Of a stretch of DNA of 64,000 bases, positions 1 through 64,000 are shown piece after piece. Under the pieces are notes generated by a model. It saw nothing but the letters and a program-made list of their open reading frames with translations, was not told where the DNA came from and ran no database searches. The stretch is from Halosaccharopolyspora lacisalsi (GTDB lineage Bacteria > Actinomycetota > Actinomycetes > Mycobacteriales > Pseudonocardiaceae), in contig NZ_JACGWZ010000001.1 of the NCBI RefSeq assembly GCF_014137975.1, positions 1,178,001 through 1,242,000 of the forward strand, read 5' to 3'. Each line of letters begins with the position of its first letter. Positions within the stretch are counted from its first letter, which is position 1. The position numbers and the translations under genes were made by a program.

Positions 1-268
1 CACCCACCGAGCAGATCCACCCCGTCTTGTCCGTGTGCAGTAGTCACGCTGATCACTCCCGTCCGCGAGGCCTCCTGCCCGGAGACGGCGGAGAGAGCCA
101 CCCGCGATGCTCGCCCCCGGATCAACCACCCGTTCGGCCCAACGTGGACAGCGATACCGCGATCAGGATGCATGCGCTTGCTCCCGCTCAGCGTTTCGCC
201 ACGCCCGCGCACTCTTCCAGTTACTAGCTCGGAGCTGAGGGGATTGGTCGTGATCTCCTGGCGCCACG
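1..268. other. no gene recognised
   Basis: No reading frame here has a convincing start, ribosome binding site or recognisable protein. It lies downstream of vsr, which ends at 269. Confidence 0.5.
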
Positions 269-727
269 TCAACGACGTGGTCGCGTGCGCGCCCGCACGA
301 GGTGGACGATCCTGTCCGCGGCGGTGTCGGGATCCTCGTGCTCCCACACCCGGACGACGAGCCAACCGGCCTTGGTCAGCTCGGCGTCGGTGTCCCGATC
401 GCGGCGCACTACCCCGGCGAGCTTGCGGGCCCACCACTCCCGATTGCTCTTCGGCAGGGTCCCGTGCTCGGGGCAGGAGTGCCAGAAGCACCCGTCCACG
501 AACACCGCGATGCGCGGCCCGCGGATCAAGACGTCGACCCGGCGACGCCTGTTCCCTCCTCGGGGCGCCGCGTCGACGAGGAACCGCAGGCCGCGGCGGT
601 GCAGCGCTTTCCGCAGCCGCAACTCCGGACGGGTGTCTCTGCGTTTCGTCCTGCGCATCACCTTCGCCGTCGCAGCGGACGAGGCCGGCGGTGTCGGGCC
701 GGGATCGACGTACCGGTACGCGTTCAT
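269..727 (-). CDS. vsr: very short patch repair endonuclease Vsr
   Basis: A DNA mismatch endonuclease of the Vsr family. It nicks beside T:G mismatches that arise when 5-methylcytosine deaminates, usually as partner of a Dcm-type methyltransferase. The protein has 152 residues, the full family length. The N-terminal basic segment (MRRTKRRDTRPE, residues 24-35) precedes the catalytic core with Asp65 in RRVDVLIRG. The family signature FVDGCFWHSCPEH is at 76-88 and the closing VRVWEHE at 126-131. No cytosine methyltransferase is adjacent, so the usual partner is either elsewhere or lost. A decayed second copy lies near 16.3-16.7 kb. The family call is secure; the repair context is inferred. Confidence 0.93.
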   Translation of the reverse strand: MNAYRYVDPGPTPPASSAATAKVMRRTKRRDTRPELRLRKALHRRGLRFLVDAAPRGGNRRRRVDVLIRGPRIAVFVDGCFWHSCPEHGTLPKSNREWWARKLAGVVRRDRDTDAELTKAGWLVVRVWEHEDPDTAADRIVHLVRARTRPRR

Positions 728-1068
728 TCACGATTCCCCGACATCAGAGCTGGCAGGAGCAGGCAGTCGCACGCTGCGGCTGGCACCGGACTTGAGTAGC
801 AGAACGCGCGTCGCGCTCGTGCGAAATGACGTCCGACTCGCCGACTTGTCATCAATCAGAAACAGCAGCTGGACGGTGACGCAGGCGCTGGGGCAGGCGA
901 TGGGGCGCCTGACTCAGTGCCGGCGCAAGACTTCCTGGCCCATCGCCCTTCGATGACTGCTGTACTCCGCACGCGCTCCTTCGGGAGCTGCACGCGCGTC
1001 GGAGCGAGTGCAAGAACGCTGGTGGCGCGTTCCAGTGGTAGGCATGCTTGTTTGGTTGTGGCATGAGA
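728..1068. other. no gene recognised
   Basis: This stretch between vsr and the AbiE pair shows overlapping frames on both strands but none with a family signature. Its right end carries the palindrome described next. Confidence 0.45.
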
Positions 1069-1085
1069 GTAGGCTGGTAGCCTAC
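1069..1085. promoter_or_regulatory. palindromic operator candidate for the AbiE pair
   Basis: A perfect 7-bp inverted repeat, GTAGGCT-GGT-AGCCTAC, lies one base before the ribosome binding site GGAGG (1086-1090) of the first gene. AbiEi antitoxins are known to repress their own promoters through inverted repeats. Its use here is inferred from position. Confidence 0.55.
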
Positions 1086-1098
1086 GGAGGTGACGGTA

Positions 1099-1731
1099 AT
1101 GACGCCTACGACACCGCGCGTGCCTTCCGTGCTGTTGCGAGGTTCGTCCAGGGTGTTGCGGCCCCGCGACGCCGCCACCGTGTATGCGAATCCGCGTGGC
1201 GAGTTCGCACGGCTGGCCCGTGCCGGGGCGTTGCACCGGTTGGCAACCGGTTATTACGCCGTGGTTCCCGACGATCAGCTCGACCGGGGCTGGATTCCCG
1301 AGCTGGAGGCGGCCGCGTTGGGCATCGCGGCCGCTGACGAGGGCATCGGCTCGGTCGCACTGATGGGACTGTCCGCCGCCCGCGTACACGGGGCCGTCCC
1401 GCGCGCGCTGGCGATTGCGGTCGTGGCTGCCACCCGGCACCGGTCGACGCTGCACGTGGCCGACCGCGAGGCCACCGTGCTCTTCGTCCGTCGCCGCGTG
1501 GCCGCCCTGGACGTGCAACGCCACACCAGCGAGCTGGGCCAGGGATGGGTCACCACGATCGAACAAACGGTGCTCGATCTCGCCGCCCGCCCCGAGCTGG
1601 GTGGCCTGCCCGACCAAGCTCGCACCGCCGCCCACGATCTGCTGGCCCGCTGCGATCACCAGCTGCTGGATGAACTGGCAGTCGGACAGCGCCGCCAAGC
1701 CAGCCTCGCCCGTCTCCGCGCAGCCGCCTAA
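1099..1731 (+). CDS. abiEi: AbiEi-type antitoxin (type IV toxin-antitoxin)
   Basis: The antitoxin half of an AbiE-like system: a winged-helix protein that represses its own operon and counteracts the nucleotidyltransferase toxin without a stable complex. The N-terminus shows the typical 'LRPRDAATVYANPRGEF...LARAGALHRLATGYYAV' layout of the AbiEi_4-type domain (residues about 18-55). Helical C-terminal repeats follow, with a TIEQTVLDLAARPELGG motif. I start it at ATG 1099, because GGAGG at 1086-1090 is 8 nt upstream. A GTG at 1090 would overlap that site. The toxin gene begins 2 nt after the stop, so the two genes form an operon. Confidence 0.85.
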   Translation: MTPTTPRVPSVLLRGSSRVLRPRDAATVYANPRGEFARLARAGALHRLATGYYAVVPDDQLDRGWIPELEAAALGIAAADEGIGSVALMGLSAARVHGAVPRALAIAVVAATRHRSTLHVADREATVLFVRRRVAALDVQRHTSELGQGWVTTIEQTVLDLAARPELGGLPDQARTAAHDLLARCDHQLLDELAVGQRRQASLARLRAAA

Positions 1732-1733
1732 CC

Positions 1734-2513
1734 ATGCTCGACCCTCGTGAAGAAGCCGCCATCGCCGAGCAATTCGGCGTGGCCCGCGCCCAGGTGCGCC
1801 GGGACCACCTCATCTCCCACCTGCTCGCGGCCATCAGCGACCGTCTGGCCGACGAGGTCATCTTCTTCGGCGGCACCGCCCTCTCCCGCACGTTCGCCCC
1901 TGACGGGCGGCTGTCCGAAGACATCGACCTCATCGCCTGCAGCAGCCGCAGCAGCACAGCCGAGGCGCTCGAGACAACGCTGCTTCGCACGACCCGGCGC
2001 GAATTTCCGGGTCTCATCTGGCAACCGGCACTCACCTCGGTCCGTGACGCCACGCCCGCCGTGCTTGCCGCACCCGACGGCACGACCGTGCGCGTGCAGC
2101 TGCTGAGTTCCACCGGCTACGCGCCCTGGCCGACCGAGCAGCGCCCGCTCGTGCAGCGCTACAGCGACGCCGCACCCGCCGCGCTGAGCGTGCCCACCGC
2201 ACCCGCCTTCGCAGCCTGGAAAACCACCGCTTGGGCACACCGCGCCACCTCCCGAGATCTCTACGATCTCTGGCTGCTCGCCCGCCTCGGCGCCATCACC
2301 ACCGACGCCGCCGAGCTGTTCACACGCCTCGGCCCCACCAACAAGCCCCCATCCAGGGCACTCTTCACTCACGCCCCCGACGAGCAAACGTGGCACCGCG
2401 AACTCGCAGGCCAAACCCACCTCGACATCACCGCGAACGCCGCACTCACCTACGTCCACGACACCTGGCTCGACGCCTCCTCGCAGGACAGCGACGTAGG
2501 AGATGCTCGGTGA
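1734..2513 (+). CDS. abiEii: AbiEii-type nucleotidyltransferase toxin
   Basis: A toxin of the AbiEii/AbiGii family, DNA polymerase beta-like nucleotidyltransferases that arrest growth, some by modifying tRNA; the pair can abort phage infection. The 259-residue protein has the four family motifs. These are GGTALSR (46-52), SEDIDL (61-66, the two metal-binding Asp residues), Lys164 in AWKTTAW, and RDLYDLWLL (175-183). Full motif conservation suggests an active toxin. It directly follows its antitoxin and is followed by a strong terminator at 2592. The target is not readable from sequence. Confidence 0.9.
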   Translation: MLDPREEAAIAEQFGVARAQVRRDHLISHLLAAISDRLADEVIFFGGTALSRTFAPDGRLSEDIDLIACSSRSSTAEALETTLLRTTRREFPGLIWQPALTSVRDATPAVLAAPDGTTVRVQLLSSTGYAPWPTEQRPLVQRYSDAAPAALSVPTAPAFAAWKTTAWAHRATSRDLYDLWLLARLGAITTDAAELFTRLGPTNKPPSRALFTHAPDEQTWHRELAGQTHLDITANAALTYVHDTWLDASSQDSDVGDAR

Positions 2514-2591
2514 TCATTCGCATCCCCCGCGTCACCCACTCAGCCGCAGCCGGGTGGATAGTGCGCAGCTCGCCCCTCCGACACAGCATTT

Positions 2592-2619
2592 ACCCCAGGT
2601 CAAGCTTGTTACCTGGGGT
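2592..2619 (+). terminator. rho-independent terminator after the AbiE operon
   Basis: Perfect 9-bp stem ACCCCAGGT / ACCTGGGGT with a 10-nt loop, followed by TCTTTGTG, 79 nt after the toxin stop codon. Confidence 0.8.
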
Positions 2620-2772
2620 TCTTTGTGTTCGATGCCTGTCACGCTGAGTTGGCATGGTGCTGACCTGCGATTCTGTGCGTGGGGGTGTGACTCGCCCTCG
2701 GATACGCTCGGTTCGTCCACGGGGTGTTCATCCATGGTTCGCGGCGAGGGTGTCGAGGGTGGTGATGGCTGT

Positions 2773-4102
2773 TGTTGCGCGTCAGACTTTGTGGCTCAGG
2801 GGGTTATGTAGGTTCCTGAGCAGGAGGTTTTGACGATGTCACGTCCACCGGAGATCGCAGCGGAGGACAAGCAGCGAATCGTGTTGAGCGTGCTGTCCGG
2901 GGAGATGACCATCGCGTAGGCGGCTCGGCGCAACAAGGTCTCCGAGCAGTCGGTGTCGCGGTGGAAGTCTCAGTTTCTGGAGGCGGGCCGGGCCAGTCCG
3001 GCCGAAGGCGGCAAGTCGGGTCCGTCGTCGCGGGAGCAGCAGCTGCAGGCTGAGGTCGATGAGTTGATCACCGCGCTGGGTGAGGCCCATGTCGAGGTGC
3101 GGGCCTGGAAGAAGTCCGCGGAGTATCGGCTGGGCCCTACGAGGACCTCGAGATGATCCGATAAGACGCGGGGATGCCGGTCTCGAGGTTCGCGCGTCTG
3201 CTGGGCACTCCCCGCCGTTCGTATACCCGCTGGCTGTCCCGGTCTCGCACCGGCGATCCGCCGGCGAAAGGCCCATGGCCGGAACCGGTGATCTCCGCGG
3301 CGGAACCGATCGTGGAGAAATACGCCCAAGCGTGGCCGGCCTGGGGGGCATCGCAAGATCTATGGGCTGCTGGTTGCTGATGGGTATGACTTCTCGCTGT
3401 CCACCATGGAAAGGGCCATGCGCCGGCGGAACCTACTGCAGCCGGTGGCGTATCAGCACCAACGTCGCGAACACGCCAAGGCCCGCAAGGCCGCCTTCGC
3501 GGACAAGCCCACGGCTCCGCATCAGGTCTGGCAGCTGGATTTCTCCGAGTACGAGACCACCAGCGGTGGGGTGTGGCGACTGGTCGGATGCGCGGATTAT
3601 TATTCCAAGTACGAGTTCGGTTGGCACACCTCGACGACGAGCACAGTCGCCGATGTCATCGCCGCGGTCGAGCTGGCCATCGCCGAAACCGAACGGCTGG
3701 CCTAGCGATCGCTGACCGACCAGCAAACCGATCCGGACACCGGCGAAGTCCGGCCGATCACGCTGGTCACCGACAATGGTGCGGCGTTCAAGGCGGCTCG
3801 GTTTGAACGCTTCCTTCGTTCGCATCCGGAGCTGTCCCACATCCGCACGCGAGCGAACAACCCTGGACAAAACGGCGTGCGCGAGCGGGCGTTCGGCTCA
3901 TTGAAGTACGAACACCTCTACCGCATCGACATCGACGACGGCCAGACCCTGGCCACCGAAGCCGAGCAGTACCGGCAGGTGTTCAACCACACCCGCCCTC
4001 ACGAGACCCTCGGCCTCCGCCGACCCGCCGAAGTCCACCACGAAGATCAACAGACACAAGCATCAACCGAGTCAAACTGAGCCACTTCCTTGACGCGGGA
4101 CA
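2773..4102 (+). mobile_element. IS3-family insertion sequence, inactive
   Basis: About 1.33 kb bounded by imperfect inverted repeats of 26-27 bp that begin TG and end CA. Left end 2773-2799 and right end 4077-4102 share the motif CGCGTCA and the inner block GTGGCTCAG. I see no clear target duplication. The right end abuts a truncated IS630-type transposase, so this element probably landed inside it. Its own transposase is broken. Confidence 0.72.
2836..4080 (+). pseudogene. IS3-type transposase OrfA/OrfB, broken
   Basis: OrfA starts at ATG 2836 after AGGAGG and reads MSRPPEIAAEDKQRIVLSVL. An in-frame TAG at 2917-2919 interrupts it in the helix-turn-helix (a Glu codon in intact relatives would differ by one base). 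OrfB follows (from about 3174) with a frameshift at a run of six G near 3345 and a second in-frame TAG at 3703. The DDE core is still readable: first Asp in QLDFSEYE (about 3540), second in LVTDNGAAFK (about 3770), and Glu in RERAFGSLKYEH (about 3885). Three or more lesions mean no active enzyme. Confidence 0.85.
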
Positions 4103-5148
4103 TTGTTGGGCGGTATTGGAGCCGCTTGAGTCGGTTCCGGAGGATGCCGGCCAGGGAGTCGACGCCGTAGGCGGCCAGGTTGGCCACACTGGACTTGAGA
4201 TGCGCCCAAACAGCCTCGACCGGGTTGAGTCCGGTGTGTAACGGCAGCGTGTCGACGGTGAGCCAGTCGCTGCGGGCGGCGAGAACCTCGCGCATTGCGA
4301 CGCTGACGTGGGTGTTGAGTTGATCCCAGATCAGCATGATCGGCGCGTCCAGCTGCTGGTGCGCGGCGGATAGCAGGGCGGCGTAGTCAGTCTCGTTGAA
4401 GCTGCGTCGTCGTCGGCGTGTTCCGGGCCGGTGGATCCGCATCCGAGATCCAGCAGCCGAGTACGTTCACCCGGTTTGATACAGATCAACGCTGCGATCG
4501 AGATGCGCCCGGAGCCTCGGCCGGACACCCGCACAACAGAAGTGCGTCCTCGGAGTGACCAGGTGCGGGCTTTTTGGCGGCCTCAGGGTGTGCCCGTCTT
4601 CGTCTTCGAAGCAGATCCAGGCGTCCTGGGCCGCCGCCCTTTTACCCGCTGCCACGTCTCCTCCCGCCACGTGGCTACCGCGTGCTCATCGCGTTCGGCC
4701 GCCCGGTGGATCGGTACCTGTGGTGACCAGCTCAGCCGGTACAGCAGCAGCGACACGCCTCGCAGCGAGTACCGGATGCCGAACAGGCAACGGATCAGCT
4801 CGGCAACACGGGACAGCGTCCAGCGTTGACCCTCCACGTAGCCGACCGCCGCAGGCCCGGACAGCAACTCCTGCTCCAACCGGGCCAGCTGGTCGGCATC
4901 GAGTCGGCACTGTGCTCCGCCTGCATCGCGCGAGACCAGCGCCTCGGTACCGCCCTCACGCCAGGGCTGCCATGCGTAGACTGACTTCGGCGAGACCCGC
5001 AACCGGCGGGCAACCTCAGCCACCGACACTGGCTGCTCGAACAGGCCCGCTCCTGCAGACGCACCCGCTCCCGCCGCGCCCGTTCCGGGGCGGTCAACCC
5101 GCCCCGTCTGGATACCGCATATACCAGATCTACCCACTCCCCAGCCAC
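4103..5148 (-). pseudogene. IS630-type transposase, degraded and truncated
   Basis: Reading on the minus strand from about 5148, the usual IS630-family order is visible but split over three frames. First comes RGGLTAPERARRERVRLQE, then a helix-turn-helix (VSVAEVARRLRVSPKSVYAW, about 5030-4970) and CFEDEDGHTLRPPK (about 4610). RGSGRISIAALICIKPGERTR follows, then the DDE C-terminus with IWDQLNTHVS (about 4310) and LNPVEAVWAHLKSSVANLAAYGVD (about 4210). The C-terminal tail is missing exactly where the IS3-type element begins at 4102. It is therefore both frameshifted and cut. Confidence 0.85.
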
Positions 5149-5235
5149 TCACCTCCCGCACTTCAACATCAGTAGTGCTAAGCCGGGATCTGCTGGTTGT
5201 TGACTGGCGTTCGCCGTGTCCTGCCCCGCATGTGG

Positions 5236-5257
5236 GTGCACGTGAGGTTCACCGTGC
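5236..5257 (+). promoter_or_regulatory. PHO-box-like direct repeat
   Basis: Two 11-nt units, GTGCACGTGAG and GTTCACCGTGC, stand about 100 nt before the first gene of the phosphatase cluster. Actinomycete PhoP binds 11-nt direct repeats related to GTTCACC. Only the second unit matches well, so this is a candidate. Confidence 0.35.
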
Positions 5258-5354
5258 GGAGCTGTGTGCGACAGCGTGCGTGCACGAGCATGTCGTCCGG
5301 CGGCGCCAGACTCACTCGTCAGTGTGATGACGCTGCTGTGACGAAGGGTGCACG

Positions 5355-6479
5355 ATGTTGCGCGTTCCAAGATGTCTTCGAGGTTTCCTGGCTGCGGCCA
5401 CCGCGGCCGGCTGCGTTCTCGGCCTGGCCGTGCCTGTGGGAGCTTCGCCGTCCCGTCCCGGAGAGGATACTCGCCCCAGTAATGGTCCGGAGCGGTTCGA
5501 TCTGCAGGCGCACCGCGGCGGTATCGGCCTGGTCGTGGAGAGCACGCTGGCGGCGTTCGCGAACGCGCTCGAGCTCGGGGTAAGCACGCTCGAGCTGGAC
5601 GTGCAGATCACCGAGGACCGGCGTGCGGTCGTCACGCATGACCGGCAGGTCTCCGCCGCTGTGTGCCAGGACACCGGTCCCGCGTTCCCCGGCGATGCGG
5701 AGTATCCCTACGTCGGCAAGTACGTGCACACGTTGACCCTGGCGCAGGTGCGCACGCTGGACTGCGGGTCGCGGACCAAGCCGCAGTACCCGGGGCAGCG
5801 TCCGGTGCCCGGCGCCCGGATGGCGTTGCTGTCGGAGGTGTTCGACCTCGTCGAGCGCTACCGCGCCAAGCAGGTCGACTTCAACATCGAGACGAAGGTC
5901 GAGGCTGCGGCACCGGAGGAGACCGCGCCGCGGGAGCAGTTCGTCCAGATCGTGGCACGCGAGGTCCGCGAGGCCGGGTTGCTGGAGCGGGTCAGCATCC
6001 AGAGCTTCGACTGGGGTGCGCTGATGCGGATGCGTGAGGTGGAGCCGCGGCTGCCGCTGGTGGCCCTGACCAACGGCGACTTCCTCGAGGTCGGCCGGCC
6101 GGGCGCGTCCCCGTGGCTGGGCGGGATCGACATCGACGACTACGGCGGCGATCTCGTGGCCGCCGCGGAATCGTTCGGCGCCGACGCGATCTCGCCGGTG
6201 CACGGGATGCCGCAGGACGGCCGCGTCACCGACCCCGACTACCGGCCCTACACCACCCCCGAACTCGTCGTCCGCGCGCACGAGGCCGGTCTCGCGGTGA
6301 TCCCGTGGACGGTCAACGACAAGCCCACCATGGCCTCCCTCATCGACACCGGCGTCGACGGGCTCATCACCGATTACCCCGACCGGCTGCGCGAGCTGAT
6401 GGCCGACCGCGGACTCAAGCTGCCCAAGACCTACCGGCGCCCGCACGGCCCGCGCCACGCGGGCGGAGGCACGGCGTGA
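5355..6479 (+). CDS. secreted glycerophosphodiester phosphodiesterase
   Basis: Hydrolyses glycerophosphodiesters to glycerol 3-phosphate and an alcohol, outside the membrane. The 374-residue protein starts with a Sec-type signal peptide (basic MLRVPRCLRG, then a hydrophobic stretch to about residue 30). The GDPD TIM-barrel catalytic set follows: HR at 53-54, STLELDVQ around 79-83 with the metal ligands, and His95 in VVTHDRQ. The C-terminal IPWTVND...GVDGLITDYPDRL is also typical. The ribosome binding site GAAGGG precedes ATG 5355. Its TGA overlaps the GTG of the next phosphatase gene, so the two are co-translated. The cluster points to phosphate scavenging. Confidence 0.92.
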   Translation: MLRVPRCLRGFLAAATAAGCVLGLAVPVGASPSRPGEDTRPSNGPERFDLQAHRGGIGLVVESTLAAFANALELGVSTLELDVQITEDRRAVVTHDRQVSAAVCQDTGPAFPGDAEYPYVGKYVHTLTLAQVRTLDCGSRTKPQYPGQRPVPGARMALLSEVFDLVERYRAKQVDFNIETKVEAAAPEETAPREQFVQIVAREVREAGLLERVSIQSFDWGALMRMREVEPRLPLVALTNGDFLEVGRPGASPWLGGIDIDDYGGDLVAAAESFGADAISPVHGMPQDGRVTDPDYRPYTTPELVVRAHEAGLAVIPWTVNDKPTMASLIDTGVDGLITDYPDRLRELMADRGLKLPKTYRRPHGPRHAGGGTA

Positions 6480-9040
6480 CGGGCGAGCAGCCGGTGGGGC
6501 GGATCAGCCGTAGGAACTTCCTCGGTGGCGCGAGCGCGACCGCGGTGCTGCTCGGCACCGGTGCGCTGAACAGTGGGCAGGCACACGCGCTGCCACCCGA
6601 GCTGGGCGACCCGTTCACCCTCGGCGTCGCCTCGGGCGACCCGCTGCCCGACTCGGTCGTGCTCTGGACTCGCCTCGCGCCCGACCCGGTGGCCGCCGAC
6701 GGACGGGGCGGGATGCCACCCGAGACGTTCGGGGTGCGCTACGAGGTCGCCGAGGACCGGGAGTTCGGGCGCATCGTCCGTCGCGGCGCGGCGGAGGCGA
6801 CCCCCGAGCTGGGACACTCGGTGCACCCCGAGGTCGACGGCCTGCGGCCGGGACGGGAGTACTTCTACCGATTCCGCGCGGGCCGTGCCGTCAGTCCGGT
6901 GGGGCGGACCCGGACCGCGCCCGCGCGCGGTGCCCGCGTCGACCGCCTGCGGTTCGCGCTGGCCTCCTGCCAGGCGTGGGTCGGCGGGCGCTACGCCGCA
7001 TACCGCACGATGGCCGAAGACGACCTCGACTTCGTCGTCCACGTCGGGGACTACATCTACGAGGGTGGTGGAACGCGGACCCTGGCAGACTTCCGGTTGC
7101 TCCATGCCCGCTACAAGGGCTCGGAGGACCTGCGGGCGGCGCACGCCGCGTTCGCCTTCGTCACCACCTTCGACGACCACGAGGTGGACAACAACTGGAC
7201 AGGCGACGTCCCGCAGGACGACACGCCCAGCTTCCTCGAGCTGCGCGCCAACGCGTTCCAGGCCTACTACGAGCACCTCCCGCTGCGGATCGGTGCCCGG
7301 CCGGACGGCGCGGACATGCGGCTGTACCGCAGGTTCACCTTCGGCGATCTGCTCGAGCTCACCGTCCTCGACACCCGCCAGTACCGCACCGACCAGGCCG
7401 ACGGCCGGTTCATCGCGCCCAGGGACACCGACGCGCTCGACGGCGACCGGACGATGACCGGAGCCAAGCAGGAACGGTGGCTGCTCGACGGTCTGGCCGG
7501 CTCGCGGGCCCGGTGGAACGCGATCGGCCAGCAGACGATCATGGCGTTCTACGACTACGACACCAGCGAGAGCGTGAGCATCAACCACGACCAGTGGGAC
7601 GGCTACGCCGCGGCGCGTGACCGGCTGCTCGGGTTCGTCGCCGAACGCAGGCCGTCGAACGTTGTCGTGCTCTCCGGCGACTGGCACTCCTCGTGGGTCA
7701 ACGACCTCAAGGCCGACTTCACCGACCCCGGCTCGGAGACCCTGGCCACCGAGTTCGTCGGCACCTCGATCAGTTCGGGCTGCGGCTGGCGCGACTCCGT
7801 TGCCGCAGCGCTCGGCGCCAACCCACACGTGAAGTTCTTCGACGGGGACTTCCGCGGCTACACCCGCTGCACCGTCACCCCCGCGAAATGGCGCACCGAC
7901 TACCGCGTCGTCAACGACCCTTCCGACCCGGCGGGGCCGGCGTTCACGCTCGCCTCCTTCGCCGTGGCCGACGGGGTGGCAGGTGCGCGGAGGCTCGACA
8001 CAGGCGACGGCATCTCCGGGGAGGTGACCGACGCCGACGGCGGCGCGACCTTGGCGAGCGTCGCCGTGGAGGCACGTACCCCGAATGGGACAGTCGCCGG
8101 GCGGGGCAGCACCGATCCGGACGGCCGGTACCGGCTGCTGGTCACTCCCGGCGACTACGAGGTGGTCGCCACGGCGGGCAGCTACCGGACCGCGAGCCGC
8201 GCCGTCACCGTCCCCGCGGACGGTGTGGCACAGGTGGACCTCACGCTGCAACGACTCACCGGGGCGGCCGCCGGAATCGGCAAACGGCTCGCCAGCTCGC
8301 TCGCGCAGGCCTCCACCGAGGACATCGTAATCGAGAACGGGATGCTCGCCATGGTGGTGGCCGCGGTGACCGAGGACGGGCAGCTGCGCGGTACCACCCG
8401 CGGCAAGGTACTGGACATGGCAATACGGGGACGTGCCGACCAGCTCGACTGGATCAACGTTGGATACGCCTCCGCCACCGAGCCTGCGGGTACCGAGGCG
8501 TGGCAGCAGACCACGGTGCGCTACGACGATGTCCGAGTGGAGCGGCCGGGACCCGGCAGCGCGGCCGTGCGCGCGAGCGGGTCGGCCACGGACTTCCCGG
8601 CGTTGCGGGTGAGCACCACCTACCGGATCGAGCCGGAGCAACCGTGGATCGTGGCCGAGTCCACTTTCACCAATACCGGTTCGGCACCGATCACCTCCTG
8701 GATCGGGGACTCGATGGACCACGACGGCGCAGGCCAGCGCAGCGGCGTGCCTGGGCACGGAACCATCACCACGCCCTACGGCAGCCCCCGGCACTACGAA
8801 CCCACCGAACCGTGGATCGGCCAGACCGGCACCGATCCGCAGACCTACGGCCTGATCTACGACGATGGCTACCCGGGCCTCACCGCCCAGGCGACCGGCA
8901 ACTGGGTGCTCAGCCAGCTCCGGGTGGACATCCCGCCCGCCGGTAGCACCACCTTCACCCGGCGGATCGTCGCCGTCGACAACGCTGGGGCGATCGATCC
9001 GTTCGCCGTGCTGTCCGAGCTCTACCGCGCGAGCCGCTGA
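6476..9040 (+). CDS. phoD: PhoD-type alkaline phosphatase with C-terminal extension, Tat-exported
   Basis: An extracellular metallophosphatase/phosphodiesterase of the PhoD family. I start it at GTG 6476, which overlaps the preceding stop (GTGA) and yields a Tat signal with RISRRNFLGG at residues 9-18 and cleavage near residue 38. The PhoD core shows FALASCQAW (about 160), VHVGDYIYEGG (about 189), FDDHEVDNNW (about 231) and LSGDWHSSW (about 399), the metal-binding Asp/His set. The protein is about 854 residues, much longer than ordinary PhoD (about 520). A carboxypeptidase-regulatory-like beta domain (about 512-592) and a beta-rich module to residue 854 have been added. The role of the extension is unknown; substrate or surface binding is possible. 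Confidence 0.9.
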   Translation: MTGEQPVGRISRRNFLGGASATAVLLGTGALNSGQAHALPPELGDPFTLGVASGDPLPDSVVLWTRLAPDPVAADGRGGMPPETFGVRYEVAEDREFGRIVRRGAAEATPELGHSVHPEVDGLRPGREYFYRFRAGRAVSPVGRTRTAPARGARVDRLRFALASCQAWVGGRYAAYRTMAEDDLDFVVHVGDYIYEGGGTRTLADFRLLHARYKGSEDLRAAHAAFAFVTTFDDHEVDNNWTGDVPQDDTPSFLELRANAFQAYYEHLPLRIGARPDGADMRLYRRFTFGDLLELTVLDTRQYRTDQADGRFIAPRDTDALDGDRTMTGAKQERWLLDGLAGSRARWNAIGQQTIMAFYDYDTSESVSINHDQWDGYAAARDRLLGFVAERRPSNVVVLSGDWHSSWVNDLKADFTDPGSETLATEFVGTSISSGCGWRDSVAAALGANPHVKFFDGDFRGYTRCTVTPAKWRTDYRVVNDPSDPAGPAFTLASFAVADGVAGARRLDTGDGISGEVTDADGGATLASVAVEARTPNGTVAGRGSTDPDGRYRLLVTPGDYEVVATAGSYRTASRAVTVPADGVAQVDLTLQRLTGAAAGIGKRLASSLAQASTEDIVIENGMLAMVVAAVTEDGQLRGTTRGKVLDMAIRGRADQLDWINVGYASATEPAGTEAWQQTTVRYDDVRVERPGPGSAAVRASGSATDFPALRVSTTYRIEPEQPWIVAESTFTNTGSAPITSWIGDSMDHDGAGQRSGVPGHGTITTPYGSPRHYEPTEPWIGQTGTDPQTYGLIYDDGYPGLTAQATGNWVLSQLRVDIPPAGSTTFTRRIVAVDNAGAIDPFAVLSELYRASR

Positions 9041-9058
9041 CCTCGAATGGGAGTGTCC

Positions 9059-10000
9059 ATGTCCTCACTGCATCGCCGGATCTCCGCGACCCTGTCGGCA
9101 CTGCTCGCCCTCGTCGCGATGGCGGTCGCCACCCCGCTCGCGGCGGCCGGTGACCGGGAACACCGGGGGAAGCCCGAGCCCGACGTGACCGTGCTCAGCT
9201 ACAACATCCACCACGGCGAGGGAGTGGACGGCACGCTCGACCTGGGTCGGGTCGCGGAAGTGATCCGCGACTCGGGCGCCGGCGTGGTGGCCCTGCAAGA
9301 GGTTGACCGGCACTGGTCGGCGCGCAGCGACTTCGCCGACCAGGCCCAGGAGCTGGCGCGGCGGCTCGGTATGCACCACGCCTACGGAGCCAACCTCGAC
9401 CGTGACCCTGCCGCACCGGGGCAACCGCGGCGCCAGTACGGCACGGCGATCCTCTCCCGGTTCCCGATCGTCTCCTCGCGCAACACCCCGCTGCCCAACC
9501 TCGGTGGCGAGCAGCGCGGGCTGCTGCAGGCCCGGATCACGGTGTGCGGCCGTACCGCGTCGGTGTACTCCACCCACCTGCAGCACGACAACGCCGCCGA
9601 ACGGGCCGCGCAGACGGAGGCGGTCGCCGACCTAGTCGGCTCGGCGACCGAGCCGGTGATCCTGGCGGGCGATCTCAACGCCCGCCCAGGATCGCCGGAG
9701 ATGGAACCGATCCGGTTCTCGTTCACCGACACCTTCGCCGTGGCCGGTACCGGGGACGGAGCCACCTACCCGGCCACCGACCCGTCCGCGCGCATCGACT
9801 ACGTCGTGACCAACGACCACGTCCGCACCCGGTCGGCAGAGGTGCTCCGCAGCCCGGCCTCGGATCACCTGCCGGTGCGCGCCGAGGTGGCGCTGACCGC
9901 GCCGTACGCGACGGTGCCGCCGCTGGAGCGGGCGCACGCGCACAACGACTACGAGCACCGCAGGCCGCTGTTCGACGCGTTGCACCATGGCTTCACATAG
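9059..10000 (+). CDS. secreted endonuclease/exonuclease/phosphatase-family protein, truncated fusion
   Basis: A phosphoesterase of the EEP superfamily with a signal peptide (MSSLHRRISATLSALLALVA). The core is complete: SYNIHHGEG, QEVDRHW, YGTAILSRFPI, GDLNARPGS and ASDHLPVR, giving the Asn, Glu, Asp-Asn and Asp-His active-site residues. After residue about 285 it runs into PLERAHAHNDYEHRRPLFDALHHGFT and stops at once. HAHNDYEH is the opening of a PI-PLC/GDPD-like catalytic domain, so the gene once encoded a two-domain phosphoesterase whose second domain is gone. I prefer ATG 9059, with GGGAG 5 nt upstream, to ATG 9047. The EEP half may still work. Confidence 0.82.
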   Translation: MSSLHRRISATLSALLALVAMAVATPLAAAGDREHRGKPEPDVTVLSYNIHHGEGVDGTLDLGRVAEVIRDSGAGVVALQEVDRHWSARSDFADQAQELARRLGMHHAYGANLDRDPAAPGQPRRQYGTAILSRFPIVSSRNTPLPNLGGEQRGLLQARITVCGRTASVYSTHLQHDNAAERAAQTEAVADLVGSATEPVILAGDLNARPGSPEMEPIRFSFTDTFAVAGTGDGATYPATDPSARIDYVVTNDHVRTRSAEVLRSPASDHLPVRAEVALTAPYATVPPLERAHAHNDYEHRRPLFDALHHGFT

Positions 10001-10681
10001 ATCGCTCCCGAGGTCGGGTCCACGGCGAGTGCCTCGTGGGAGTAACGCCCCAGGAACGTCAGCGGCCGAGGATTTTGGTTGCGCTCGGGATGGTAGGGGT
10101 CAACTTCGAACACGAACCCGTGGTCCTTGGTGTCGCCGGCCTCCCCGGTCCGCCGTTCGGTTTCCTCACAGGTCAACCACGTGTTCCACGGTGTGCGGCC
10201 GCCGGCACAGTTGTTGTCGGTACCGCACAAGCTCGCGTATTCGCGGATCCGGTTGCCCTCGGCGTTGACGTGAATGGTCGTGGTCCCGCCCTTGGCGCCC
10301 GGATCGTAGGTAAGTCCTGCCAGGGAGGGGCACCGGGAAGTCGGTGTCCTGGTTCGACCCCACTTCGTGGTTGTTGACCAGGATCGAGCTGGTGTCGGAC
10401 CCGACGAAGCTGGCGGTGCCGTCGGCGTCGGCGGGGGTGGGGTGCCCCGATTCCAGTTTCGTCGCACCCGCTTCGGTCACGACCGTGTAGCGGAAGCCGC
10501 GTGGCAGGGCCAGTCGTCCCGCGGGGTCGTTGACCAGTGGCCCGTATCCACCGGTTGCGCTCGTGCTGGGTCGGCCGCCGGGTGCGGCGGCGGCCGAGCG
10601 GTTGATCGTGTCGAGGTTGCCCAGCAGCATCGCACCCACACTGAGTGCGTCCGAGCGATTGAGAAAGTCGCGTCGGGACAC
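9998..10681 (-). pseudogene. PhoX-type (DUF839) alkaline phosphatase, frameshifted and truncated
   Basis: The minus strand begins MSRRDFLNRSDALSVGAMLLG, a Tat signal typical of PhoX, followed by LPRGFRYTVVTEAG and ILVNNHEVGS. Near 10325 the frame changes (PVPLPG to LAGLTYDPGAKGG) and continues with TTIHVNAEGNRI, CAGGRTPWNTWLTCEE, FVFEVDPYHP, YSHEALAVDPTSGAIYV. It then ends abruptly at about 9998, against the equally truncated convergent gene. PhoX enzymes are calcium- and iron-dependent and usually over 600 residues; only the first third remains. Confidence 0.85.
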
Positions 10682-10753
10682 GCCCGTGGCGAAAAAACCT
10701 TTCTACGTTGAGGGAAAATCTGTTCAGGGCCAGCGCGGGCCCCGCGGGGTGGT

Positions 10754-10785
10754 GGGCGAGCGCGGCTCGTACGCCGCGCTCGCCC
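10754..10785 (-). terminator. terminator hairpin after the second phoD
   Basis: Perfect 13-bp stem GGGCGAGCGCGGC / GCCGCGCTCGCCC with a 6-nt loop, 9 nt beyond the phoD stop codon. There is no T tract. Confidence 0.6.
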
Positions 10786-10793
10786 GCAGTGCG

Positions 10794-12383
10794 TCAGGCC
10801 TGTTGCGCTCCCGGCTTCCCGCTTTCGATCACGAAGGTGGCGCGGTTGCGGATCGGTGCACCGCGGCGGGTGACGTAATCAACGGTGCGGAAGTCGGTGG
10901 TCCACTCGGTGGGGGTGACGACGTTGCGCACGTAGCCACGCTTGTGATTGATGAACTTGATGTGGGGGTTCTCGTCCAGCTGAACCTGGTCGTCCGGATG
11001 GTGGTCCTTGCCGTCGCCGCCGCTGCTGATGGAGGTCCCCACCAGTTCGGTCCCGACCGTGGCCGAGGAGGGGTCGTTGAAGTCGGCCTTGATGTCGCAG
11101 ACGTAGCTCTTGTGCACGTCGCCGGTGAGTACGACCGGGTTGGAGGTTCCGGCCGCGGCGAGGTGGTCGCGCACCTCGTTGCGCTCCACGCGGTAGCCGT
11201 CCCAGGCGTCGTTGCTGAAGTTGGTCTCCGATCCGGCGACGAAGTCGCGCTGGGAGAAGAACACTTGCTGGGCCAGCACGTTCCAGCGGGCCGTCTGTCC
11301 GGCCACCGCCTGGCGCAGCCAGGACTTCTGCTCGTCCCCGAGAATGGTGCGGTCGGGATCGGCATGGTGGGCATCACCCACCTGGTCGCTGCGGTACTGG
11401 CGGGTGTCGAGCAGGTAGAAGTCCATCAGGTCACCGAAGGTGAGGCGGCGGTGGAGCTGCACGTCCGGGCCGTTGGGGCGTTGGGCGCGGCGTAGCGGCA
11501 TGTGCTCGTAGTAGGCCTGGAACGCCCGGGCGCGGCGCTGCAGGAACACCGCGGGGTCGGAGTCGGGCTCGTTGTCCTCCTGGGAAACCTCGTCGGCCCA
11601 GTTGTTTTCCACTTCGTGGTCGTCGAAGACCACCGCCCACGGAAATGCCGCATGCGCGGACTGCAGGTCCGTGTCGCTCTTGTACTGTGCGTGCCGCATC
11701 CGGTAGTCGGCCAGCGACCGGATTTCCCCGTCCGGGACATGCCCGCGCCCCAGCTCGCCCTGGTAGGGGCCTTCGTAGATGTAGTCGCCGAGGAAGGCGA
11801 CCAGGTCGAGGTCCTCCTCGGCCATGTGGGCGTAGGCGTTGTAGTAGCCGGACGGGTAGTTCTGGCAGCTGGCGAAGGCGAAGGCGAAGCGGTCCGTCCG
11901 TGCACCCACAGCCGGTGCGGTCTTCGTACGACCGACGGGACTGAGCTCCCCGTTAGCGCGGAAGCGGTAGAAGTAATCGGCACCCGGCCGCAAACCCGCC
12001 AACTCCACGTGCACCGAGTGCGCCTCTTCCGGGCGGGCGAGTGCGCTGCCGGTTGCGACCACGCGCCGGAAGCGCTCATCCTCGGCGACCTGCCACTCAA
12101 CCGGCACCGGCCGATCCGGCATTCCGCCTCGCCCGTCCTCGGCCAACGGGTCGGGCGCCAGCCGGGTCCACAGCACCACACCGTCGGGCAGCGGATCCCC
12201 CGAGGCCACGCCGAGACTGAACGGCGCCCGCGGACTCTGGCTCCGGATCGGCTCGTTCGCCCACACCGGAACAGACCCCAGCGCCGACGAGGCCCCCAGC
12301 GCGGCGGCACCCGCCGCCCCGCCCAGCAACACGCGGCGGCGGGACACCGGCCCAGGAGACGACGAACTAGCGGAATCAGACAT
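10794..12383 (-). CDS. phoD: PhoD-type alkaline phosphatase, Tat-exported
   Basis: A second PhoD phosphatase, 529 residues, the normal family length. A Tat signal (SRRRVLLGG, residues 14-22) is followed by the PhoD N-terminal beta domain (FSLGVASGDPLPDGVVLWTRL). The metallophosphatase core contains FASCQNYPSGYY, AFLGDYIYEG, VFDDHEVENNW and LTGDVHKSYVCDIKADF. AGGAAGGA lies just before the ATG. It is transcribed toward the broken phoX. Together with the upstream PhoD and GDPD genes it makes a block for using organic phosphate outside the cell. Confidence 0.94.
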   Translation of the reverse strand: MSDSASSSSPGPVSRRRVLLGGAAGAAALGASSALGSVPVWANEPIRSQSPRAPFSLGVASGDPLPDGVVLWTRLAPDPLAEDGRGGMPDRPVPVEWQVAEDERFRRVVATGSALARPEEAHSVHVELAGLRPGADYFYRFRANGELSPVGRTKTAPAVGARTDRFAFAFASCQNYPSGYYNAYAHMAEEDLDLVAFLGDYIYEGPYQGELGRGHVPDGEIRSLADYRMRHAQYKSDTDLQSAHAAFPWAVVFDDHEVENNWADEVSQEDNEPDSDPAVFLQRRARAFQAYYEHMPLRRAQRPNGPDVQLHRRLTFGDLMDFYLLDTRQYRSDQVGDAHHADPDRTILGDEQKSWLRQAVAGQTARWNVLAQQVFFSQRDFVAGSETNFSNDAWDGYRVERNEVRDHLAAAGTSNPVVLTGDVHKSYVCDIKADFNDPSSATVGTELVGTSISSGGDGKDHHPDDQVQLDENPHIKFINHKRGYVRNVVTPTEWTTDFRTVDYVTRRGAPIRNRATFVIESGKPGAQQA

Positions 12384-12535
12384 GTGCGGCAGTCCTTCCT
12401 GCTCGATGGCACTCGACTGCCCCTGCCGACGCGCGGCGGAGCCGAACCATCAACTCATCCGCACCCCGACACCCCAACCACGAAAGAGTGAACATTCAAG
12501 ACTCCTTCTGGAGCCTTCCTGCATGCGCCTCTGGC

Positions 12536-13027
12536 ATCGGCAGACTCGGCGTCGCCGACGAGCGGATTTCCCTCGACCACGGGCTCGCCGGCACCACCCG
12601 CGCCCGTCCCGGACTCGACCAAGCCCTGGCCGCCGTCCGGACCGGTGACACCCTCGTGGCGCCCAGCTCGACCGACTGGCTCGGTCGGTGCCGGATGCTC
12701 GCGCGATCGGCGGCGCTCTGACCGAGCGCGGCATCAAGCTCTCACTCGGCGGTCAGGTCTACGACCACGCCGACCCCATGAGTCGGCACAATGCTTGTCA
12801 CCATCCTGGCCACCTTCGCCGAGTTCGAAGTCGACCTCCTGCGGGCCAGGACGAAGGAAGGCATGGCCATCGCCCGCGCCAAGGGCACGCTCCGCGGCAA
12901 GTGGCCCAAGCTCTCGGCCAAGCAGCAGCGCGAGCTCGTGCGCATGCACGGCACCGGCGAGTACACCATCGCCGACCTCGCCGAGGTCTTCACCGTCTCC
13001 CGCACCACGGTCTACCGCATCATGTAG
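12536..13027 (+). pseudogene. serine resolvase/invertase, broken
   Basis: Pieces of a small serine recombinase in three frames. RLGVADERISLDHGLAGTTRARPGLDQALAA (about 12540-12640) is followed by SVPDARAIGGALTERGIKLSLGG (about 12690-12755). Then MLVTILATFAEFEVDLLRARTKEGMAIARAKG with the C-terminal helix-turn-helix YTIADLAEVFTVSRTTVYRIM ends at 13027. The catalytic N-terminus with the active Ser is missing. Another resolvase tail occurs near 53.3 kb. Confidence 0.8.
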
Positions 13028-13157
13028 CGATACTCGACCTCTGCCGCAACTCGGTGACCAGCGACTTTCCATTACTTTGCGGCTCAGGAGATCTTCAGGA
13101 GTACCGGACCAGATAAGTTCCTCACCAGCAGCACCCCATGGTGCACAGTCGGTGTGC

Positions 13158-13772
13158 TCAGATCGGGTGTGGGAGTCTGATCTGCACGGCCTCGTCGTCG
13201 GTGAGCTCGATACGGTCCAGGCCTGCGCGGTGGGCCGCGCGCAGCACCCCGCTCTGGCCGGGCAGGCAGTGTGCGTGCACGGTGTGTATTCCCGTGGCCG
13301 TGGCCAGGCCCATCAGCGTCGAGATCAACGCGCTGCCGATGCCGCGCTGCTGCCAAGCGTCCTCAACCAGGACGCCGAGCTCGGCGCTAGCCGACTGCGC
13401 CACGGGCATGAGCTGGGCCATGGCCACCACATCCTGATCACGCCAGGCCAGCAGGCAAACTCCCTGTTCTGGGGCGGTCAGCTGCGCCAGCCAGTGCTCC
13501 GATAGATGGGAGCTGGCGGCGTGGTACCGGGTGATGAGAGTCTGTGGCGAGCACCGGTGGTGCGTCACGGCCACCGCATGGCAATCCTGTGGTTGGCCCT
13601 GGGTGAGCACGATGTCCACGCCCTGGTGCGTGCGCACGGTCGCCGGCAGGTCCACGGCCGTCGCATGCGCCCGGGTGAGCGCCGCGCCCAGGACCCGGAC
13701 CTCGGACCGATCGCCCAGCGCGCCCCGCCCTGTCCCATACTCGGGGTTGTTCATCCATAACGTGGGTTCCAT
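13158..13772 (-). CDS. GNAT-family N-acetyltransferase
   Basis: An acetyl-CoA-dependent acetyltransferase of unknown substrate. The C-terminal half shows the GNAT fold: VVAMAQLMPV, then the acetyl-CoA loop LGVLVEDAWQQRGIGSALIS (the Q/R-x-x-G-x-G/A motif), then HAHCLPGQSGVLRAAHRAGL. I start it at ATG 13772 (MEPTLWMNNPEYG); a longer upstream frame has no family-like sequence. The protein is about 204 residues. It stands alone between two pseudogenes. Confidence 0.7.
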   Translation of the reverse strand: MEPTLWMNNPEYGTGRGALGDRSEVRVLGAALTRAHATAVDLPATVRTHQGVDIVLTQGQPQDCHAVAVTHHRCSPQTLITRYHAASSHLSEHWLAQLTAPEQGVCLLAWRDQDVVAMAQLMPVAQSASAELGVLVEDAWQQRGIGSALISTLMGLATATGIHTVHAHCLPGQSGVLRAAHRAGLDRIELTDDEAVQIRLPHPI

Positions 13773-14088
13773 GTCCCCAGGTTTGCCCTGTGCGTAACAC
13801 AGGCAGAATCCGCAGGTTACGAAGACGCGAAGCCTGCGGTGCATCGATCTTGCTTAGGGGCGAGGACATCGCCAGCGGCACATCGAGTTGCACGGCCAGG
13901 CGGTTCACCGCCGCTCGAGGCGCGTCGGACACGAAAACCCGGCCACGACAGGAGGCAATCCCCCTGTTCTGCCGCATGCACGAACGCTACCGCCACAGCA
14001 CCACGTACGAGGGGTAGGGCAGCTGCCAACCCGGTTTGATGCTGGTCGGCTGCGTACGCGTGGTCGCCAGGTGTTGCGGAATTGCTGA

Positions 14089-14557
14089 CTCCATGGTGGT
14101 TCGCGGCGCCGATGCAGGAAGCGGCCCGGTTCGTCTTTGACGACCCCGACGTAGTCACCGAACGCATCACCGCCAGCCGCCCACCTGCACCTGTCGGTGG
14201 CCCGAGCCATGCACCGCGTGTTCACCGAGGCAGGAGCACGCTGCCGGCTCCCGTCCGCGGCGTTCTACCTCCCCGACCTGGGCCGTGGCGGAACGCGTTC
14301 GCCGCGCGGTGCGGTGACGGGTACTGACGCCGCTCGCTGCTTGCTGGATCAGCACGGGATCGGGGCGCTTCCCGGCGAAGTCTTCGGCGACGATCCCTCG
14401 GCCCTGCGATTCCGCGTGGCGGACGAGCCTGCTCTACGAGGAGAGTGAGCAACGGCTGACTGCGCTGCATAGCCAGGACCCGAAGAACCTGCCGTGGACC
14501 GCCCAAGCACTGGACACGGTCGGCGAAGTGCTCCATGTGCTGAAACAGACAGGTTGA
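14089..14557 (+). pseudogene. class I/II aminotransferase, C-terminal remnant
   Basis: The C-terminal third of a PLP-dependent aminotransferase can be read across frames. MQEAARFVFDDPDVVTERI runs to about 14170, then HLSVARAMHRVFTEAGARC, then GIGALPGEVFGDDPSALRFRV to about 14420. Finally SLLYEESEQRLTALHSQD leads to the TGA at 14555. At least three frameshifts occur and the PLP-binding N-terminal part is absent. The match is to the general family layout; no specific enzyme can be named. Confidence 0.65.
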
Positions 14558-14996
14558 GCAACTCTGCCGGAAGACGACAGCGTGGACGAGCCGCGATCGC
14601 AGGCAACCGCCACATCCGGAAACCGTGACGAAGCGGGTGCTGAGCGACAGCGGATCGTCTCCTCCACCTCGAAGTGGTCACTTCTCCTCAATGTTCTCCG
14701 GTTGTCTTTCCAGTGCCCAATCCGCTCTGAACTTCATGAGGGCAGGGTGCACGAGACGTCCGACATCGCCACCTGAGCGACCCGGGCACCTCGGGTGCGT
14801 GCGTTCATGAGGGGCGTGGTGGATCTCGTGGTCCTCGCGAGGCGTGTCAGAGCTGTGAAGCGCGCTCCATCCGGCTTTCCGGAGTCCACCAAGCAGCGCA
14901 CGGCGGTTTTCATGCTTGTGGTGGCTGCTCTGCGGCGACCACGCGATTTACGCTGCAATTCGTGTTCATCCTGTTGCGGGCGGTGATCGGAGAGTT
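14558..14996. other. no gene recognised
   Basis: Between the aminotransferase remnant and the Beta-family gene I find no frame with family features. The frame upstream of 14997 is open but its first 27 codons do not resemble the protein family. Confidence 0.4.
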
Positions 14997-16076
14997 GTGA
15001 TCCCTTCGGGAGGTTTCAGCGCGCTGGTCGCGCTCCGCGCGAAGCAAGGAGAGCTCGAGGCGCTTGAGGCATGGGATCGAATGGAGCAGGTCCGAGGCCT
15101 GCAGCCGTTGCTCGAACTCGAATCACCCGGGGGAGTGTCCCCGAGTAAGCTCGACACCATCGAGACCGCGGTCCGGAAACTCCACCAACTGCACCGTCCC
15201 GTCATGATCGATGTCTCCGGCGTGGCCCATCCGCACGGCTTGGGCGGCGGGTCTGCAGGAGTACTCGGAGAGCTGGCAGACCGGTTGGCTGACCCGGTTG
15301 ATCTCCTCGATGAGCACTATCCCGTTCCTTTCATCCCCGTCGTGCACGGTGAGGCCACCGATGGCGAAGTCACTGTGCTCGGTCGCCTCTGTCACGAACT
15401 GGGCCTCGGCGGTGCTCTCCGGATCCGGACAGCCACAGCGAACCGACAGAACATCGAGCAAATCCTCGAACGACTCCACCTCGACACCGCCGAGCTCGAC
15501 CTCATCGTCGATCTCCAGTACGTCCCGGAAGCAACGGAGCGGCTCATCGAGCACGTCGCCACCGCGATCAGCACTTCCGCGGAGTTCGGCCCCTTCCGGA
15601 CGACGAGCGTGTTGAGCGGCTCCATCCCCTCTGCGCTCGACCGGACCTCCACTTGGCACCAGCCGCGGGCCGAGGAACAGCTGTGGCAGTCACTCGTCCG
15701 CGGAGGCCTCGCCGACCTGCGCCTCGGCGACTACGGAGTGGTGCACCCGCTTTCGCGCAACGGATACCGCAGCAAGCATGTCGCCGTGAAGTACACCTGC
15801 TTCGATCACTGGCTGTACTCACGAGAACGGACGCAGGATACGCAGGCCGAAACACCGAAACGGAGCAAGGAAGGCCCGCGTGCACGCACTTTTCGGGCGG
15901 TCTGCCGAAACCTCGTCGACTCCGACGGCTTTACCGGACCTGACTTCTCCTGGGGTGACCAGGAAATCCTCAACGCGGCCGAGGGGCGGGGACGTGCTCT
16001 CGGTGCGACCAGCAAGCCGGTCGCCCTCGCGACTTCGCACCACCTCGCCTACCTCGTCTCCCGCGTCGCAGCATGA
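14997..16076 (+). CDS. Beta-family protein (T4-beta-like, PF14350 type)
   Basis: A 359-residue protein of the Beta family, named after a phage protein, of unproven biochemical function. It is often found in phage and defence-associated gene sets. The opening FSALVALRAKQGELEALEAWD corresponds to the family start 'YVPVLKAKxGE'. A barrel-like series follows (RPVMIDVSG, YPVPFIPVVHG, ALRIRT, DLIVDLQYV), and the end has SWGDQEILNAAEGRG...ATSHHLAYLV. I take GTG 14997 as start (GGAGAG immediately upstream). The stop overlaps an ATG at 16073 (ATGA), implying a coupled second gene that is now truncated. Confidence 0.75.
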   Translation: MIPSGGFSALVALRAKQGELEALEAWDRMEQVRGLQPLLELESPGGVSPSKLDTIETAVRKLHQLHRPVMIDVSGVAHPHGLGGGSAGVLGELADRLADPVDLLDEHYPVPFIPVVHGEATDGEVTVLGRLCHELGLGGALRIRTATANRQNIEQILERLHLDTAELDLIVDLQYVPEATERLIEHVATAISTSAEFGPFRTTSVLSGSIPSALDRTSTWHQPRAEEQLWQSLVRGGLADLRLGDYGVVHPLSRNGYRSKHVAVKYTCFDHWLYSRERTQDTQAETPKRSKEGPRARTFRAVCRNLVDSDGFTGPDFSWGDQEILNAAEGRGRALGATSKPVALATSHHLAYLVSRVAA

Positions 16077-16190
16077 CCTCCACGTCTGCTGACGGCTGGC
16101 CACGGCAGTTGGCCGGGTTCGGAGGAGAGGGCTTCCCGCCGCAGCTCGAGGCTGCCGCGCGGTTGTCCGCGCAAGGCACGCCTACGGCAG
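16073..16190 (+). pseudogene. coupled downstream gene, 5' end only
   Basis: ATG 16073 overlaps the Beta-family stop. The frame reads MTSTSADGWPRQLAGFGGEG and continues to about residue 40 before merging with sequence antisense to a vsr remnant. The overlap suggests a real partner gene whose body was removed. I do not recognise the family. Confidence 0.35.
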
Positions 16191-16289
16191 TCGGAGCTCC
16201 AGACCCGGGTGAGTTCGGAGTCCGCCCACCCGGGGCGGTTTCCGCCGCAGCACCCGGCGCGGCTCGTCGCGATCCAGGCGGGTTGCTGG

Positions 16290-16700
16290 CTTGGGTTGCG
16301 TGCCTCGTTCAGGGCGTGGGCATGTTCGACGTTCGCGGGCCAAGCGGACGATCCGGTCGGCCGCGGCCTCGGGGCCTTCGTGCTCCCACCCCCTGATGAT
16401 CAGCCATTCGGCTGCAGTGAGTTCCGCATCGGTGTCCCGGTCGCGCCGCAGCACTCTGCCGAGCGTGTGCCTCCCCTGCTCCCGGTTACTCTTCGGGAGG
16501 TGCGCGTGTTCGGGCAGGAGTGCCAGAGACAGCCATCGACGAAGACGGCGATGCGCGCTCCCTGAGAAGGAGGTCAGCCGGCGCCGACGATCTGTACAGA
16601 GCGGGGGCGTGTCCACGAGGAACCGCAGGCCGCGACGGTGCAACACCTACCGCAGAGCGAGTTCGGGAGCAGTGCCACGGCGCCCGGTTCTGCTCAGCCT
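16290..16700 (-). pseudogene. second vsr endonuclease, broken
   Basis: Minus-strand remnant parallel to the intact Vsr at 269. PELALR is followed by an in-frame TAG, then VLHRRGLRFLVDTPP. After a frame change come EHAHLPKSNRE, RRDRDTDAELTAAEWLIIRGWEHEGPEAAADRI and VRLARERR. The catalytic FVDGCFWH segment is scrambled by frameshift. It shares long stretches with the intact copy but differs at many residues, so it is an older paralogue or a separate arrival. Confidence 0.78.
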
Positions 16701-16879
16701 TCGCTGTTGAACGGTGAACCTGGCTTGGTTCGGCACGTTGAGTGAGAACTTGGCCGGAGGAGCGGGCGCAGCCGAGGTGCCGAACCTGCCACCGAGGAGT
16801 CAGCCCCCGAGCACGAGTCGTTTGCGCTGGGTGGGGGTGTGGGCGTAGTGGTCGGGTCCGGCCTCCGACACCACAGCGA

Positions 16880-16891
16880 GGGAAATTTCCC
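16880..16891. repeat. 12-bp perfect palindrome upstream of the abrB-type gene
   Basis: GGGAAATTTCCC stands about 110 nt before the likely start of the AbrB-type protein. It could be an operator, but only its position suggests this. Confidence 0.3.
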
Positions 16892-17003
16892 CAGCGTACT
16901 GAGTGTATTTCGGATCTCCCGCAGCGTCCAGAGGGGCGCTGCGGTCGAGGTGTGTTCGCACCGTTCTGGTGCGGGTTCAGGCACGGTTACCGGGGTGGTG
17001 CCG

Positions 17004-17471
17004 GTGTCTGATGAGATCGTGTCCGCGGTGGTGCCGTCCGGGGCCGGTGTGGCCGAGGCGGGGCGTCGTGCGGCTGGGGTGGTGCGGTCGTTGCCGGTGG
17101 CGGAGGTTCCTGTACCCACGAGTGAGCCGACGATGGTCTACGGCATGGGTCGGGTGGATGCTTCCGGCCGGATCAGTCAGCGCGCGCTCGTGCGGGCGCT
17201 GGGCTGGCAACCTGGCCAGCGGGTGGCCGTTGAGCTGGTCGCTGGGTCGGTGTTGGTGCGTCCGGATGCGGCCGGGACGGTGGTGCTGGGTGGCAAGCCG
17301 TATGTGGTGTTGCCGGCGGCGGTGCGGCTGCGCTGCGGGGTGCGGGCCGGAGACGCCGTGCTGGTGGCCGCGCGGCTGGATCGCGGTGTGTTGGTGGTGC
17401 ACCCGTTGAGCGTGGTCGACGGGTGGCTGGCCGAGCACCACGCCGGACTGCTCGGGGGTGAGGTCTGGTGA
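17004..17471 (+). CDS. AbrB/MazE/SpoVT-like DNA-binding protein
   Basis: A likely transition-state-type regulator of about 155 residues. From GTG 17004 it reads MSDEIVSAVVPSGAG. The swapped-hairpin segment is VYGMGRVDASGRISQRALVRALGWQPGQRVAVELVAGSVLVRP. A second similar half (VVLPAAVRLRCGVRAGDAVLVAARLDRGVLVVHPLSVVDGWL) suggests two AbrB folds in tandem. Its stop overlaps the GTG of the following tyrosine recombinase, so it probably controlled that enzyme. The start is uncertain: the frame is open further upstream and ATG 17131 is also possible. Confidence 0.7.
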   Translation: MSDEIVSAVVPSGAGVAEAGRRAAGVVRSLPVAEVPVPTSEPTMVYGMGRVDASGRISQRALVRALGWQPGQRVAVELVAGSVLVRPDAAGTVVLGGKPYVVLPAAVRLRCGVRAGDAVLVAARLDRGVLVVHPLSVVDGWLAEHHAGLLGGEVW

Positions 17472-18492
17472 GTACTCCTGAGCCGAGTGAGCTGGAGGCG
17501 GCGCGGCTGTTGCTGGCTCGGATGGGTCTGTCCCCGGAGGATCTGGTGGCCACGCCGGGGGAGAAGCCACCAGCGCCGACCTTCGCTGACTACGTCCCGC
17601 AGGTGGCCGAGGCAGTGTCTGAGGGCACGCGGCGGGTGTATCGTTCCTACTGGAACAAGATCACCACGGTGTGGGGTGCGCGTCGGTTGGATGAGCCGAC
17701 GGCCTCGGAGATCAAGCAGTTGACCGAGCAGGTCCGCACCCAGGTCGTCCAACGCCGCAACGCCCGGGGTGATCGTAGTGCGGCCGAGCACTGCATTGCC
17801 GCCCTGCGGTGCGTCTACAACCACGCGGTGGCCGACGGACTCATCAGCGAGGCTGATAATCCGGCCCGCCGGGTACCCAAACCGCGCCGGCTGCCGTCGA
17901 CGCGGCGCGGCCTGCCGGACGCACGCCTGGCCGAGATCAACCGCGTGGCCGCTGCCACGGGCAACGACCCCGCCTTGGACACGCTGTTGCTGCGGCTGCA
18001 CACCGAAACCGCGTGTCGCCGCGGCGGCGCCCTGGCGCTCACGGCCCGGGATCTGGATCCGGATCAGTGTCTGGTCCTGCTGCGGGAGAAAGGCGACACC
18101 GTCCGGTGACACCCGGTTTCACCGATGTTGATGCGGCACCTGCAGGCCCACGCCGACCAGCGCGGCGCCGCCGCGTCCGGTGGGCCGTTGCTGCGGTATC
18201 GCAGTGGTGAGCCGATCACCCGGCGGCGCTACGACCCCCTCTGGCACCGGCTCGGTCAGCACTTGCCGTGGGTGGCCACCCAGCAGATCAGCACCCACTG
18301 GCTGCGCCACACCACCCTGACCTGGGTCGAGCGCCACTGCGGCTATGCCGTGGCCCGCGCCTACGCCGGACACACCCACACCACCGGCGGGGTGACGGCG
18401 GCACCACCAGCACCTACATCCGCGCCACCCTCCCCGAAATCGCCGCAGCCCTCGACACCCTCACCGGAGAAAACCACCCACTGGCCACATAG
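17468..18492 (+). pseudogene. tyrosine recombinase/integrase, two lesions
   Basis: A site-specific recombinase with SAM-like N-terminal domain (residues about 35-120) and the catalytic Arg in TETACRRGGALALT. An in-frame TGA at 18107-18109 sits where a Trp codon would fit (DTVR*HPVSP). The same frame then continues with the THWLRHTTLTW His-x-x-Arg motif. A frameshift near 18395 separates GHTHTTGG from the tyrosine segment TTSTYIRATLPEIAAAL. It is coupled by overlap to the AbrB-type gene. Both lesions remove the active-site Tyr, so the enzyme is dead. Confidence 0.85.
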
Positions 18493-18663
18493 CTCCTGCC
18501 CACTCGCAGGAAGGACAGTGCCGAGCAGGGCCGGCTTCGCCAGCGCACCCAGCCTGGCGAAGCTGACCCTGGAGTCATCATCGCTCAAGATCGCAATGCT
18601 GACGGTGTCTGCACAGGTGCCAGGCAGCTTCGATGAAGCCATCGGTGGGTCTGTCTGAAATTT

Positions 18664-20298
18664 GGCTCTGGCTCGTTTTCGGTGGTGACGGGGTGGGTGG
18701 TGTTAGCCGAGGAGGATGCGGTGGCGGAGAAGGGGGAAGCCTGCGCGTCCGTACATCTTTCGTTTGATCAGCTTCGTTTTGGTGTTCACTCTTTCTGTTC
18801 GTCCATTATGGATTAACTGGGTGATGGCGGCGTTCATGGCGTGGCGGTCGAGCTCGAGGTCGCGGGTGAAAGCGTGGAGGTGGGGCAGGTTCTCGGCTCG
18901 GGCGTGGTTGATCCAGCGGGTCAGGCGTTCGTTGTTCCCGGGGTCGAGTGTGAGTAGTGCGGCGAAGTCGCCGATGAGGGTGGCGAGCGCAGTCATTTCG
19001 GGGCAGGCGCCGGTCGCGGCTTCGATTCATTCTCGTTGGTGAACGTGGATTTTGTCCGAGTGGGTGAACAGGTAGCGGGCAAGCCGTCTGGGCGAGATCG
19101 CTGGCCGGTCGGTTTCGACGCCTCCTTGCGTGATGTAGCGATACAGCAGGTTCTGGCTTCCGGTGTAGCCGAGTTCGGTGATCTCGTGGAGCAACTGCAG
19201 GACGGTTACGGCTGGCTCTTCCTCGCGGCGGCGGCGCAGGTAGTCGCGGAACGGGTTGACCAGGGTGGGCCGGTACTGCGGATGAGGCGTTCGGGTTGGT
19301 CGATGCGGGCGTAGCTCTTGACCGTGTTCAGCGCCAGGTTCAGCCTGCTGGAGCTCTCGAGCAGTCCGATGCCGCGATCGAGCAGATCTGAACCTGCCGC
19401 CAGCGTTCGCGGGTCGTGGCGGCGCGCTTGCCCTCGCGGGGTGGTGGGCCGGTTTTGCCCCCAGCACGCGCTGTGGGCAACGACCTCTTTGAGGGCGCTT
19501 CGGCGAGGTTGTGCCACAGGTGCCACCGATCGGCGACCTGCACCGCGTCGGGTAGTGCGCGGCGAATGGCTTCGGCGTAGGCACCGGAGCCGTCGCGGCA
19601 GACCACGTGCACGTTGGGGTGTTCGCATAACCAGGCTCCGAGCGTGGTCGCGGTGCGGTCGGCCAGGACGTCGACGCGGTCTCCGGTGACCGCGTCGATG
19701 ATCACGGTGGCGTAGCGCTGTCGCTTGCGCAGGGCGAAATCGTCCACCCCGATCACCGTCGGCACCGGCTGGTCCGGCACCGGCAGACGCAACAGCGCCC
19801 GCAGCGCGGTGTGCCGTGACAACGAGGCATCGAGACCGGTCAGGACTCGAGCCCCGGCGCGCCCGGCCAGTTCTCGCACGACATAGCCCACCTGTGGCAA
19901 GCCGGGTAGTGCGGCGCTGATACCGCTGGGCCACGCCGGTCAGTGGCTCGCGGAAGGTCCGATGCGAGCACTCCAGCGTCGAGCAGAGCATCCGCCGTGC
20001 CCGCGCCCGGACCACGAGGCCGCCCGTCGACCGGCACGTCGGCGACTCGCCGCTCGACATAGCCATGCACCCTCGCCTCGTCTCCGCGGCGCAGCCCGGG
20101 TAGTCCACCGGCCCAGGTGGCGTCGACGCCCGGACAACGATCGTCCCAGCATCATCCTCGACCCCTTGGATGACCAGGGAAGACAATCCGAGAACACCAG
20201 CGTCACAAGTTGATCAACATCGCACCGGCGTCACCATGTCATAACACGCCGTGGTCAACGGTCCGACCCCCCGGAACCACCGAGAACGAGCCAGAGCC
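18664..20298 (-). mobile_element. ISL3-type insertion sequence, inactive
   Basis: About 1.63 kb with near-identical 23-bp terminal inverted repeats (18664-18686 and 20276-20298), each beginning GGCTCTGGCTCGTT and differing at one position. I see no 8-bp target duplication at the flanks. The good ends with a broken transposase suggest recent decay; the element might still be mobilised in trans. Confidence 0.8.
18703..20206 (-). pseudogene. ISL3-family transposase, multiple frameshifts
   Basis: Reading from about 20206 on the minus strand, MTLVFSD shifts frame into SLVIQGVEDDAGTIVVRA. The DDE core follows in another frame: VPTVIGVDDFALRKRQRYATVIID (first Asp), VVCRDGSGAYAEAIRRA (second Asp) and VQVADRWHLWHNL. 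Two further frames carry NPFRDYLRRRREEEPAVTVLQLLHEI and the C-terminal AMNAAITQLIHNGRTERVNTKTKLIKRKMYGRAGF...RHRILL. At least four frame changes occur. Confidence 0.87.
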
Positions 20299-20357
20299 AA
20301 GATCAGGGCAGTCCTCCATCCCGCTTAACGTGGGTGACATCCGAAGGTGGTGTCGGG

Positions 20358-22010
20358 TTAGTTGACGCAGGGGATGCCGCTGGCGGTGATGGCGTCGTCG
20401 CTGGGTTTCGGGGTTGCGGGTGCTTGGGAGTGTGGCCCGTCGAGCTGGAGCGGCTGCGAGGGGCTGAAACTGTCCTCGGCGCCGGGCCCGTCGTAGTCGT
20501 CGGCCAGCAGGACCCGGACTTGACCGTCGGTCAGACCCGGGTCGCGGGTGGTGGGCAGGCCGTCGAGTTCGTCGGCGACGTAGCGGGCGGCCTTGTCGCT
20601 GCCGGGGGCGTAGGTCACGCGTGAGTTGGACCGGGGGTCGGCGTTGCCGGCGGCGGCGACGGACAGGTCGGCCTCGGTCAGATCGTCGGACACGCGGGAG
20701 GCCAGGCCGGTGATGTCGGTGGTGTTGTCCACGGTCACGGTCGCGTCGGTGAGATAAGCAGGTGGGGCCGGCTTCGGGGGGATCCCCTTGTTACCTCGGC
20801 GAATGGTGTCGCGGACCTCGTCGGGGTCGATTTTGATGGCTTCGCCCTCGGGGGTGTTGTAGGCGGGGTTTTCGACCGGGATGGTGTCGAAGGTGATGTT
20901 GCCGCCGGCCAGGCCCTGCATCTGTTGGGCGAAGGTGAGGACGTCCCAGCCCTGGTCCAGCACGATGGAGCGTTGCAGGGAGTCGAACAGCGTGTTGAGT
21001 TTGTTGGGGTTGGCCAGGGTGCCGGTGTCCAGCATGGAGCGGGCCAGTCCGGCCAGGAAGGCCTGTTGGCGCACTACCCGGTCCAGTCCGCCGCGGGGCA
21101 GGCCGTGGCGTTGGCGCACGAAGGCCAGCGCGTCGGACCCGGAGATGGTTTGGCGTCCGGCGGGGAAGTCGGCCCCGGAGTAGGGATCGTCGACGGGGTC
21201 TTTGAGGCAGACTTCGACGCCGCCGACGGCCTTGGTCAGTTTGTAAAAGCCCAGCAGGTTGACTTCGGCGTAGTGGTCGATGCCCACCCCGGTGAGGTCC
21301 TCGACCGTGTCGACCAGGAGTCCACGCCCGGCCTCCGCGGAACGGCGTTCCAACTCCGCTGAGTTAGTGACTCCCTGCTCGCGCAGGTCCTCGGCGGCTT
21401 CGGACTTGGCCCGCCCGAACGTCGAGTTGATCTTGTGCTGGCCGTAGTTGTCGGCCAGTTCGACGTAGGAGTCCCGCGGGATGGAGTAGGCCACCGCCCG
21501 GGAGCGGTCCTTCGGGATGTGCAGCAGGATCAGCGTGTCGGTCAGGCTGGCCTCGTTGTCGCCGGCGCGGAGCTTGTCCAGCACCTCCTGCGGCAACGGG
21601 TTGCCCTGGGCGTCGGTGCGGCTGTCCTTGCCGACCAGCAGGATGTCGGTGGAGCTGTCTGCTCCGGGCCCGGCGGTGACGTCGCTGGTCGACAAACCAC
21701 TGCCCAGGTCCCGCAGGCTCGTCCACGCATAGCCGGTGACCACCAGCACCACCGTCGAGACCAGCGCCACCAGTGTCCGCGCCCCGGCGCGCCAGCGTCT
21801 CCGGCCGCTACCAGTCGCGGCCCGAGTTCGTGGTCCAGAGCGAGAGCGCTGGCCCTGTTTCGGGATCGGCCTCGTACGCTCGGTCTCCGCCTGGGAAAAG
21901 AGGTCCCCCCGCAGCGAGCCGGCCCACCGGTCCGACCTGGTGGGGTGTCCCCGCCGAGGGGGCGACGACCGGGACCGCCGGCGCGGAGCGGGGTCCTGAC
22001 CACGGGCCAC
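20358..22010 (-). CDS. LytR-CpsA-Psr family glycopolymer transferase
   Basis: A membrane-anchored enzyme that attaches secondary wall polymers such as arabinogalactan or teichoic-type glycans to peptidoglycan on the outer face. I start it at GTG 22010, which has GGAGG at a good distance; ATGs at 22049 and 22094 lack one. About 550 residues: a basic Pro/Arg-rich cytoplasmic tail, one membrane helix (TLVALVSTVVLVVTGYAW), then the LCP domain. LCP motifs include DILLVGKDSRTDAQGN, TDTLILLHIP, AYSIPRDSYVEL, the Arg-rich VRQRHGLPRGGLDRVVRQQAFL, and LDTGTLANPNKLN. A LytR_C domain (TVTVDNTTDITGLASRVSDDL) ends the protein. Probably housekeeping, unlike its IS neighbour. Confidence 0.92.
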   Translation of the reverse strand: MARGQDPAPRRRSRSSPPRRGHPTRSDRWAGSLRGDLFSQAETERTRPIPKQGQRSRSGPRTRAATGSGRRRWRAGARTLVALVSTVVLVVTGYAWTSLRDLGSGLSTSDVTAGPGADSSTDILLVGKDSRTDAQGNPLPQEVLDKLRAGDNEASLTDTLILLHIPKDRSRAVAYSIPRDSYVELADNYGQHKINSTFGRAKSEAAEDLREQGVTNSAELERRSAEAGRGLLVDTVEDLTGVGIDHYAEVNLLGFYKLTKAVGGVEVCLKDPVDDPYSGADFPAGRQTISGSDALAFVRQRHGLPRGGLDRVVRQQAFLAGLARSMLDTGTLANPNKLNTLFDSLQRSIVLDQGWDVLTFAQQMQGLAGGNITFDTIPVENPAYNTPEGEAIKIDPDEVRDTIRRGNKGIPPKPAPPAYLTDATVTVDNTTDITGLASRVSDDLTEADLSVAAAGNADPRSNSRVTYAPGSDKAARYVADELDGLPTTRDPGLTDGQVRVLLADDYDGPGAEDSFSPSQPLQLDGPHSQAPATPKPSDDAITASGIPCVN

Positions 22011-22184
22011 GGCGTTCTCCTCCCGTTGCGACGGCCGGTGTCTCCTCATGGCGGGTGGCCCGCCCGACGGCCAGGCTACCGAACCGCGCCTCATCCCGAG
22101 GACCGCCTCGATCCGCTCCCTCGAGGCGATCCTCGGCAGAATCGGCTGTGTTGAGCGTGGTGCAGGTGTGTCGATGGAGGGTTT

Positions 22185-23234
22185 TCAGCCGCGCGTGTCG
22201 GTGATGGTGCGTTGGGTGGCGTCGCGGATGTCGCCGACGAGTTCTTCCAGCACGTCTTCGAGGGTGATGACGCCGAGGACCGTGCCCTCCTCGGCGACGA
22301 CCTGGGCCAGGTGGGCGCTGTGCTGGCGCATGTGAGACAGCGCCTGGTGGAGTGGAGTGGTCGCGGAGAACGTGGGAAGCGGGCGCAGCCGTGCCGACGG
22401 GATCGGTTGGTGGGGTTGGGTGTGTTCGTCGTCGAGGACGTCTTTGAGGTGCAGGTAGCCGAGCAGCCCGCCGGCGTCGGTGGCGATGGGAAAGCGGGAG
22501 AAGCCGGTGCGGGTCGCGGAGCCCTCGACCTCGGCGGCAGTGGTGTGTTCGGGCACGGTGGCCAGCTGCTCCAGGGGGAGCAGGACCGAGCGCACGGTGC
22601 GTTCCGGCAGGGACAGCGCTCCGGTGATCAGTTGGTGCTCGGTGGGGGCCAGCAGGCCCTCCTGGCGGGACTCGGCCACCAGCGCGGCGACCTCGTCGCG
22701 GGTGTAGGTGGAGCTCACCTCGTCCTGGGGGGTGATCCGGCACAGCCGCACGATGCCGTTGGCGGTGGCGTTGAGCACGAGCATCGCCGGTTTGAGCAGG
22801 CGCACGATGCCGTACAGCACGGGCCCGAGCGCCAAGGCGACACGGTCCGGGCCGGCCAGGGCGAGGTTCTTGGGCACCATCTCGCCCAGCACCATGTGGA
22901 AGTAGACCACGATCGCCAGGGCCAGGATGAAGGCGAGGGGATGCAGCAGTCCCGCGGGGACGCCCAGGGCGGCGAAGGGCACTTCCAGCCAGTGGGCCAG
23001 CAGGGGTTCGGCCACCGCGCCCAGCCCCAGTGAGCACAGTGTGATGCCCAGCTGGGCGCAGGCCATCATCAACGAAACCTGCTCCATCGCGCGCAGCGTG
23101 ACCCGGGCGCGCTGCGATCCGGCCTCGGCGCGGGGCTCGAGCTGGGTGCGTCGGGCCGAGACCAGGGCGAACTCGGCGCCGACGAAGAACGCGTTGCCCG
23201 CCAGCAGCCCGAGCGCGATCAGCAACTGGATCAT
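22185..23234 (-). CDS. CNNM/CBS-domain membrane protein ('hemolysin family')
   Basis: A CNNM-type transporter-like protein, probably handling Mg2+ or Co2+. 349 residues: an N-terminal CNNM domain with about three helices (MIQLLIALGLLAGNAFFVGAEFALV; ITLCSLGLGAVAEP; LAFILALAIVVYFHMVLGEMVPKNLAL). Two CBS motifs follow, at about 205-330 (RTVRSVLLPLEQL and VVAEEGTVLGVITLEDVLEELVGDI). It lacks the C-terminal CorC_HlyC domain that its neighbour has. Its ATG overlaps the TGA of the preceding gene (ATGA), so the pair is one translationally coupled unit and may form a heteromer. Confidence 0.9.
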   Translation of the reverse strand: MIQLLIALGLLAGNAFFVGAEFALVSARRTQLEPRAEAGSQRARVTLRAMEQVSLMMACAQLGITLCSLGLGAVAEPLLAHWLEVPFAALGVPAGLLHPLAFILALAIVVYFHMVLGEMVPKNLALAGPDRVALALGPVLYGIVRLLKPAMLVLNATANGIVRLCRITPQDEVSSTYTRDEVAALVAESRQEGLLAPTEHQLITGALSLPERTVRSVLLPLEQLATVPEHTTAAEVEGSATRTGFSRFPIATDAGGLLGYLHLKDVLDDEHTQPHQPIPSARLRPLPTFSATTPLHQALSHMRQHSAHLAQVVAEEGTVLGVITLEDVLEELVGDIRDATQRTITDTRG

Positions 23235-24574
23235 CCGGCCTGCTCCCCGGTCTCGGCGTCCGGGGCGTTGTGCCCGACTGTGCGCAGGTCGAGGCGATCG
23301 ATCCGGAAGCCGTCCAGGTGCTGCACCGTCACCGACACGGTGCGGTCCTCGGCGCGGATGTCGATCCGGTCGCCTGCGACCGGCAGGCGCTGCAGCTGGT
23401 AGTTGACCAGACCACCGAGGGTGTCGTATTCGGCGTGTTCGGGCAGCGCGATTCCGGTGATCTCAGCCACCTCGTCGGGACGCAGCAGCCCGGACAACCG
23501 CCAGGTCCCATCGGGAAGGCGCCGCGCCCGGGTGCTCGCCCGGTCGTGCTCGTCGCTGATCTCGCCGACGATCTCCTCGACGAGGTCTTCCAGGGTCACC
23601 ACTCCGGCGGTGCCGCCGTACTCGTCAACCACGATCGCCAGCTGCAGCCCGCGCCGCCGCAGCAGGCTCAATAGGCCGTCCAGGTCGCGGGACTCGGGCA
23701 CCGAGACCGCCGGGATCATCACCGTGCGCACCGGCTGGTGCTGCCGCTGCTCGATCGGGACGGCCACCGCGTGCTTGAGATGCACCAGTCCCACCGGGTC
23801 GTCGGCTCCCTGACCGAACACGGGAAAGCGGGAGTGGCCGGTGCGGCGCGCCAGCGCCACCACCTCGTCCACCGACGCCTCAGGGGGCACCGCCCACAGC
23901 CGTCGCCGCGGGGTCATCACCTCCCCGGCCGTTTTCGCGCCGAACTCCAGCGACCGGACCACCAGCCGCGCCGTCGGGGTATCCAGCGTGCCGTGTTCTC
24001 CGGAGCGCCGCACCGAGGAAGCCAGCTCCCGCGGGGACCGGGCCGAGGCCAACACCTCCTGCGGCTGCACCCCCAGTCCGCGCAGCACCCGGTTCGCCGA
24101 ACCGTTCAGTACCAGGATCAACGGCCGCGTCAGGGTCGTGAACCCCCGCTGCGCGCCGGCCACGAGTTTGACCACCCCCAGCGGAAGCGCGATCGCCAGG
24201 TTCTTCGGCACGAGCTCGCCCAGCACCATCTGAAAAACCGTGGCCGCCACGAACGCCACGGTGAACGCCACCGGCGTCGCGGCCGCACCCAACCCGAACA
24301 GCTGCAACGGGCCGCGCAGCAGCACCCCCAACGACGGTTCCGCGACATAGCCCACGAGCAAACTCGTGACCGTGATCCCCAGCTGAGCTCCCGACAGCTG
24401 CGTCGACAACGACCGCAGCGCCGCCAACACGCTCCGCAGACGGCGATCCCCGCGCTCGGCGCCGCGCTCCACCGTGGCCCGATCCACCGTCACCAGACTG
24501 AACTCGGCGGCGACGAACACCGCATTCGCCGCCACCAGCGCCACCACGGCCACCAGCAGGACCCACTCGATCAC
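23231..24574 (-). CDS. CNNM/CBS/CorC-domain membrane protein ('hemolysin family')
   Basis: First gene of a two-gene operon. 447 residues with the CNNM transmembrane domain (VEWVLLVAVVALVAANAVFVAAEFSLV near the start; VFQMVLGELVPKNLAIA at about 115) and a CBS pair. The CBS part includes VMTPRRRLWAVPPEASVDEVVALARRTGHSRFPVF and AIVVDEYGGTAGVVTLEDLVEEIVGEI. A C-terminal CorC_HlyC domain (GTWRLSGLLRPDEVAEITG...YDTLGGLVNYQLQRLP) is present. These proteins are associated with divalent cation homeostasis; the name hemolysin is historical. Confidence 0.92.
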   Translation of the reverse strand: MIEWVLLVAVVALVAANAVFVAAEFSLVTVDRATVERGAERGDRRLRSVLAALRSLSTQLSGAQLGITVTSLLVGYVAEPSLGVLLRGPLQLFGLGAAATPVAFTVAFVAATVFQMVLGELVPKNLAIALPLGVVKLVAGAQRGFTTLTRPLILVLNGSANRVLRGLGVQPQEVLASARSPRELASSVRRSGEHGTLDTPTARLVVRSLEFGAKTAGEVMTPRRRLWAVPPEASVDEVVALARRTGHSRFPVFGQGADDPVGLVHLKHAVAVPIEQRQHQPVRTVMIPAVSVPESRDLDGLLSLLRRRGLQLAIVVDEYGGTAGVVTLEDLVEEIVGEISDEHDRASTRARRLPDGTWRLSGLLRPDEVAEITGIALPEHAEYDTLGGLVNYQLQRLPVAGDRIDIRAEDRTVSVTVQHLDGFRIDRLDLRTVGHNAPDAETGEQAG

Positions 24575-24999
24575 ATCACACCCCTCGCCCTTGCCCGGAC
24601 CACGGCGTGATCTCGACCGTCGGGAAAGCTTTTGCCCCGGTCACGAACGGCGTTGACCCACAGTAAGCCATCACCGCCGACGGCACCCGCCGTCGACGCC
24701 AGCGCACACACCCTCGCTTGTCGGCACCGCCCCGTAGCCCCATCAACGTTCCGGGAAACTATGCACATCCCCGTGACGACCTGGTCGTGCCCGTGCCAGG
24801 GCCCAAGGTGGGAACTGCCGGGCAGGTGAGCGCTGCCCCACACGGGCTAACGCGCTCGTCACCCTGGGGTTTCCGGTCACATCGCGGCAGCGCGTCCACC
24901 GTGTTCCAGAAAGATCAATACTGTGGTGGGGCGGCTACCGGTGGTGATAGGAACTTCCCACGGGTTCTGCCCGACAGACACCCCGCCGAGAGGCGCAGC
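24575..24999. other. no gene recognised
   Basis: Upstream region of the CNNM operon and of a small protein gene. I see no further coding frame with family features. The sequence is less GC-rich around 24900-24950, so promoters may lie here. Confidence 0.4.
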
Positions 25000-25182
25000 A
25001 TGGGCGACATCGCCGGCAAACTGGACAAGTCCTACGAAAGTATGGGCCTGAGCGACCTCGCCGAGACCCCGGTCGCAGCACTGCAAGGAGTCAGCGACAC
25101 CGACGTGCAGCACCTCACCGACGCCTTCGGCATCCACACGATCTGGGGCCTGGGGACCAACTCCTACTGCCGGTGGGCCTAG
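25000..25182 (+). CDS. small helix-hairpin-helix-like protein
   Basis: A 60-residue protein, MGDIAGKLDKSYESMGLSDL then ETPVAALQGVSDTDVQHLTDAFGIHTIWGLGTNSYCRWA. The pattern 'ALxGVSxxDxxHLxxAFGIxTIxxLGTNxYxRWA' resembles one half of a helix-hairpin-helix module and small actinobacterial proteins of that kind. No enzymatic residues are visible. AGAGGCGC precedes the ATG, so the ribosome binding site is weak. A strong terminator follows at 25219. Confidence 0.6.
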   Translation: MGDIAGKLDKSYESMGLSDLAETPVAALQGVSDTDVQHLTDAFGIHTIWGLGTNSYCRWA

Positions 25183-25218
25183 TCGATCGTGGGCCTGGTC
25201 GACTAACAGGCGCACAGC

Positions 25219-25260
25219 ACGCGGGGCGCGGCCCGGCACAGGCCGGGCCGCGCCCCGCGT
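25219..25260 (+). terminator. strong GC-rich terminator hairpin
   Basis: Perfect 18-bp stem (ACGCGGGGCGCGGCCCGG and its complement) with loop CACAGG, 36 nt after the small gene. There is no T tract. Confidence 0.65.
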
Positions 25261-25469
25261 GAGCTGCCAGCACATTAGAGGCGGGCAAACACCAGCCCTC
25301 TCAGATGGCTGTCCCCGGGAGGGCAGCACTGTCCGTACCGAACAGAGCCACCAGGCTCTGCGGAGGGAAACGAGTACCGCCTGTAGGAGTAGTTCCCCAC
25401 TTGCGGTTACAGCTGTCGCCGTAGCTGGACGGAGTTGCAGGGTTGGGTCGCTGCAGTGCAAACGCGTGC

Positions 25470-25690
25470 TACTACGCGATTCCCCTTGTTGTTCGTCGGT
25501 TCCGACGAGTAGCACGGGACACGGGGCGTCCTGGAGGAACTGAGTGACCACGGAGCCCACCGTCATGCCGGTGACCGGGCCTTTGTGTTTGCCGCCGAAT
25601 ACCAGTAGATGAGCCTCTCGTGCCTGCTCGAGCAGGGCCGTAGCGGGTTCCCCGCGTTCTCGGTGATGCGGTCACGAGGTCGTAGAGTGG
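25470..25690 (-). pseudogene. universal stress protein, C-terminal remnant
   Basis: Minus-strand fragment ATALLEQAREAHLLVFGGKH followed by KGPVTGMTVGSVVTQFLQDAPCPVLLVGTDEQQG. This is the UspA C-terminus: the strand with the G-x-x-G-x(9)-G-S/T nucleotide-binding loop and the closing 'CPVLLV'. The N-terminal two thirds are absent and the frame runs on past the normal end. Confidence 0.75.
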
Positions 25691-25757
25691 ATGTTGTCCC
25701 CATTCGTCCGATTTCTTCGAAGCAGGCCCGGACCGTGCCGGAGCAGGAGGACCCGCC

Positions 25758-26009
25758 ATGATCGGATTCATCATCGCCGGCCTGGTCGTCGGTGCCTTGG
25801 CTCGCTCACTCAAGCCCGGCAAGCAGAATCTCGGCATCCTGGTCACGTTGCTGCTGGGTCTGGCCGGTTCGGTGGTCGGCGGTGTGATCTCGAATCTGCT
25901 CGGCACCGGCAGCATCTTCGAACTCAACGTGATCGGATTCCTGGTGGCTATCGTCGCCGCGGTGGCATTGGTCGGGACCGCCGAGAAACTCGCCGCGCGC
26001 CGCAAGTAA
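25758..26009 (+). CDS. GlsB/YeaQ/YmgE-family membrane protein
   Basis: A small stress-associated membrane protein of the transglycosylase-associated (GlsB/YeaQ/YmgE) family. 83 residues with three hydrophobic helices: MIGFIIAGLVVGALARSLKP, LGILVTLLLGLAGSVVGGVI, and ELNVIGFLVAIVAAVALVG, then a basic tail (AARRK). AGGAGG lies 6 nt before the ATG. Length and helix layout match the family. Members are induced by stress in many bacteria, but the molecular role is unclear. Confidence 0.9.
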   Translation: MIGFIIAGLVVGALARSLKPGKQNLGILVTLLLGLAGSVVGGVISNLLGTGSIFELNVIGFLVAIVAAVALVGTAEKLAARRK

Positions 26010-26071
26010 CGACAGCTCCGCTGAAGGGGCGCAACGGCAGCTTTCGGTGAGGCCGTGCCCACGGTGCCCGA

Positions 26072-26755
26072 GTGTTTCTGTTGCTGTGGCCAGGCTTGCC
26101 TGCGTATCGGTTCCGCCACCTCGTCCCGCGGCCCGGTGGTATCCGCTCCTCCGTCTCGTTGGGGGCCGGTGGTGGTACGGCAGGCACGAGCTGTTGCAGT
26201 GTCACAGCGAGCCCACCAGCGAGGTCGCCCCTATCCAACGTTGACGGCCAGAACGGCGAGATCTCCGTCCAGGCTTCGAGGAGTGCGCTGTCCCAGGGTC
26301 AGGCCAAGGTCTACACCGTGGACGCTGAGGGCACTACATCCACGTCGGTGACCATTCCTGTCGGCGGGGACTACAGCCTGGTCAGCAATCTCACGGTTCT
26401 CTTCAACGAGAGCGGGGACATCGTCCAGTACGGTGAGACGCTCATCAGTGAGAACGACGCCGGAAACTTCAACATCACGAGTTACACGGACGGCGTTCTC
26501 GTGAACAGCAACGACACTGATCAGCCGTACACGACAGACGCCCAGCTGCAGCAGGATACGGACAGCGGACCTGTCAGTTCTGAAGGGATGGCTGCGATGG
26601 GCGCCGGGGGCACGGCCGCCTGCGTCGCGGCAGTACTTGGCGTAAGTGGCGTCACCGCGTACCTCATCGTGGGTGCCTGCACAGGTGCGTGCGCGGTTCC
26701 CGGAGTGGGGACGCGGTACTGGTGTCCCTCGACGTCGGTCTCGGACGGCAGATAG
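26072..26755 (+). pseudogene. unknown protein with hydrophobic Cys-containing C-terminus, damaged ends
   Basis: The middle of this frame is clearly protein-like from about 26238: VDGQNGEISVQASRSALSQG, then QAKVYTVDAEG, NLTVLFNESGDIVQYGETLISENDAGNFNITSYTDGVLVNSN. A hydrophobic Gly/Ala/Cys segment follows (GMAAMGAGGTAACVAAVLGV, then VTAYLIVGACTGACAVPGVG). The C-terminal Cys spacing resembles small exported actinobacterial proteins with a Cys-rich hydrophobic tail. The N-terminal part (before 26238) is not protein-like. The end, GTRYWCPSTSVSDGR, looks frameshifted. Function unknown. Confidence 0.5.
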
Positions 26756-26770
26756 TCCGGACCGCTCCCA

Positions 26771-26824
26771 CGAAGGTCGTGACCGACGCCAAGAGGTCCC
26801 ATCGAGCGTCGGTCACGACCTTCG
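26771..26824. repeat. 19-bp perfect inverted repeat
   Basis: CGAAGGTCGTGACCGACGC (26771-26789) and its exact complement (26806-26824) are separated by 16 nt, just after the damaged gene ending at 26755. It could be a terminator or a dispersed palindromic element. Confidence 0.6.
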
Positions 26825-27231
26825 CCTGCGTGGAGTGGTCACGAGCCGAGAGCGGCGTCGACCCCCCTTCGCCTACTGCTGCACCCGGGCGAGGTGCGGG
26901 TGGGCGTTTGGAAGGTCCGTGACAGAGGAAACGCGAGTGAGCATCACAGCTGGTCATAGCCTCTGAGGCGAACACTGGGCCAGCCTCCGACGGTGACTGA
27001 GCCCGCCCGGTGACCAGCGATGACGTTCAGTCCTTCCCAGCCCTTCTTCAAACCCCAACCTGTGTTCGTTCGGCTTTCGGGAACACCGCGCCCCCGTAGA
27101 TCGTTGACGGGACGAGGCGTGGTTGCTACTCCCCGTGCCCACGGAGGGACTGGCGAGTTTGCTCGGCCCGTGATCGGGGTAAAGCGGCGGCACGACTGAG
27201 GGCCTCATGTGGTCCGTGTACCGACCTGGCA
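26825..27231. other. no gene recognised
   Basis: Open frames are short and lack family signals. The right end contains the promoter region of the antitoxin-like gene. Confidence 0.4.
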
Positions 27232-27245
27232 AAGGAGGGGCCGAG

Positions 27246-27593
27246 ATGAGCATGATGGACAAGCTGAAGGGGCTCGTCGGCAAGAGCCCGGACAAGCTCA
27301 AGCAGGGGATCGACAAGGCGTCGACCTTCGCCGACGAGAAGACCGGCGGCAAGTACCACGACAAGATCAGCAAGGGTTCCGAGCAGGCCCGGAACTTCGT
27401 CGACAAGCAGGACTCGCAGTCCCAGGGCGGCCAAGAGGGGCAGCAAAGCCCCGGGCAGCAGGGGCCCAACCAGAGTGGCGACCAGTCCCAGGGCGGCCAA
27501 GAGGGGCAGCAAAGCCCCGGGCAGCAAAGCCCCGGGCAGCAGGGGCCCAACCAGAGTGACGACCAGTCCCAGGGCGGCCAGTCCCGCCAGTAA
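27246..27593 (+). CDS. MT0933-like antitoxin-family protein with Gln-rich repeats
   Basis: 115 residues. The N-terminal half, MSMMDKLKGLVGKSPDKLKQ followed by GIDKASTFADEKTGGKYHDKISKGSEQARNFVDK, matches the MT0933 (Rv0909-type) antitoxin family, small amphipathic helical proteins. The C-terminal half is low-complexity (Gln/Gly/Ser/Pro), built from repeated QSQGGQEGQQSPGQQ units. AAAGGAGG stands 7 nt before ATG 27246. No toxin gene is next to it. Outside mycobacteria this family is widespread and its antitoxin role is unproven. Confidence 0.78.
   Translation: MSMMDKLKGLVGKSPDKLKQGIDKASTFADEKTGGKYHDKISKGSEQARNFVDKQDSQSQGGQEGQQSPGQQGPNQSGDQSQGGQEGQQSPGQQSPGQQGPNQSDDQSQGGQSRQ
27417..27563 (+). 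repeat. in-frame tandem repeat, 66 and 81 bp
   Basis: Two copies of a unit starting CAGTCCCAGGGCGGCC. The second is 15 bp longer because AAAGCCCCGGGCAGC is duplicated inside it. All lengths are multiples of three, so the reading frame is kept. Confidence 0.85.
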
Positions 27594-28371
27594 CCAACCA
27601 CATCGGTAATCGACCTGGTACTCCTGAACGTGCCCCAGAGCGCGAAGTATGGCGTATGGCTGGTGAGGGCGCTGATGTCAGCAGCTACTGGGCTGGTGTC
27701 CCTGTTCGCGATCATCGGACTGGTAACTCGCTGAGCTGCGAGAACATGACACTTTGCGTGCTGGGCCAGTTTCGGGGTGTCGGTAAGGAAGCTGTCACCA
27801 GTCGCAGACGAGCGTCCCGGAGTGGGAATCGGATACGTCGGGAAGGGGTCGTGCTACTCGTTTTCGCTGGTCAGCAGTTCGGTCGACAGGACCGTGCGGC
27901 GTAGATCGTTCGTATCGAATGCGAACACCCGTCCGTAGCCGGTGCGTGCTCCGACAATCGTCGTGCAAATACTCGGGTTGACGTCATCGTCCTTACTGGC
28001 TGGCTTGGCTGTGCCCTACTGGCCAGCGAGGACGCCGAGGCGTGCTGTTATCGGAGCAGTAAGCAACCGGAATGCCAGGATATGTACCCGGTCCCGATGA
28101 CTATGCCGTCACCTTCCGTCGACCCCACGGCCCCTTTCGGGGTTACCTCGCCTGTCCTCTTCGGTCATACCGTCGTCATCGTCGGCGACCGAGTTGGGGC
28201 GGCTGGCTCGCAGTCACCAGTCGAAGGGCTGGCGGGCCTACCTGAACGGATCCGGCACACCGGTTCCTCACGTGGGCAGCGGACGAATCGCGGCCAGTCG
28301 TGAAAAAGCCGTGCTCGTCCTGTTGGCACACCGGGACGTCCGGAGCAGCTGACCCGCTGGTCGGATTCGTA
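27594..28371. other. no gene recognised
   Basis: About 780 bases without a convincing gene on either strand. Frames are short and of biased composition, and I see no transposase or tRNA. Confidence 0.4.
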
Positions 28372-29204
28372 TCAGGCTGTCGTGCCGTCGACTTCGTTGC
28401 GACTGGCTGTGATCAGTGTGGGGGTGCTGACTCCGTGTTGGGCACCGGCTTCGGCGAGGAACGCGGCCAGCCATCCTAGTGCGTCCAAGGACCAGCTGAC
28501 GAGAGTGCCGTGGACGGTAACTCGGTGACAAGGAGGTCCGTTCCATACCTGGTCGATGACGGGTGGTTTCATCCCCCCATTCTCGTCCTGGTCCGTTTCC
28601 GCGACTGAGTCGTCCGTGAATACGTGTTGTTGGAACTGCCGTAGCCACTGCAGCATCCCGGGTATTGCCGCACGGATGGTTGGGTCCTGTCCACTGTCCA
28701 GGGTGATCTGTACCGATGTTCTCCACGTTCCGGGGCAATCGGCGAACCAGCCAGCATCCTGCATCAGGGACATCACGGCGTTCTGATGGGGAGAACGGCT
28801 TGTTGTGGCGGCGCGATCCTGTATCGGCACCATGAGTTGTATCGCCCGCAGGTCCAGCGTGCCCATGCGCGCTAGCACATCACCGGCACACACGAGGAAC
28901 GGCTGCACCGATAACGGCTGCACCGATAACGGCTGGTCCGATGATGTCGGCCTGTTCCAGGACACCTGGAAATAGGCGACCCGTGGGGGTTCGATCCGGA
29001 ATCAGGGCCGTGCCCTGCTTCGTTCATGCCCCACAGGCCGCTGGTTGGGCTCTCCACGGCGTCAGCGAGCCAGCCCATCGCCGAGGAACGTGCGACGAAC
29101 AGGCTGTAAGCGTCCGACGAATCGGTGGTGGGACTCCGCCAGGGGTGCCAGGTCATCCCCCCGTGCAACGCCGCGACCATGGTGCTGGCAGCCCTGATGT
29201 TCAC
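28372..29204 (-). pseudogene. hypothetical protein split by a frameshift
   Basis: From ATG 29204 the minus strand reads MNIRAASTMVAALHGGMTWH then PWRSPTTDSSDAYSLFVARSSAMGWLADAVESP. Near 28975 the protein-like signal moves to another frame, SWNRPTSSDQPLSVQPLSVQ then PFLVCAGDVLARMGTLDLRAIQLMVPIQDRAA, and runs to 28372. The first part ends in GHGPDSGSNPHGSP, so one gene with a frameshift is more likely than two. A 15-bp tandem duplication at 28901-28930 encodes QPLSV twice. No family recognised. Confidence 0.5.
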
Positions 29205-29219
29205 TGTGTTCCTCTCACG

Positions 29220-29729
29220 TTATCGCCTGCAGCAAATGTCCTGTGGTGGTGTGACGAGTTTGCCCGGGTCGTCGACCAAACCGACCAAATCCACATCGAT
29301 GACGCTACGCCAGCCTGTCAGCTTACTGAGCCTGCAGCTCATGCGCCCGGTCGCGCGATTACCGGCACCACCACCGGGGATCACTGTGGCCCTGCCCGGT
29401 CTCCCCATGTTTCTCCAGACATCGTCGCTGTAATACTGCTGCAATTGCACTGTCACGCGCGCCGTCGTGGTGGGGAAATTGCCATTAGTCCACCATCCAT
29501 GTCCGGACGCTTCAAAAGCGGTAGAGGAAACGTGGACGTAGTCACCCTTATTCTTGAAGAGACAGGGCGCCAAAGGCGCCGGAGTGCCGGACGGAGATCC
29601 CGTGTTCTCCGAACTCGCCACACCCTCCGGGGGGGGGGCAGGCGCGGGGGCGAGAGCAGGCGCGGGAGATTGCTCTTCCGGAGTCGCAAGCGCCAAATCT
29701 TGTGTCGTCCCGAGCAATGCCACACTCAT
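29220..29729 (-). CDS. secreted hypothetical protein
   Basis: A frame of 169 residues. It opens MSVALLGTTQDLALATPEEQ, the end of a signal-peptide-like stretch. The codons just upstream (ASIAAGL) continue that signal but are cut by a TAA, so the true N-terminus may be damaged. A Pro/Ala linker (SPAPALAPAPAPPP) is followed by a compact domain: CLFKNKGDYVHVSSTAFEAS, GHGWWTNGNFPTTTARVTVQ, LQQYYSDDVWRNMG, and CRLSKLTGWRSVIDVDLVGLVDDP. The DYVHVS...GHGWW...V..LQ...D..W pattern looks like a small extracellular beta-domain. No known family. Confidence 0.5.
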   Translation of the reverse strand: MSVALLGTTQDLALATPEEQSPAPALAPAPAPPPEGVASSENTGSPSGTPAPLAPCLFKNKGDYVHVSSTAFEASGHGWWTNGNFPTTTARVTVQLQQYYSDDVWRNMGRPGRATVIPGGGAGNRATGRMSCRLSKLTGWRSVIDVDLVGLVDDPGKLVTPPQDICCRR

Positions 29730-29778
29730 GAGTCCTGCTGCGATGGAGGCTTACGTGGTAAGCGACGCGTGATCGTTC

Positions 29779-30051
29779 CTAAAACGGGTGGTGACAGTAT
29801 TGGCAGTCCCAGTTGATCGACTCCTGTCTCAATGGGAGATCAACGATAACACCACACGAACACCGCCAAGTAGGCGAATATTGGTGACTATTCAACTGTC
29901 CCCGGATGGAGTAGCGTGCCTGCCCGATAGGGCGCTGGGAAGCACTTTCACTCGGCGACGCTTCACGTCGCCACCGAATACCGCCACATCTCATGTCCGA
30001 TTTTTCCACTTGAGAACAAGTGATATCATTTTCTCCTGATCGCCGCAACAA
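29779..30051 (-). CDS. possible small zinc-ribbon protein
   Basis: The C-terminal end of this frame, RYSIRGQLNSHQYSPTWRCS then CGVIVDLPLRQESINWDCQYCHHPF, has a C-x-C(G)...W-x-C-x-x-C arrangement like a zinc ribbon. The N-terminal part is not protein-like; a start near 29994 would give about 71 residues. No good ribosome binding site is visible, so this may be a remnant. Confidence 0.3.
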   Translation of the reverse strand: MLRRSGENDITCSQVEKSDMRCGGIRWRREASPSESASQRPIGQARYSIRGQLNSHQYSPTWRCSCGVIVDLPLRQESINWDCQYCHHPF

Positions 30052-30125
30052 GTCACATGATTACCAATCTGGGCAAACTCCCAGAATTGGATAGCTGAAT
30101 AGCTATGAATATTTTTCATATCATG
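29990..30125. other. AT-rich island
   Basis: A conspicuously AT-rich patch (for example TATCATTTTCTCC, GAATATTTTTCATATC) in otherwise very GC-rich DNA. It borders the truncated end of the LanB remnant. It may be foreign sequence or the scar of the event that removed the rest of that gene. Confidence 0.6.
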
Positions 30126-30988
30126 CTCTTGGGTCGTGCCCAGGGCCAGCAAGGCCGGCGTACTCATCTCGCGCGTGTTCACTCGGTGCCTCGTTGTGGG
30201 CATCGATGTCGCGGTGGACCTGGTCGAGCTGTCGTATCAGCGGCGCGACCGGAAGAGCTTCGACGTTGGTCTCTCGGAGCCGGTCGAGCACATGCCCCGA
30301 GGGGTCGGTGACCGTGCTCGGCGCGCGCAGGGAGGTGACCAGGAACCCGTGCTGTACCAGGGAAGTCACGGGTCACCGGCCTGCGGAAAAGCATGGCCCA
30401 GCTTGTCGGTCAGCACGCGGAACTGGACCGGTGACCGGGTTTCGCGGCGGACGGTGCGCACCGCGCTGCTCTCGCGGACGCTGGTCGCATTGTGGTCGGG
30501 GATTTCCAACCGCCCACTGCGGGATTCGGCCATGTCGGTGAAGACCACATCAAGCCGGGCCAGCAGCTCCGGGCAGCCTTCGAGCTGCTGAATCACCCCG
30601 TGGAGCCAGCCCATGTCAGCACGCACGACGGGAACGTGCTGCTCTGCCCGCTGAACGCTGCTCACCGGACCGACGGTGACCGGGGCGACTCCGGCGAACG
30701 TGCCGAACGGCGTGGACCGCCCGGCAGCGCGCAGCGCACCACCGCCAGGGTCACGCGTTGAACGTCCCGGGCCGGGGAAGGATCACCGGTCAGGATCGCT
30801 TCGACCCGCCCGGCGAGGACCGGGCTCGCGTGCCGAATGGGCATCGCCAACCCCGGCAGGGACCAGGCCTCGCTCAGCCAAGTGCGGCAGTCCTGGGCGT
30901 CAGTGGGATCCGGCCACCAACTGGGCTCGACGGTCTCCGCTGTTGCTCGCAGCAGCCCGGTGCCGTGGTGCTGGTAGTCCACGGGCAT
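30121..30988 (-). pseudogene. class I lanthipeptide dehydratase (LanB), N-terminal part, broken
   Basis: The gene that should follow the lanthipeptide precursor. From ATG 30988, with GGAAGG upstream, it reads MPVDYQHHGTGLLRATAETV, WPDPTDAQDCRTWLSEAWSL and MPIRHASPVLAGRVEAILTG, the opening of the LanB glutamylation domain. Near 30735 the frame shifts and continues ALRAAGRSTPFGTFAGVAPV (the hallmark TPFG-x-F-x-G), then VRADMGWLHGVIQQLEGCPE and VFTDMAESRSGRLEIPD to 30366. A third frame gives LVQHGFLVTSLRAPSTVTDP and LIRQLDQVHRDIDAHNEAP, then stops. Full LanB proteins approach 1000 residues; about 280 remain, so it cannot dehydrate a precursor. Confidence 0.82.
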
Positions 30989-31012
30989 TGCGCACACCTT
31001 CCAGGGGTAGGG

Positions 31013-31044
31013 CCCGGGGGCCGGGCCTTGGCCCGGCCCCCGGG
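31013..31044 (-). terminator. long GC hairpin between precursor and lanB
   Basis: Perfect 15-bp stem CCCGGGGGCCGGGCC / GGCCCGGCCCCCGGG with a 2-nt centre, 6 nt after the precursor stop. Such partial terminators often set a high precursor-to-enzyme ratio in lanthipeptide operons. Confidence 0.6.
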
Positions 31045-31049
31045 GGTGA

Positions 31050-31202
31050 TCAGTGCGACGAGTTGCAGGCCGAGATCTCACACGTGTGCCCGCAGCCGTC
31101 GTCCGTCTGACGCGGTGGTCCCGCGTTCCGGATCGGGTCCGTCGTGACCCGCACATCCAGGTCGAAGACGTCCACCGGCTCCTTCGAGACGGCAGTGGTC
31201 AT
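31050..31202 (-). CDS. FxLD-type class I lanthipeptide precursor
   Basis: A 50-residue peptide too short to stand out among neighbouring frames. GGAGGTGA lies 5 bases from its ATG at 31202. The leader begins MTTAVSKEPVDVFDLDVRVT and contains F13-D-L15-D16, the FxLD leader signature. The core is TDDGCGHTCEISACNSSH, with Cys37, Cys41 and Cys46 plus Thr40, Ser44, Ser48 and Ser49 as possible dehydration sites. FxLD precursors are modified by a LanB-type dehydratase and a cyclase to form (methyl)lanthionine rings, often with a dedicated methyltransferase. Here the adjacent lanB is broken and no cyclase or methyltransferase is in the window, so the peptide is orphaned or modified in trans. Confidence 0.82.
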   Translation of the reverse strand: MTTAVSKEPVDVFDLDVRVTTDPIRNAGPPRQTDDGCGHTCEISACNSSH

Positions 31203-31408
31203 GAGTCACCTCCTTTCGAGACGCGGAGTCGCGACGGGGCCACAGGTGCTGTGGTCCCGTACTGCGGAGCCGGGACAGCTCCACAGAGTCTTCTTGGCCT
31301 GGACTTCATCCGGACTTTTTGGTTGGAAGCCCGCCCCGGCCATGCCGTTGGGACAGGGGCGGGCGTGGTCCGGTGTCGGTCGGGGGACAGGCGGCACCGG
31401 ACCGAGTT

Positions 31409-31555
31409 CTACGTGCGTCGGCGGTGCGCTCCTCCGCGTCCGCGCAACGGCACACCTGACTCGGTGAGCACGCGGTGCACGAAGCCGTAGGAGCGGCCGG
31501 TGGACTCGGCCAGACGGCGAATGCTGGCCCCGTCGGCGTATCGGAGTGCCAAGTC
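31409..31555 (-). pseudogene. small helix-turn-helix protein, C-terminal remnant
   Basis: Minus-strand fragment CAADLALRYADGASIRRLAE then STGRSYGFVHRVLTESGVPLRGRGGAHRRRT. It matches the widespread small actinobacterial helix-turn-helix proteins ('GASIRxLAESTGRSYGFVHRxLTESGVxLRGRGG'). The N-terminus is missing; at about 31560 it meets a DUF5753 remnant in opposite orientation, so a rearrangement joined two broken regulator genes. Confidence 0.68.
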
Positions 31556-31570
31556 GGCGGCGCATCGGTC

Positions 31571-31876
31571 ATGCGCGAGCAGCTGGAACTTCTTCGGGAA
31601 CTGGCCGATCTCCAACACGTCACGCTGCAGGTCCTGCCGTTCAGCACGGGCACTCACGCCTCGATGGGGACCTCGTTCACGATCCTGCGGTTGCACAGCA
31701 ACGGCAAGCGCACCGTGTACGTGGAAGACCTCACCAGCGCGGACCACCTGGGTCGACCGCATCACCTGGACACGTATACCCGGGTCTACGACCGACTGCG
31801 CATGGCTGCGCTCGGCTTGAACGAGTCGCAGTCCGTACTGACGCAGGTCATAGACGAACTCGGCACTGGAAGGTAA
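31571..31876 (+). pseudogene. XRE-type regulator, DUF5753 domain remnant
   Basis: Plus-strand fragment MREQLELLRELADLQHVTLQ, VLPFSTGTHASMGTSFTILR, TVYVEDLTSADHLG, YTRVYDRLRMAALGLNESQS. This is the C-terminal half of the DUF5753 domain of actinomycete XRE regulators. The DNA-binding N-terminus is gone. The TAA at 31874 overlaps the position where the following DUF397 gene should start, the usual arrangement of such pairs. Confidence 0.78.
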
Positions 31877-32085
31877 GGACGTCAACCCCCGATCTCACCG
31901 GAGCTCGGTGGCGCGAGCCCACCCGTAGTAACGGCAGCGGTGCGTGCGTTGAAGTGGGGATCGTGCCTTCCGCTACTGGCGTGCGTGACACCAAGCTCGG
32001 CGAGGTCAGCCCCGTACTGGCGTTCACACGCACTCAGTGGAGCAGCTTCCTCCAACGCGTCCAGGACGGATGCCTCGACGTCTGA
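31876..32085 (+). pseudogene. DUF397 protein lacking its start codon
   Basis: The frame reads TSTPDLTGARWREPTRSNGS, GACVEVGIVPSATGVRDTK and VLAFTRTQWSSFLQRVQDGC, a complete DUF397 domain. DUF397 proteins act as small partners of DUF5753 regulators. The expected start overlaps the upstream stop as TAATG, but the sequence is TAAGG (ATG to AGG at 31876-31878). No other start in frame gives a full protein. Confidence 0.65.
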
Positions 32086-32231
32086 TCCGATCATGACTAT
32101 CGAGGCTTCGTCCGAGTGCAGCTTCGGACTGAGTCTCGCTCCAGATCACCTGAACAGGTGCTGCAGAGTAGCCGTGAGCTTGCGGAGGCTTCCTCCTCGT
32201 CGGAGCCGCACTCGAGGTGAGGGAGCACGGT

Positions 32232-32442
32232 ATGCCCGTTCCAGCAGACTTCGTCCAGGCAACCTGGCGTAGGTCAAGCCGAAGCGGCAACACCGGTAAC
32301 TGCGTCGAGGTCGCCGAGCTCCCGGCCGGTGTCCGTGTCGTTCGCGACACAAGGACCGCGACGGTGGTGTCCTCGCGGTGGAGGGCACCGCGTGGTCGGC
32401 CTTCACCGGCGTGATCAAGGACGGTCGTCTCGACGGCTGATC
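32232..32442 (+). pseudogene. DUF397 protein, frameshifted
   Basis: A second DUF397 gene from ATG 32232: MPVPADFVQATWRRSSRSGN then TGNCVEVAELPAGVRVVRDT. A small indel near 32346 moves the rest (KDRDGGVLAVEGTAWSAFTGVIKDGRLDG) to another frame, ending at TGA 32440. The domain is otherwise full length. A terminator follows at 32458. Confidence 0.75.
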
Positions 32443-32457
32443 TGTCCGGATGCACGG

Positions 32458-32497
32458 GAAGCCCCACCTGGAACCGCTGCGGATCGGGTGGGGCTTC
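32458..32497 (+). terminator. rho-independent-type terminator
   Basis: Stem GAAGCCCCACC / GGTGGGGCTTC (11 bp) with an 18-nt loop followed by GTGTTG, 15 nt after the DUF397 stop. Confidence 0.7.
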
Positions 32498-32640
32498 GTG
32501 TTGACTGCGGTAGGTGCCGGGTGGTCTCCATAATGGTGCTGCGCGGTTATCAGGACGCGGAGGTGCGGGCACGTTCGAAAGCCGAGCGCCCGGGGCGGGT
32601 GCTCGGAAACCGTGAGCCACCCGAGGAAAGGTGAGGGTTG

Positions 32641-32832
32641 ATGCGAGTCAGCGTGGACAACGACATCTGTGATGCGCGCGGCCAGTGCAACGTGGTCGAT
32701 CCGGAGCTGTTCACCCTCGATGAGGACGGGTACAGCGACATCGGTCAGGGCAAGCAGGTCCCTGCTGGGAAGGAAGATATCGCGGAGCAGGGCGTGGAGA
32801 TCTGCCCCGTGCAGGCGCTGTACACCGACTGA
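32641..32832 (+). CDS. 3Fe-4S ferredoxin
   Basis: A 63-residue soluble ferredoxin of the type that serves cytochrome P450s in actinomycetes. It has Cys10, Cys16 and Cys55-Pro56 (DNDICDARGQC ... EICPVQAL), and the second-position ligand of a 4Fe-4S cluster is absent, hence 3Fe-4S. Start at ATG 32641 with GGTGAGG upstream. No P450 gene is beside it, so its partner lies elsewhere or was lost from this region. Confidence 0.88.
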   Translation: MRVSVDNDICDARGQCNVVDPELFTLDEDGYSDIGQGKQVPAGKEDIAEQGVEICPVQALYTD

Positions 32833-32864
32833 CCCGGCCACCGCCCGACTTCGAGGGCCTTCTT

Positions 32865-33761
32865 TCAGATGGTGAGGGTGATGGGGCCGCCGGCGGATTC
32901 GAGCATGGCTCCGGCGGCGGTGATGATGTCGAAGTCGTGGCCGTGGGTCTCGGCGTGGGCGCGGCGGAGGTTGACGGCGTGCCGTTCGGCGTCGTGCCAG
33001 GTCGCCCAGCTTTCGCGGGCCTGGGCTTCGAGGGCGTCGAAGTCGGGATTTTCGGTGGTGCCGACGGCTTCGAGCAGCCAGCGCAGGTAGTCGCGCAGTT
33101 CGGCCAGTGCCGTGTCCTGAGCAGTGATCACGGGGCCGTGGCCGGGGACGAGCTGGGTGGCCTGGAAGTTCTCCAGCCAGTCCAGGGCTTCCACCCACCC
33201 GCTGATGGAGCCGTGCATGGCCAGGGGGGTGACGCCGTGGAAGGCCAGGTCTCCGGTGAACAGCACCTCGTCGTCGGGCTGCCAGACCACGAGGTCGCCG
33301 TTGGTGTGGGCGTGGGTGGGTACGGGGTGGATCTCGACGGTGGTGCCACCGAGGTCCCAGGAGGTGGACTCGGTGAGGGTCTCCAGCTGCTCGGGTGGGG
33401 TGATCTCGCCCCAGCTGGTGCAGTCGAACAGTTCCGGGTAGGTGTGCGGGCCGGTGGCGATGTCGGCGGCGGCCGCGGCGGTGGCCAGCACGTCACCGCC
33501 GGAGGCGGTCACGAGTCCGGCTCCGTGGGCGTGGTCGCCGTGGGCGTGGGTGAGCACCGCTGAGACGGGGACGTGCGGGTGGGCAGCTTGGGCCTGTTGC
33601 AGCAGGTGCCGGGAGCGGGCCTCGGTGGCGCAGGTGTCGACCAGCACCGTCCGTTCGGTGCCGGTGATCCACCCGGCGTTGTTGAGGAACCACCCACCGG
33701 GGAGCTGGAGGTAGGCGGTCGCGGTGGCCCCGAGCGGGGTGACGAGCGGATCGGCGGGCAC
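32865..33761 (-). CDS. MBL-fold metallo-hydrolase
   Basis: A 298-residue metallo-beta-lactamase-fold hydrolase with the zinc motif THAHGDHAHG (His72, His74, Asp76, His77). Further ligands are in VPTHAHTNGD (about 150), FTGDLAFHG (about 167) and LVPGHGPV (about 207). The substrate is unknown; members act on thioesters, esters or lactones. GGGAGG precedes the GTG start at 33761. The gene looks intact. Confidence 0.88.
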   Translation of the reverse strand: MPADPLVTPLGATATAYLQLPGGWFLNNAGWITGTERTVLVDTCATEARSRHLLQQAQAAHPHVPVSAVLTHAHGDHAHGAGLVTASGGDVLATAAAAADIATGPHTYPELFDCTSWGEITPPEQLETLTESTSWDLGGTTVEIHPVPTHAHTNGDLVVWQPDDEVLFTGDLAFHGVTPLAMHGSISGWVEALDWLENFQATQLVPGHGPVITAQDTALAELRDYLRWLLEAVGTTENPDFDALEAQARESWATWHDAERHAVNLRRAHAETHGHDFDIITAAGAMLESAGGPITLTI

Positions 33762-33959
33762 GCGGAGTTCCTCCCTCGGGATTAGTGCTGGGCCGGCTGC
33801 ATCCGATACAGCACGTGGTGCGGAGTGTCGGCATCCGAGAGCCTGACGCCGGCACCGCTGACCGTCAACGCCCGCCAGCTTCCGGAAGCCGCGGCGAACC
33901 TCACCCGCACCGGCTCGGCCGCCGAAGAGGGCTGGGACAGAGAGGAACTCCTGCGTTCC

Positions 33960-34075
33960 CGGAGCGCCGCCCGTTGACGGCGACGGTGCAGGTGACCACG
34001 GGGTTGCCGCTGCGGCTGTGGCGCACCTCGGGGTCCTTGGTCAGGTTGCCGTGGATGGTGCTCTCCGTTCATGGC
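33960..34075 (-). pseudogene. single-stranded DNA-binding protein, N-terminal remnant
   Basis: The minus strand contains STIHGNLTKDPEVRHSRSGN then PVVTCTVAVNGRRSG, the first strands of the SSB OB-fold ('xTxxGNLTxDPExRxTxxGxxVxxFxVAVN'). The ATG is out of frame by a small indel and the rest of the fold (the W..V.....A....Y...G part) is absent. SSB copies like this travel on plasmids and phages. Confidence 0.68.
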
Positions 34076-34225
34076 TGGCACTCCTGTGGGCTCGGATGAT
34101 CGCGCTGGCTTCGGTGGTCAGGTGCTCGGTCGAGTCGTCCTCAACGTCCCCCGCCTGGCGGTACCGTGCGGGAATCCCTACCGGTTGCACTGTTTGTGGG
34201 GATTTGACCACGGAAGGTGTTCGCG

Positions 34226-34558
34226 GTGGCCGCAGCGTCTCCACGCCGCCCACAGGCCGAGCAGCACCGCCGGGAGTGGCTGCACACGATCGCCCAGCAG
34301 TTGGCTCGCCGCCAGGGGTGCTCGGCTCGACCAGTGCTGCACGTCGAGTCCTGGCTGGAGAGCGATCCACGGGTGCGCCGTGACGAGATCGTGGTGACCT
34401 GGACGGCGGCCGAGGCCGGACTCGTCCGCTGGGCTCTGCGCGAGCAGCTGTCCCCGGAGCGGGTGTTTGCCGCTGCGCCCCGCGTGCGCTACGGTCCGAC
34501 CGCCCACCGACCTGAGGACATTCCCGGCCCTCGCGGTGGTTCTCCGCCCGAGTCATGA
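34226..34558 (+). CDS. hypothetical protein
   Basis: About 110 residues from GTG 34226, with GGAAGG 8 nt upstream. It reads VAAASPRRPQAEQHRREWLH, then HTIAQQLARRQGCSARPVLHVESWLESDPRVRRDEIVVTWTAAEAGLVRWALREQL. The regular composition supports coding, but I recognise no family. It sits among plasmid-type genes. Confidence 0.5.
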   Translation: MAAASPRRPQAEQHRREWLHTIAQQLARRQGCSARPVLHVESWLESDPRVRRDEIVVTWTAAEAGLVRWALREQLSPERVFAAAPRVRYGPTAHRPEDIPGPRGGSPPES

Positions 34559-34615
34559 CCGTTCCGGCTACCGTCGGGCGCACCGGTGCTGGTGGTGTCG
34601 TGGCGGCCGGCCGAG

Positions 34616-35044
34616 TCAGTCCAGGGCGGCGGAGAGTCTGTCGCCGAGGGCGGTGATCGCGTCCTTGTCGTCTGAGGTGCCCGGTTGCCAGGGCCGCACC
34701 AGTCGGTCCTTGGTCTTGTCGACGTAGCGCGGAATGACGTGCAGGTGGAAGTGGAAGACCGTCTGCCAGGCGTAGGCGCCGCAGCAGTTGAGCAGGTTCA
34801 CCCCGGCGGCTCCGAACTCCTTGACCGCTGTCCTGGCGATTCGCTGTGCGGCCAGGGTGACCGCGGTCAGGTCCTCGGCCGGGATCTCGAGCAGGTCCTG
34901 GCTGTGCTGCTTGGGAACGACCAGCAGGTGACCGTCCGAGGCCGGGTTGATGTCCATGAAGGCGTACGTCGTGTCGTCCTCGGCCACGTTCACGCTGGGG
35001 ATGGTGCCGGTCACGATGCCGCAGAACAGGCACTGATCGCTCAT
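34616..35044 (-). CDS. HIT-family nucleotide hydrolase
   Basis: 142 residues with the histidine triad HFHLHVIPR (His98, His100, His102) and an N-terminal zinc pair Cys5/Cys8 (CLFCGI), as in Hint-type proteins. Typical segments include FMDINPASDGHLLVVPKQH and GVNLLNCCGAYAWQTVFHFH. These proteins cleave phosphoramidates or dinucleoside polyphosphates. The gene is intact, with its start at ATG 35044. A second, divergent HIT-like gene lies next to it. Confidence 0.92.
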   Translation of the reverse strand: MSDQCLFCGIVTGTIPSVNVAEDDTTYAFMDINPASDGHLLVVPKQHSQDLLEIPAEDLTAVTLAAQRIARTAVKEFGAAGVNLLNCCGAYAWQTVFHFHLHVIPRYVDKTKDRLVRPWQPGTSDDKDAITALGDRLSAALD

Positions 35045-35214
35045 GGCCGCTGACGTTAGTCAGCGCGGCTCTTCCTGCGTGAGGTGGGTGGGCGGCTCCG
35101 TTGCCGATGAGCAGCATGCGCAGTCGGTAGCCGGCCCAGTCGTCGAATTCCTCCCGTCCTCGCAGGTGGTTCATCCGAGCGCTGTGGAGGTCTGGTCGGG
35201 TCGCTGATTCGGCG

Positions 35215-35706
35215 GTGTCTTGTGCCAGGGTGGGTGTTGTGGAAGCTTGGCGGGCCGACCGGGTCGGGTCGGCATTGCGCGGTGAGAATCCCACGGTCCT
35301 GGCGCGGCTGCCAGAGGCGTTCGCGGTTATCGGCGATGTGCAGTGGCTCCCCGGTTACTGCGTCCTGTTGACTGATGATCCGTCCGCGACGCGGTTCAGC
35401 GATCTGCCGCGCGATCGACGGCTGAGGTATCTGGACAGCGTTGATCACCTGGCCATTGCTGTCGAGACGGCTTGTGTCGAGGCTGACAGTGGCTTTCGTC
35501 GGGTGAACATCGAGATCCTGGGCAGCGCCGATCCCTTCCTGCACACCCACGTCTGGCCTCGCTACGAGTGGGAACCCGAGCAGTTCAGGAGCAAGCCGGT
35601 CTGGTGCTACCCGCCGGAGCGGTGGAGGGAGTCGGCGACCGTGCTGGGCAGCCGCCACGATCCATTGCGGAAGGCGTTTACCAGGCTGTTGACCGTGACC
35701 GATTGA
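35215..35706 (+). CDS. HIT-like hydrolase (diadenosine tetraphosphate hydrolase type)
   Basis: 163 residues. WLPGYCVLLTDDP (about 44), then FSDLPRDRRLRYLDSVDHLA, then VNIEILGSADPFLHTHVWPRYEWEPE. The segment LHTHVWPRY carries the H-x-H-x-x-P-R-Y form of the histidine triad seen in actinobacterial HIT-superfamily proteins. The GTG start at 35215 is a choice among several, with GTG 35236 as an alternative. Confidence 0.72.
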   Translation: MSCARVGVVEAWRADRVGSALRGENPTVLARLPEAFAVIGDVQWLPGYCVLLTDDPSATRFSDLPRDRRLRYLDSVDHLAIAVETACVEADSGFRRVNIEILGSADPFLHTHVWPRYEWEPEQFRSKPVWCYPPERWRESATVLGSRHDPLRKAFTRLLTVTD

Positions 35707-35737
35707 CGAGTACGGGCTGTGTCGGTGCGTTGCCCGA

Positions 35738-36664
35738 TCAGGCGCGGGTGCTTCCCCAGGTGAGTCCGTCGTGGATGGTGGTTTCGGCTTCGGTGGTGGT
35801 GAAACCTTCCGTGCCGATGTGGGTTTGGGCGGCGCCGAGCAGGTGGGCGCGGGCGTCGTCGTAGTTGAGCTGGCCGGCGCCGACGAAGCGGCCGAGGCCG
35901 GCAGCGGCGGAGAGCAGGGTGCTGTGGCGGGTGCCGACGGGGGCGGCGCGGACGGCGGCGGTCCGGCGGCGTAGCGCACCTTGGACGTAGGCGCTGGCGT
36001 GCCCCGGCGGGAGATCGTCGCGCATCGGTGGGGGAGGCGCCGGGGGAGCCAGGCGCTGGACCAGCCACCGGGGGAGCGGGGCCGGTTCGGTCGGGCGGGT
36101 GGTGTCACGGCGGTAGCACCCGTGGGGCAGTGTTGATCCGGCGGCGATGATGAGTCCGCCGGTGGCGCGGACGTCGATGAGGCATCCGAGCCCGGTCGGG
36201 CCGGTGCTGTTGCGGATCGTGGTCTCGCTCGGGGCCTGGTAGTAGAGGTGGTGGCCTCCGCCGGGGGTGTGGACGGTGTAGGTGGCCAGCGGTACCGGCT
36301 GACCGGCCTCGGCGGCCAGCCGGGCGAGGACGTCCACACCGTGAGTGGGACCGTTCGGGGCGTTGGCACCGTGTCCGGCGGCGTGGTCGAGGTCGAGGAC
36401 GACGAGGCCGGCCGGCCCGGTGGCGATGCCGATGTTGTAGGCCCGCTGGCGCCACCAGGCCACCAGCAGGTCCGGGTCCGTGGTGGCACGCGAGGACCAT
36501 CCGAGGTGGCCCTGAGCGCAGGCGCCGGTGCCGGGGCACCGGTCGCGGTGGTGCAGGGCCGGAATTTTCGAGCGGGGGTGCAGCGGAAAGACGGGCCAGC
36601 CGCGCTCGGTGGCGGCCAGGGCGGCCGCCAGCAGAGGCGGGGGCTGGTGCGCGGTGGTGACCAT
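35738..36664 (-). CDS. bifunctional DNA primase/polymerase (Prim-Pol)
   Basis: A plasmid- and phage-type archaeo-eukaryotic primase-like enzyme that starts and extends DNA. From ATG 36664 it has about 308 residues: LLAAALAATERGWPVFPLHP, then the acidic pair VVLDLDHAAG (about 100), TYTVHTPGGGHHLYY (about 145) and DVRATGGLIIAAGS (about 175), the Prim-Pol (PF09250) motifs. Further C-terminal helices run to ETTIHDGLTWGSTRA. The helicase part of larger relatives is absent. It fits the replication genes of an integrative plasmid. Confidence 0.88.
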   Translation of the reverse strand: MVTTAHQPPPLLAAALAATERGWPVFPLHPRSKIPALHHRDRCPGTGACAQGHLGWSSRATTDPDLLVAWWRQRAYNIGIATGPAGLVVLDLDHAAGHGANAPNGPTHGVDVLARLAAEAGQPVPLATYTVHTPGGGHHLYYQAPSETTIRNSTGPTGLGCLIDVRATGGLIIAAGSTLPHGCYRRDTTRPTEPAPLPRWLVQRLAPPAPPPPMRDDLPPGHASAYVQGALRRRTAAVRAAPVGTRHSTLLSAAAGLGRFVGAGQLNYDDARAHLLGAAQTHIGTEGFTTTEAETTIHDGLTWGSTRA

Positions 36665-36806
36665 CGACGGGCTCGTTTCTCCTCGGGAGCAGACTACGAC
36701 GCAGCACCGACAACCGAGACCGAGCAAGTTGCTGGGGAGGTCGTGGTGAGCAGTGGTGAGAGCGTGCTTCGGTGGGACGCCCGTGCGCCCCACCGAAGCG
36801 CTGGGA

Positions 36807-37301
36807 TCAGGACTCGTGCTCAGGGCTGGACCACACCGGTGACTCCATTCGCCCGGAGTCGTCGTGGGGGTCGGGCAGGCGGGGAACCTGTTCGACGATG
36901 GCGGCGGCCAGCGCGCGGGGCTCGGTCACGGCTTCGGCGGTGATGGCTCCCCCGGCGCGGCAGCGGCGCCAGTAGCGCTGCTCCCGCACACCGGGCAGGC
37001 ACGAGACCTGGTACGGCCGGTGGTCTCCGGCGGCGAACTCGATCAGGTAACTGCGGTCGTAGTCGTCCCCGCAGTGATGGAACTCGGAGTCGCCGGGCAG
37101 GACGGCGACCTGCGCGGTGATGCCGTACTCGGCCAGGGCCAAGCGCGTGGCGTGCGCGAACAGGCGACTGGCGTGCCCGGCGGCGTAGGCGGCCAGCTCC
37201 GAGTCGCCGACCGCGCGTGCCTGCATGATCATGTTGGTGGCGTCGTCGATGCGGAAGGTCAGCTCGGTCAGGAACAGCTCGGGGTGCTCGGACGGGATCA
37301 T
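36807..37301 (-). CDS. hypothetical protein of plasmid-type region
   Basis: 164 residues: MIPSEHPELFLTELTFRIDD, then NMIMQARAVGDSELAAYAAGHASRLFAHATRLALAEYGI (helical), then PGDSEFHHCGDDYDRSYLIEFAAGDHRPYQV. AAGGGAG precedes the ATG. No known domain. It lies in the same orientation as the primase-polymerase and the following small zinc-type gene, so probably one operon. Confidence 0.65.
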   Translation of the reverse strand: MIPSEHPELFLTELTFRIDDATNMIMQARAVGDSELAAYAAGHASRLFAHATRLALAEYGITAQVAVLPGDSEFHHCGDDYDRSYLIEFAAGDHRPYQVSCLPGVREQRYWRRCRAGGAITAEAVTEPRALAAAIVEQVPRLPDPHDDSGRMESPVWSSPEHES

Positions 37302-37391
37302 CGTGGATCGCTCCCTTGTGGATCGGGGTGGGAAAGGCCTCGGCGGCTCGGATTGGGAGGCGATCCGAGGGGCGACTGCGGGCGCGAACGG

Positions 37392-37625
37392 CTACCGCCA
37401 CCTACGCCACTGGATGCGGTCGAGATCGTGGCGAGCGTGATCGGTCGCCAGGATTCGCGCGCGGCGCAGGTCGCGGGGTGTGCCTGCGGTGATCTCGATG
37501 GTGAAGTCGCAGCGCGGGCACTCGTACCGGCCGTGGTGGGAGAAGTGCCGGTCGATGACCGTCTTCAGCCGAGCGGTCAGGCGCTGGATGAGCCGATCGC
37601 TGGGACCGGGGAACAGCAAGCCCAT
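37392..37625 (-). CDS. small hypothetical protein with CxxC
   Basis: 77 residues, basic: MGLLFPGPSDRLIQRLTARL, KTVIDRHFSHHGRYECPRCDFTIEITAGTPRDLRRARIL. A single C-P-x-C knuckle may bind zinc. GAAAGAGGGAT stands before the ATG. It belongs to the same minus-strand run as the primase-polymerase. Function unknown. Confidence 0.55.
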   Translation of the reverse strand: MGLLFPGPSDRLIQRLTARLKTVIDRHFSHHGRYECPRCDFTIEITAGTPRDLRRARILATDHARHDLDRIQWRRWR

Positions 37626-37674
37626 CGTGGATCCCTCTTTCCGCGGTCGCGAGGTGTGTTGACGGGTCCGGGCC

Positions 37675-37933
37675 TCAGCGCACCGAAGGGTGGGGGTCCC
37701 GCAGGGACGGCGGGGGCTCCGGGTCCACCAGCCCGGGTGGGATCGCGTCAGCGACCCGAAGGGCTCGTCTCACCCGGGTGGTGCGGCCCGGGTTCATCGC
37801 CGCCTCGCCCCCACCCGGTGTGCTGACCTCCGGCGTCAACACACCCGACCGCGGTGGCGGGGCCCGCGAGCGCGCGGACCCCGGTCGTGACCGCTTCACC
37901 GAGGGTGCTGTCCGCGTGGAGCGGAGTAGTCAT
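37675..37933 (-). pseudogene. small hypothetical gene, frameshifted
   Basis: MTTPLHADSTLGEAVTTGVR then ALAGPATAV begins at ATG 37933. After about 37850 the more protein-like frame is GEAAMNPGRTTRVRRALRVA then DAIPPGLVDPEPPPSLRD, ending at 37675. It looks like one small gene with a frameshift. No family. Confidence 0.35.
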
Positions 37934-37997
37934 TTCCCATGGGAGGTGCGTAAGAGTGCTGATGGCAGCGCGAGTGCCTCGTCGATCCGATCGGGGT

Positions 37998-38308
37998 ATG
38001 GACAGTGAAGTCGCCGACCGGCGTCAGGCGCGGATCACGAGCACGGTGTTGGCCGCGCCTGTGCTGGCCGTCAGCATCCTGCTCACCCGGGGCTTTTCAG
38101 CCTCGTTCCCGCTGACCACTTGGAAAGCGCTGGTGGTGTGCTGGCATTGCCCGGCCTGGTGGGCTTCGCAGCACTGCTCAACGTGATCGCCGTGTACCAG
38201 GCGCCGAGTGCGAGAACGGCGTGGAGCAGGAGCAAGCCGCTCGCCGTCGGCGGAACCCTCGCGGTGTTGCTGCTGAGCAACTGGATCTCCGAATCGCTGT
38301 GGTCCTGA
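37998..38308 (+). pseudogene. small membrane protein, frameshifted
   Basis: MDSEVADRRQARITSTVLAA, PVLAVSILLTRGFSASFPLTTWK from ATG 37998, then near 38125 the frame changes to GGVLALPGLVGFAALLNVIA, VYQAPSARTAWSRSKPLAVGGTLAVLLLSNWISESLW. Three hydrophobic helices can be recognised in total. No family identified. Confidence 0.55.
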
Positions 38309-38417
38309 CGAGCTTCGAGCTGGCCCGAAGCCCCGAACAACCGCTGTATCGCAGCGGGATGGGTTACCGATGCATGAGCAGCGCCTCAGCACCGCCGGTT
38401 CCTGGATCGGTGATGGT

Positions 38418-39695
38418 CTACGAGGGCTGAGGGTCTGGCCAGTTCACGGTGGTGGTGCGGTTGCTGTAGCTGTGCTTGAGTACTTCGAGGAACTGGTCGT
38501 GGGTGACGGGTCCGTCGAAGCCGGAGCCGATGTCGGTGACCTGGACGTGGCGCCGGTCCACTTCGGTCGCGCCGAGCACTGCCATGACGCAGTCGCGGCG
38601 TTGCCTGCTGGCGCGGATGCGCGTCCCCAGCGATCCCTCCACTTCCAGGCGTGGCCGCAGGCCGGCAGCGATGAGGGCGTCGACGAGTTCTTGGGCGGCA
38701 CGGTCCTGGTCGGGCCCAACCGGCATGACACATGCCTGCACCGGCGCCAGCCACAGCGGCAACCGGCCTTGGTAGCGCTCGAGCAGCGCAGCAACCACGC
38801 GTTCCATGGATCCGACGGTGCCACGGTGGATCATCAGGACCGCTTGTCGTGACCCGTCGGCGGCGTCGTAGGTGAGGCCGAAGCGTTCGGGCTGGTTGAA
38901 GTCGAGCTGCACAGTGGCAATGGTGTCGTCGTATCCATGCCCGTCACGAACCTGCAGGTCCAGTTTTGGCCCGTAGAAGGCCGCTTCACCGTCAACCTCG
39001 ACTAGGTTGAGCCCGCGACTGGGCAGCTCGACCGCGTGGGCGGCTTCGCGCAGCGCCTGTTCGGCGTGCTGCCATTGCTCGGTCTCGCCGAGAAAGGCCG
39101 GGCTGGTGTCTCGCCGTGACAGGCGCACGTAGTCGACCCGCAGCCCCAAGATCTCTTGGGCGCGCAGCGCCGACCGCAGCGCGCGGGCCGCCTCGTCTGC
39201 GACCTGGTCGAAGCGGCAGAACACGTGGGTGTCATCGAGGTTGATCTGACGCACTCGGCCGAGTCCGGCCAGGACACCGGAGCGCTCGGCGCGGAACATC
39301 GGAGCCAGCTCGTTGAACCGGATCGGCAACTCTCGGTAGGAGTGGCGCGAGGCGGCGTAGATGAGCGCGTGATGGGGGCAGTTCGCCGGTCGCAGCACGA
39401 GATCGTCGCCACCGACGCGCATTGGCGGGAACATGTCCTCGGCGAACTTGCCCCAGTGCCCTGAGCGTTCGAACAGGGACCGCTTGCCCAGAACCGGCGA
39501 GTGCACGCCCTGACATCCGTCTGCTTGAGCGATGTCCCGGGCGAGCCGTTCGAGCTCAGCACGGACCGCCGAGCCGTTCGGTAGCCAGAGCGGCAAGCCC
39601 GATCCGACCACCGGGTTGGTGGCGAAGATGTCCAGATGTTGGTTGAGGTCGCGGTGATCCGGTGCCGGTGCGACGTCGTGGTGGTCGTGGTTCAC
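38418..39695 (-). CDS. thrS: threonyl-tRNA synthetase, short form without editing domain
   Basis: Charges tRNA-Thr. From GTG 39695, with GAGGAG 6 nt upstream, about 425 residues: the class II catalytic core (LDIFATNPVVGSGLPLWLPN; the motif 2 region RFNELAPMFRAERSGVLAGL; RVRQINLDDTHVFC; motif 3 MIHRGTVGSMERVVAALLER). The anticodon-binding domain follows (WLAPVQACVMPVGPDQDRAA). The TGS and editing domains of a full ThrRS (about 650 residues) are absent, so this is probably a second, accessory copy. It may be regulated or resistant. Its leader contains an attenuator responsive to Thr codons. Confidence 0.9.
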   Translation of the reverse strand: MNHDHHDVAPAPDHRDLNQHLDIFATNPVVGSGLPLWLPNGSAVRAELERLARDIAQADGCQGVHSPVLGKRSLFERSGHWGKFAEDMFPPMRVGGDDLVLRPANCPHHALIYAASRHSYRELPIRFNELAPMFRAERSGVLAGLGRVRQINLDDTHVFCRFDQVADEAARALRSALRAQEILGLRVDYVRLSRRDTSPAFLGETEQWQHAEQALREAAHAVELPSRGLNLVEVDGEAAFYGPKLDLQVRDGHGYDDTIATVQLDFNQPERFGLTYDAADGSRQAVLMIHRGTVGSMERVVAALLERYQGRLPLWLAPVQACVMPVGPDQDRAAQELVDALIAAGLRPRLEVEGSLGTRIRASRQRRDCVMAVLGATEVDRRHVQVTDIGSGFDGPVTHDQFLEVLKHSYSNRTTTVNWPDPQPS

Positions 39696-39740
39696 GAAGG
39701 TCTCCTCGGTGGTAGGCCCCAGAGTCGTGAACCGAGGTAT

Positions 39741-39769
39741 GACAAAGCCCCGGAGCACAGCTCCGGGGC
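39741..39769 (-). terminator. attenuator terminator in the thrS leader
   Basis: 10-bp stem GCCCCGGAGC / GCTCCGGGGC (39760-39769 and 39747-39756) with a 3-nt loop, followed by TTTGTC, 46 nt before the thrS start. Its first arm can instead pair with the CTCCGG of the upstream hairpin. Confidence 0.78.
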
Positions 39770-39794
39770 CCAATGTCTACGTCAATGCGACTCG

Positions 39795-39842
39795 TCAGCG
39801 CCGGAGTGGTTCCGGCGTCGTCGTCTGCTGAACAAATCGCAT
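39795..39842 (-). CDS. thrS leader peptide MRFVQQTTTPEPLRR
   Basis: A 15-codon frame from ATG 39842 to TGA 39795, encoding three consecutive Thr codons (ACG ACG ACG, 39816-39824) directly before a hairpin. The hairpin CGCCGGA / TCCGGCG (39811-39817 with 39799-39805) overlaps its second half. TAGACT, a good -10 box, lies 6 nt before the ATG, so the transcript is probably leaderless, as known for actinomycete trp leader peptides. Stalling at the Thr codons would mask the first arm and free the second arm to block the terminator. Confidence 0.75.
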   Translation of the reverse strand: MRFVQQTTTPEPLRR

Positions 39843-39848
39843 ACAACT

Positions 39849-39854
39849 AGTCTA
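39849..39854 (-). promoter_or_regulatory. -10 box of the thrS leader transcript
   Basis: TAGACT on the minus strand, 6 nt upstream of the leader ATG. No clear -35 box is seen at the standard distance. Confidence 0.5.
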
Positions 39855-39914
39855 GAACACGCCTGCATGATGCTGGCGCCACCACGACCAACTCACCCCA
39901 ATACTCAAAACTCA

Positions 39915-40203
39915 GTAGCGCCGTCTGTCGTTCCGATGTTCCTTGAGCCCCGTCAGCCCGCCGCGCAGCGCGTCCTCGACGTCGACAGCGGTTCCCAGCG
40001 GCTCGTAGTCGACATCGATGTGCTCCAGCGCGTCCCGCGCAGGTTGGTCGGTCGCGGCGACGACGGCGACCGCCTCACCGACGAAGCGCGCCTCGTCGAC
40101 GGCGACCGGTAGGTGCTCCGGCAGCCTGATGTCCTCGGCGACCGGCCACGTGCACGGGATCCCGATCACTCGGTCGCGAGGTCGCGAGCGGTGAACACCC
40201 CTA
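39915..40203 (-). pseudogene. xanthine dehydrogenase/aldehyde oxidase large subunit, fragment
   Basis: Minus-strand GVFTARDLATE, then after a frameshift VIGIPCTWPVAEDIRLPEHL, PVAVDEARFVGEAVAVVAAT, QPARDALEHIDVDYEPLGTA, VDVEDAL. This is the a/b hammerhead domain at the N-terminus of molybdenum hydroxylase large subunits. Both sides are missing; its upstream edge meets the biotin carboxylase stop codon. Confidence 0.75.
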
Positions 40204-41532
40204 GCACAGCCCCTCGAGCCACCGCGTGTGAACCGCACCGGTCCGCAGCTCGGGCTCGTCGAGCAGACGTCGGTGTGTGGCAACCGTGCTGGGCACACCG
40301 TCCACGTGCAACTCGGACAGCGCCTGGCGCGCACGGGCCAGTGCGACATCGCGATCGGGTCCGAAGCAGATCAGCTTGGCGATCATCGAGTCGTAGAACG
40401 GGCTGATCCGGTCACCGGCGACGAACCCGGTATCCACCCTGACCCCGGGACCGCCGGGCAGGTCGAGCCGGGACAGGTTCCCGGGCGTGGGTTGGAAGTC
40501 GTTGTCCGGGTCCTCGGCGTTGATACGCAGCTCCACCGCCGCACCGTCGAGCGACACGTCGTCCTGGTCGAACGACAGCGGCAACCCCGCCGCGATGCGC
40601 AGCTGCTCGGCCACCAGGTCGACATCGGTGACGACCTCGCTGATCGGGTGCTCGACCTGGATGCGGGTGTTCATCTCGATGAAGAAGAACTCGCCGTCCG
40701 GCGTGAGCAGGAACTCGACCGTGCCAGCACCCACGTAGCCCACCTGGCGGGCCAACCGTACCGCCGCGTCGTTGATCCGTTGCCGCGTCTCCGGCGCCAA
40801 CCCCGGTGCTGGCGCCTCCTCGATGAGCTTCTGCCGCCGCCGCTGCACCGAGCAGTCCCGCTCGAACGTGTGCACCACGTTGCCGTGGCCGTCGGCCAGC
40901 ACCTGCACCTCGACGTGGCGGGCACCAACGATCGCACGCTCCAGGTAGATGCTGTCGTCGTTGAACGCCGACCGCGCCTCGGCCTGCGCGGCGGGCAGCA
41001 CCTCGGCCAGCTCCTCGGCGGTGTGGGCCGGGCGGATGCCCCGTCCGCCACCACCGGCGGCGGCCTTGAGCAGCACGGGAAAGCCCACGTCCTCGGCCGC
41101 CGCGACGGCCTCGTCCACGGTGGCCACAGGCGGACTGCCCGGAACGATCGGCACGTCGGCCCGTTCGGCGGCACCGCGCGCGGCCGCTTTGTCGCCCATC
41201 ATCTCGATCGTGGACACCGCGGGGCCGACGAAGGTCAGACCCGCGTCGCCGATCTCCTTGGCGAAGCCGGGACGTTCGGACAGGAAGCCGTAACCAGGGT
41301 GCACCGCGTCCGAACCGGTGCTCACGGCCGCCTCGACCAGTGCGGCGGAGTTCAGGTACGACTTCGCCGCCGCCGACTTGCCGATGTGCACCGCCGCGTC
41401 GGCCAACCGCACCCACTGCCCCTCGGCGTCCGCGTCGGAGTGGACCGCGACCGCCTCGATGCCCGCGGCGTGGGCCGCCCGGATGACCCGCACCGCGATC
41501 TCACCGCGGTTGGCTACCAGGACGCGTCGCAT
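40201..41532 (-). CDS. accC: biotin carboxylase subunit
   Basis: ATP-dependent carboxylation of the carrier-bound biotin. 443 residues with the full family layout: MRRVLVANRGEIAVRVIRAA, HPGYGFLSE, the ATP-grasp Gly-rich loop LKAAAGGGGRGI (about 155), HVEVQVLADGHGNVVHTFER, ERDCSVQRRRQKLIEEAPAP, and EMNTRIQVEHPISEVVTDVD. It overlaps the biotin carrier gene by ATGA and is the last gene of the pxpB-pxpC-carrier-accC operon. No acyl-CoA carboxyltransferase is near, so it serves the lactam/5-oxoproline enzyme of this operon. Confidence 0.93.
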   Translation of the reverse strand: MRRVLVANRGEIAVRVIRAAHAAGIEAVAVHSDADAEGQWVRLADAAVHIGKSAAAKSYLNSAALVEAAVSTGSDAVHPGYGFLSERPGFAKEIGDAGLTFVGPAVSTIEMMGDKAAARGAAERADVPIVPGSPPVATVDEAVAAAEDVGFPVLLKAAAGGGGRGIRPAHTAEELAEVLPAAQAEARSAFNDDSIYLERAIVGARHVEVQVLADGHGNVVHTFERDCSVQRRRQKLIEEAPAPGLAPETRQRINDAAVRLARQVGYVGAGTVEFLLTPDGEFFFIEMNTRIQVEHPISEVVTDVDLVAEQLRIAAGLPLSFDQDDVSLDGAAVELRINAEDPDNDFQPTPGNLSRLDLPGGPGVRVDTGFVAGDRISPFYDSMIAKLICFGPDRDVALARARQALSELHVDGVPSTVATHRRLLDEPELRTGAVHTRWLEGLC

Positions 41533-41768
41533 CAGCCCTCCAACCGCACGATGTCCTGTCCCACGTCGACCTCGTCGCCGTCCTCGACGAGGAACGCGGC
41601 GACGGTGCCGGACTCGTCGGCCTTGACCTCGTTGAACGTCTTCATCACCTCGATCAGTGCGATCGTCTGACCTGCACTGATCGCGTCACCGTCGTCGACG
41701 TAGGCGGGCTTCTCCGGCGCGGGTCGCCGGTAGAACACGCCCGGCATCGCGGCCTTGATCGTCGCCAT
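41532..41768 (-). CDS. accB: biotin carboxyl carrier protein
   Basis: 78 residues, a stand-alone biotinyl domain. The biotin attachment site is EVMKTF with Lys43; the opening AAMPGVFYRRPAPEKPAYVD and ending GTVAAFLVEDGDEVDVGQDI are typical. There is no long N-terminal linker. It overlaps accC and lies 15 nt after pxpC. This carrier likely shuttles carboxyl groups from AccC to the PxpB/PxpC complex. Confidence 0.92.
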   Translation of the reverse strand: MATIKAAMPGVFYRRPAPEKPAYVDDGDAISAGQTIALIEVMKTFNEVKADESGTVAAFLVEDGDEVDVGQDIVRLEG

Positions 41769-41783
41769 CGTTGGCTGCCTCCT

Positions 41784-42764
41784 TCACCGTCCGAGTTGCT
41801 GCCTGACCTGTTCGATCCGCTCGCGCCGGTCCCGTCGCGCGGCCAGCGCCGTGTCCAGGTCGACCGAGCGGAACCGCACCGACTCCCCCGTCTTCGCCTG
41901 GGCAATGCGGTCGCGGTCCACCGAGATCACCGTGCCGATCGTGGCGTAGCCACCGCCGGTCACCGCGTCGTTGAGCAGGACGATCGGCTCGTCACCGCCG
42001 GGCACCTGGATCGAACCGATCGGATAGCCGAGGTCGACGACGTTGGCGGGGTCGCTGCCCGCGCCGAACGGCTGCTCCCGCTCGGTGAAGTCGAGCTTGC
42101 CGCCCCGCAGCCGGTACCCGACGCGGTCGGCGTCCTTGGTGACCTTCCACTCGGTGCCTAGGAACGACGCCAGGGCGTCCTCGGTCAGCCGGTAGGAACA
42201 CAGACCCACGACCGTGCGCAGCTCGGCCGGGCAGTCCAGGTCCGGACGCAGGTTCTCGGGCACCACCGCACCGCCCGAGCCGGTCGCCTGCCCGTCGGCG
42301 GCCAGCTGGAGGGTCTCGTCGTCGACCAACTTGCGCCCCTCGTGCCCGCCCATCCCGGTCAACGTGTACGTCGAGCGCGAGTCCAGGTACACCGGGACGT
42401 CGATGCCGCCGCTGACGGCGACGTAGACGCGGCAGCCCGCGCGGATCATGGCGAACGCCAGCACGTCGCCGGGCCGCACGCGCACCGCGGTCCACGGCTC
42501 GACGGGTTCGTCGTTGAGCGTCACGGGCGCGTCCGCACCGGTGACCGCGAGCAACCGGTCGTCGGTGAACTCGAGTTTCGGGCCGACGTAGGTCGCCTCC
42601 AGCACCGCGGCGTCGTCGGCGTTGCCGACCAGCATGTTGGCCACCACCGCCGAGTAGATGTCCATCGCGCCGGACGGGGGCATGCCCATGTGGTAGTGCC
42701 CGAACCGGCCGGTGTCCTGCACCGTGGTGTACAGGCCACCGGCACGAACCAGAAGCCGATTCAT
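41784..42764 (-). CDS. pxpC: PxpC/KipA-type carboxyltransferase-like subunit
   Basis: 326 residues of the 5-oxoprolinase subunit C (KipA) family, the cyclophilin-like fold shared with allophanate hydrolase and urea carboxylase. MNRLLVRAGGLYTTVQDTGR at the start, then MPPSGAMDIYSAVVANMLVG, GADAPVTLNDEPV, RVYVAVSGGIDVPVYLDSRS and GYPIGSIQVPGGDEPIVLLN with TGGGYATIG. The ATG at 42764 overlaps the pxpB stop. Its partner is PxpB. In the same operon are a biotin carrier and biotin carboxylase, which the classic three-subunit oxoprolinase does not need. Confidence 0.92.
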   Translation of the reverse strand: MNRLLVRAGGLYTTVQDTGRFGHYHMGMPPSGAMDIYSAVVANMLVGNADDAAVLEATYVGPKLEFTDDRLLAVTGADAPVTLNDEPVEPWTAVRVRPGDVLAFAMIRAGCRVYVAVSGGIDVPVYLDSRSTYTLTGMGGHEGRKLVDDETLQLAADGQATGSGGAVVPENLRPDLDCPAELRTVVGLCSYRLTEDALASFLGTEWKVTKDADRVGYRLRGGKLDFTEREQPFGAGSDPANVVDLGYPIGSIQVPGGDEPIVLLNDAVTGGGYATIGTVISVDRDRIAQAKTGESVRFRSVDLDTALAARRDRRERIEQVRQQLGR

Positions 42765-43660
42765 CGGTACAGCACCTCCAGCAGCTCGCGGTTGACCGCG
42801 TCGGGATCGGCCAGCAGCGCCGCGGGCTCGAACTCCGCCTCCCGGATGCGGTAGCGGAACGTGCCCGCCTCCACCTCGGCGCGGGTGGCCTCGAACTCGG
42901 CCATGTCGATCGCCCGGTAGCGCAGCACGTCGTTGGCCTTGGGGAAGCTGATGTCCTCGGCGAAGTCGGGCAGGCTCTGCGACAGGTCGAACACCGGCGC
43001 GGGCGCCATGCCGAACATCTGGTAGCCGCCGGCGCCGCGCACCGGGTAGACCACCGCGAACGCGCCGCCGAAGCCGAACGTGCGCTCCGGGGTGTCGGTG
43101 CGGGGCCGCACGTACTTGGGCACCTGGATCTGACGCTCCCGCGGCACCAGCTGGTAGCAGAACGGCAGGCCGGGGACGAACCCGAGCATCGTGACGATCC
43201 ACGGCGCGCTGGTCATCGCGTCGATCACGCCCTGCATCCCGTCGAACCCGTTGATCCGCGCGGCGTACTCCAGATCGGTGGCCTCCGGGTCCTGGTGGCG
43301 GTCCCGGAATCGCATCAGCGTCTCGTGCGACCAGGGGTCGTTGAACAGGACCGGGACGTCGACGACGCGGGTCTTGAGCACGTAGTCCTCGGGCAGCGTG
43401 CCCACCGAGGCCTCGAGTCGCCGCAGCTCGGTGACCAGGTCCCGCGGGTCGATGCGGTCCGGATCGACCTGGACCATGTACGACGCGTTGGAGGGACAGA
43501 TGTCCACGACGCCGTCGATGGCCTCCTCGCGCAGCGCGTTCGTGACCGCCATGCCCGCGAAGTTCGCCTCCAGGCTCATGGCTTGGTCCAGCTCGACGAA
43601 CACGAACTCGTCCCCGCCGTACTCGTACCGCGCGGGCGGCAGTTGGATCTTGTCAGTCAT
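42761..43660 (-). CDS. pxpB: PxpB/KipI-type subunit
   Basis: 299 residues from ATG 43660 (GGAG 8 nt upstream; a GTG at 43666 is less likely). It matches the KipI/5-oxoprolinase subunit B family: RYEYGGDEFVFVELDQAMSL, CPSNASYMVQVDPDRI, PVLFNDPWSHETL, MLGFVPGLPFCYQL (the family hallmark GFxPGxPF), RTFGFGGAFAVVYPVRGAGG. First gene of the minus-strand operon, divergent from the PucR regulator across about 120 bp that must hold both promoters. Confidence 0.92.
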   Translation of the reverse strand: MTDKIQLPPARYEYGGDEFVFVELDQAMSLEANFAGMAVTNALREEAIDGVVDICPSNASYMVQVDPDRIDPRDLVTELRRLEASVGTLPEDYVLKTRVVDVPVLFNDPWSHETLMRFRDRHQDPEATDLEYAARINGFDGMQGVIDAMTSAPWIVTMLGFVPGLPFCYQLVPRERQIQVPKYVRPRTDTPERTFGFGGAFAVVYPVRGAGGYQMFGMAPAPVFDLSQSLPDFAEDISFPKANDVLRYRAIDMAEFEATRAEVEAGTFRYRIREAEFEPAALLADPDAVNRELLEVLYR

Positions 43661-43780
43661 CACCACGACTCCAGCGTGTCAGCGATCACATCACTGTGCC
43701 CGCTGTGCCACCCGCCCGCCAGCGACACTCCGTACAACACCGGTATCGCCGCGTTGGACACACTGCTAGATTCGGCAAGC

Positions 43781-45224
43781 ATGCCGACCGTGAGCGAGCT
43801 CGCGGACATCACGCGGCTCGGGCTTGTGCTCCGCGCGGGCAGCGCGGGCGCCGACCGGCTGATCTCCTGGGTGCACTCCAGCGAGCTCACCAACCCGGCG
43901 CAGTTCCTGTCCGGCAGCGAACTGCTGCTCACCACCGGTCTCGCGCTGCCTTCCAGCGCCGCCGGCCAGGCGGCCTACGTCCGCAAGCTTGCCGACGCGG
44001 GCCTGGCTGGCCTGGGATTCGGCATCGAGCTCGGCCACGACGAGATCCCGTCCCCGCTGCTGGTGGCCGCCGACGAGGCGGGACTGCCCGTCCTCGAAGA
44101 GCCGCACCGCACGCCGTTCATCGAGATCAGCAAGACCGTGTCGCATGTGCTGGCCGACCGCAACAGTGCCGAGGCCCGCCGGATCGAGTCCGCCTGCAAC
44201 GCGCTGACCACGGCAGCAATGCACGCCGACGACCTCGGCGGGCTGGTAACCTGGCTCACGGCCGAGCTCTCCTGCTGGGCGCTGCTGCTGGACCCGCGGG
44301 GACGCCTCACCCACGCCGAACCCGCCTCGGCGTCGCGCCACGGCCCCGCCGTCGCCGACGACCTCGACCGGCTCCGCGCCACCCGACCACCGTCCAGCGC
44401 CGGTTGCTCTGCCGACGGCCAGGCCATCGCCGTGCACTCGCTCGGCGGAGCGACCAAGCTGACGGGGTTCCTCGTCGTCGGCCGTGCGCGCACCTTCACC
44501 ACCACCGACCACCACATCACGCACATCGCGGGCTCACTGCTGACGATCGCCCTGACCCAGGCGAAACCTGTAGCCGCCGTGCGGCTTCGGGCCACGGCAC
44601 TGAAGCTGCTGCTCGACGGGCACCACGCCGCCTTCGCCGACCTTGCCGACCCCCTCGGTGTCACCCCACCCGACGAGCCCGTCGTGGTGGTGGCCGCCTC
44701 CGGCCACTCCCCCTCGCTCGTCGACGACTGCGCGGCCTCGGGGCTGCTCGCCGGTGAGATCGACGGCGAGCTGATTGTCATAGCCCCCTCCTCGCAACGG
44801 CTGCCCGCGGCACGCCACCTGGGCGTGTCCGCACCGACCGGCTGGGGCGGTCTCGACACTGCCCGACAACAGGCGCGCATCGCGCTGCACGAGGCCACCC
44901 GCCACGGCGCCGCGGTGTCCCGGTTCGACGAGCTGGGCATCGGACTGCTGCACCACCTCGACACCAACGAGGTTCTCCAGCGCGCCGAAGCGATGCTGCA
45001 CCCCCTGCGTCGACACGACACCGAGCGGCGCGGCGACCTGGTGCGGCTCCCTGCGCACGTGGCTGTCCCACCACGGGCACTGGGATCCCGCCGCCACCGA
45101 GCTCGGCATCCACCGGCACACGCTGCGCCACCGTATGGGCAGGGTAGCCGAGCTGACCGGCTGTGACCTGGACTCGCCCGACGTTCGCAGCGAGCTCTGG
45201 CTGGCGCTGCGGCTGAGCGTGTAG
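43781..45224 (+). pseudogene. PucR-family regulator with C-terminal frameshift
   Basis: From ATG 43781: the PucR N-terminal domain (VSELADITRLGLVLRAGSAG, NPAQFLSGSELLLTTGLALP), a GGDEF-like central part, and the start of the C-terminal region (LGIGLLHHLDTNEVLQRAEA). Near 45050 the frame shifts. The helix-turn-helix continues in another frame as TWLSHHGHWDPAATELGIHR then HTLRHRMGRVAELTGCDLDS to the TAG at 45222. In the original frame the DNA-binding end is lost. It stands between pxpA and the divergent pxpB operon and would be their regulator if intact. A sequencing error is possible. Confidence 0.8.
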
Positions 45225-45359
45225 CACCGTCGACCCGGTGGACACGACGCACTGTCGAGGAGCCACCCCGTCCGATTGGCCACAACGTCCATTTCGCGCA
45301 CCGGTCCGGCGCCCCACTGTCTCGCCCATCGCGTTCTCGACCCACGAAGGGAGCAGGTC

Positions 45360-46133
45360 TTGAAGACGCTCATCGATCTCAACGCCGACGCCGGTGAGAG
45401 CTTCGGCCGCTGGAAACTCGGCGACGACGCCGCGTTGCTCCCCCAGGTCAGCTCCGTCAACGTCGCCTGTGGCTGGCACGCGGGGGATCCGGCGACCATG
45501 CGCCGCTCCGTGGAGCTGGCCACGTCGAACGGCGTCTCCCTCGGCGCGCACCCCGGGTTGCCGGACCTCACCGGGTTCGGCCGCCGCTCCATGGCGCTGA
45601 CGCCCGTCGAGGCCGCCGACGCCTGCCTGTACCAGTACGGCGCACTGCGCGGCTTCGTCGAGGCAGCCAGTGCTGACCTCGCGCACGTCAAGCCGCACGG
45701 CGCGTTCTACGGGCTGACGCTGCGCGATCCGGAGGTCGCCATAGCGATCGCGGAGTCCGTGACCGCGGTCGATCCAGATCTCATGCTGGTGCTGCTGGCC
45801 GGGCCTACCGCCGAGCGCGTGCTCGCCGACGGATTCCGCGTGGCGCGCGAGGCCTTCGCCGACCTCGACTACGACGACAACGGGCACATCATCATCGAAC
45901 CCAACCCGGAGGTCAAGGATCCCGAGCAGTGCGCCCAACAAGCCGTCGACGTGCTCAACGGCGGCGTGACCTCGGTCAACGGCAAGGCACTCGACGTGGA
46001 CGCCGACACCGTCTGCCTGCACGGCGACCGCCCGAACGCCCCCGACATCGCCAGGGCGATCCGAGCGCGGTTCCAGCAGCACTCCGTACGCATCGCCCCC
46101 ATGCGCGAGGTGATCGCCACTCGGAACCAGTGA
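45360..46133 (+). CDS. pxpA: PxpA/LamB-YcsF-family 5-oxoprolinase subunit
   Basis: About 257 residues from TTG 45360, with GAAGGGAG upstream. Clear family motifs: LIDLNADAGESFGRWKLGDD, VNVACGWHAGDPATMRRSVE, GVSLGAHPGLPDLTGFGRRS and VKPHGAFYGL. VDADTVCLHGDRPNAPDIAR near the end holds the conserved C-x-H-G-D. The family supplies the subunit that opens 5-oxoproline to glutamate. Located behind the PucR gene on the plus strand, away from its partner operon but in the same locus. Confidence 0.93.
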   Translation: MKTLIDLNADAGESFGRWKLGDDAALLPQVSSVNVACGWHAGDPATMRRSVELATSNGVSLGAHPGLPDLTGFGRRSMALTPVEAADACLYQYGALRGFVEAASADLAHVKPHGAFYGLTLRDPEVAIAIAESVTAVDPDLMLVLLAGPTAERVLADGFRVAREAFADLDYDDNGHIIIEPNPEVKDPEQCAQQAVDVLNGGVTSVNGKALDVDADTVCLHGDRPNAPDIARAIRARFQQHSVRIAPMREVIATRNQ

Positions 46134-46268
46134 CCACCTCGGGACCACGCGGCGCCGGATTCAGCGACCGGCCAGTCGATGTGGCGCTCACAGCGTTCGA
46201 CGCGTGGACCGCCGCAGTGGGCTATCGCAGTCCACCCATCACGCGGCGAGCGACCAGGAGATCTCCGT

Positions 46269-46646
46269 GTGACCGTCACCTTCAACCACACCATCATCGC
46301 CGCCAAAGACCGCGAGGAGTCGGCGTGCTTCTTCCGCGACATATTCGAGGCAGCCGAAGCGCCATCGTGGGGCGTATTCACCAACGTCCAGCTCGACGAG
46401 GGCGTGCTGCTGCAGTTCGCCGAGCCACCGGTGGACGAGATCCAGATGCAGCACTACGCCTTCCTGGTCGACGACGATCTGTTCGACCGGGCGTATGCCC
46501 GTATCCAGGACCGCGGGATCGACCACGCTGCGGACCATCAGTGGAAACGCCCAGGTGAGACCAACACCGAGCACGGTGGGCGCGGCGTGTACTTCATGGC
46601 CCCCGCAGGCTGCGGCCTCGAAATGATCACACGGCCGTACTTGTAG
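46269..46646 (+). CDS. VOC-family (glyoxalase-like) protein
   Basis: 125 residues from GTG 46269, AGGAG 7 nt upstream. The vicinal-oxygen-chelate fold shows VTFNHTIIAAKDREESACFF then RDIFEAAEAPSWGVFTNVQL and, in the second half, MQHYAFLVDDDLFDRAYARI with GGRGVYFMAPAGCGLEMITR. The metal-site residues are His7 near the start, His in MQHYAF, and Glu in LEMITR. The substrate is unknown. Confidence 0.85.
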   Translation: MTVTFNHTIIAAKDREESACFFRDIFEAAEAPSWGVFTNVQLDEGVLLQFAEPPVDEIQMQHYAFLVDDDLFDRAYARIQDRGIDHAADHQWKRPGETNTEHGGRGVYFMAPAGCGLEMITRPYL

Positions 46647-46671
46647 CCGTACTCCGGTGGGGGTTTTCGCG

Positions 46672-46726
46672 GTATCGCACAGCGGGAACCCCTGTCGTAC
46701 GTACGGAAGGGATCCGCTTGCGATAC
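46672..46726. repeat. imperfect inverted repeat between convergent genes
   Basis: GTATCGCACAGCGG (46672-46685) pairs with CCGCTTGCGATAC (46714-46726) with one bulge. The centre contains CGTACGTACG. It lies between the VOC gene (+) and the reductase remnant (-), so it may stop transcription both ways. Confidence 0.5.
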
Positions 46727-46738
46727 AGGGTACGCGGG

Positions 46739-47638
46739 TCACGTTGCGGGTTGGCAGGTATCGAGCTGGCGCAGCTCGTCGTCGGACAGGCTGAGGTCGG
46801 CCGCGGCGACGTTGGAGCGGAGGTGGCGGACGCTGGTGGTTCCGGGGATCGGGATGACTGGCACGTCGTGTGCCTGCTGTCGGTAGTGCACCCAGGCCAA
46901 CGCGATCTGTCCGCTCGTGGTGTTGTGCGTACTGGCGATCTCGTCCAGGGTGCCTCCGAGGCCACTCGCTCCCTGCTCGTCGGCTGTACTCGGAAGCTGG
47001 TGGAGGAATCCGTGATCGTTCGGGGAGTGGGCCACGACGGCCACCCCGAGGTCGGCCACGGTAGGCAGCAGCTGCTGCTCGATGTCGCGCTGCGCCAGGG
47101 ACCATTGCTCCTGTAGCGCCGCGATCGAATGCACGGCGTGTGCGCGGCGTAGGTCGTCCGCTGTCACGTTGGACGGACCGAGAGCACGCACCTTCCCTTG
47201 ACTGACCAGTTCGGCCATGGCCCCGACGGTTTCCTCGATCGGGACCGTCTCACGGCGATGGTGCAAGTAGTAGAGGTCGATCACGTCGATCCCGAGCCGT
47301 TGCAGGCTCGCCTCGCTGGCCTGCTACACGTACGACGGGTCGGCTCGTACGTCGAAGCCGCCAGCCACTTCATCTCGCCATACCAACCCGAACTTGCTGG
47401 CCAGTAGCATCTCATCACGGCGTCCTCGAATTGCTCGCCCAACCAGTTCTTCATTCTCGTAGGCATCCGCGGTGTCCACCATCGTGATGCCCCCATCAAG
47501 GGCGGCGTGGACCACGGCCACCGGGGCGCGGTCGGTCTCGTCGGCAGTTCCCTCGCGCAACCTCATCGAGCCGAACCCCTGGCGATTGAAAGCATCCCGG
47601 CTCATGGACAAACGCGTTCCCGTCTCAACAGTTGGCAT
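46739..47638 (-). pseudogene. aldo/keto reductase with one nonsense codon
   Basis: A complete aldo/keto reductase frame from ATG 47638 except for a TAG at 47324-47326. Before it: QGFGSMRLREG, TMVDTADAYENEELVGRAIR and EMLLASKFGLVW (Asp and Tyr of the active site). After it: [80 protein letters not shown]. The single lesion makes this a very young pseudogene or a sequencing error. Confidence 0.85.
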
Positions 47639-47647
47639 GATCCACAC

Positions 47648-47950
47648 CCTAGGACCTCAATCGCGATCGAGGTCCAGTCCATGAGTCCGTCCGCAAACGA
47701 CCCCCACTGAGACAGCACTACCTGGCCGGTATCGACGCGGCGCAAGCACGTGAGCGGGAACGCTGCTGACCAGGGATGTCTCAGTAACCTAGGGCGGTGA
47801 CATTCTCACGGGCGGGCTCAGCGTGACATTGCAGGACATGCTTAGCGTCCTGGTGTGCCACGCCGTCGCTCCATCGAGGATCGAGGTCTCATCGCTGGGC
47901 TCCGGTGCCTGACCGAACTCGGTGGCCGCATCGGATCCCTTTCGAGCACA
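47648..47950. other. no gene recognised
   Basis: I see no coding frame with support here. The right end holds the DUF4192 terminator. Confidence 0.4.
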
Positions 47951-47955
47951 GGACC

Positions 47956-47984
47956 GGCCGGGGCGCGGGTGGCGCGCCCCGGCC
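47956..47984 (-). terminator. terminator after the DUF4192 gene
   Basis: Perfect 12-bp stem GGCCGGGGCGCG / CGCGCCCCGGCC with a 5-nt loop, 10 nt beyond the stop codon at 47994. Confidence 0.7.
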
Positions 47985-47993
47985 TGGGTGTCC

Positions 47994-48962
47994 CTAGTCG
48001 AGTCGGCCTTGGATGTCGTCGGCGGCACTGGTGATGAGCTCTTCGAGCTGTTCGGGGCTGATTCCGCAGCTCAGGCTCTCGGCGAGCAGGGCGGCCAGGG
48101 CGTGGCCCGGCGATGCTCGCTGGGCGTGCTGGCAGGCGATGTTGGCCAGTGCCCCGTGACCGCGCCGGTAGGCGGACACGGCCAGCAGCACGGCGGGCTC
48201 GGCCCGCCACGGACGGGGAGCCTGCCGTGTGAGGTGGGCCCAGAGTTGTTCGGCTGCGCCGTTCCAGGACAGGCAGTGGTCCCGAACGTCCGGATCGGAC
48301 AATGCTTGCAACAGCGCGACGATGTCGGCATCGCTGTCGGGCAGGTTGGCGAGCGCGGCATTGCCGGCGGCGTGGCGCAGCAGCGCCAGCCGCGCTCGGC
48401 GGGAGGAGGGCTCATCGGTGTGCTGGATCAGCAGCTTGGTGCGTCGAGCGAGGTCCTCCGCGGGGGCTGGGGCGAGGAGTGCGGCGATCTCCTCGCGGCC
48501 GGAGAAGGTGACCTGGCCGCAAGCCGCCTGTTCGGCGGCGGCCACGGTGCTGCGCGGGTCGGGCAACAGGTCGGTGTGGTGCGGGTCGTCGTAGTCGCGC
48601 CAGCGGACGCCGGCGGTCACCGCCGGCAGCCAGTAGCGCCCCACGATGGTGGTTCCGGCCGGGTCCAGCCGGGTGCCGACGATGTCGAGCAGGGAGCGGT
48701 ACGGCAGGTCGGTGGGGTCGGTGCCGCTGCCGACCACGGCCAGCACCTGGTGGTCGACGGTGACGTGGCCCAGCTGGGCCCGCATCGACTGGGCGAACTC
48801 CTCGAGCACGGCGGGGTGTCCGGTCGGCAGGTCGGCGCGGCAGGCATAGCGCACCCGGGCCTCGCGGATACCGACGACCAGCAGCGACTCGTGCGGGGTG
48901 AAGCCCAACAGGGCCGGGGCGCAGGCCAGCAGCTGGCCGGGGCTGGAAACGTGGCTGGGCAT
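47994..48962 (-). CDS. DUF4192-domain protein
   Basis: 322 residues from ATG 48962, with AAAGGA upstream. DUF4192 proteins are actinobacterial proteins of unknown role, often next to replication or plasmid genes. Visible landmarks: SSPGQLLACAPALLGFTPHE followed by SLLVVGI, then LGHVTVDHQVLAVVGSG, RYWLPAVTAGVRWRDYDDP, LALLRHAAGNAALANLPDSD, VSAYRRGHGALANIACQHAQ and LAESLSCGISPEQLEELITS. The gene is intact and monocistronic. Confidence 0.85.
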   Translation of the reverse strand: MPSHVSSPGQLLACAPALLGFTPHESLLVVGIREARVRYACRADLPTGHPAVLEEFAQSMRAQLGHVTVDHQVLAVVGSGTDPTDLPYRSLLDIVGTRLDPAGTTIVGRYWLPAVTAGVRWRDYDDPHHTDLLPDPRSTVAAAEQAACGQVTFSGREEIAALLAPAPAEDLARRTKLLIQHTDEPSSRRARLALLRHAAGNAALANLPDSDADIVALLQALSDPDVRDHCLSWNGAAEQLWAHLTRQAPRPWRAEPAVLLAVSAYRRGHGALANIACQHAQRASPGHALAALLAESLSCGISPEQLEELITSAADDIQGRLD

Positions 48963-49424
48963 GACGAGTGGTCCTTTCACGCGGTCTTCGACGAGCCCCG
49001 ATCGGGGCGCCCCCGGTGTGGGGTGCACTCGCTGAGGACCGGCGTGCGGGTGGGCCGGGCGGGGCGCCGCGTTCACCCGAGCGGTGTGAGATCGCCGCCA
49101 GGCGACCCGACAGGGCCGCGTCTCACCCGTCTCGGCGTGAACAGCAGCGGGGATCGCCCGCAGCCACCCCTGCCGGTCAGAGTGCACACCCCTCACACCG
49201 AGCGAGGCGTCCCGGCGACGGGCACGTGACCGCGTTGACCACCGTGGCCGCCCAGCTGCAGACCTGACCGCGCTGCAGCCTCGTACCGAGTCGGCCTCGT
49301 GCTCTCGAAGCCGTCCTGAACCACAAAGCAGCCGGGGATCGACTGGTCACCGCCCTGTGATCGAGGTCGAGCCTCGTTGCAGGGGGCGATAGACTGTGGC
49401 CAGTCCCACGGAGAACAGCTCGGC
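48963..49424. other. no gene recognised
   Basis: GC-rich stretch upstream of the DUF4192 gene with no convincing frame on either strand. Confidence 0.4.
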
Positions 49425-49429
49425 TCACG

Positions 49430-49765
49430 GGCAGGCCAGCTGTACTGGCGATCGCCGACAGCACTTCGGACGAATTCCTCGGCAGCGTCGTGCTCTTCGA
49501 CGTCGCCAACGACCGCGCGAAATCGGGTTCTGGCTCGTCGCAGCGGCACGTGGCCGTGGAGCTGCGCACCGGGCTGTGGAGTGTGCGGTCGAACTCGGCA
49601 CCCGCATGGGGCTTCGCGAGCTGTGCGCCCGGAGCGTCAACGACAACGACGGCCTCTGTGCGCACGCTGACCAGTGCAGGCTTCGTTCCTCACGGGAACG
49701 TGGAAATGAGAATCGCGCCTTCAGGCGAGCAAACCCTCCTACAGCACTACACCCGCAGCCTATGA
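49430..49765 (+). pseudogene. GNAT acetyltransferase, remnant
   Basis: Fragments of an acetyltransferase in three frames: VLAIADSTSDEFLGSVVLFD then VANDRA, IGFWLVAAARGRGAAHRAVE with the acetyl-CoA loop, CAVELGTRMGLRELCARSVN, and VRTLTSAGFVPHGNVEMRIA ending at 49765. The N-terminal third is missing. Confidence 0.7.
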
Positions 49766-50130
49766 GCACACCGGCCGTTGTCCAGCACGAAAGCCGGCCA
49801 CGTGCTCGGCGAGAACACGACGTAAGGAGACCCCTCAGCGAAAGGCGTTCCCTTGTGTGCGGGGGGTGACGTGGTGGTCCAGAGTTCCGCCAGAGTGCTG
49901 TTGACACGGTCGGGGTGTTGGATGTGGGGATAATAGCCGGGAACGTGGGGCTGTTCGGCGCCGATCGCGTGTGCCAATCCATCGGCGCAGGACATCAGCG
50001 CTTCTCCGGCATATTTCCGATGCAGTTCGGGTGCGTCCTGCCAGATTCCGGAGAGGACCGGTCTGGGGCAGCTGGCGGTTCGCAGCGCGGCCGTGGGGAT
50101 CTCGGCTTCCCAGACCGGGCGCTCACGCAT
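49760..50130 (-). pseudogene. possible alpha/beta-hydrolase C-terminal remnant
   Basis: The minus strand has RPVLSGIWQDAPELHRKYAG then EALMSCADGLAHAIGAEQPH and VPGYYPHIQHPDRVNSTLAE. The order of segments, ending with a His before 'PHIQHPDRVN', resembles the last quarter of an alpha/beta hydrolase carrying the catalytic His. Weak family evidence; no N-terminal nucleophile region is found. Confidence 0.4.
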
Positions 50131-50262
50131 CGAGGTTGCCAGCCATGCGTTGGACGGTGACGTGCTGCCGGTGCCGGCGTCTCCGCGGTGAGGGCGAGGA
50201 CATCGGGACACTGCGGACAGACCGCGCTGTTCTCGAGTAGGGGAGTAACCGATACTCGACGT

Positions 50263-50439
50263 ATGCCAGAGGAACAACGAGCGCGAGCACGCGAGGGAGC
50301 GGACCTCCCGAAAGACGACAACACCGGTGGCGACTCCGCGTGCTGGCTCACGCACGTCTGCCCGGAATGCGGGCGGTTCGCGGAACAGGACCCGCCCACC
50401 CAGTGCGACCGGTGCGGAACCGACGTCCTGCCCACCTGA
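50263..50439 (+). CDS. small zinc-ribbon protein
   Basis: 58 residues: MPEEQRARAREGADLPKDDN then LTHVCPECGRFAEQDPPTQCDRCGTDVLPT. Two C-x-x-C knuckles about 15 residues apart form a likely rubredoxin-like zinc ribbon. The ribosome binding site is weak. Function unknown. Confidence 0.55.
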   Translation: MPEEQRARAREGADLPKDDNTGGDSACWLTHVCPECGRFAEQDPPTQCDRCGTDVLPT

Positions 50440-50708
50440 GGCGGTCATGCTTCCGGCGCTGAACCGGCACGTCCCGAGCTCGCGCACCGAGGAAGAGCTT
50501 TGGAGAAGAGGAGTGCCGCGGCCCGTTTCGGCCGAACTCCGTTCCGCCTCCTCGACAGGGGCCACGGCGGTTTCGTAGCCTGATCATCTCCACCCGAGTC
50601 AGGGTGGGCCTCACGCGTCCCGTCCCGCCGGCTGATCCGCCCCCGAGCCGGTGGGTGCGGGCCCACAACTGCCCCGGCGGGGTCGCTGCGCGGAAAGGAG
50701 TGTGCGCG

Positions 50709-51059
50709 ATGGGGCTGACCCCGTTTGAGCACGGGCTGTTGCAGCGCTATGGTCCCGAGACCGAGCTGGGTTGGATGGTCGGGCAGGGCTCGCGGCACGC
50801 GTATGTGGGCCACCCGTTGGCCCGCCCCGCCACCATGACCGCGCTGTGTGCGGTCACTGTCCACGCCGACCAGCCGCCCACCGGCCCTGAGGCTCTGCCG
50901 GCCCCGGTGCCGACGTGTGCGTCTTGTTGGCGCCGTGCCGTGCTGATCCGCACCCGGCGCGCCCCTCCGGACGAGACCGACCAAACCCCCGAGCCGGGCT
51001 CCGAAGACGGACATCGCACCGACAAACATCTCCGACCGCGCCCACCCGAGACCCCGTAG
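50709..51059 (+). CDS. hypothetical protein of plasmid-type region
   Basis: 116 residues from ATG 50709, with GGAAAGGAG 8 nt upstream. MGLTPFEHGLLQRYGPETEL, then MVGQGSRHAYVGHPLARPAT, CAVTVHADQPPTGPEA and PTCASCWRRAVLIRTRRAPP with one C-x-x-C. The tail is charged and disordered. No family. The good start signal supports it as real. Confidence 0.6.
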   Translation: MGLTPFEHGLLQRYGPETELGWMVGQGSRHAYVGHPLARPATMTALCAVTVHADQPPTGPEALPAPVPTCASCWRRAVLIRTRRAPPDETDQTPEPGSEDGHRTDKHLRPRPPETP

Positions 51060-51281
51060 GCGGGCACACCGAGCGACTCGGGATGAGCCGTGCACGAGCG
51101 GGAGGCGGTGCCTCAGCGGCGGCTGGTGGCATCCAGCACCTGCGCTCAAGGCGTCCTGCTGCGCGAGGTCATTGTCCTCGCCGAGGGGCAGAGGTGTGAT
51201 CGTGCGGGTCCGGTGCCGGGACTGCTCGGTTCCACCCACACCGGGGGTGTGCCCCCCGCCGGCGACGGGCATCCGGTGGGC

Positions 51282-51461
51282 ATGGAGTCATTGACCGAGT
51301 TGGAGCTTGAGCCTGTGCTGCTGCTGGTCATCACCACGGGGGTACCGTTGGCCGACGGTCCTGCGGTGTTGCAGTTGCTGTGGCTGCTCGCGCTGGTGGT
51401 GGGTGCGTGGCGGTTGCTGTGGGGGTACCGCGCGGATGTTAACGCGCCGGCCGCCTTGTGA
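51282..51461 (+). CDS. possible small membrane protein
   Basis: From ATG 51282: MESLTELELEPVLLLVITTG then PLADGPAVLQLLWLLALVVGAWRLLWGYRADV. Two hydrophobic helices. There is no good ribosome binding site and the frame is open further upstream, so the start is a guess. Confidence 0.3.
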   Translation: MESLTELELEPVLLLVITTGVPLADGPAVLQLLWLLALVVGAWRLLWGYRADVNAPAAL

Positions 51462-51529
51462 TCCTGCCGGGCCGGCGTGGGGCCAGGGTGCAGGAAGGGG
51501 AGCGCTCTCGGGGATCCCTATCTGGTGGG

Positions 51530-51770
51530 TCAAGCGGGGTGTGGGTGGCTGGTAGGGAGTTTTGTCTCTGAACGTGGCGAACAGGACGTTGCAGCGGCGG
51601 CGAGCGAGGCAGATGGGGGCGTTGTGGCGTTTGTCTTCGGCGCGTTTGCGGTCGTAGTGGGCCCGTGAGGTGGTGTCGGCCAGGGCGGCGGAGGCGGCCA
51701 GATGTCCTGGGGTGGCGCAGGCCGAGGCGTCACCGACTTCGAGGAGGATGCGGGCGGCGGTCGGAGACTC
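51530..51770 (-). pseudogene. IS110-type transposase, C-terminal remnant
   Basis: Minus-strand ASAALADTTSRAHYDRKRAE then DKRHNAPICLARRRCNVLFATFRDKTPYQPP. This is the extreme C-terminus of IS110/IS116-type transposases ('DTxSRxYYDRKRAEGKxHxxAxxxLARRRxxVLxAMLRDxxxY'). The catalytic DEDD domain and the serine domain are absent. Confidence 0.78.
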
Positions 51771-51821
51771 CGATGTCAGGCATCGAGGTCTCCGACCCCG
51801 GCAAAGTTCTTGAAAACGGGA

Positions 51822-51866
51822 GGCCCGGCCCCGCACCGGAGCAGCGTTCCGGTGCGGGGCCGGGCC
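51822..51866 (-). terminator. terminator after the DUF932 gene
   Basis: Perfect 19-bp stem (GGCCCGGCCCCGCACCGGA and its complement at 51848-51866) with a 7-nt loop, directly behind the stop codon at 51871. Confidence 0.75.
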
Positions 51867-51870
51867 CGGA

Positions 51871-52863
51871 TCACACCGACAGCAGCTGGTGGGCGTGCTG
51901 CTTCTTGCCGGCCAGGGTGGTGCTGGTCAGCACCCGGTTGGCGCGGACGTCGGCGTCCTTGGCGGGGCTGTGGTGGTCGAGGTACTCGGTGACGGCCTGC
52001 AGGCCGGCCCAGCGGGTGCCGCGGATGGACGCCTGAGTCTCGGCGTTGGTCCACAGCCGCATCAGCTCACCGGTGCGGCGCTCGTGGTTGCTGCGAGTGC
52101 GTGGGGAAGCGGTGTTCCCGTCGAACGGCCACAGCCGGTCGATCGTGTCCCGGAACTGCGCGGTGGACAGCTCGGCCTGGATCATGCGTTCGGCCTCGAC
52201 CTCGAAGGCCTCGCAGTACTGCCACATCAGCCCGAGCTTGGACCGAACTTCGGCGATGCGGAACCGACTGTTCTTGGTGTGCCGGATCGAGTACGAGGCC
52301 TGGGCGTGGCGCAGGGCCATGTGCTGGGTGTTGGCGCAGACCACCCGCACGGGGCTGACCAGCACGCGGAACGCGCTGCTGCCGTCGTGGCTGTTGAGCG
52401 CCACGATGTAGAAGTCCACGCTGTCGGTGCCGGCCAGACGCATCGTCTGCGGCAGCTTCATCGTCACGAAGGTCTCGCGCCCACCACGCAGGGACCCAGC
52501 GGTTTCGAAGTGGGCTTCGGACTCGTCGACCAGCGCATCCAGCAGCTCGACCTGTTCCTCGTTCTGGCGGACGACGTACTCGGTACCGACGGTGCCGAGG
52601 TAGTCCGGCTGGCCGGTCACCGGGTGGGTGCGCACGGTCATGAACTTCTCGGGATTGTCCACCGTGCTCACACCGTCGGGAGTGAGCTCGGTGCCGGACT
52701 GGGCCAGCTTGCGCACGTTCCACCCGCCGAGCCGTGCGGCGCTCATGACCTCGGCGCCGGTCATGCACGCGCGGGTGACGGTGCCCAGCCGGTGCCAGGC
52801 GTCCAGCCGGGCGCTGGCGAAGGCCGCGCTGCCGTCGGTGAACCGTTCGATGTGGTGAGCCAT
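51871..52863 (-). CDS. DUF932-family (phage/plasmid-like) protein
   Basis: 330 residues of the DUF932 / 'phage/plasmid-like protein TIGR03299' family, whose role is unknown but which travels on plasmids and phages. MAHHIERFTDGSAAFASARL, DAWHRLGTVTRACMTGAEVM, YLGTVGTEYVVRQNEEQVEL, VDFYIVALNSHDGSSAFRVL, PVRVVCANTQHMALRHAQAS, SYSIRHTKNSRFRIAEVRSK. It is intact and has its own strong terminator. Confidence 0.88.
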   Translation of the reverse strand: MAHHIERFTDGSAAFASARLDAWHRLGTVTRACMTGAEVMSAARLGGWNVRKLAQSGTELTPDGVSTVDNPEKFMTVRTHPVTGQPDYLGTVGTEYVVRQNEEQVELLDALVDESEAHFETAGSLRGGRETFVTMKLPQTMRLAGTDSVDFYIVALNSHDGSSAFRVLVSPVRVVCANTQHMALRHAQASYSIRHTKNSRFRIAEVRSKLGLMWQYCEAFEVEAERMIQAELSTAQFRDTIDRLWPFDGNTASPRTRSNHERRTGELMRLWTNAETQASIRGTRWAGLQAVTEYLDHHSPAKDADVRANRVLTSTTLAGKKQHAHQLLSV

Positions 52864-53199
52864 GAGAGAACTCCTCGATTCTCGAAATCGTGTGCTGCCC
52901 CTGTGGTGGGGCGCACTCGACCCGGAATCGGCGCCGAGCGGGAGTGTCCAGCCGCGCGTACAGCCGGACGAGTTTTCCCGGAACGCGTGGCACCGCCCAG
53001 GGCGGTTGGCGCCGTCGTGGGTTGGAGAAAAGTCGTCCGGCTGCGGCTGGACGCGACCCGGCGCTGATTCAGAGTGCCCGCCTTACCACCAGCGGCAGCC
53101 CACTGCGGAATCGTCAGCGAGTCCTCGGCTCCGGTGTCGCGGAGCAACCTGACGAGTCCGTGGGGGTACGTTCCGGAAGGGTCGGGTGCTCAACGGGAC
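52864..53199. other. no gene recognised
   Basis: Upstream region of the DUF932 gene. I see no supported frame here. Confidence 0.4.
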
Positions 53200-53361
53200 G
53201 CGCTGGAGGGTGCGGTGGACGGTCGGTCTCGAGGCGGAGGACAGCTCGGTGAGGTCGGTGATGCTGCAGTCGTCGGCGGCGTGCATCCGTGGCAGTTCAG
53301 CCTGCTGCTTCGGCGGGAGTTCTGGCTGCTTCCAGTGCAGCTTGCTCTTCCTTACTGGCAC
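53200..53361 (-). pseudogene. serine resolvase, C-terminal helix-turn-helix remnant
   Basis: MPVRKSKLHWKQPELPPKQQ then AELPRMHAADDCSITDLTELSSASRPTVHRTLQR. It aligns by eye with the resolvase tail at 12.9-13.0 kb (PKLSAKQQRELVRMHGTGEY then TIADLAEVFTVSRTTVYRIM). Only the DNA-binding tail survives. Confidence 0.7.
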
Positions 53362-53829
53362 CCCAGTTAGGTTCGCCGCCTGAGCTGATCCAGTCCATGC
53401 ACGGCATCACCGAACAGGAGGTTCAGGACGTGCTCGCTGCGCTGGTCGTCCGCGCCTGCGGCGGTGATCGTTTGTACTGCTGGATAGCCGCGCAGGCCGA
53501 CCTCGGTCGGTCGTCCCGCGGAGATGACGGTGTATACCTCGCGGACCGGGTAGGTGTGGACGGCGCTGACCTGTTGGGTGGATGCCGCGTCCGGCCGATC
53601 CCGATGATGGGCAGGCTTGGGGGTGGGGTGAGTTCATGCGCGACGAGGTGGAGCCAGCGGTTGTCCCGGCGTCGTCCCCGGGCGAGGCGGGCGAGGCGGA
53701 CGAGTAGGGCATCCGCGTCCTGTTACCGCGGCGGGCTCCTGGAACGATCCCGCGTACATGGGGTGAGACCGGAATACGCCAGAAACCTGCCGTGGTGGCT
53801 GATAATCGCTGGTCAGCGACTGGAAGGGG
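53362..53829. other. remnant DNA, no recognised gene
   Basis: On the minus strand (about 53590-53365) a protein-like frame reads SAVHTYPVREVYTVISAGRP then TEVGLRGYPAVQTITAAGADDQRSEHVLNLL, preceded in another frame by DALLVRLARLARGRRRDNRW. It may be a broken gene of unknown family. Confidence 0.35.
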
Positions 53830-54120
53830 GTAGGTCGGGTTCAGCTGCGGCGGCGAGTCCGGGCGGACATAGCGCTACACCGAGCGCAGGCTCTTGTGTC
53901 CGGTCTTGGCCATGATCACGTTGGCGTCGCCGAGGTGGGCGGCCGCGGAGTGGCGGAGCTGGTGTAGGTGCAGTCCGTCGCCATAGTGGGCCAACAGGAT
54001 GCGGGCGCGATCGTAGCCCAGCCGGGTCCGGCCGGTTTCGGGGCAGAAATCGCCGGGGTTGAGGCGCTGCCCAAGCCTGAGTTGCTGAATGCTCTCGGCG
54101 TTGGCGTCCTGCTCGGGCAT
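53830..54120 (-). pseudogene. tyrosine recombinase, C-terminal fragment with nonsense codon
   Basis: MPEQDANAESIQQLRLGQRL then GYDRARILLAHYGDGLHLHQLRHSAAAHLGDANVIMAKTGHKSLRSV followed by TAG at 53875 and RYVRP. The His-x-x-Arg motif (HQLRHSA) and the G-H-K-S-L-R-S-V segment before the active Tyr are the marks of an integrase. The N-terminal domain and first catalytic Arg are missing. Confidence 0.78.
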
Positions 54121-54198
54121 CTTCAGATGATCTGGCTTGAGTAGTGCTCAACCCCTGACATGTCAACTGCAGCCAGACTCCTCAAGACTTTCCGCAAA

Positions 54199-54208
54199 CA
54201 ACTAGTTG
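54199..54208. promoter_or_regulatory. palindrome upstream of the ArsR-type gene
   Basis: CAACTAGTTG, a perfect 10-bp palindrome flanked by CCGCAAA and TTTGCGG arms in an AT-rich promoter region, 32 nt before the regulator start. A plausible autoregulatory operator. Confidence 0.45.
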
Positions 54209-54240
54209 CAAATACTTCTTTGCGGTCATAGCTTGGTGCC

Positions 54241-54831
54241 ATGTCGGACGGAGAAGATCTGCGCAGGGTCACCCTCGACGCGAAGCGGTTACGTGCGCTC
54301 GCGCACCCGCTGCGGGTGCGGTTGCTCAGTGCTTTGCGCCTGGATGGGCCGGCGACGGCCACCGGGCTGGGGCGACGTTTCGGGCAGAACTCGGCGAACG
54401 CCAGTTGGCACCTGCGTCAGCTGGCCGAGGTCGGGCTGGTCGCCGAGGATCGTCGCCGGGGCAATCGGCGGGAACGGTGGTGGATCGCCGCACAGGACCG
54501 CACGGAGTTTGACCCCGGGGACCTGTCCGAGGACCCGGACGCGTCGGACTCCCTGGTGACCTACTTGAGCGTGGTCAATGGTGTGCACCACGAGCAATCC
54601 AGTACATACCTCGCCACCATGCAGGACTGGTCGCGGGAGTGGCGCAGCGCCGCAGAGCTCACGGACGATCGCTTGCCTCTGACTGCGCAGGAGGCTTCGG
54701 AACTCAACCGGCGCATCCAGTCAGTGGTCGAGGAGTTCCGCCGTGCACCACAGGCCGAGGACGTCGAGGTGTTCACGCACTGGCACGCATTTCCGGTGCG
54801 AGAGCATCCCGATACTGGTGACCAGCTGTGA
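54241..54831 (+). CDS. ArsR-like winged-helix regulator
   Basis: 196 residues. The N-terminal winged helix: DLRRVTLDAKRLRALAHPLR then VRLLSALRLDGPATATGLGR and FGQNSANASWHLRQLAEVGL with the wing VAEDRRRGNRRERWWIA. The C-terminal half is a helical effector or dimer domain. It is coupled to the following MFS transporter by a GTGA overlap, so it most likely represses that exporter until a substrate binds. The promoter contains a palindrome. Confidence 0.88.
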   Translation: MSDGEDLRRVTLDAKRLRALAHPLRVRLLSALRLDGPATATGLGRRFGQNSANASWHLRQLAEVGLVAEDRRRGNRRERWWIAAQDRTEFDPGDLSEDPDASDSLVTYLSVVNGVHHEQSSTYLATMQDWSREWRSAAELTDDRLPLTAQEASELNRRIQSVVEEFRRAPQAEDVEVFTHWHAFPVREHPDTGDQL

Positions 54832-56150
54832 TCGCGCGGCACCGGAGCGGCGGCTATGCGAGCGTGGCCGCGACGCGCCGTGCCTTTTTGGTGTTGACCG
54901 CACTGCGGTGGCTGCCGACCGGGCTGCTCATGCCGACGCTCGTGCTGTATCTGACCTCGGCGGGGCTGAACCTGGCCGAGGTCGGGTTCGTCACGGCGCT
55001 GCAGGGCGGGATGATCCTGCTGCTGGAACTCCCCACTGGCGGACTGGCTGATGCGTGGGGCCGCTGCCCCGTGCTGGCCGGAGCCGCCGTGGCCTCCATA
55101 GCCAGTATCGCCACGTTGCTGGCCGCCGACACGATCGCGCTGTTCGGACTAGCGTTTGCGCTGCAGGGGGTTTATCGCGCGCTGGACTCCGGCCCGCTCA
55201 ATTCCTGGTACGTCGATGCCGCGCTGGCCGTCGATCCCGCAAGGAATCTGGAACGTGATCTCGCCCAGGCCGGCAGCGTGCTCTACGCCGCGGTCGCCAC
55301 CGGCTCTCTGCTGGCCAGCGGACTGACTGTGCTCGACATGCTGCCAATCGACCCGCTCGCCGCGGCTCTGGTCGCCGCGTTGGTCTGCGAAGTCCTGCAC
55401 TTGGCGGCGGTGTTGGTGTTGCTGCGCGAAGTCCGGCCACACCGGGGATTCGCGGCCGCTCATACCGCGATCGTGCAAGCCCCCCGTGTGATTGCCGCCT
55501 CGGTGCGGCTCGGATGGAGCCGCCGGTCGCTGCGCCTGCTGCTGGCCGTGGAACTATCCTGGGGCGCGGGGCTGTGCGCCCTGGAACTGCTGTGGCAACC
55601 CCGCACCCAGAGCGAACTCGCCGGTCCACAACAGGCGTGGGTGTTCGGCACCATGAGCGCGGCCGCCTGGATCACCGGGGCCGCCGGCGCCGCGCTGCTG
55701 CCCCTGCTGATCCGCATCCTCAACCGGCGAGTGACCTGGACTGCTGCACTGCTGCGCATCGTCCAAGGAGCAACACTGGTCACCCTGGGGTTGGCCTGGG
55801 GCCTGGCCGGTGTCATCGTCGGCTACGTGGCGTTCTACACCGTGCACGGGGCAGCCAACCCCGCCCACGAGGCCCTACTGCACCGGCGCGTGACAACCGG
55901 CCACCGCAGCACCGTCCTCTCACTGAACTCGCTGGTCATGCGCGCAAGCTCACTTCCCGCCGGAATCCTGTTCGGAGTCCTCGCCGACCACTCAGGACCA
56001 TCAGTCGCCCTCGTGACCGCCGGTCTCCTCCTAACCACGGCCGCCCCGCTGTACCTCCTCTCAGGAGAGCCTCCCGCCAACCCCACCCAAGATCCCTCGA
56101 TGAGGCACCCGAGCACGAAACAAGCAAGTACGAACCCACCCGCTGACTAA
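54828..56150 (+). CDS. MFS transporter (drug-exporter type)
   Basis: 440 residues with about 12 hydrophobic helices. The N-terminal motif after helix 2 is GGLADAWGRCPVLAGAAV (the G-x-x-x-D-x-x-G-R loop of MFS proteins). Helix 5 region: YRALDSGPLNSWYVDAALAV. The tail is Pro/Ser-rich and hydrophilic. The GTG start at 54828 overlaps the regulator stop. With an ArsR-type regulator it is probably an efflux pump for a toxic small molecule. Confidence 0.88.
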   Translation: MIARHRSGGYASVAATRRAFLVLTALRWLPTGLLMPTLVLYLTSAGLNLAEVGFVTALQGGMILLLELPTGGLADAWGRCPVLAGAAVASIASIATLLAADTIALFGLAFALQGVYRALDSGPLNSWYVDAALAVDPARNLERDLAQAGSVLYAAVATGSLLASGLTVLDMLPIDPLAAALVAALVCEVLHLAAVLVLLREVRPHRGFAAAHTAIVQAPRVIAASVRLGWSRRSLRLLLAVELSWGAGLCALELLWQPRTQSELAGPQQAWVFGTMSAAAWITGAAGAALLPLLIRILNRRVTWTAALLRIVQGATLVTLGLAWGLAGVIVGYVAFYTVHGAANPAHEALLHRRVTTGHRSTVLSLNSLVMRASSLPAGILFGVLADHSGPSVALVTAGLLLTTAAPLYLLSGEPPANPTQDPSMRHPSTKQASTNPPAD

Positions 56151-56540
56151 TGGGAAGAGAACTTCTTTGCGCGCGTCCCACAAGCCGAACCCCCAACGCA
56201 CATTTCGATCTTGACCCAATGGCGAGCGACGATCCCCCTTTCAGTACCAGTGATCACCGTGGTTCAGTCGCACTGACGATCGTGTCCGATGATCGACGTC
56301 GAGGAACTTGTGCCCGATCAGGAGACAACCCGGCTGCCTACCTCCCTGGCCATCCTCACCTGAGCGATTTCGTGCCACCCACCGGGCGGCACGAAATACT
56401 GCACTGCACGCGCTGGTGCGATCGTGTCGGCATCGGGCAGCGCGCCTACATCACCGTCGAGCTGCCGCATACGCAGCAGGAGTGAGTCCGATCGGTACGA
56501 CCAGAACGCCCGTCACCGCGCGTGGTGCATCCTGTCCCGC
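56151..56540. other. no intact gene; short remnant
   Basis: Contains a fragment (56371-56485) RHEILHCTRWCDRVGIGQRAYITVELPHTQQE that ends in TGA at 56485 and partly repeats a segment near 57004. No complete gene. Confidence 0.4.
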
Positions 56541-56866
56541 ATGGAATCAGTGTCCCCACCACACGGACAGCACCACTATCATTACCGCGCGCCGCAACCG
56601 CCCCGCGCGGACAACGCGATGGGTACCGCCGCGCTCGTTTTGGGGATCTGCGCCGTGGTGTTTGCCTTTATCCCCTGATCGGCCTCATCGCCTGGCCCCT
56701 ACTGATCATCGGCCGCAGCCTCGGTCGTCTCGGCCGGCAGAAAGCCACCAGCGGCACCGCTACCAACGGCACGTCCGCCAGGGCAGGAGTGATCCTGTGC
56801 GACATCGCCCTGTTGATCTGCCTCGGCTGGGTCGCCCTGTTCGCCACGGGGATGCCCAGCACCTGA
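56541..56866 (+). pseudogene. DUF4190-type small membrane protein, frameshifted
   Basis: MESVSPPHGQHHYHYRAPQP then NAMGTAALVLGICAVVFAFI from ATG 56541. At a run of C near 56677 one base appears to be missing, and the second frame continues PLIGLIAWPLLIIGRSLGRL then AGVILCDIALLICLGWVALF to 56866. The Pro-rich N-terminus and two to three helices fit DUF4190. The single-base lesion in a homopolymer could be a sequencing error. Confidence 0.72.
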
Positions 56867-57159
56867 TCAGCCCTTGGTCTCCGGAAAGGGGTGCACCGGC
56901 GGTTGCTCGCGAACTATGCGGGAGCCGTTTCGGCGCCGAGGCCTTCGACCGTGCCGCGGTCAACACCGCCCTGGCCGTCCTCGCCGACTGGGCGCAGCAT
57001 TCCGTGCCAACCATCAGGCGGCACGAAATGCTGCGCTGGGTGCTCAGGCGAGACCGTCGTCACCACCTGCCTCCGCATCCTGTGCCGACGAACCGACCAC
57101 GGACTATCGTCACCAGCACAACCACCCCCAGCTCGCACCGCAGAGCGGGAGGCACGACA

Positions 57160-57381
57160 TTGGCGTCCTACACCACCGACGACGCGAAGCGCGTCACTGC
57201 CCAGGACATGGCCGAGGCGCACGCCTACTACACGCGCCTGGCCGCTGAGCAGCGCCCGGCGGTGCGCCGCGCCATCGCGCATCTGACCAACACCACCCCG
57301 CCCGCGGACACCGAGCCGGACGTCGACGACGACCGAGACGAGGCGGAGGGCGAGCTCGACGGTGAGGCGGGCGAGCAGTAG
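57160..57381 (+). CDS. small hypothetical protein
   Basis: 73 residues from TTG 57160 (GGGAGG 7 nt upstream): MASYTTDDAKRVTAQDMAEA then HAYYTRLAAEQRPAVRRAIAHL, ending in an acidic tail (PDVDDDRDEAEGELDGEAGEQ). Helical and charged, with no family known to me. The start signal supports it. Confidence 0.5.
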   Translation: MASYTTDDAKRVTAQDMAEAHAYYTRLAAEQRPAVRRAIAHLTNTTPPADTEPDVDDDRDEAEGELDGEAGEQ

Positions 57382-57389
57382 CAGCTGCT

Positions 57390-57750
57390 AGAACAGCGTG
57401 GTCTGCACCGCGGTGCTTCCGGTGTCCGCGGTGTCGTCTTCGCCGCGCAGGCGGCGGCACCTCCGGCAGGTCACCGGTCTGCGGGTCGCCGACAGTTCGC
57501 TGTGGGTGCCGTGTCCGGCGAAGCCCTGGCGCCGGGGCCGGCAGCATCAGGTTGTTGATCCAGTCCAGCCACGTCGTCGCGTGCACAACTTGTGATTGGC
57601 CGACGTGCAGGTTCCTGTCGGCGAACGCCCGCTGCTGGGCGGCGGCGAACCGCGCCGGATCACGCCGCCGTCACCCACCACGACCTGGCGGGGGAGCGAA
57701 CGGCACGATCTCGGCGCCCTGGTTGTCGTGCTCGGCGGGATCGGCAGACA
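57390..57750 (-). pseudogene. hypothetical protein with CxxC tail, frameshifted
   Basis: On the minus strand, SADPAEHDNQGAEIVPFAPP (about 57750) is followed in other frames by FAAAQQRAFADRNLHVGQSQ, WLDWINNLMLPAPAPGFAGH and PVTCRRCRRLRGEDDTADTG, ending TTLF at 57390. One protein in several frames, with a possible zinc knuckle. Unknown family. Confidence 0.45.
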
Positions 57751-58255
57751 TGCGCCCAGTACGGAGCTTCCACGGGCCGTGAGGAACATCGGCACGACAG
57801 ACAGCGCTAAGGCTGTCGATGCTGGTCACCGTGCTGGTCTGGTAGCACCGCGAGTCGGTGTCGTCGAGCCTGATGCGTGATTCCTGCATCGGATGCGATC
57901 GTTCCTGTCGCAGATAAGCACGCCGTGTCGGCCTGCCTGCCCGCTCTGTCCACTCTGGTCAGCGATGCGCCGGGCGGGAGATACCGCAGAGAGTTCAGGG
58001 ATATCCACGATAGTCACGGACCGTACAAGCGCCACTCGTCGGTCCGATGTTCCTCGGCCCTCAGCCCCCGGTCATGAGCCTGTCGTGAGTGTGGCTCTAT
58101 GGCGAAGTGCTGATCCGACGTCCGCCTTTCGGTGCGGGGTTGGCTGCACGTCGTCTGTCGTGCGGCACTCGTGCTCCGTGCGCTGGCGGTGTCTCCCCTG
58201 GAGCTGCCTGCGATTCACGTATGAGCTTGGCTTCTGCTTGCTAACTGTTGCCTCG
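57751..58255. other. no gene recognised; upstream region of the GntR operon
   Basis: I find no supported frame in about 500 bases. The last part is less GC-rich and contains the GntR operator candidate at 58256. Confidence 0.4.
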
Positions 58256-58274
58256 ATTACATATTGCATGTAAT
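58256..58274. promoter_or_regulatory. operator candidate of the GntR/FCD regulator
   Basis: Perfect 7-bp inverted repeat ATTACAT-ATTGC-ATGTAAT, 24 nt before the regulator start, in an AT-rich promoter stretch. Size and spacing suit FCD-type GntR dimers. Confidence 0.65.
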
Positions 58275-58298
58275 TTTATCGCCCCAAGGAGGCCGATG

Positions 58299-59006
58299 AT
58301 GACTCAACACACACTGGACGCAAGTTCCATCACCCGAGGCGACGGCCTCGTGGATAAGGCCTACAAGGTGATCCGCGACGCGATCCTCAGCCGGCGCCTG
58401 GCGCCAGGCAGCCGACTGTCCGTCCCCGAGTTCGCCCGGCAACTCGATATCAGCCGGAGTCCTGTTCGGGAGGCCATCGCTCGCATCGAGTACGAGGGTC
58501 TCGCGGAGAGCACCTCCCACCGCGGGGCGGTCGTCGTGCAGATCGGCCTCGACGAGCTCATCAGCATCTATGACCTCCGAGAGGTCCTCGAAGGGCTCGC
58601 AGCGCGACTCGCAACCCGAGCCGCGGACACCACTGTGATCGACGACCTCGAGCAGAACTGGCAAGCCCACCACGATGCCGTCGAAAGCGGCGACGTGGAG
58701 CGGCACATGGAGCTCGACGCCGCGTTCCACGGTCACATCCGTGACGCCGCCGGCAACCTTCGCCTCTCGGACAACCTGCGACAGCTGCAAGGGCAGATCC
58801 GGATCGCCATGACCACCACCGTCGCCCGTCGTGGCGGCATGGATGCGGCGCTTGCCGAGCACCGCACCCTCATCGACGCCATCCGAGGCGGCGACCCCGC
58901 TGTGGCGGAGAACGTCGCTCGAGACCACATCACCCGTCTGCGCGAGAGCCTCCACGATGCCGCTCTCGCAGACCATCACCACATCGACGAAAGGCACGAG
59001 ACATGA
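58299..59006 (+). CDS. GntR-family regulator, FCD subfamily
   Basis: About 235 residues. AAGGAGG (58286-58292) favours the second of two adjacent ATGs, 58299. The N-terminal winged helix is VDKAYKVIRDAILSRRLAPG then SRLSVPEFARQLDISRSPVREAIARIEYEGL. The FCD ligand domain follows (LDELISIYDLREVLEGLAAR; HMELDAAFHGHIRDAAGNLR; LAEHRTLIDAIRGGDPAVAE) with its metal-binding Asp/His positions. It overlaps the next gene (ATGA) and likely senses an intermediate of the pathway encoded downstream. Confidence 0.92.
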   Translation: MTQHTLDASSITRGDGLVDKAYKVIRDAILSRRLAPGSRLSVPEFARQLDISRSPVREAIARIEYEGLAESTSHRGAVVVQIGLDELISIYDLREVLEGLAARLATRAADTTVIDDLEQNWQAHHDAVESGDVERHMELDAAFHGHIRDAAGNLRLSDNLRQLQGQIRIAMTTTVARRGGMDAALAEHRTLIDAIRGGDPAVAENVARDHITRLRESLHDAALADHHHIDERHET

Positions 59007-59875
59007 CACTCACCGCAGTGATCGGACTGGGCACCATGGGCGGCCGCATTGCCGACTCGGTCGCCGAAGGCGGCCACGAGGTCCGCGGCTTCGACCCCTC
59101 CGAGGGCGCCCGCGAAGCGGCCTCCGCCTCGGGCCTCTCCGTCTACGAGACCGCCGAAGAGGCCCTTCAGGGAGCGGAGCTGGTCGTCCTCTCCGTACCG
59201 CGCCCCGAGCACGTGCTCGCCTCCGCGCGCGGCGCACTGTCCACGGCCGGGGGAGCCGTCGTCGTCGACATGTCGACGATCGACCCCGGTACCGCCCAGG
59301 ATGCCTCGACGATCCTCGCCAAGCACGACGTCACCTACGTCGATGCTCCGGTGCTGGGCCGCCCGGACAAGATCGGCAATTGGACCCTTCCCGCCGGGGG
59401 GACCGAAGTCGCGACCGCCCTGGTGCGCTCCGTGCTCGAGGGCACTGTCGCCAAGCAGGTCATCCACGTGGGCGACGTCGGCGCCGGCCACGCCGTGAAG
59501 GTCCTCAACAACCTCATGTTCGGTGCGATCAACGCGATCACCGCCGAGGTCCTCACCACCTGTGAGGCCGCGGGCGTCGACCCGGAGGTCTTCGTCTCCA
59601 CCATCGCCGACTCGGGCGCCGCGACCGTCTCGAACCTGTTCCGCGAGATCGCCCCGAAGATGATCGCGAGCGACTTCGAGCCCGCCTTCGCCCTCGGGCT
59701 GCTGGCGAAGGACAACAAGCTGGCCATCGATCTCGCCCGCTCCGTCAGTGCGCCCACGCACCTCGCCGAGATCATCGACAGCGTGAACACCGCGGCCATG
59801 GAGCAAGGCCTGGCCGACCGTGACACCGGAGCCGTCCAGGCGCTCTACCACTCGCAGTCCGCAGCCGTTCGATGA
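59003..59875 (+). CDS. 3-hydroxyisobutyrate-dehydrogenase-type NAD(P) oxidoreductase
   Basis: 290 residues of the beta-hydroxyacid dehydrogenase family. The Rossmann motif is VIGLGTMGGRIADSV (residues 6-20). The substrate-binding segment VDAPVLGRPDKIG (113-125) replaces the usual DAPVSGG. The catalytic Lys166 is in GAGHAVKVLNN. Length and order fit 3-hydroxyisobutyrate or tartronate-semialdehyde reductases. In this operon it probably acts on a C3-C6 hydroxyacid intermediate; the exact substrate is not evident. Confidence 0.88.
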   Translation: MTLTAVIGLGTMGGRIADSVAEGGHEVRGFDPSEGAREAASASGLSVYETAEEALQGAELVVLSVPRPEHVLASARGALSTAGGAVVVDMSTIDPGTAQDASTILAKHDVTYVDAPVLGRPDKIGNWTLPAGGTEVATALVRSVLEGTVAKQVIHVGDVGAGHAVKVLNNLMFGAINAITAEVLTTCEAAGVDPEVFVSTIADSGAATVSNLFREIAPKMIASDFEPAFALGLLAKDNKLAIDLARSVSAPTHLAEIIDSVNTAAMEQGLADRDTGAVQALYHSQSAAVR

Positions 59876-61008
59876 GCGGCCAGCTCATCGAACGCATCGT
59901 CGCGCGCGTTCTTGAGAGCCCCCTCGATGACCACGTGCCGATGTCCTTCTCCCAGCTGAGCGTCCGACGCACCTTCCTGGTCGAGGTCCATGCGGGCGGT
60001 GAAGTCGGAATCGGCGAGAGCTGGATCAATTACCCCAACTGGGCTGCCACCGAACGCCTCGCGACCCTGCTCGAGGGGGTCGCCCCGATCGCTCTTGGAC
60101 GCGACGCCCTCGACCCCGGGACACTGCTGGACACCCTCGTCGCTGCTCTCGGAGGCGTCGGGCGACAGTGGGGAGCGCACGGCCCGATCTGGCAAGCGAT
60201 CAGCAGCATCGACATCGCCCTGTGGGACCTGCGCGGTCGCCTGAGCGGCACGTCCACGGCGCAGACGCTCGGACCGGTCCGCGACAGCATCCCGGCGTAC
60301 GCCAGCGGCGTCGGTCCCACCAAGGTCCACGAGCTCACCGAGCGTGCGCTCGAGCTGGGCCTGACCGCGGTCAAGACCAAGATCGGATTCGGCCGGGAGA
60401 CCGACCGTGCCACTATCGCGGCGGTCCGCGAGGCCGCCCCGAACATCCGCATCTTCGCCGACGCCAATCAGGCCTGGACCCTCGACGAGGCCATCGACAA
60501 TGCGACGTGGCTGCAGGAGGAGGGCGTCGAGTGGCTCGAGGAACCTGTCTCCGGGGATGATCCACAGGATCTCGCCGCGCTGCACAAGGTCACCGGGATG
60601 CCGCTGGCCGGCGGCGAGAACGTGTACGGGCTGGAGAACCTGGTCCGCCTCGTGACCACCGGGGGCCTAGTCCAAGCCCAGCCCGACGTCGCCAAGTCGG
60701 GCGGTCTGACCGTCCTGCGTCGTCTTGCCGAGCAGCTCGGGGGCACCGGCTGCGTGCTCAGCCCGCACTGGTACTCCGGCGCCATCGGCCTGCGCGCATC
60801 GATCACGCTCGCCACCACCGTCGCCCACGCCGGGTGGATCGAGCTCGACGTACGCGCCAATCCCCTGCGTGATGATCTCGTCACCGGCGGGTTCCCCCTC
60901 CACGAGGGCAACGTCCTCGCCCCCACCGCTGCCGGCCTCGTCGGCGATCTCGACGCCGACGCCGTGAACCGATTCCAAGTCCACTCCGACGAACGGAGAT
61001 TCTCATGA
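59872..61008 (+). CDS. mandelate-racemase/muconate-lactonizing-type enzyme (sugar acid dehydratase-like)
   Basis: 378 residues of the enolase superfamily. The capping domain is followed by the barrel with the catalytic K-x-K pair Lys168/Lys170 (TAVKTKIGFG). The metal ligands are Asp197 with Asn199 (FADANQAW), Glu223 (WLEEPV) and Glu249 (AGGENVYG), and the catalytic His299 is in LSPHWYSG. The Lys plus His set is that of the mandelate racemase group, mostly acid-sugar dehydratases. It overlaps both neighbours by 4 nt, so it is translated as part of one operon. The substrate is likely an aldonate or aldarate. Confidence 0.9.
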   Translation: MSGQLIERIVARVLESPLDDHVPMSFSQLSVRRTFLVEVHAGGEVGIGESWINYPNWAATERLATLLEGVAPIALGRDALDPGTLLDTLVAALGGVGRQWGAHGPIWQAISSIDIALWDLRGRLSGTSTAQTLGPVRDSIPAYASGVGPTKVHELTERALELGLTAVKTKIGFGRETDRATIAAVREAAPNIRIFADANQAWTLDEAIDNATWLQEEGVEWLEEPVSGDDPQDLAALHKVTGMPLAGGENVYGLENLVRLVTTGGLVQAQPDVAKSGGLTVLRRLAEQLGGTGCVLSPHWYSGAIGLRASITLATTVAHAGWIELDVRANPLRDDLVTGGFPLHEGNVLAPTAAGLVGDLDADAVNRFQVHSDERRFS

Positions 61009-62420
61009 ACACCACGTATATCCCCGCAGCCCGCATCGGCGGCCACTCCCTCGACGGCGTCACCCATGACGTGATCGACCCGGCCACCGGCGCCGCCTTC
61101 GCGAGCGTCGGCTGGGCTGGTGCCACCGACGTCGAGCACGCCGTTGGCGTGGCCACCGACGCCTTCGCGGCCTGGTCCACGACCCCGGCCCGGGAGCGCG
61201 CCTCGGCCCTGCGCGGCATCGCCGCCGACCTGCGCGCCGAAGCCGCCGAGATCGCGCCCGCGATCGCAGCCGAGTCGGGCAAGCTCCTGGCCGAGGCCAC
61301 CGGTGAGGTCGAGTTCTCCGCGAAGTACTTCGACTGGTTCGCCGAGGCTCCTGCGATCGCCGAGGAGGAAGCCGGCCGCGTCACTCCGATGCGCCGCTTC
61401 CGCGTGCGCCGCCACCCGGTGGGGGTCGTCGCCGCGATCGGCACCTGGAACTTCCCGCTGTCGATCCCCGCCCGCAAGATCGCCGCGTCGATCGCCGCCG
61501 GCTGCCCGACTGTCCTCAAGCCCAGCGAACGCACCCCCGTCTCCTCCGATGCGCTGGTGCGCATCTGTGAACGCCACCTCCCCGTCGGCGTCATCGGCCA
61601 GGTCATCGGCGACGGCATCGAGATCTCGAACGCGCTGATCGACGACCCGCGCGTCGCCGCGGTCACGTTCACCGGAGCCACCCCGATCGGCAAGATCATC
61701 GCCGAACGCGCGGGCCGCACCATGACCCGCGCCTGCCTCGAACTCGGCGGCCGGGCCCCCTTCATCGTGCGCGAGGACGCCGACGTGGCCGACGCCGTCG
61801 ACCACCTGATGATTGCCAATCTGCGCAACAACGGTGAGTCCTGCATCGCCGCGAACACCGTGTTCGTGCCCACCTCGCTGTCCGAGGAGTTCCGGTGCGT
61901 TCTCGCGGCACGCATCGAGGCCACCCGTCCGGGGGCGCAAAGCGAGGCCGAAGCCGACTTCGGCCCGCTCATCGACATGGATGCGGTCGAGCGCCTGACC
62001 GCCCTCGTGGACAAGGCCGAGCAGGCCGGGAAGCGTGTGGTGCGCGGCCAGGCAGGTCCTGATAGCGGCGCCTTCATGGCCGCAGCCGTCGTCGAGGACG
62101 CCCGCGACACCGAGCTGTTCGAGCAGGAGATCTTCGGTCCGGTCCTGGCACTGGTCACCTACGACGACGAAGACGCCGTCGTCGAAGAGGTCAACGCATG
62201 GGGTGTGGGTTTGGCCGGCTACGTGTGCGGCCGGGACCTCGCCGCCGCGCAAAATCTCGCCGAGCGCCTACGGATCGGCATCGTCGGGATCAACAACGGT
62301 GCCCCGAACACCCCGGAGGTCCCCTTCGGCGGCTTCGGTGCCTCCGGAATCGGCCGCGAGGGCGGCATGGACGGGTACGACGAGTTCACCGAGCTGCAGA
62401 CGATCTCGATCGCACGCTGA
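61005..62420 (+). CDS. aldehyde dehydrogenase (succinate/oxo-glutarate semialdehyde type)
   Basis: 471 residues, full length. The catalytic residues are present: Asn149 (GTWNFP), Lys172 (LKPSE), Glu246 (LELGG) and the nucleophile Cys280 (NNGESCIAAN). TFTGATPIGK matches the NAD-binding region. The ESC-type cysteine segment and the ending VPFGGFGASGIGREGG are those of succinate-semialdehyde-type enzymes, such as 2-oxoglutarate semialdehyde dehydrogenase of sugar-acid pathways. It is coupled to the preceding gene by ATGA. Confidence 0.92.
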   Translation: MNTTYIPAARIGGHSLDGVTHDVIDPATGAAFASVGWAGATDVEHAVGVATDAFAAWSTTPARERASALRGIAADLRAEAAEIAPAIAAESGKLLAEATGEVEFSAKYFDWFAEAPAIAEEEAGRVTPMRRFRVRRHPVGVVAAIGTWNFPLSIPARKIAASIAAGCPTVLKPSERTPVSSDALVRICERHLPVGVIGQVIGDGIEISNALIDDPRVAAVTFTGATPIGKIIAERAGRTMTRACLELGGRAPFIVREDADVADAVDHLMIANLRNNGESCIAANTVFVPTSLSEEFRCVLAARIEATRPGAQSEAEADFGPLIDMDAVERLTALVDKAEQAGKRVVRGQAGPDSGAFMAAAVVEDARDTELFEQEIFGPVLALVTYDDEDAVVEEVNAWGVGLAGYVCGRDLAAAQNLAERLRIGIVGINNGAPNTPEVPFGGFGASGIGREGGMDGYDEFTELQTISIAR

Positions 62421-62448
62421 GCGTTCCCTCCCCAGGAAAGAGACCGCC

Positions 62449-63861
62449 ATGGACAAAGTAGTCCTGCGCACCAAGCGTGATGTGATCACGTTCGTCAACG
62501 ACCATCCCACCGGCAGCTCCCGCGGCAAGATCATCGCCCTGATCGCCCTGGGCTCCATCTTCATCGACGCCTACGACTTCACATCGCTCGCGATCGGTCT
62601 GGACTCGATGAAGGCGGAGCTGAACCCGACGCCGTTCCAGGTGGGCACCACCACCTCGGCAATGGCGGTCGGCGCTCTCCTGGGCGCAATCTTCGGCGGG
62701 TACCTCGTCGACAAACTCGGCCGCTACAAGCTGCTGATCCTCGATCTGGTGCTCTTCGTCGTCGCAGCGATCGGCGCTGCCCTATCTCCCTCCATCGAGA
62801 TGCTGATCTTCTGGCGCTTCCTGCTGGGGCTGGGCGTGGGCCTCGACATGCCGGCGGCGCTGAGCCTGGTCGCGGAGTTCACCCGCAACAGGGACAAGGG
62901 CAAGTTCGTCAACCTCTGGCAGCCCATGTGGTACGCCGCGACGATCACCTCCGCAGCCCTGGTGCTGCCGCTGGTGTTCCTCGGTATGGAGGAGCACATG
63001 TGGCGCTGGGCCGTCGGCTTCGGCGCCGTCCCCGCGCTGGTCATCCTGGTCCTACGCTTCCTCTTCGCCGATGAGAGCCCCATGTGGGCGGCGCACAATC
63101 TCGGCATGGGAGAGGCGGTGAAGATCCTCCGCAAGAACTTCCCTTCCACGGAGTTCGTGATCGAGGACGGCGAGGTGGAATCGGAGACCGACACCCGTAT
63201 CAGCCGCATCTTCGAGCGCGGATACCGACTCCGCTCCCTCGTCGTCGCGGTGGTTAGCGGCTTCCAGGCGGCCCAGTACTTTGCGGTCGGGTTCTACCTG
63301 CCCGTGATCGTGGGGCTGATCTTCGGCCAGGACGTCGTCGCCATCGTGATCGGCACGATCCTGCTGAACGTGTTCGGCCTTTTGGGCGGTGGCATCCAGC
63401 CGTTCCTCACGCATCGCTTTGGCGGACGAGTGCTCACCCTGATCGGCAGTGCGATCTGCGTTCTCGCACTGATCGCCGTCGGCATGGTCGAGGTGGAGTC
63501 CGCTCCATACCTCGCCGCGATCCTGATGGGTGCGTTCATCTTCGGCCACTCCTTCGGTCCGGGCTCGCAGGGCAAGACGATGGCGACGCTGTCGTACCCC
63601 ACCGATCTGCGCGGCACCGGAACCGGCTGGGCCGAGGCCTGCAGTCGCGTGGGATCCATCGCGGGCTTCTATGTGTTCCCGCTGGTGGTGGCTGCGGTGG
63701 GTCTGTCCCAGACGATGATCTTCCTCGCAGCCGTTCCGCTGATTATCTTCGTGACCGTGCTGGTCGCCCGCTGGGACCCGAAGGATGTCGACATCGAGGC
63801 CGGGTCCGTCGGTCCGGCCGCCGGATCGGCGAGTCCGGCGCTCGCACCACGGCAGCCCTAG
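62449..63861 (+). CDS. MFS metabolite transporter
   Basis: 470 residues, 12 hydrophobic helices. Start ATG 62449 after GGAAAGAG. The loop between helices 2 and 3, GGYLVDKLGRYKLLILDLVL, has the MFS G-x-x-x-D-x-x-G-R signature. RFLLGLGVGLDMPAALSLVA and TDLRGTGTGWAEACSRVGSI are typical of metabolite:H+ symporters. It closes the operon and is presumably the uptake system for the acid that the other three enzymes degrade. A terminator follows. Confidence 0.9.
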   Translation: MDKVVLRTKRDVITFVNDHPTGSSRGKIIALIALGSIFIDAYDFTSLAIGLDSMKAELNPTPFQVGTTTSAMAVGALLGAIFGGYLVDKLGRYKLLILDLVLFVVAAIGAALSPSIEMLIFWRFLLGLGVGLDMPAALSLVAEFTRNRDKGKFVNLWQPMWYAATITSAALVLPLVFLGMEEHMWRWAVGFGAVPALVILVLRFLFADESPMWAAHNLGMGEAVKILRKNFPSTEFVIEDGEVESETDTRISRIFERGYRLRSLVVAVVSGFQAAQYFAVGFYLPVIVGLIFGQDVVAIVIGTILLNVFGLLGGGIQPFLTHRFGGRVLTLIGSAICVLALIAVGMVEVESAPYLAAILMGAFIFGHSFGPGSQGKTMATLSYPTDLRGTGTGWAEACSRVGSIAGFYVFPLVVAAVGLSQTMIFLAAVPLIIFVTVLVARWDPKDVDIEAGSVGPAAGSASPALAPRQP

Positions 63862-63872
63862 CCGCATCCCAT

Positions 63873-63911
63873 GGCCCCGCCGCATCCCCTGGACGGGTAG
63901 GCGGCGGGGCC
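63873..63911 (+). terminator. terminator after the catabolic operon
   Basis: 11-bp stem GGCCCCGCCGC / GCGGCGGGGCC with a 17-nt loop, 12 nt after the transporter stop. Confidence 0.68.
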
Positions 63912-64000
63912 CATCCGCACTGGCGGACCACTGCTTTCCCAAGGCGAACAGGCTCATCCGCTACCGCTGAGTCTTGTCCGGGATCCATGAGCACCAGCTC

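Follow-up and report, generated by a model that had tools for sequence, protein, structure and literature searches.

Whether a lanthipeptide precursor gene lying beside a broken dehydratase gene still has enzymes to serve it, or is what remains of a dead cluster, is the question raised by a locus of Halosaccharopolyspora lacisalsi, a relative of actinomycetes that produce antibiotics. It was analysed within a 64,000-nt window (assembly GCF_014137975.1, contig NZ_JACGWZ010000001.1, positions 1,178,001-1,242,000), the whole stretch of DNA to which the coordinates of this locus refer. According to the available text of PMC7268733, no class I precursors are more abundant in Actinobacteria than those that have a conserved Asp and come with a PIMT-type methyltransferase, and most of these carry a TxDGC motif, as stated in the accessible part of PMC10787088. 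The preliminary description had named the locus an FxLD precursor left with a dead LanB in a decayed cluster, possibly a relic, without giving its strand. Profile matches, the breaks in the dehydratase gene, and the absence of partner enzymes bear out this naming, and the precursor gene (lanA) and the lanB remnant can now be placed, in all their parts, on the minus strand. The locus very probably represents a class I lanthipeptide cluster of the FxLD, methyltransferase-associated kind that was inactivated recently.

The precursor gene and the hairpin behind it

The lanA gene (31050-31202, minus strand) encodes 50 residues and matches the FxLD lanthipeptide family profile TIGR04363 over its whole length at 44.2 bits, above the cut-off of 30 bits, which places it within that precursor family; it is the sole TIGR04363 match in the host genome. 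Its score against the FDLD class I profile NF038155 (18.8 bits) falls slightly below the cut-off of 20. The peptide carries an FDLD leader motif, a TDDGC core motif, and three core Cys residues, and a Shine-Dalgarno sequence read as AGGAGGT (31208-31214, minus strand) places AGGAGG a few bases 5' of the ATG. The earlier reading of this 50-residue frame, with its strong ribosome binding site and FDLD leader, as an FxLD precursor thus holds.

Counted from the FxLD motif, lanA agrees with eight relatives at 20-23 of 38 residues, the precursors of Haloechinothrix halophila YIM 93223 (L074/L097) and Saccharothrix algeriensis DSM 44581 (L071/L098) being 54-61% identical to it where aligned. Comparison of precursor conservation, as proposed at the outset, found that 14 of the 15 columns invariant in the eight nearest relatives are kept; in the remaining one, a core Cys has become Arg. 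This Cys stands two positions ahead of the T in T[DE]DGC in all eight nearest relatives, and lanA accordingly has three core Cys against four in those relatives. It is also missing from all four of the more distant precursors compared (L099-L102) and is therefore not a defining residue of the whole precursor family, so that its replacement in lanA may be suggestive of decay and is not proof of it.

Between the lanA stop and lanB, an inverted-repeat search located a perfect 15-bp inverted repeat (31013-31044, minus strand). By inspection, a strong hairpin occupies the equivalent site in 8/8 relatives, and the shuffle z-score is -2.96 in the window and -2.03 to -4.61 in the seven of these eight relatives that were scored. 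The element is possibly an attenuator or an mRNA stabiliser. It does not resemble a consensus intrinsic terminator. A scan for consensus promoters at the locus found none, which says little for an actinomycete.

The earlier statement that the precursor looks intact therefore stands for the reading frame, the Shine-Dalgarno sequence, and the downstream hairpin; it does not stand for the core, where the Cys shared by the nearest relatives is Arg. The three unbroken features speak against reading the locus as a relic, and they might suggest that lanA is under selection for another role, for example as an unmodified peptide. The LanB remnant, however, contains two frameshifts in 834 bp, and at this density a 153-bp (50-codon) frame would stay unbroken by chance with P ~0.69, so that the survival of lanA requires no selection. 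With a conserved core Cys also lost, selection for such a role is extremely improbable.

The lanB remnant and its breaks

Downstream of the hairpin, positions 30157-30988 (minus strand) contain the initial third of LanB, a class I dehydratase; two frameshifts interrupt it before it is cut off. A tblastn comparison with the intact 1018-aa LanB at L070 resolved it into three collinear pieces in three frames at 60-62% identity: the N-terminal piece 1 (30725-30988; L070 LanB residues 35-125, 60%), piece 2, frameshifted (30369-30722; residues 129-245, 62%), and piece 3, frameshifted again (30157-30360; residues 252-319, 62%), all on the minus strand. The Lant_dehydr_N domain (PF04738, cut-off 28 bits) is present in these broken pieces only, covering profile positions 5-252 of 649, with 102.4 bits in piece 2, 43.9 bits in piece 3, and 15.5 bits in piece 1, which falls short of the cut-off. 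The LanB N-terminus with two frame changes and a cut after about 280 residues, recognised earlier from the sequence, is thereby recovered, and the LanB similarity is confirmed by profile search.

The breaks could also be artefacts of sequencing or assembly, the cluster itself being functional. By-eye comparison with the relative L072 gives net losses of about 7 and about 10 bases at the two frame changes, which excludes one-base sequencing slips as their cause. Homology to LanB stops at 30157, the remainder of the gene is gone, and the sequence beyond has a lower G+C content (0.41 over 100 bp starting at 30000), is single-copy in the host genome, and is internal to a contig of 1.6 Mb; none of the 16 contigs was found to carry the C-terminal two thirds of LanB or the partner genes. 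What favours an error is that the LanB pieces evolve as intact genes do. On 261 shared codons, similarity to L071 is 57.9% for the remnant versus 54.8% for L070, similarity to L074 is 52.5% versus 51.3%, and the remnant shows the usual excess of third-position changes. Such unaccelerated evolution argues against a relic, yet it would also follow if the event were very recent or the assembly faulty, and an origin of the breaks in assembly or sequencing is very unlikely. Since the LanB pieces resemble other LanBs as much as intact L070 does, the decay appears to be recent, or at least to have left little trace.

Intact and partial clusters in relatives

In the host's bacterial family, TIGR04363 matches occur in 116 of 390 genomes and matches to the LanB piece in 144 of 390. 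Among the matches listed, the eight nearest LanB loci (own locus excluded; 50-61% identity) all have a precursor directly upstream, and because the same pair recurs in the same order in these relatives, its presence in the window is far beyond chance. LanB relatives were also found in 32 of 72,556 plasmid records, all below 60% identity. Two loci were scanned for LanC and the FxLD methyltransferase. The S. algeriensis locus L071 encodes a 1010-aa LanB with both dehydratase domains, a 384-aa LanC, and a 435-aa FxLD methyltransferase, and L070 (genome G049) encodes LanB, a methyltransferase scoring 430 bits, and a LanC-like frame 60% identical to that of L071. The search for homologous intact clusters thus succeeded, with a precursor and full LanB in relatives and the two further enzymes at L070 and L071. 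The clusters of H. halophila, S. algeriensis, and G049 share the lanA-lanB hairpin with the window and have LanB regions about 48-69% identical to its pieces; unlike the window, all three retain a full-length LanB.

Among known systems, a close likeness is to the lanthimiditides, class I peptides with a PIMT-like methyltransferase (TIGR04363/TIGR04364), such as OlvA of Streptomyces olivaceus. They share with the window the FxLD leader, the order of precursor then LanB, and, as far as the available text of PMC13001092 and PMC10787088 goes, the TxDGC core motif; in the window, by contrast, LanB is truncated and frameshifted, and LanC and the methyltransferase are absent.

Partial clusters occur elsewhere as well. 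At locus L100 of Actinopolyspora xinjiangensis (16867-18382), 91 residues from the end of LanC survive together with an FxLD methyltransferase that shares 74% identity with the L070 enzyme, and no LanB match adjoins them, whereas L029 of genome G005 keeps a precursor closely followed by a frame-broken LanB stretch that starts near residue 600. Both resemble the window as partial FxLD clusters and differ from it in the parts retained, L100 having the LanC end and methyltransferase without an adjacent LanB and L029 the precursor with a C-terminal part of LanB. A separate FxLD cluster lies near the L100 relic (precursor at 10001, LanB 10288-13272, LanC 13476-14513). At least nine LanB open frames below 500 aa are present outside the host genome among the matches listed, some of which may be contig ends. 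A literature search for lanthipeptide pseudogenes, judged by title or abstract start, found no paper on such relics.

The immediate surroundings of the locus are also damaged, which, like the partial clusters in relatives, favours reading it as a relic. The other-strand neighbours are likewise broken: a DUF5753 regulator retains only its C-terminal half (profile positions 80-177 of 178), one DUF397 copy sits at the end of a different long frame, and a second copy matches only the first part of the profile. These genes span 31475-32414. The end of a small helix-turn-helix protein (HTH_58, 82.5 bits; 31409-31570, minus strand) overlaps the broken DUF5753 frame, and orthologues of a neighbouring metallo-hydrolase reach identities of up to 59%. 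Farther away, a serine resolvase fragment with Resolvase and HTH_7 domains (12791-13027) is a sign of mobile-element remains in that part of the window.

Search for partner enzymes in the host genome

The precursor had been proposed as a possible substrate for enzymes encoded elsewhere, and a search for a second FxLD system had been suggested. In the host assembly (16 contigs, 97.28% complete), profile searches for LanB, LanC, and the FxLD methyltransferase gave no match above cut-off outside the lanB remnant. The elimination domain Lant_dehydr_C (PF14028) has no match in the genome, the identical search being positive in 3/3 relatives; LANC_like (PF05147) has no match, in a search that was able to detect the domain, as it did in 1 of 14 control genomes; and PF04738 has no match beyond the lanB remnant. 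Nothing in the genome exceeds the 320-bit cut-off of the FxLD methyltransferase profile TIGR04364, the best score being 121.8 bits, and all 14 control genomes likewise match below it. A complete FxLD system, taken as a LanC-like protein (PF05147) together with a TIGR04364 match above 320 bits, is therefore absent from the assembly.

Three methyltransferase candidates were considered and rejected: L034, a 234-aa open frame that scores below the cut-off, as do the matches of all 14 control genomes, and is probably a housekeeping PIMT; L035, a 61-position stretch whose frame overlaps an IS3 transposase ORF; and L036, a C-terminal stretch containing one stop. Judged from their sequences, none would be expected to work as an FxLD methyltransferase. 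Three weaker TIGR04364 matches (L037-L039) score 19-30 bits. Two matches to PIMT-type RiPP methyltransferases, both weak and partial, occur at L084 (6636-6809) and L085 (6838-7032) of the host genome; one overlaps an ORF for an IS3 transposase, and the other contains a stop.

That a LanB, a LanC, and a methyltransferase encoded elsewhere mature the peptide in trans would fit the intact lanA frame, its strong Shine-Dalgarno sequence, and the hairpin, and 2.7% of the genome is possibly missing. A partner gene could in principle sit in that missing sequence, but the chance is small because the genome is 97.28% complete, and with PF14028, PF05147, a further PF04738 domain, and any above-cut-off TIGR04364 match all lacking, such maturation is highly improbable. 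According to the accessible portion of PMC13001092, the methyltransferase OlvSA works only on a peptide that has already been dehydrated and cyclised, so that in the absence of LanB and LanC a precursor would presumably go unmodified by such a methyltransferase too. It is decidedly unlikely that lanA, its translation signal, and the hairpin were kept after enzyme loss, with the peptide used unmodified, matured by enzymes that the assembly lacks, or altered by some unrelated enzyme.

Evolutionary interpretation

For the preferred reading, a recently inactivated FxLD cluster, the analysis shows what the precursor is, that LanB is truncated and frameshifted, and that the assembly lacks the partner domains; from these we infer the former chemistry, the order of events, and the lack of function. 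In the working cluster, LanB would have dehydrated core Ser/Thr residues, LanC would have used Cys to close thioether rings, and the Asp of TxDGC would have been turned into aspartimide or isoaspartate by the FxLD (PIMT-like) methyltransferase. A deletion would then have taken everything past about LanB residue 319, LanC and the methyltransferase with it, and the frame of the remaining lanB would have been shifted by two further, small deletions. The lanA frame, ribosome binding site, and downstream hairpin would still be there, with nothing found in the genome to mature the peptide.

The locus is a real, ordinary relic of a known natural-product kind. Genome mining that relies on precursors only would call a dead cluster here, which is a caution for annotators, and the loss of lanB, lanC, and the methyltransferase would become a datable event if further strains were sequenced. 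The one thing that the locus demonstrates is that FxLD lanthipeptide clusters decay in the host's bacterial family.

Follow-up and report, generated by a model that had tools for sequence, protein, structure and literature searches.

A putative threonine-sensing transcription attenuator ahead of an auxiliary threonyl-tRNA synthetase gene in actinobacteria

Introduction

Among the described systems, the closest to the locus analysed here is the thrL-thrS pair of Streptomyces lividans TK24, in which a leader peptide gene, thrL (MKRVRPFLETTPGFVPAR), lies ahead of thrS and is transcribed as a leaderless RNA, as determined by RNA-seq (PMC8079986). This report from 2021 devotes a few lines to a single organism and includes neither alternative structures nor comparative support nor a codon split; its authors considered termination at thrL unclear, the terminator having no good U-run (PMC8079986). 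Ribosome-mediated attenuators had been predicted in 2005 for the trpS and leuS genes of Streptomyces (PMC1262725). These also act on aminoacyl-tRNA synthetase genes through short leader peptides, leaderless in S. lividans, and differ from the system described below in the amino acid (PMC1262725; PMC8079986). The same survey found no conserved RNA structures before the threonine operons of Actinobacteria (PMC1262725). In E. coli, the thr operon is preceded by a Thr-rich leader peptide and a terminator as well; however, that leader controls biosynthesis and contains eight ACC codons (PMC1183508).

The window, i.e., the whole stretch of DNA analysed, comprises 64,000 nucleotides from Halosaccharopolyspora lacisalsi, and all features discussed here lie on its minus strand. 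Like thrL, the leader in the window encodes a peptide with the TTP...VPAR pattern ahead of thrS on a presumably leaderless transcript, and it differs in having three Thr codons instead of two; the exact S. lividans peptide directly precedes a short threonyl-tRNA synthetase (ThrRS) gene in two Streptomyces genomes. A further parallel is offered by the polycysteine leaderless attenuators of mycobacteria (Canestrari 2020, cited in PMC13236596), in which a short ORF at the 5' end of a leaderless RNA, encoding repeats of a single amino acid, reportedly acts as an attenuator; they differ in sensing cysteine and in serving operonic genes. The first-pass annotation of the window regarded the use of such a device on thrS, and on an editing-domain-less copy, as apparently undescribed, a view that the S. 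lividans report overturns (PMC8079986). The window attenuator belongs to a known, thinly described kind, and its mechanism is ordinary. Reported here are the anatomy of the locus, its conservation, the covariation of its hairpin and terminator, its fold switching in silico, and a split in codon usage between the leader and the gene; the breadth of the family, the folding test, and the codon split are additions to the published thrL. A literature search conducted largely without subscription journals found no paper on these three subjects.

Anatomy of the leader

A -10 promoter box, TAGACT (39849..39854), ends 6 nt before the leader start codon ATG (39842-39840), and the transcript is predicted from the sequence to be leaderless, starting at this ATG. 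A promoter scan detected no sigma-70 promoter with a -35 box. The leader ORF (MRFVQQTTTPEPLRR; 39795..39842) consists of 15 codons followed by the stop codon TGA and includes three adjacent Thr control codons, ACG ACG ACG (39816..39824). The leader hairpin lies right after these codons. Its 5' arm, CGCCGGA (region 1; 39811..39817), pairs with TCCGGCG (39805-39799), which is part of region 2 (CTCCGGCG; 39799..39806), and region 2 also provides the 5' arm of the antiterminator. Region 3 (GCCCCGGAGC; 39760..39769) serves both as the 3' arm of the antiterminator and as the 5' arm of the terminator, whereas region 4 (GCTCCGGGGC; 39747..39756), followed by TTTGTC, forms the 3' arm of the terminator. 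The resulting G+C-rich terminator hairpin, GCCCCGGAGC-TGT-GCTCCGGGGC, spans 39769-39747, and CTCCGG in region 2 (39806-39801) is complementary to CCGGAG of the terminator. The peptide with its Thr codons, the promoter box, both hairpins, and this complementarity had all been proposed in the first-pass annotation, and direct reading of the minus strand agreed with it on every one of these elements. An outer helix that closes the leader hairpin, ATGCGA (39842-39837) with TCGCAT (39790-39785), was absent from that annotation.

The leader RNA of the window folds with -57.3 kcal/mol, compared with -33.7 kcal/mol for shuffled sequences (z -7.1; none of 200 shuffles reached this value). A clean U-tract is missing after the terminator (GGGGCTTTGTC), and for this reason a strict terminator scan requiring a T-run reported no terminator at the window leader. 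Few canonical terminators are predicted in Actinobacteria generally (PMC2965389).

The short threonyl-tRNA synthetase gene

The gene downstream of the leader (38418..39695) encodes a short ThrRS of 425 aa, composed of the class II core and the anticodon-binding domain. It starts with GTG at 39695-39693, well downstream of a mechanically called TTG at 39773, and is preceded by the Shine-Dalgarno sequence GAGGAG (39702..39707). The protein matches TIGR00418 above the cut-off (386.5 bits) only from profile position 171 on, and its Pfam domains are limited to PF00587 and PF03129, with neither TGS nor the editing domain; the synthetase is thus the short form without an editing domain that had been proposed. 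The housekeeping ThrRS encoded elsewhere in the same genome (679 aa) keeps the editing (tRNA_SAD) domain, and a full-length housekeeping ThrRS is found in 30 of 30 genomes. The simplest reading is that the short ThrRS is a backup enzyme made when Thr-tRNA is scarce.

Several further observations concern the synthetases and their surroundings. The solved structure nearest to the short ThrRS core is 1nyq, a threonyl-tRNA synthetase of 645 aa (321 bits, versus 204 for 1qf6); we take 1nyq to be the Staphylococcus aureus enzyme and 1qf6 that of E. coli. This nearest match hints that the spare ThrRS may be of Firmicutes-like origin. At four loci (L055, L166, L223, and L224), the short ThrRS carries an extra His/Asp-rich N-terminus (e.g., MHDRDHDHDHDHDHRR), possibly for metal binding or as a low-complexity expansion. 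One genome of the class encodes, besides the short enzyme, a second full-length ThrRS (G505:C6:207217-209154) with 52% identity to the housekeeping enzyme of the window genome, a possible resistance copy. Directly upstream of the attenuator, an ORF at 39912-40349 encodes a piece of the aldehyde oxidase/xanthine dehydrogenase a/b hammerhead domain (PF01315, below the cut-off); it is probably a gene remnant, and it adjoins a biotin carboxylase gene.

Conservation across actinobacteria

Searched against 150 same-family genomes, the short protein yielded 30 loci, and a TTTP leader lies ahead of the gene in all of them. Moreover, the leader is present in named genomes of Streptomyces, Kitasatospora, Nocardia, Actinocrispum, Amycolatopsis, Plantactinospora, Micromonospora, and Rhodococcus, and a class-wide search detected short thrS in 62 of 395 genomes, representing at least seven families. 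In total, a short ORF with the run of Thr codons precedes short thrS at 107 of 109 parsed loci, distributed over many actinobacterial families; because the architecture recurs to this extent, that of the window is not a product of chance. One of the two exceptions (L166) is cut off by a contig edge. At the other (L042, 2785-3000, Streptomyces sp. ms191), the terminator hairpin is kept and the leader ORF is gone; either the sensor has been lost naturally or the assembly has been rearranged. The promoter box is conserved as well: TANNNT is found within 16 nt of the leader start codon at 30 of 30 same-family loci, where it was not part of the search rule, and a few bases ahead of the start codon in all 107 leaders of the larger set, where it was.

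Alignment of the leaders revealed what the first-pass annotation had proposed to look for, namely conserved Thr codons (107 of 109 loci) and covarying stems (72 leaders). In particular, pairs of the leader hairpin are kept in 95.7% of cells over the 72 leaders, with changes on both sides in the outer helix, and the terminator helix, 94.8% paired, has 7 of its 10 pairs altered on both sides. The antiterminator pairs between regions 2 and 3 are nearly invariant; thus, covariation speaks neither for nor against this helix.

A covariance model of the leader found a single place in the window genome (E 9e-10; the next match had an E-value of 0.04). Five new matches were checked in a phylum sample; four of them (L184, L189, L190, and L192, from four further families) precede a short ThrRS, while the fifth (L191) looks like a chance match. 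A leader of this kind is absent from all of 30 housekeeping thrS genes. Rfam returned nothing relevant at either the relaxed or the gathering threshold, the window giving only sub-threshold matches to other families, and at the gathering score no match appeared in nine related loci. A T-box riboswitch was rejected, as neither the window nor the nine related loci matched the Rfam T-box.

Fold switching and the proposed mechanism

Co-transcriptional folding of 105 leaders was modelled on RNA that ends before region 4 has been synthesised; the ribosome was masked at various codons with a fixed footprint, and kinetics were ignored. Under these settings, the mean probability that region 2 pairs with region 3 was 0.12 without a ribosome; 0.91, 0.92, and 0.89 when the ribosome occupied Thr codons 1, 2, and 3, respectively; 0.64 when it stood on the codon after the third; and 0.00 at the stop codon. 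In the window leader, the corresponding probabilities were 0.0 without a ribosome, 1.0 at each of the three Thr codons and at the next codon, and 0.0 at the stop codon. The 1:2, 2:3, and 3:4 helices are mutually exclusive in this test, a ribosome stalled at the Thr codons masking region 1 and leaving region 2 free. In 92 of 107 leaders, the stop codon follows the last Thr codon at a spacing of exactly 7 codons.

Judged from sequence and modelled folding, the locus is very probably a classic ribosome-mediated transcription attenuator of the trp/his/leu type, which responds to charged tRNA-Thr and governs the auxiliary (backup) ThrRS. Comparative and folding evidence together support the original proposal of a Thr-responsive, leaderless attenuator on an editing-less thrS. 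Transcription would start at the leader ATG, and the ribosome would therefore load on the 5' end of the RNA. When the ACG-reading Thr-tRNA is scarce, the ribosome would stop on the ACG triplet and cover region 1, upon which region 2 would pair with region 3, the terminator would be blocked, and RNA polymerase would read into short thrS. When Thr-tRNA is plentiful, the ribosome would reach the stop codon and cover region 2, allowing regions 3 and 4 to form the terminator. In the absence of a ribosome, the 1:2 hairpin would form, so that termination would also be the default. Ribosome stalling and termination presumably take place in the cell in this manner, the physiological trigger being either threonine starvation or inhibition of the housekeeping enzyme.

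Threonine codons of the leader and of the gene

Thr codons of the 107 leaders are ACG in 307 of 321 cases (96, 104, and 107 leaders at the first, second, and third position, respectively). The gene that follows shows the opposite usage. Over 30 genomes, ACG accounts for 6 of 245 Thr codons in short thrS versus 205 of 924 in housekeeping thrS (Fisher p 2e-16). No comparable shift was found between the two genes for other amino acids. When cores of matched length are compared, ACG is used 3 times in 235 versus 108 in 479 Thr codons, and Thr content is 2.1% in the short versus 4.3% in the housekeeping enzyme, being lower in 30 of 30 genomes, whereas the numbers of Ser residues are unchanged (580 and 572). 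Between these cores, the difference in ACG usage persists with one genome per genus (p 3e-11). These tests count codons as independent though the genomes are related. In the window genome, 1 of the 15 Thr codons of short thrS is ACG, as against 53 of 141 for control genes (p 0.02).

Selective tRNA charging theory holds that the codons used for control are read by the tRNA that is first to lose its charge (PMC1183508). We infer that ACG is the sensitive codon in these leaders. Being Thr-poor and nearly free of ACG, short thrS should be translatable while the ACG-reading tRNA is uncharged.

Alternative readings

The leader could instead be translated into a small peptide with a function of its own, or into a sequence-specific arrest peptide, with the RNA stems being secondary. 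The peptide ending, TTTP(E/D)xxPAR, is indeed strongly conserved; however, this conservation tracks the RNA, since region 2 itself encodes the C-terminal residues, and the part ahead of TTT varies in sequence and in length (5 to 15 codons). Divergent families keep TTT and alter the tail (PGHPGVPR, PVFFRRPK, TTTTGAVPEV), and Thr is fixed at the level of the codon beyond what a peptide function would require, all of which leaves this reading with hardly any credence. Control confined to translation, in which the hairpins would sequester the Shine-Dalgarno sequence or the start codon without any termination, draws on the structures located between the terminator and the gene. In the window, a secondary and weaker helix with the 5' arm GGTTCACGA (39725..39733) and the 3' arm TCGTGAACC (39689-39697) would mask the start codon of thrS; taken by itself, the window helix is not significant (z -1.82, p 0.06). 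Most members possess an element, GTGGTCACTCGCC...GCGAGGAGACCAC, that covers the Shine-Dalgarno site. The region from the terminator to the gene start is more stably folded than its shuffled versions (mean z -1.63 over 103 leaders), the Shine-Dalgarno sequence is mostly hidden in silico, and the terminator has no clean U-run. Nevertheless, a strong, covarying hairpin of terminator type lies at a nearly constant spacing from the leader throughout almost the whole family, the switch between regions 2 and 3 acts on this very hairpin, and access to the Shine-Dalgarno sequence is predicted to increase in the antiterminated state in only 9 of 103 leaders; translation alone is thus a very improbable site of control. 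The Shine-Dalgarno/start-codon hairpin may add a weaker second lock to the attenuator. It is conceivable, though rather doubtful, that control is dual, the terminator loop (GGCGAGTG) pairing with downstream CACTCGCC and freeing the Shine-Dalgarno sequence only in read-through RNA, which would supplement attenuation and not replace it. The loop is complementary to the 5' half of the GTGGTCACTCGCC...GCGAGGAGACCAC element with compensating changes (e.g., GGCGGGTG/CACCCGCT, GGCAGGTG/CACCTGCC, and GGCGAGCG/CGCTCGCC); the Watson-Crick matches observed were reached by only 1 of 20,000 permutations, relatedness not being removed, and the pairing has a mean z of -2.1 over 104 leaders. The choice of register matters in this test, the motif GG[TCG]C alone giving a weak signal and flanking similarity a clearer one. 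Against dual control stand the low number of leaders in which thermodynamic folding produces the switch in access and the pairing in the window itself, which is not significant (p 0.24).

Another alternative leaves the attenuation mechanism as it is and concerns its purpose only. In Streptomyces, an auxiliary TrpRS is a resistant spare enzyme that is induced when the housekeeping enzyme is inhibited. By analogy, the switch might serve mainly in antibiotic resistance: a ThrRS inhibitor such as borrelidin or obafluorin would block the housekeeping enzyme, Thr-tRNA would fall, and a resistant spare would be induced. The architecture is the same as that of the Streptomyces trpS leaders, and all 30 genomes possess a full-length housekeeping ThrRS as well. 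In E. coli ThrRS, replacement of G463 by Ser or Ala confers resistance to obafluorin and borrelidin (PMC11252418). However, Gly is kept at the corresponding position in 12 of 12 aligned short enzymes, including that of the window (FYGPK), and resistance as the main purpose appears unlikely, though the short enzyme may be resistant by some other mechanism. A second ThrRS of the obafluorin-resistant ObaO type was likewise considered and rejected, as the aligned short enzymes have neither Ser nor Ala at this site.

Implications

Attenuation at the level of transcription, the preferred reading, combines with the codon split into a broader proposition, the chances of which we regard as even: the leader would sense with ACG, and the backup synthetase would have lost its ACG codons and half of its Thr, which would allow a rescue enzyme to be made just when the ACG-reading tRNA is uncharged, while the Shine-Dalgarno site may be opened, in read-through RNA only, by pairing of the loop with downstream sequence. 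The same attenuator would also lead to induction of the spare enzyme by ThrRS inhibitors. What had been a few lines of annotation in one Streptomyces expands into a regulatory family widespread in actinobacteria, its target defined as an editing-less spare ThrRS. Moreover, with ACG as the sensor codon, an effector gene nearly free of ACG, and a housekeeping synthetase in the same genome as a control, the family provides a clean natural setting in which to test selective tRNA charging beyond E. coli.
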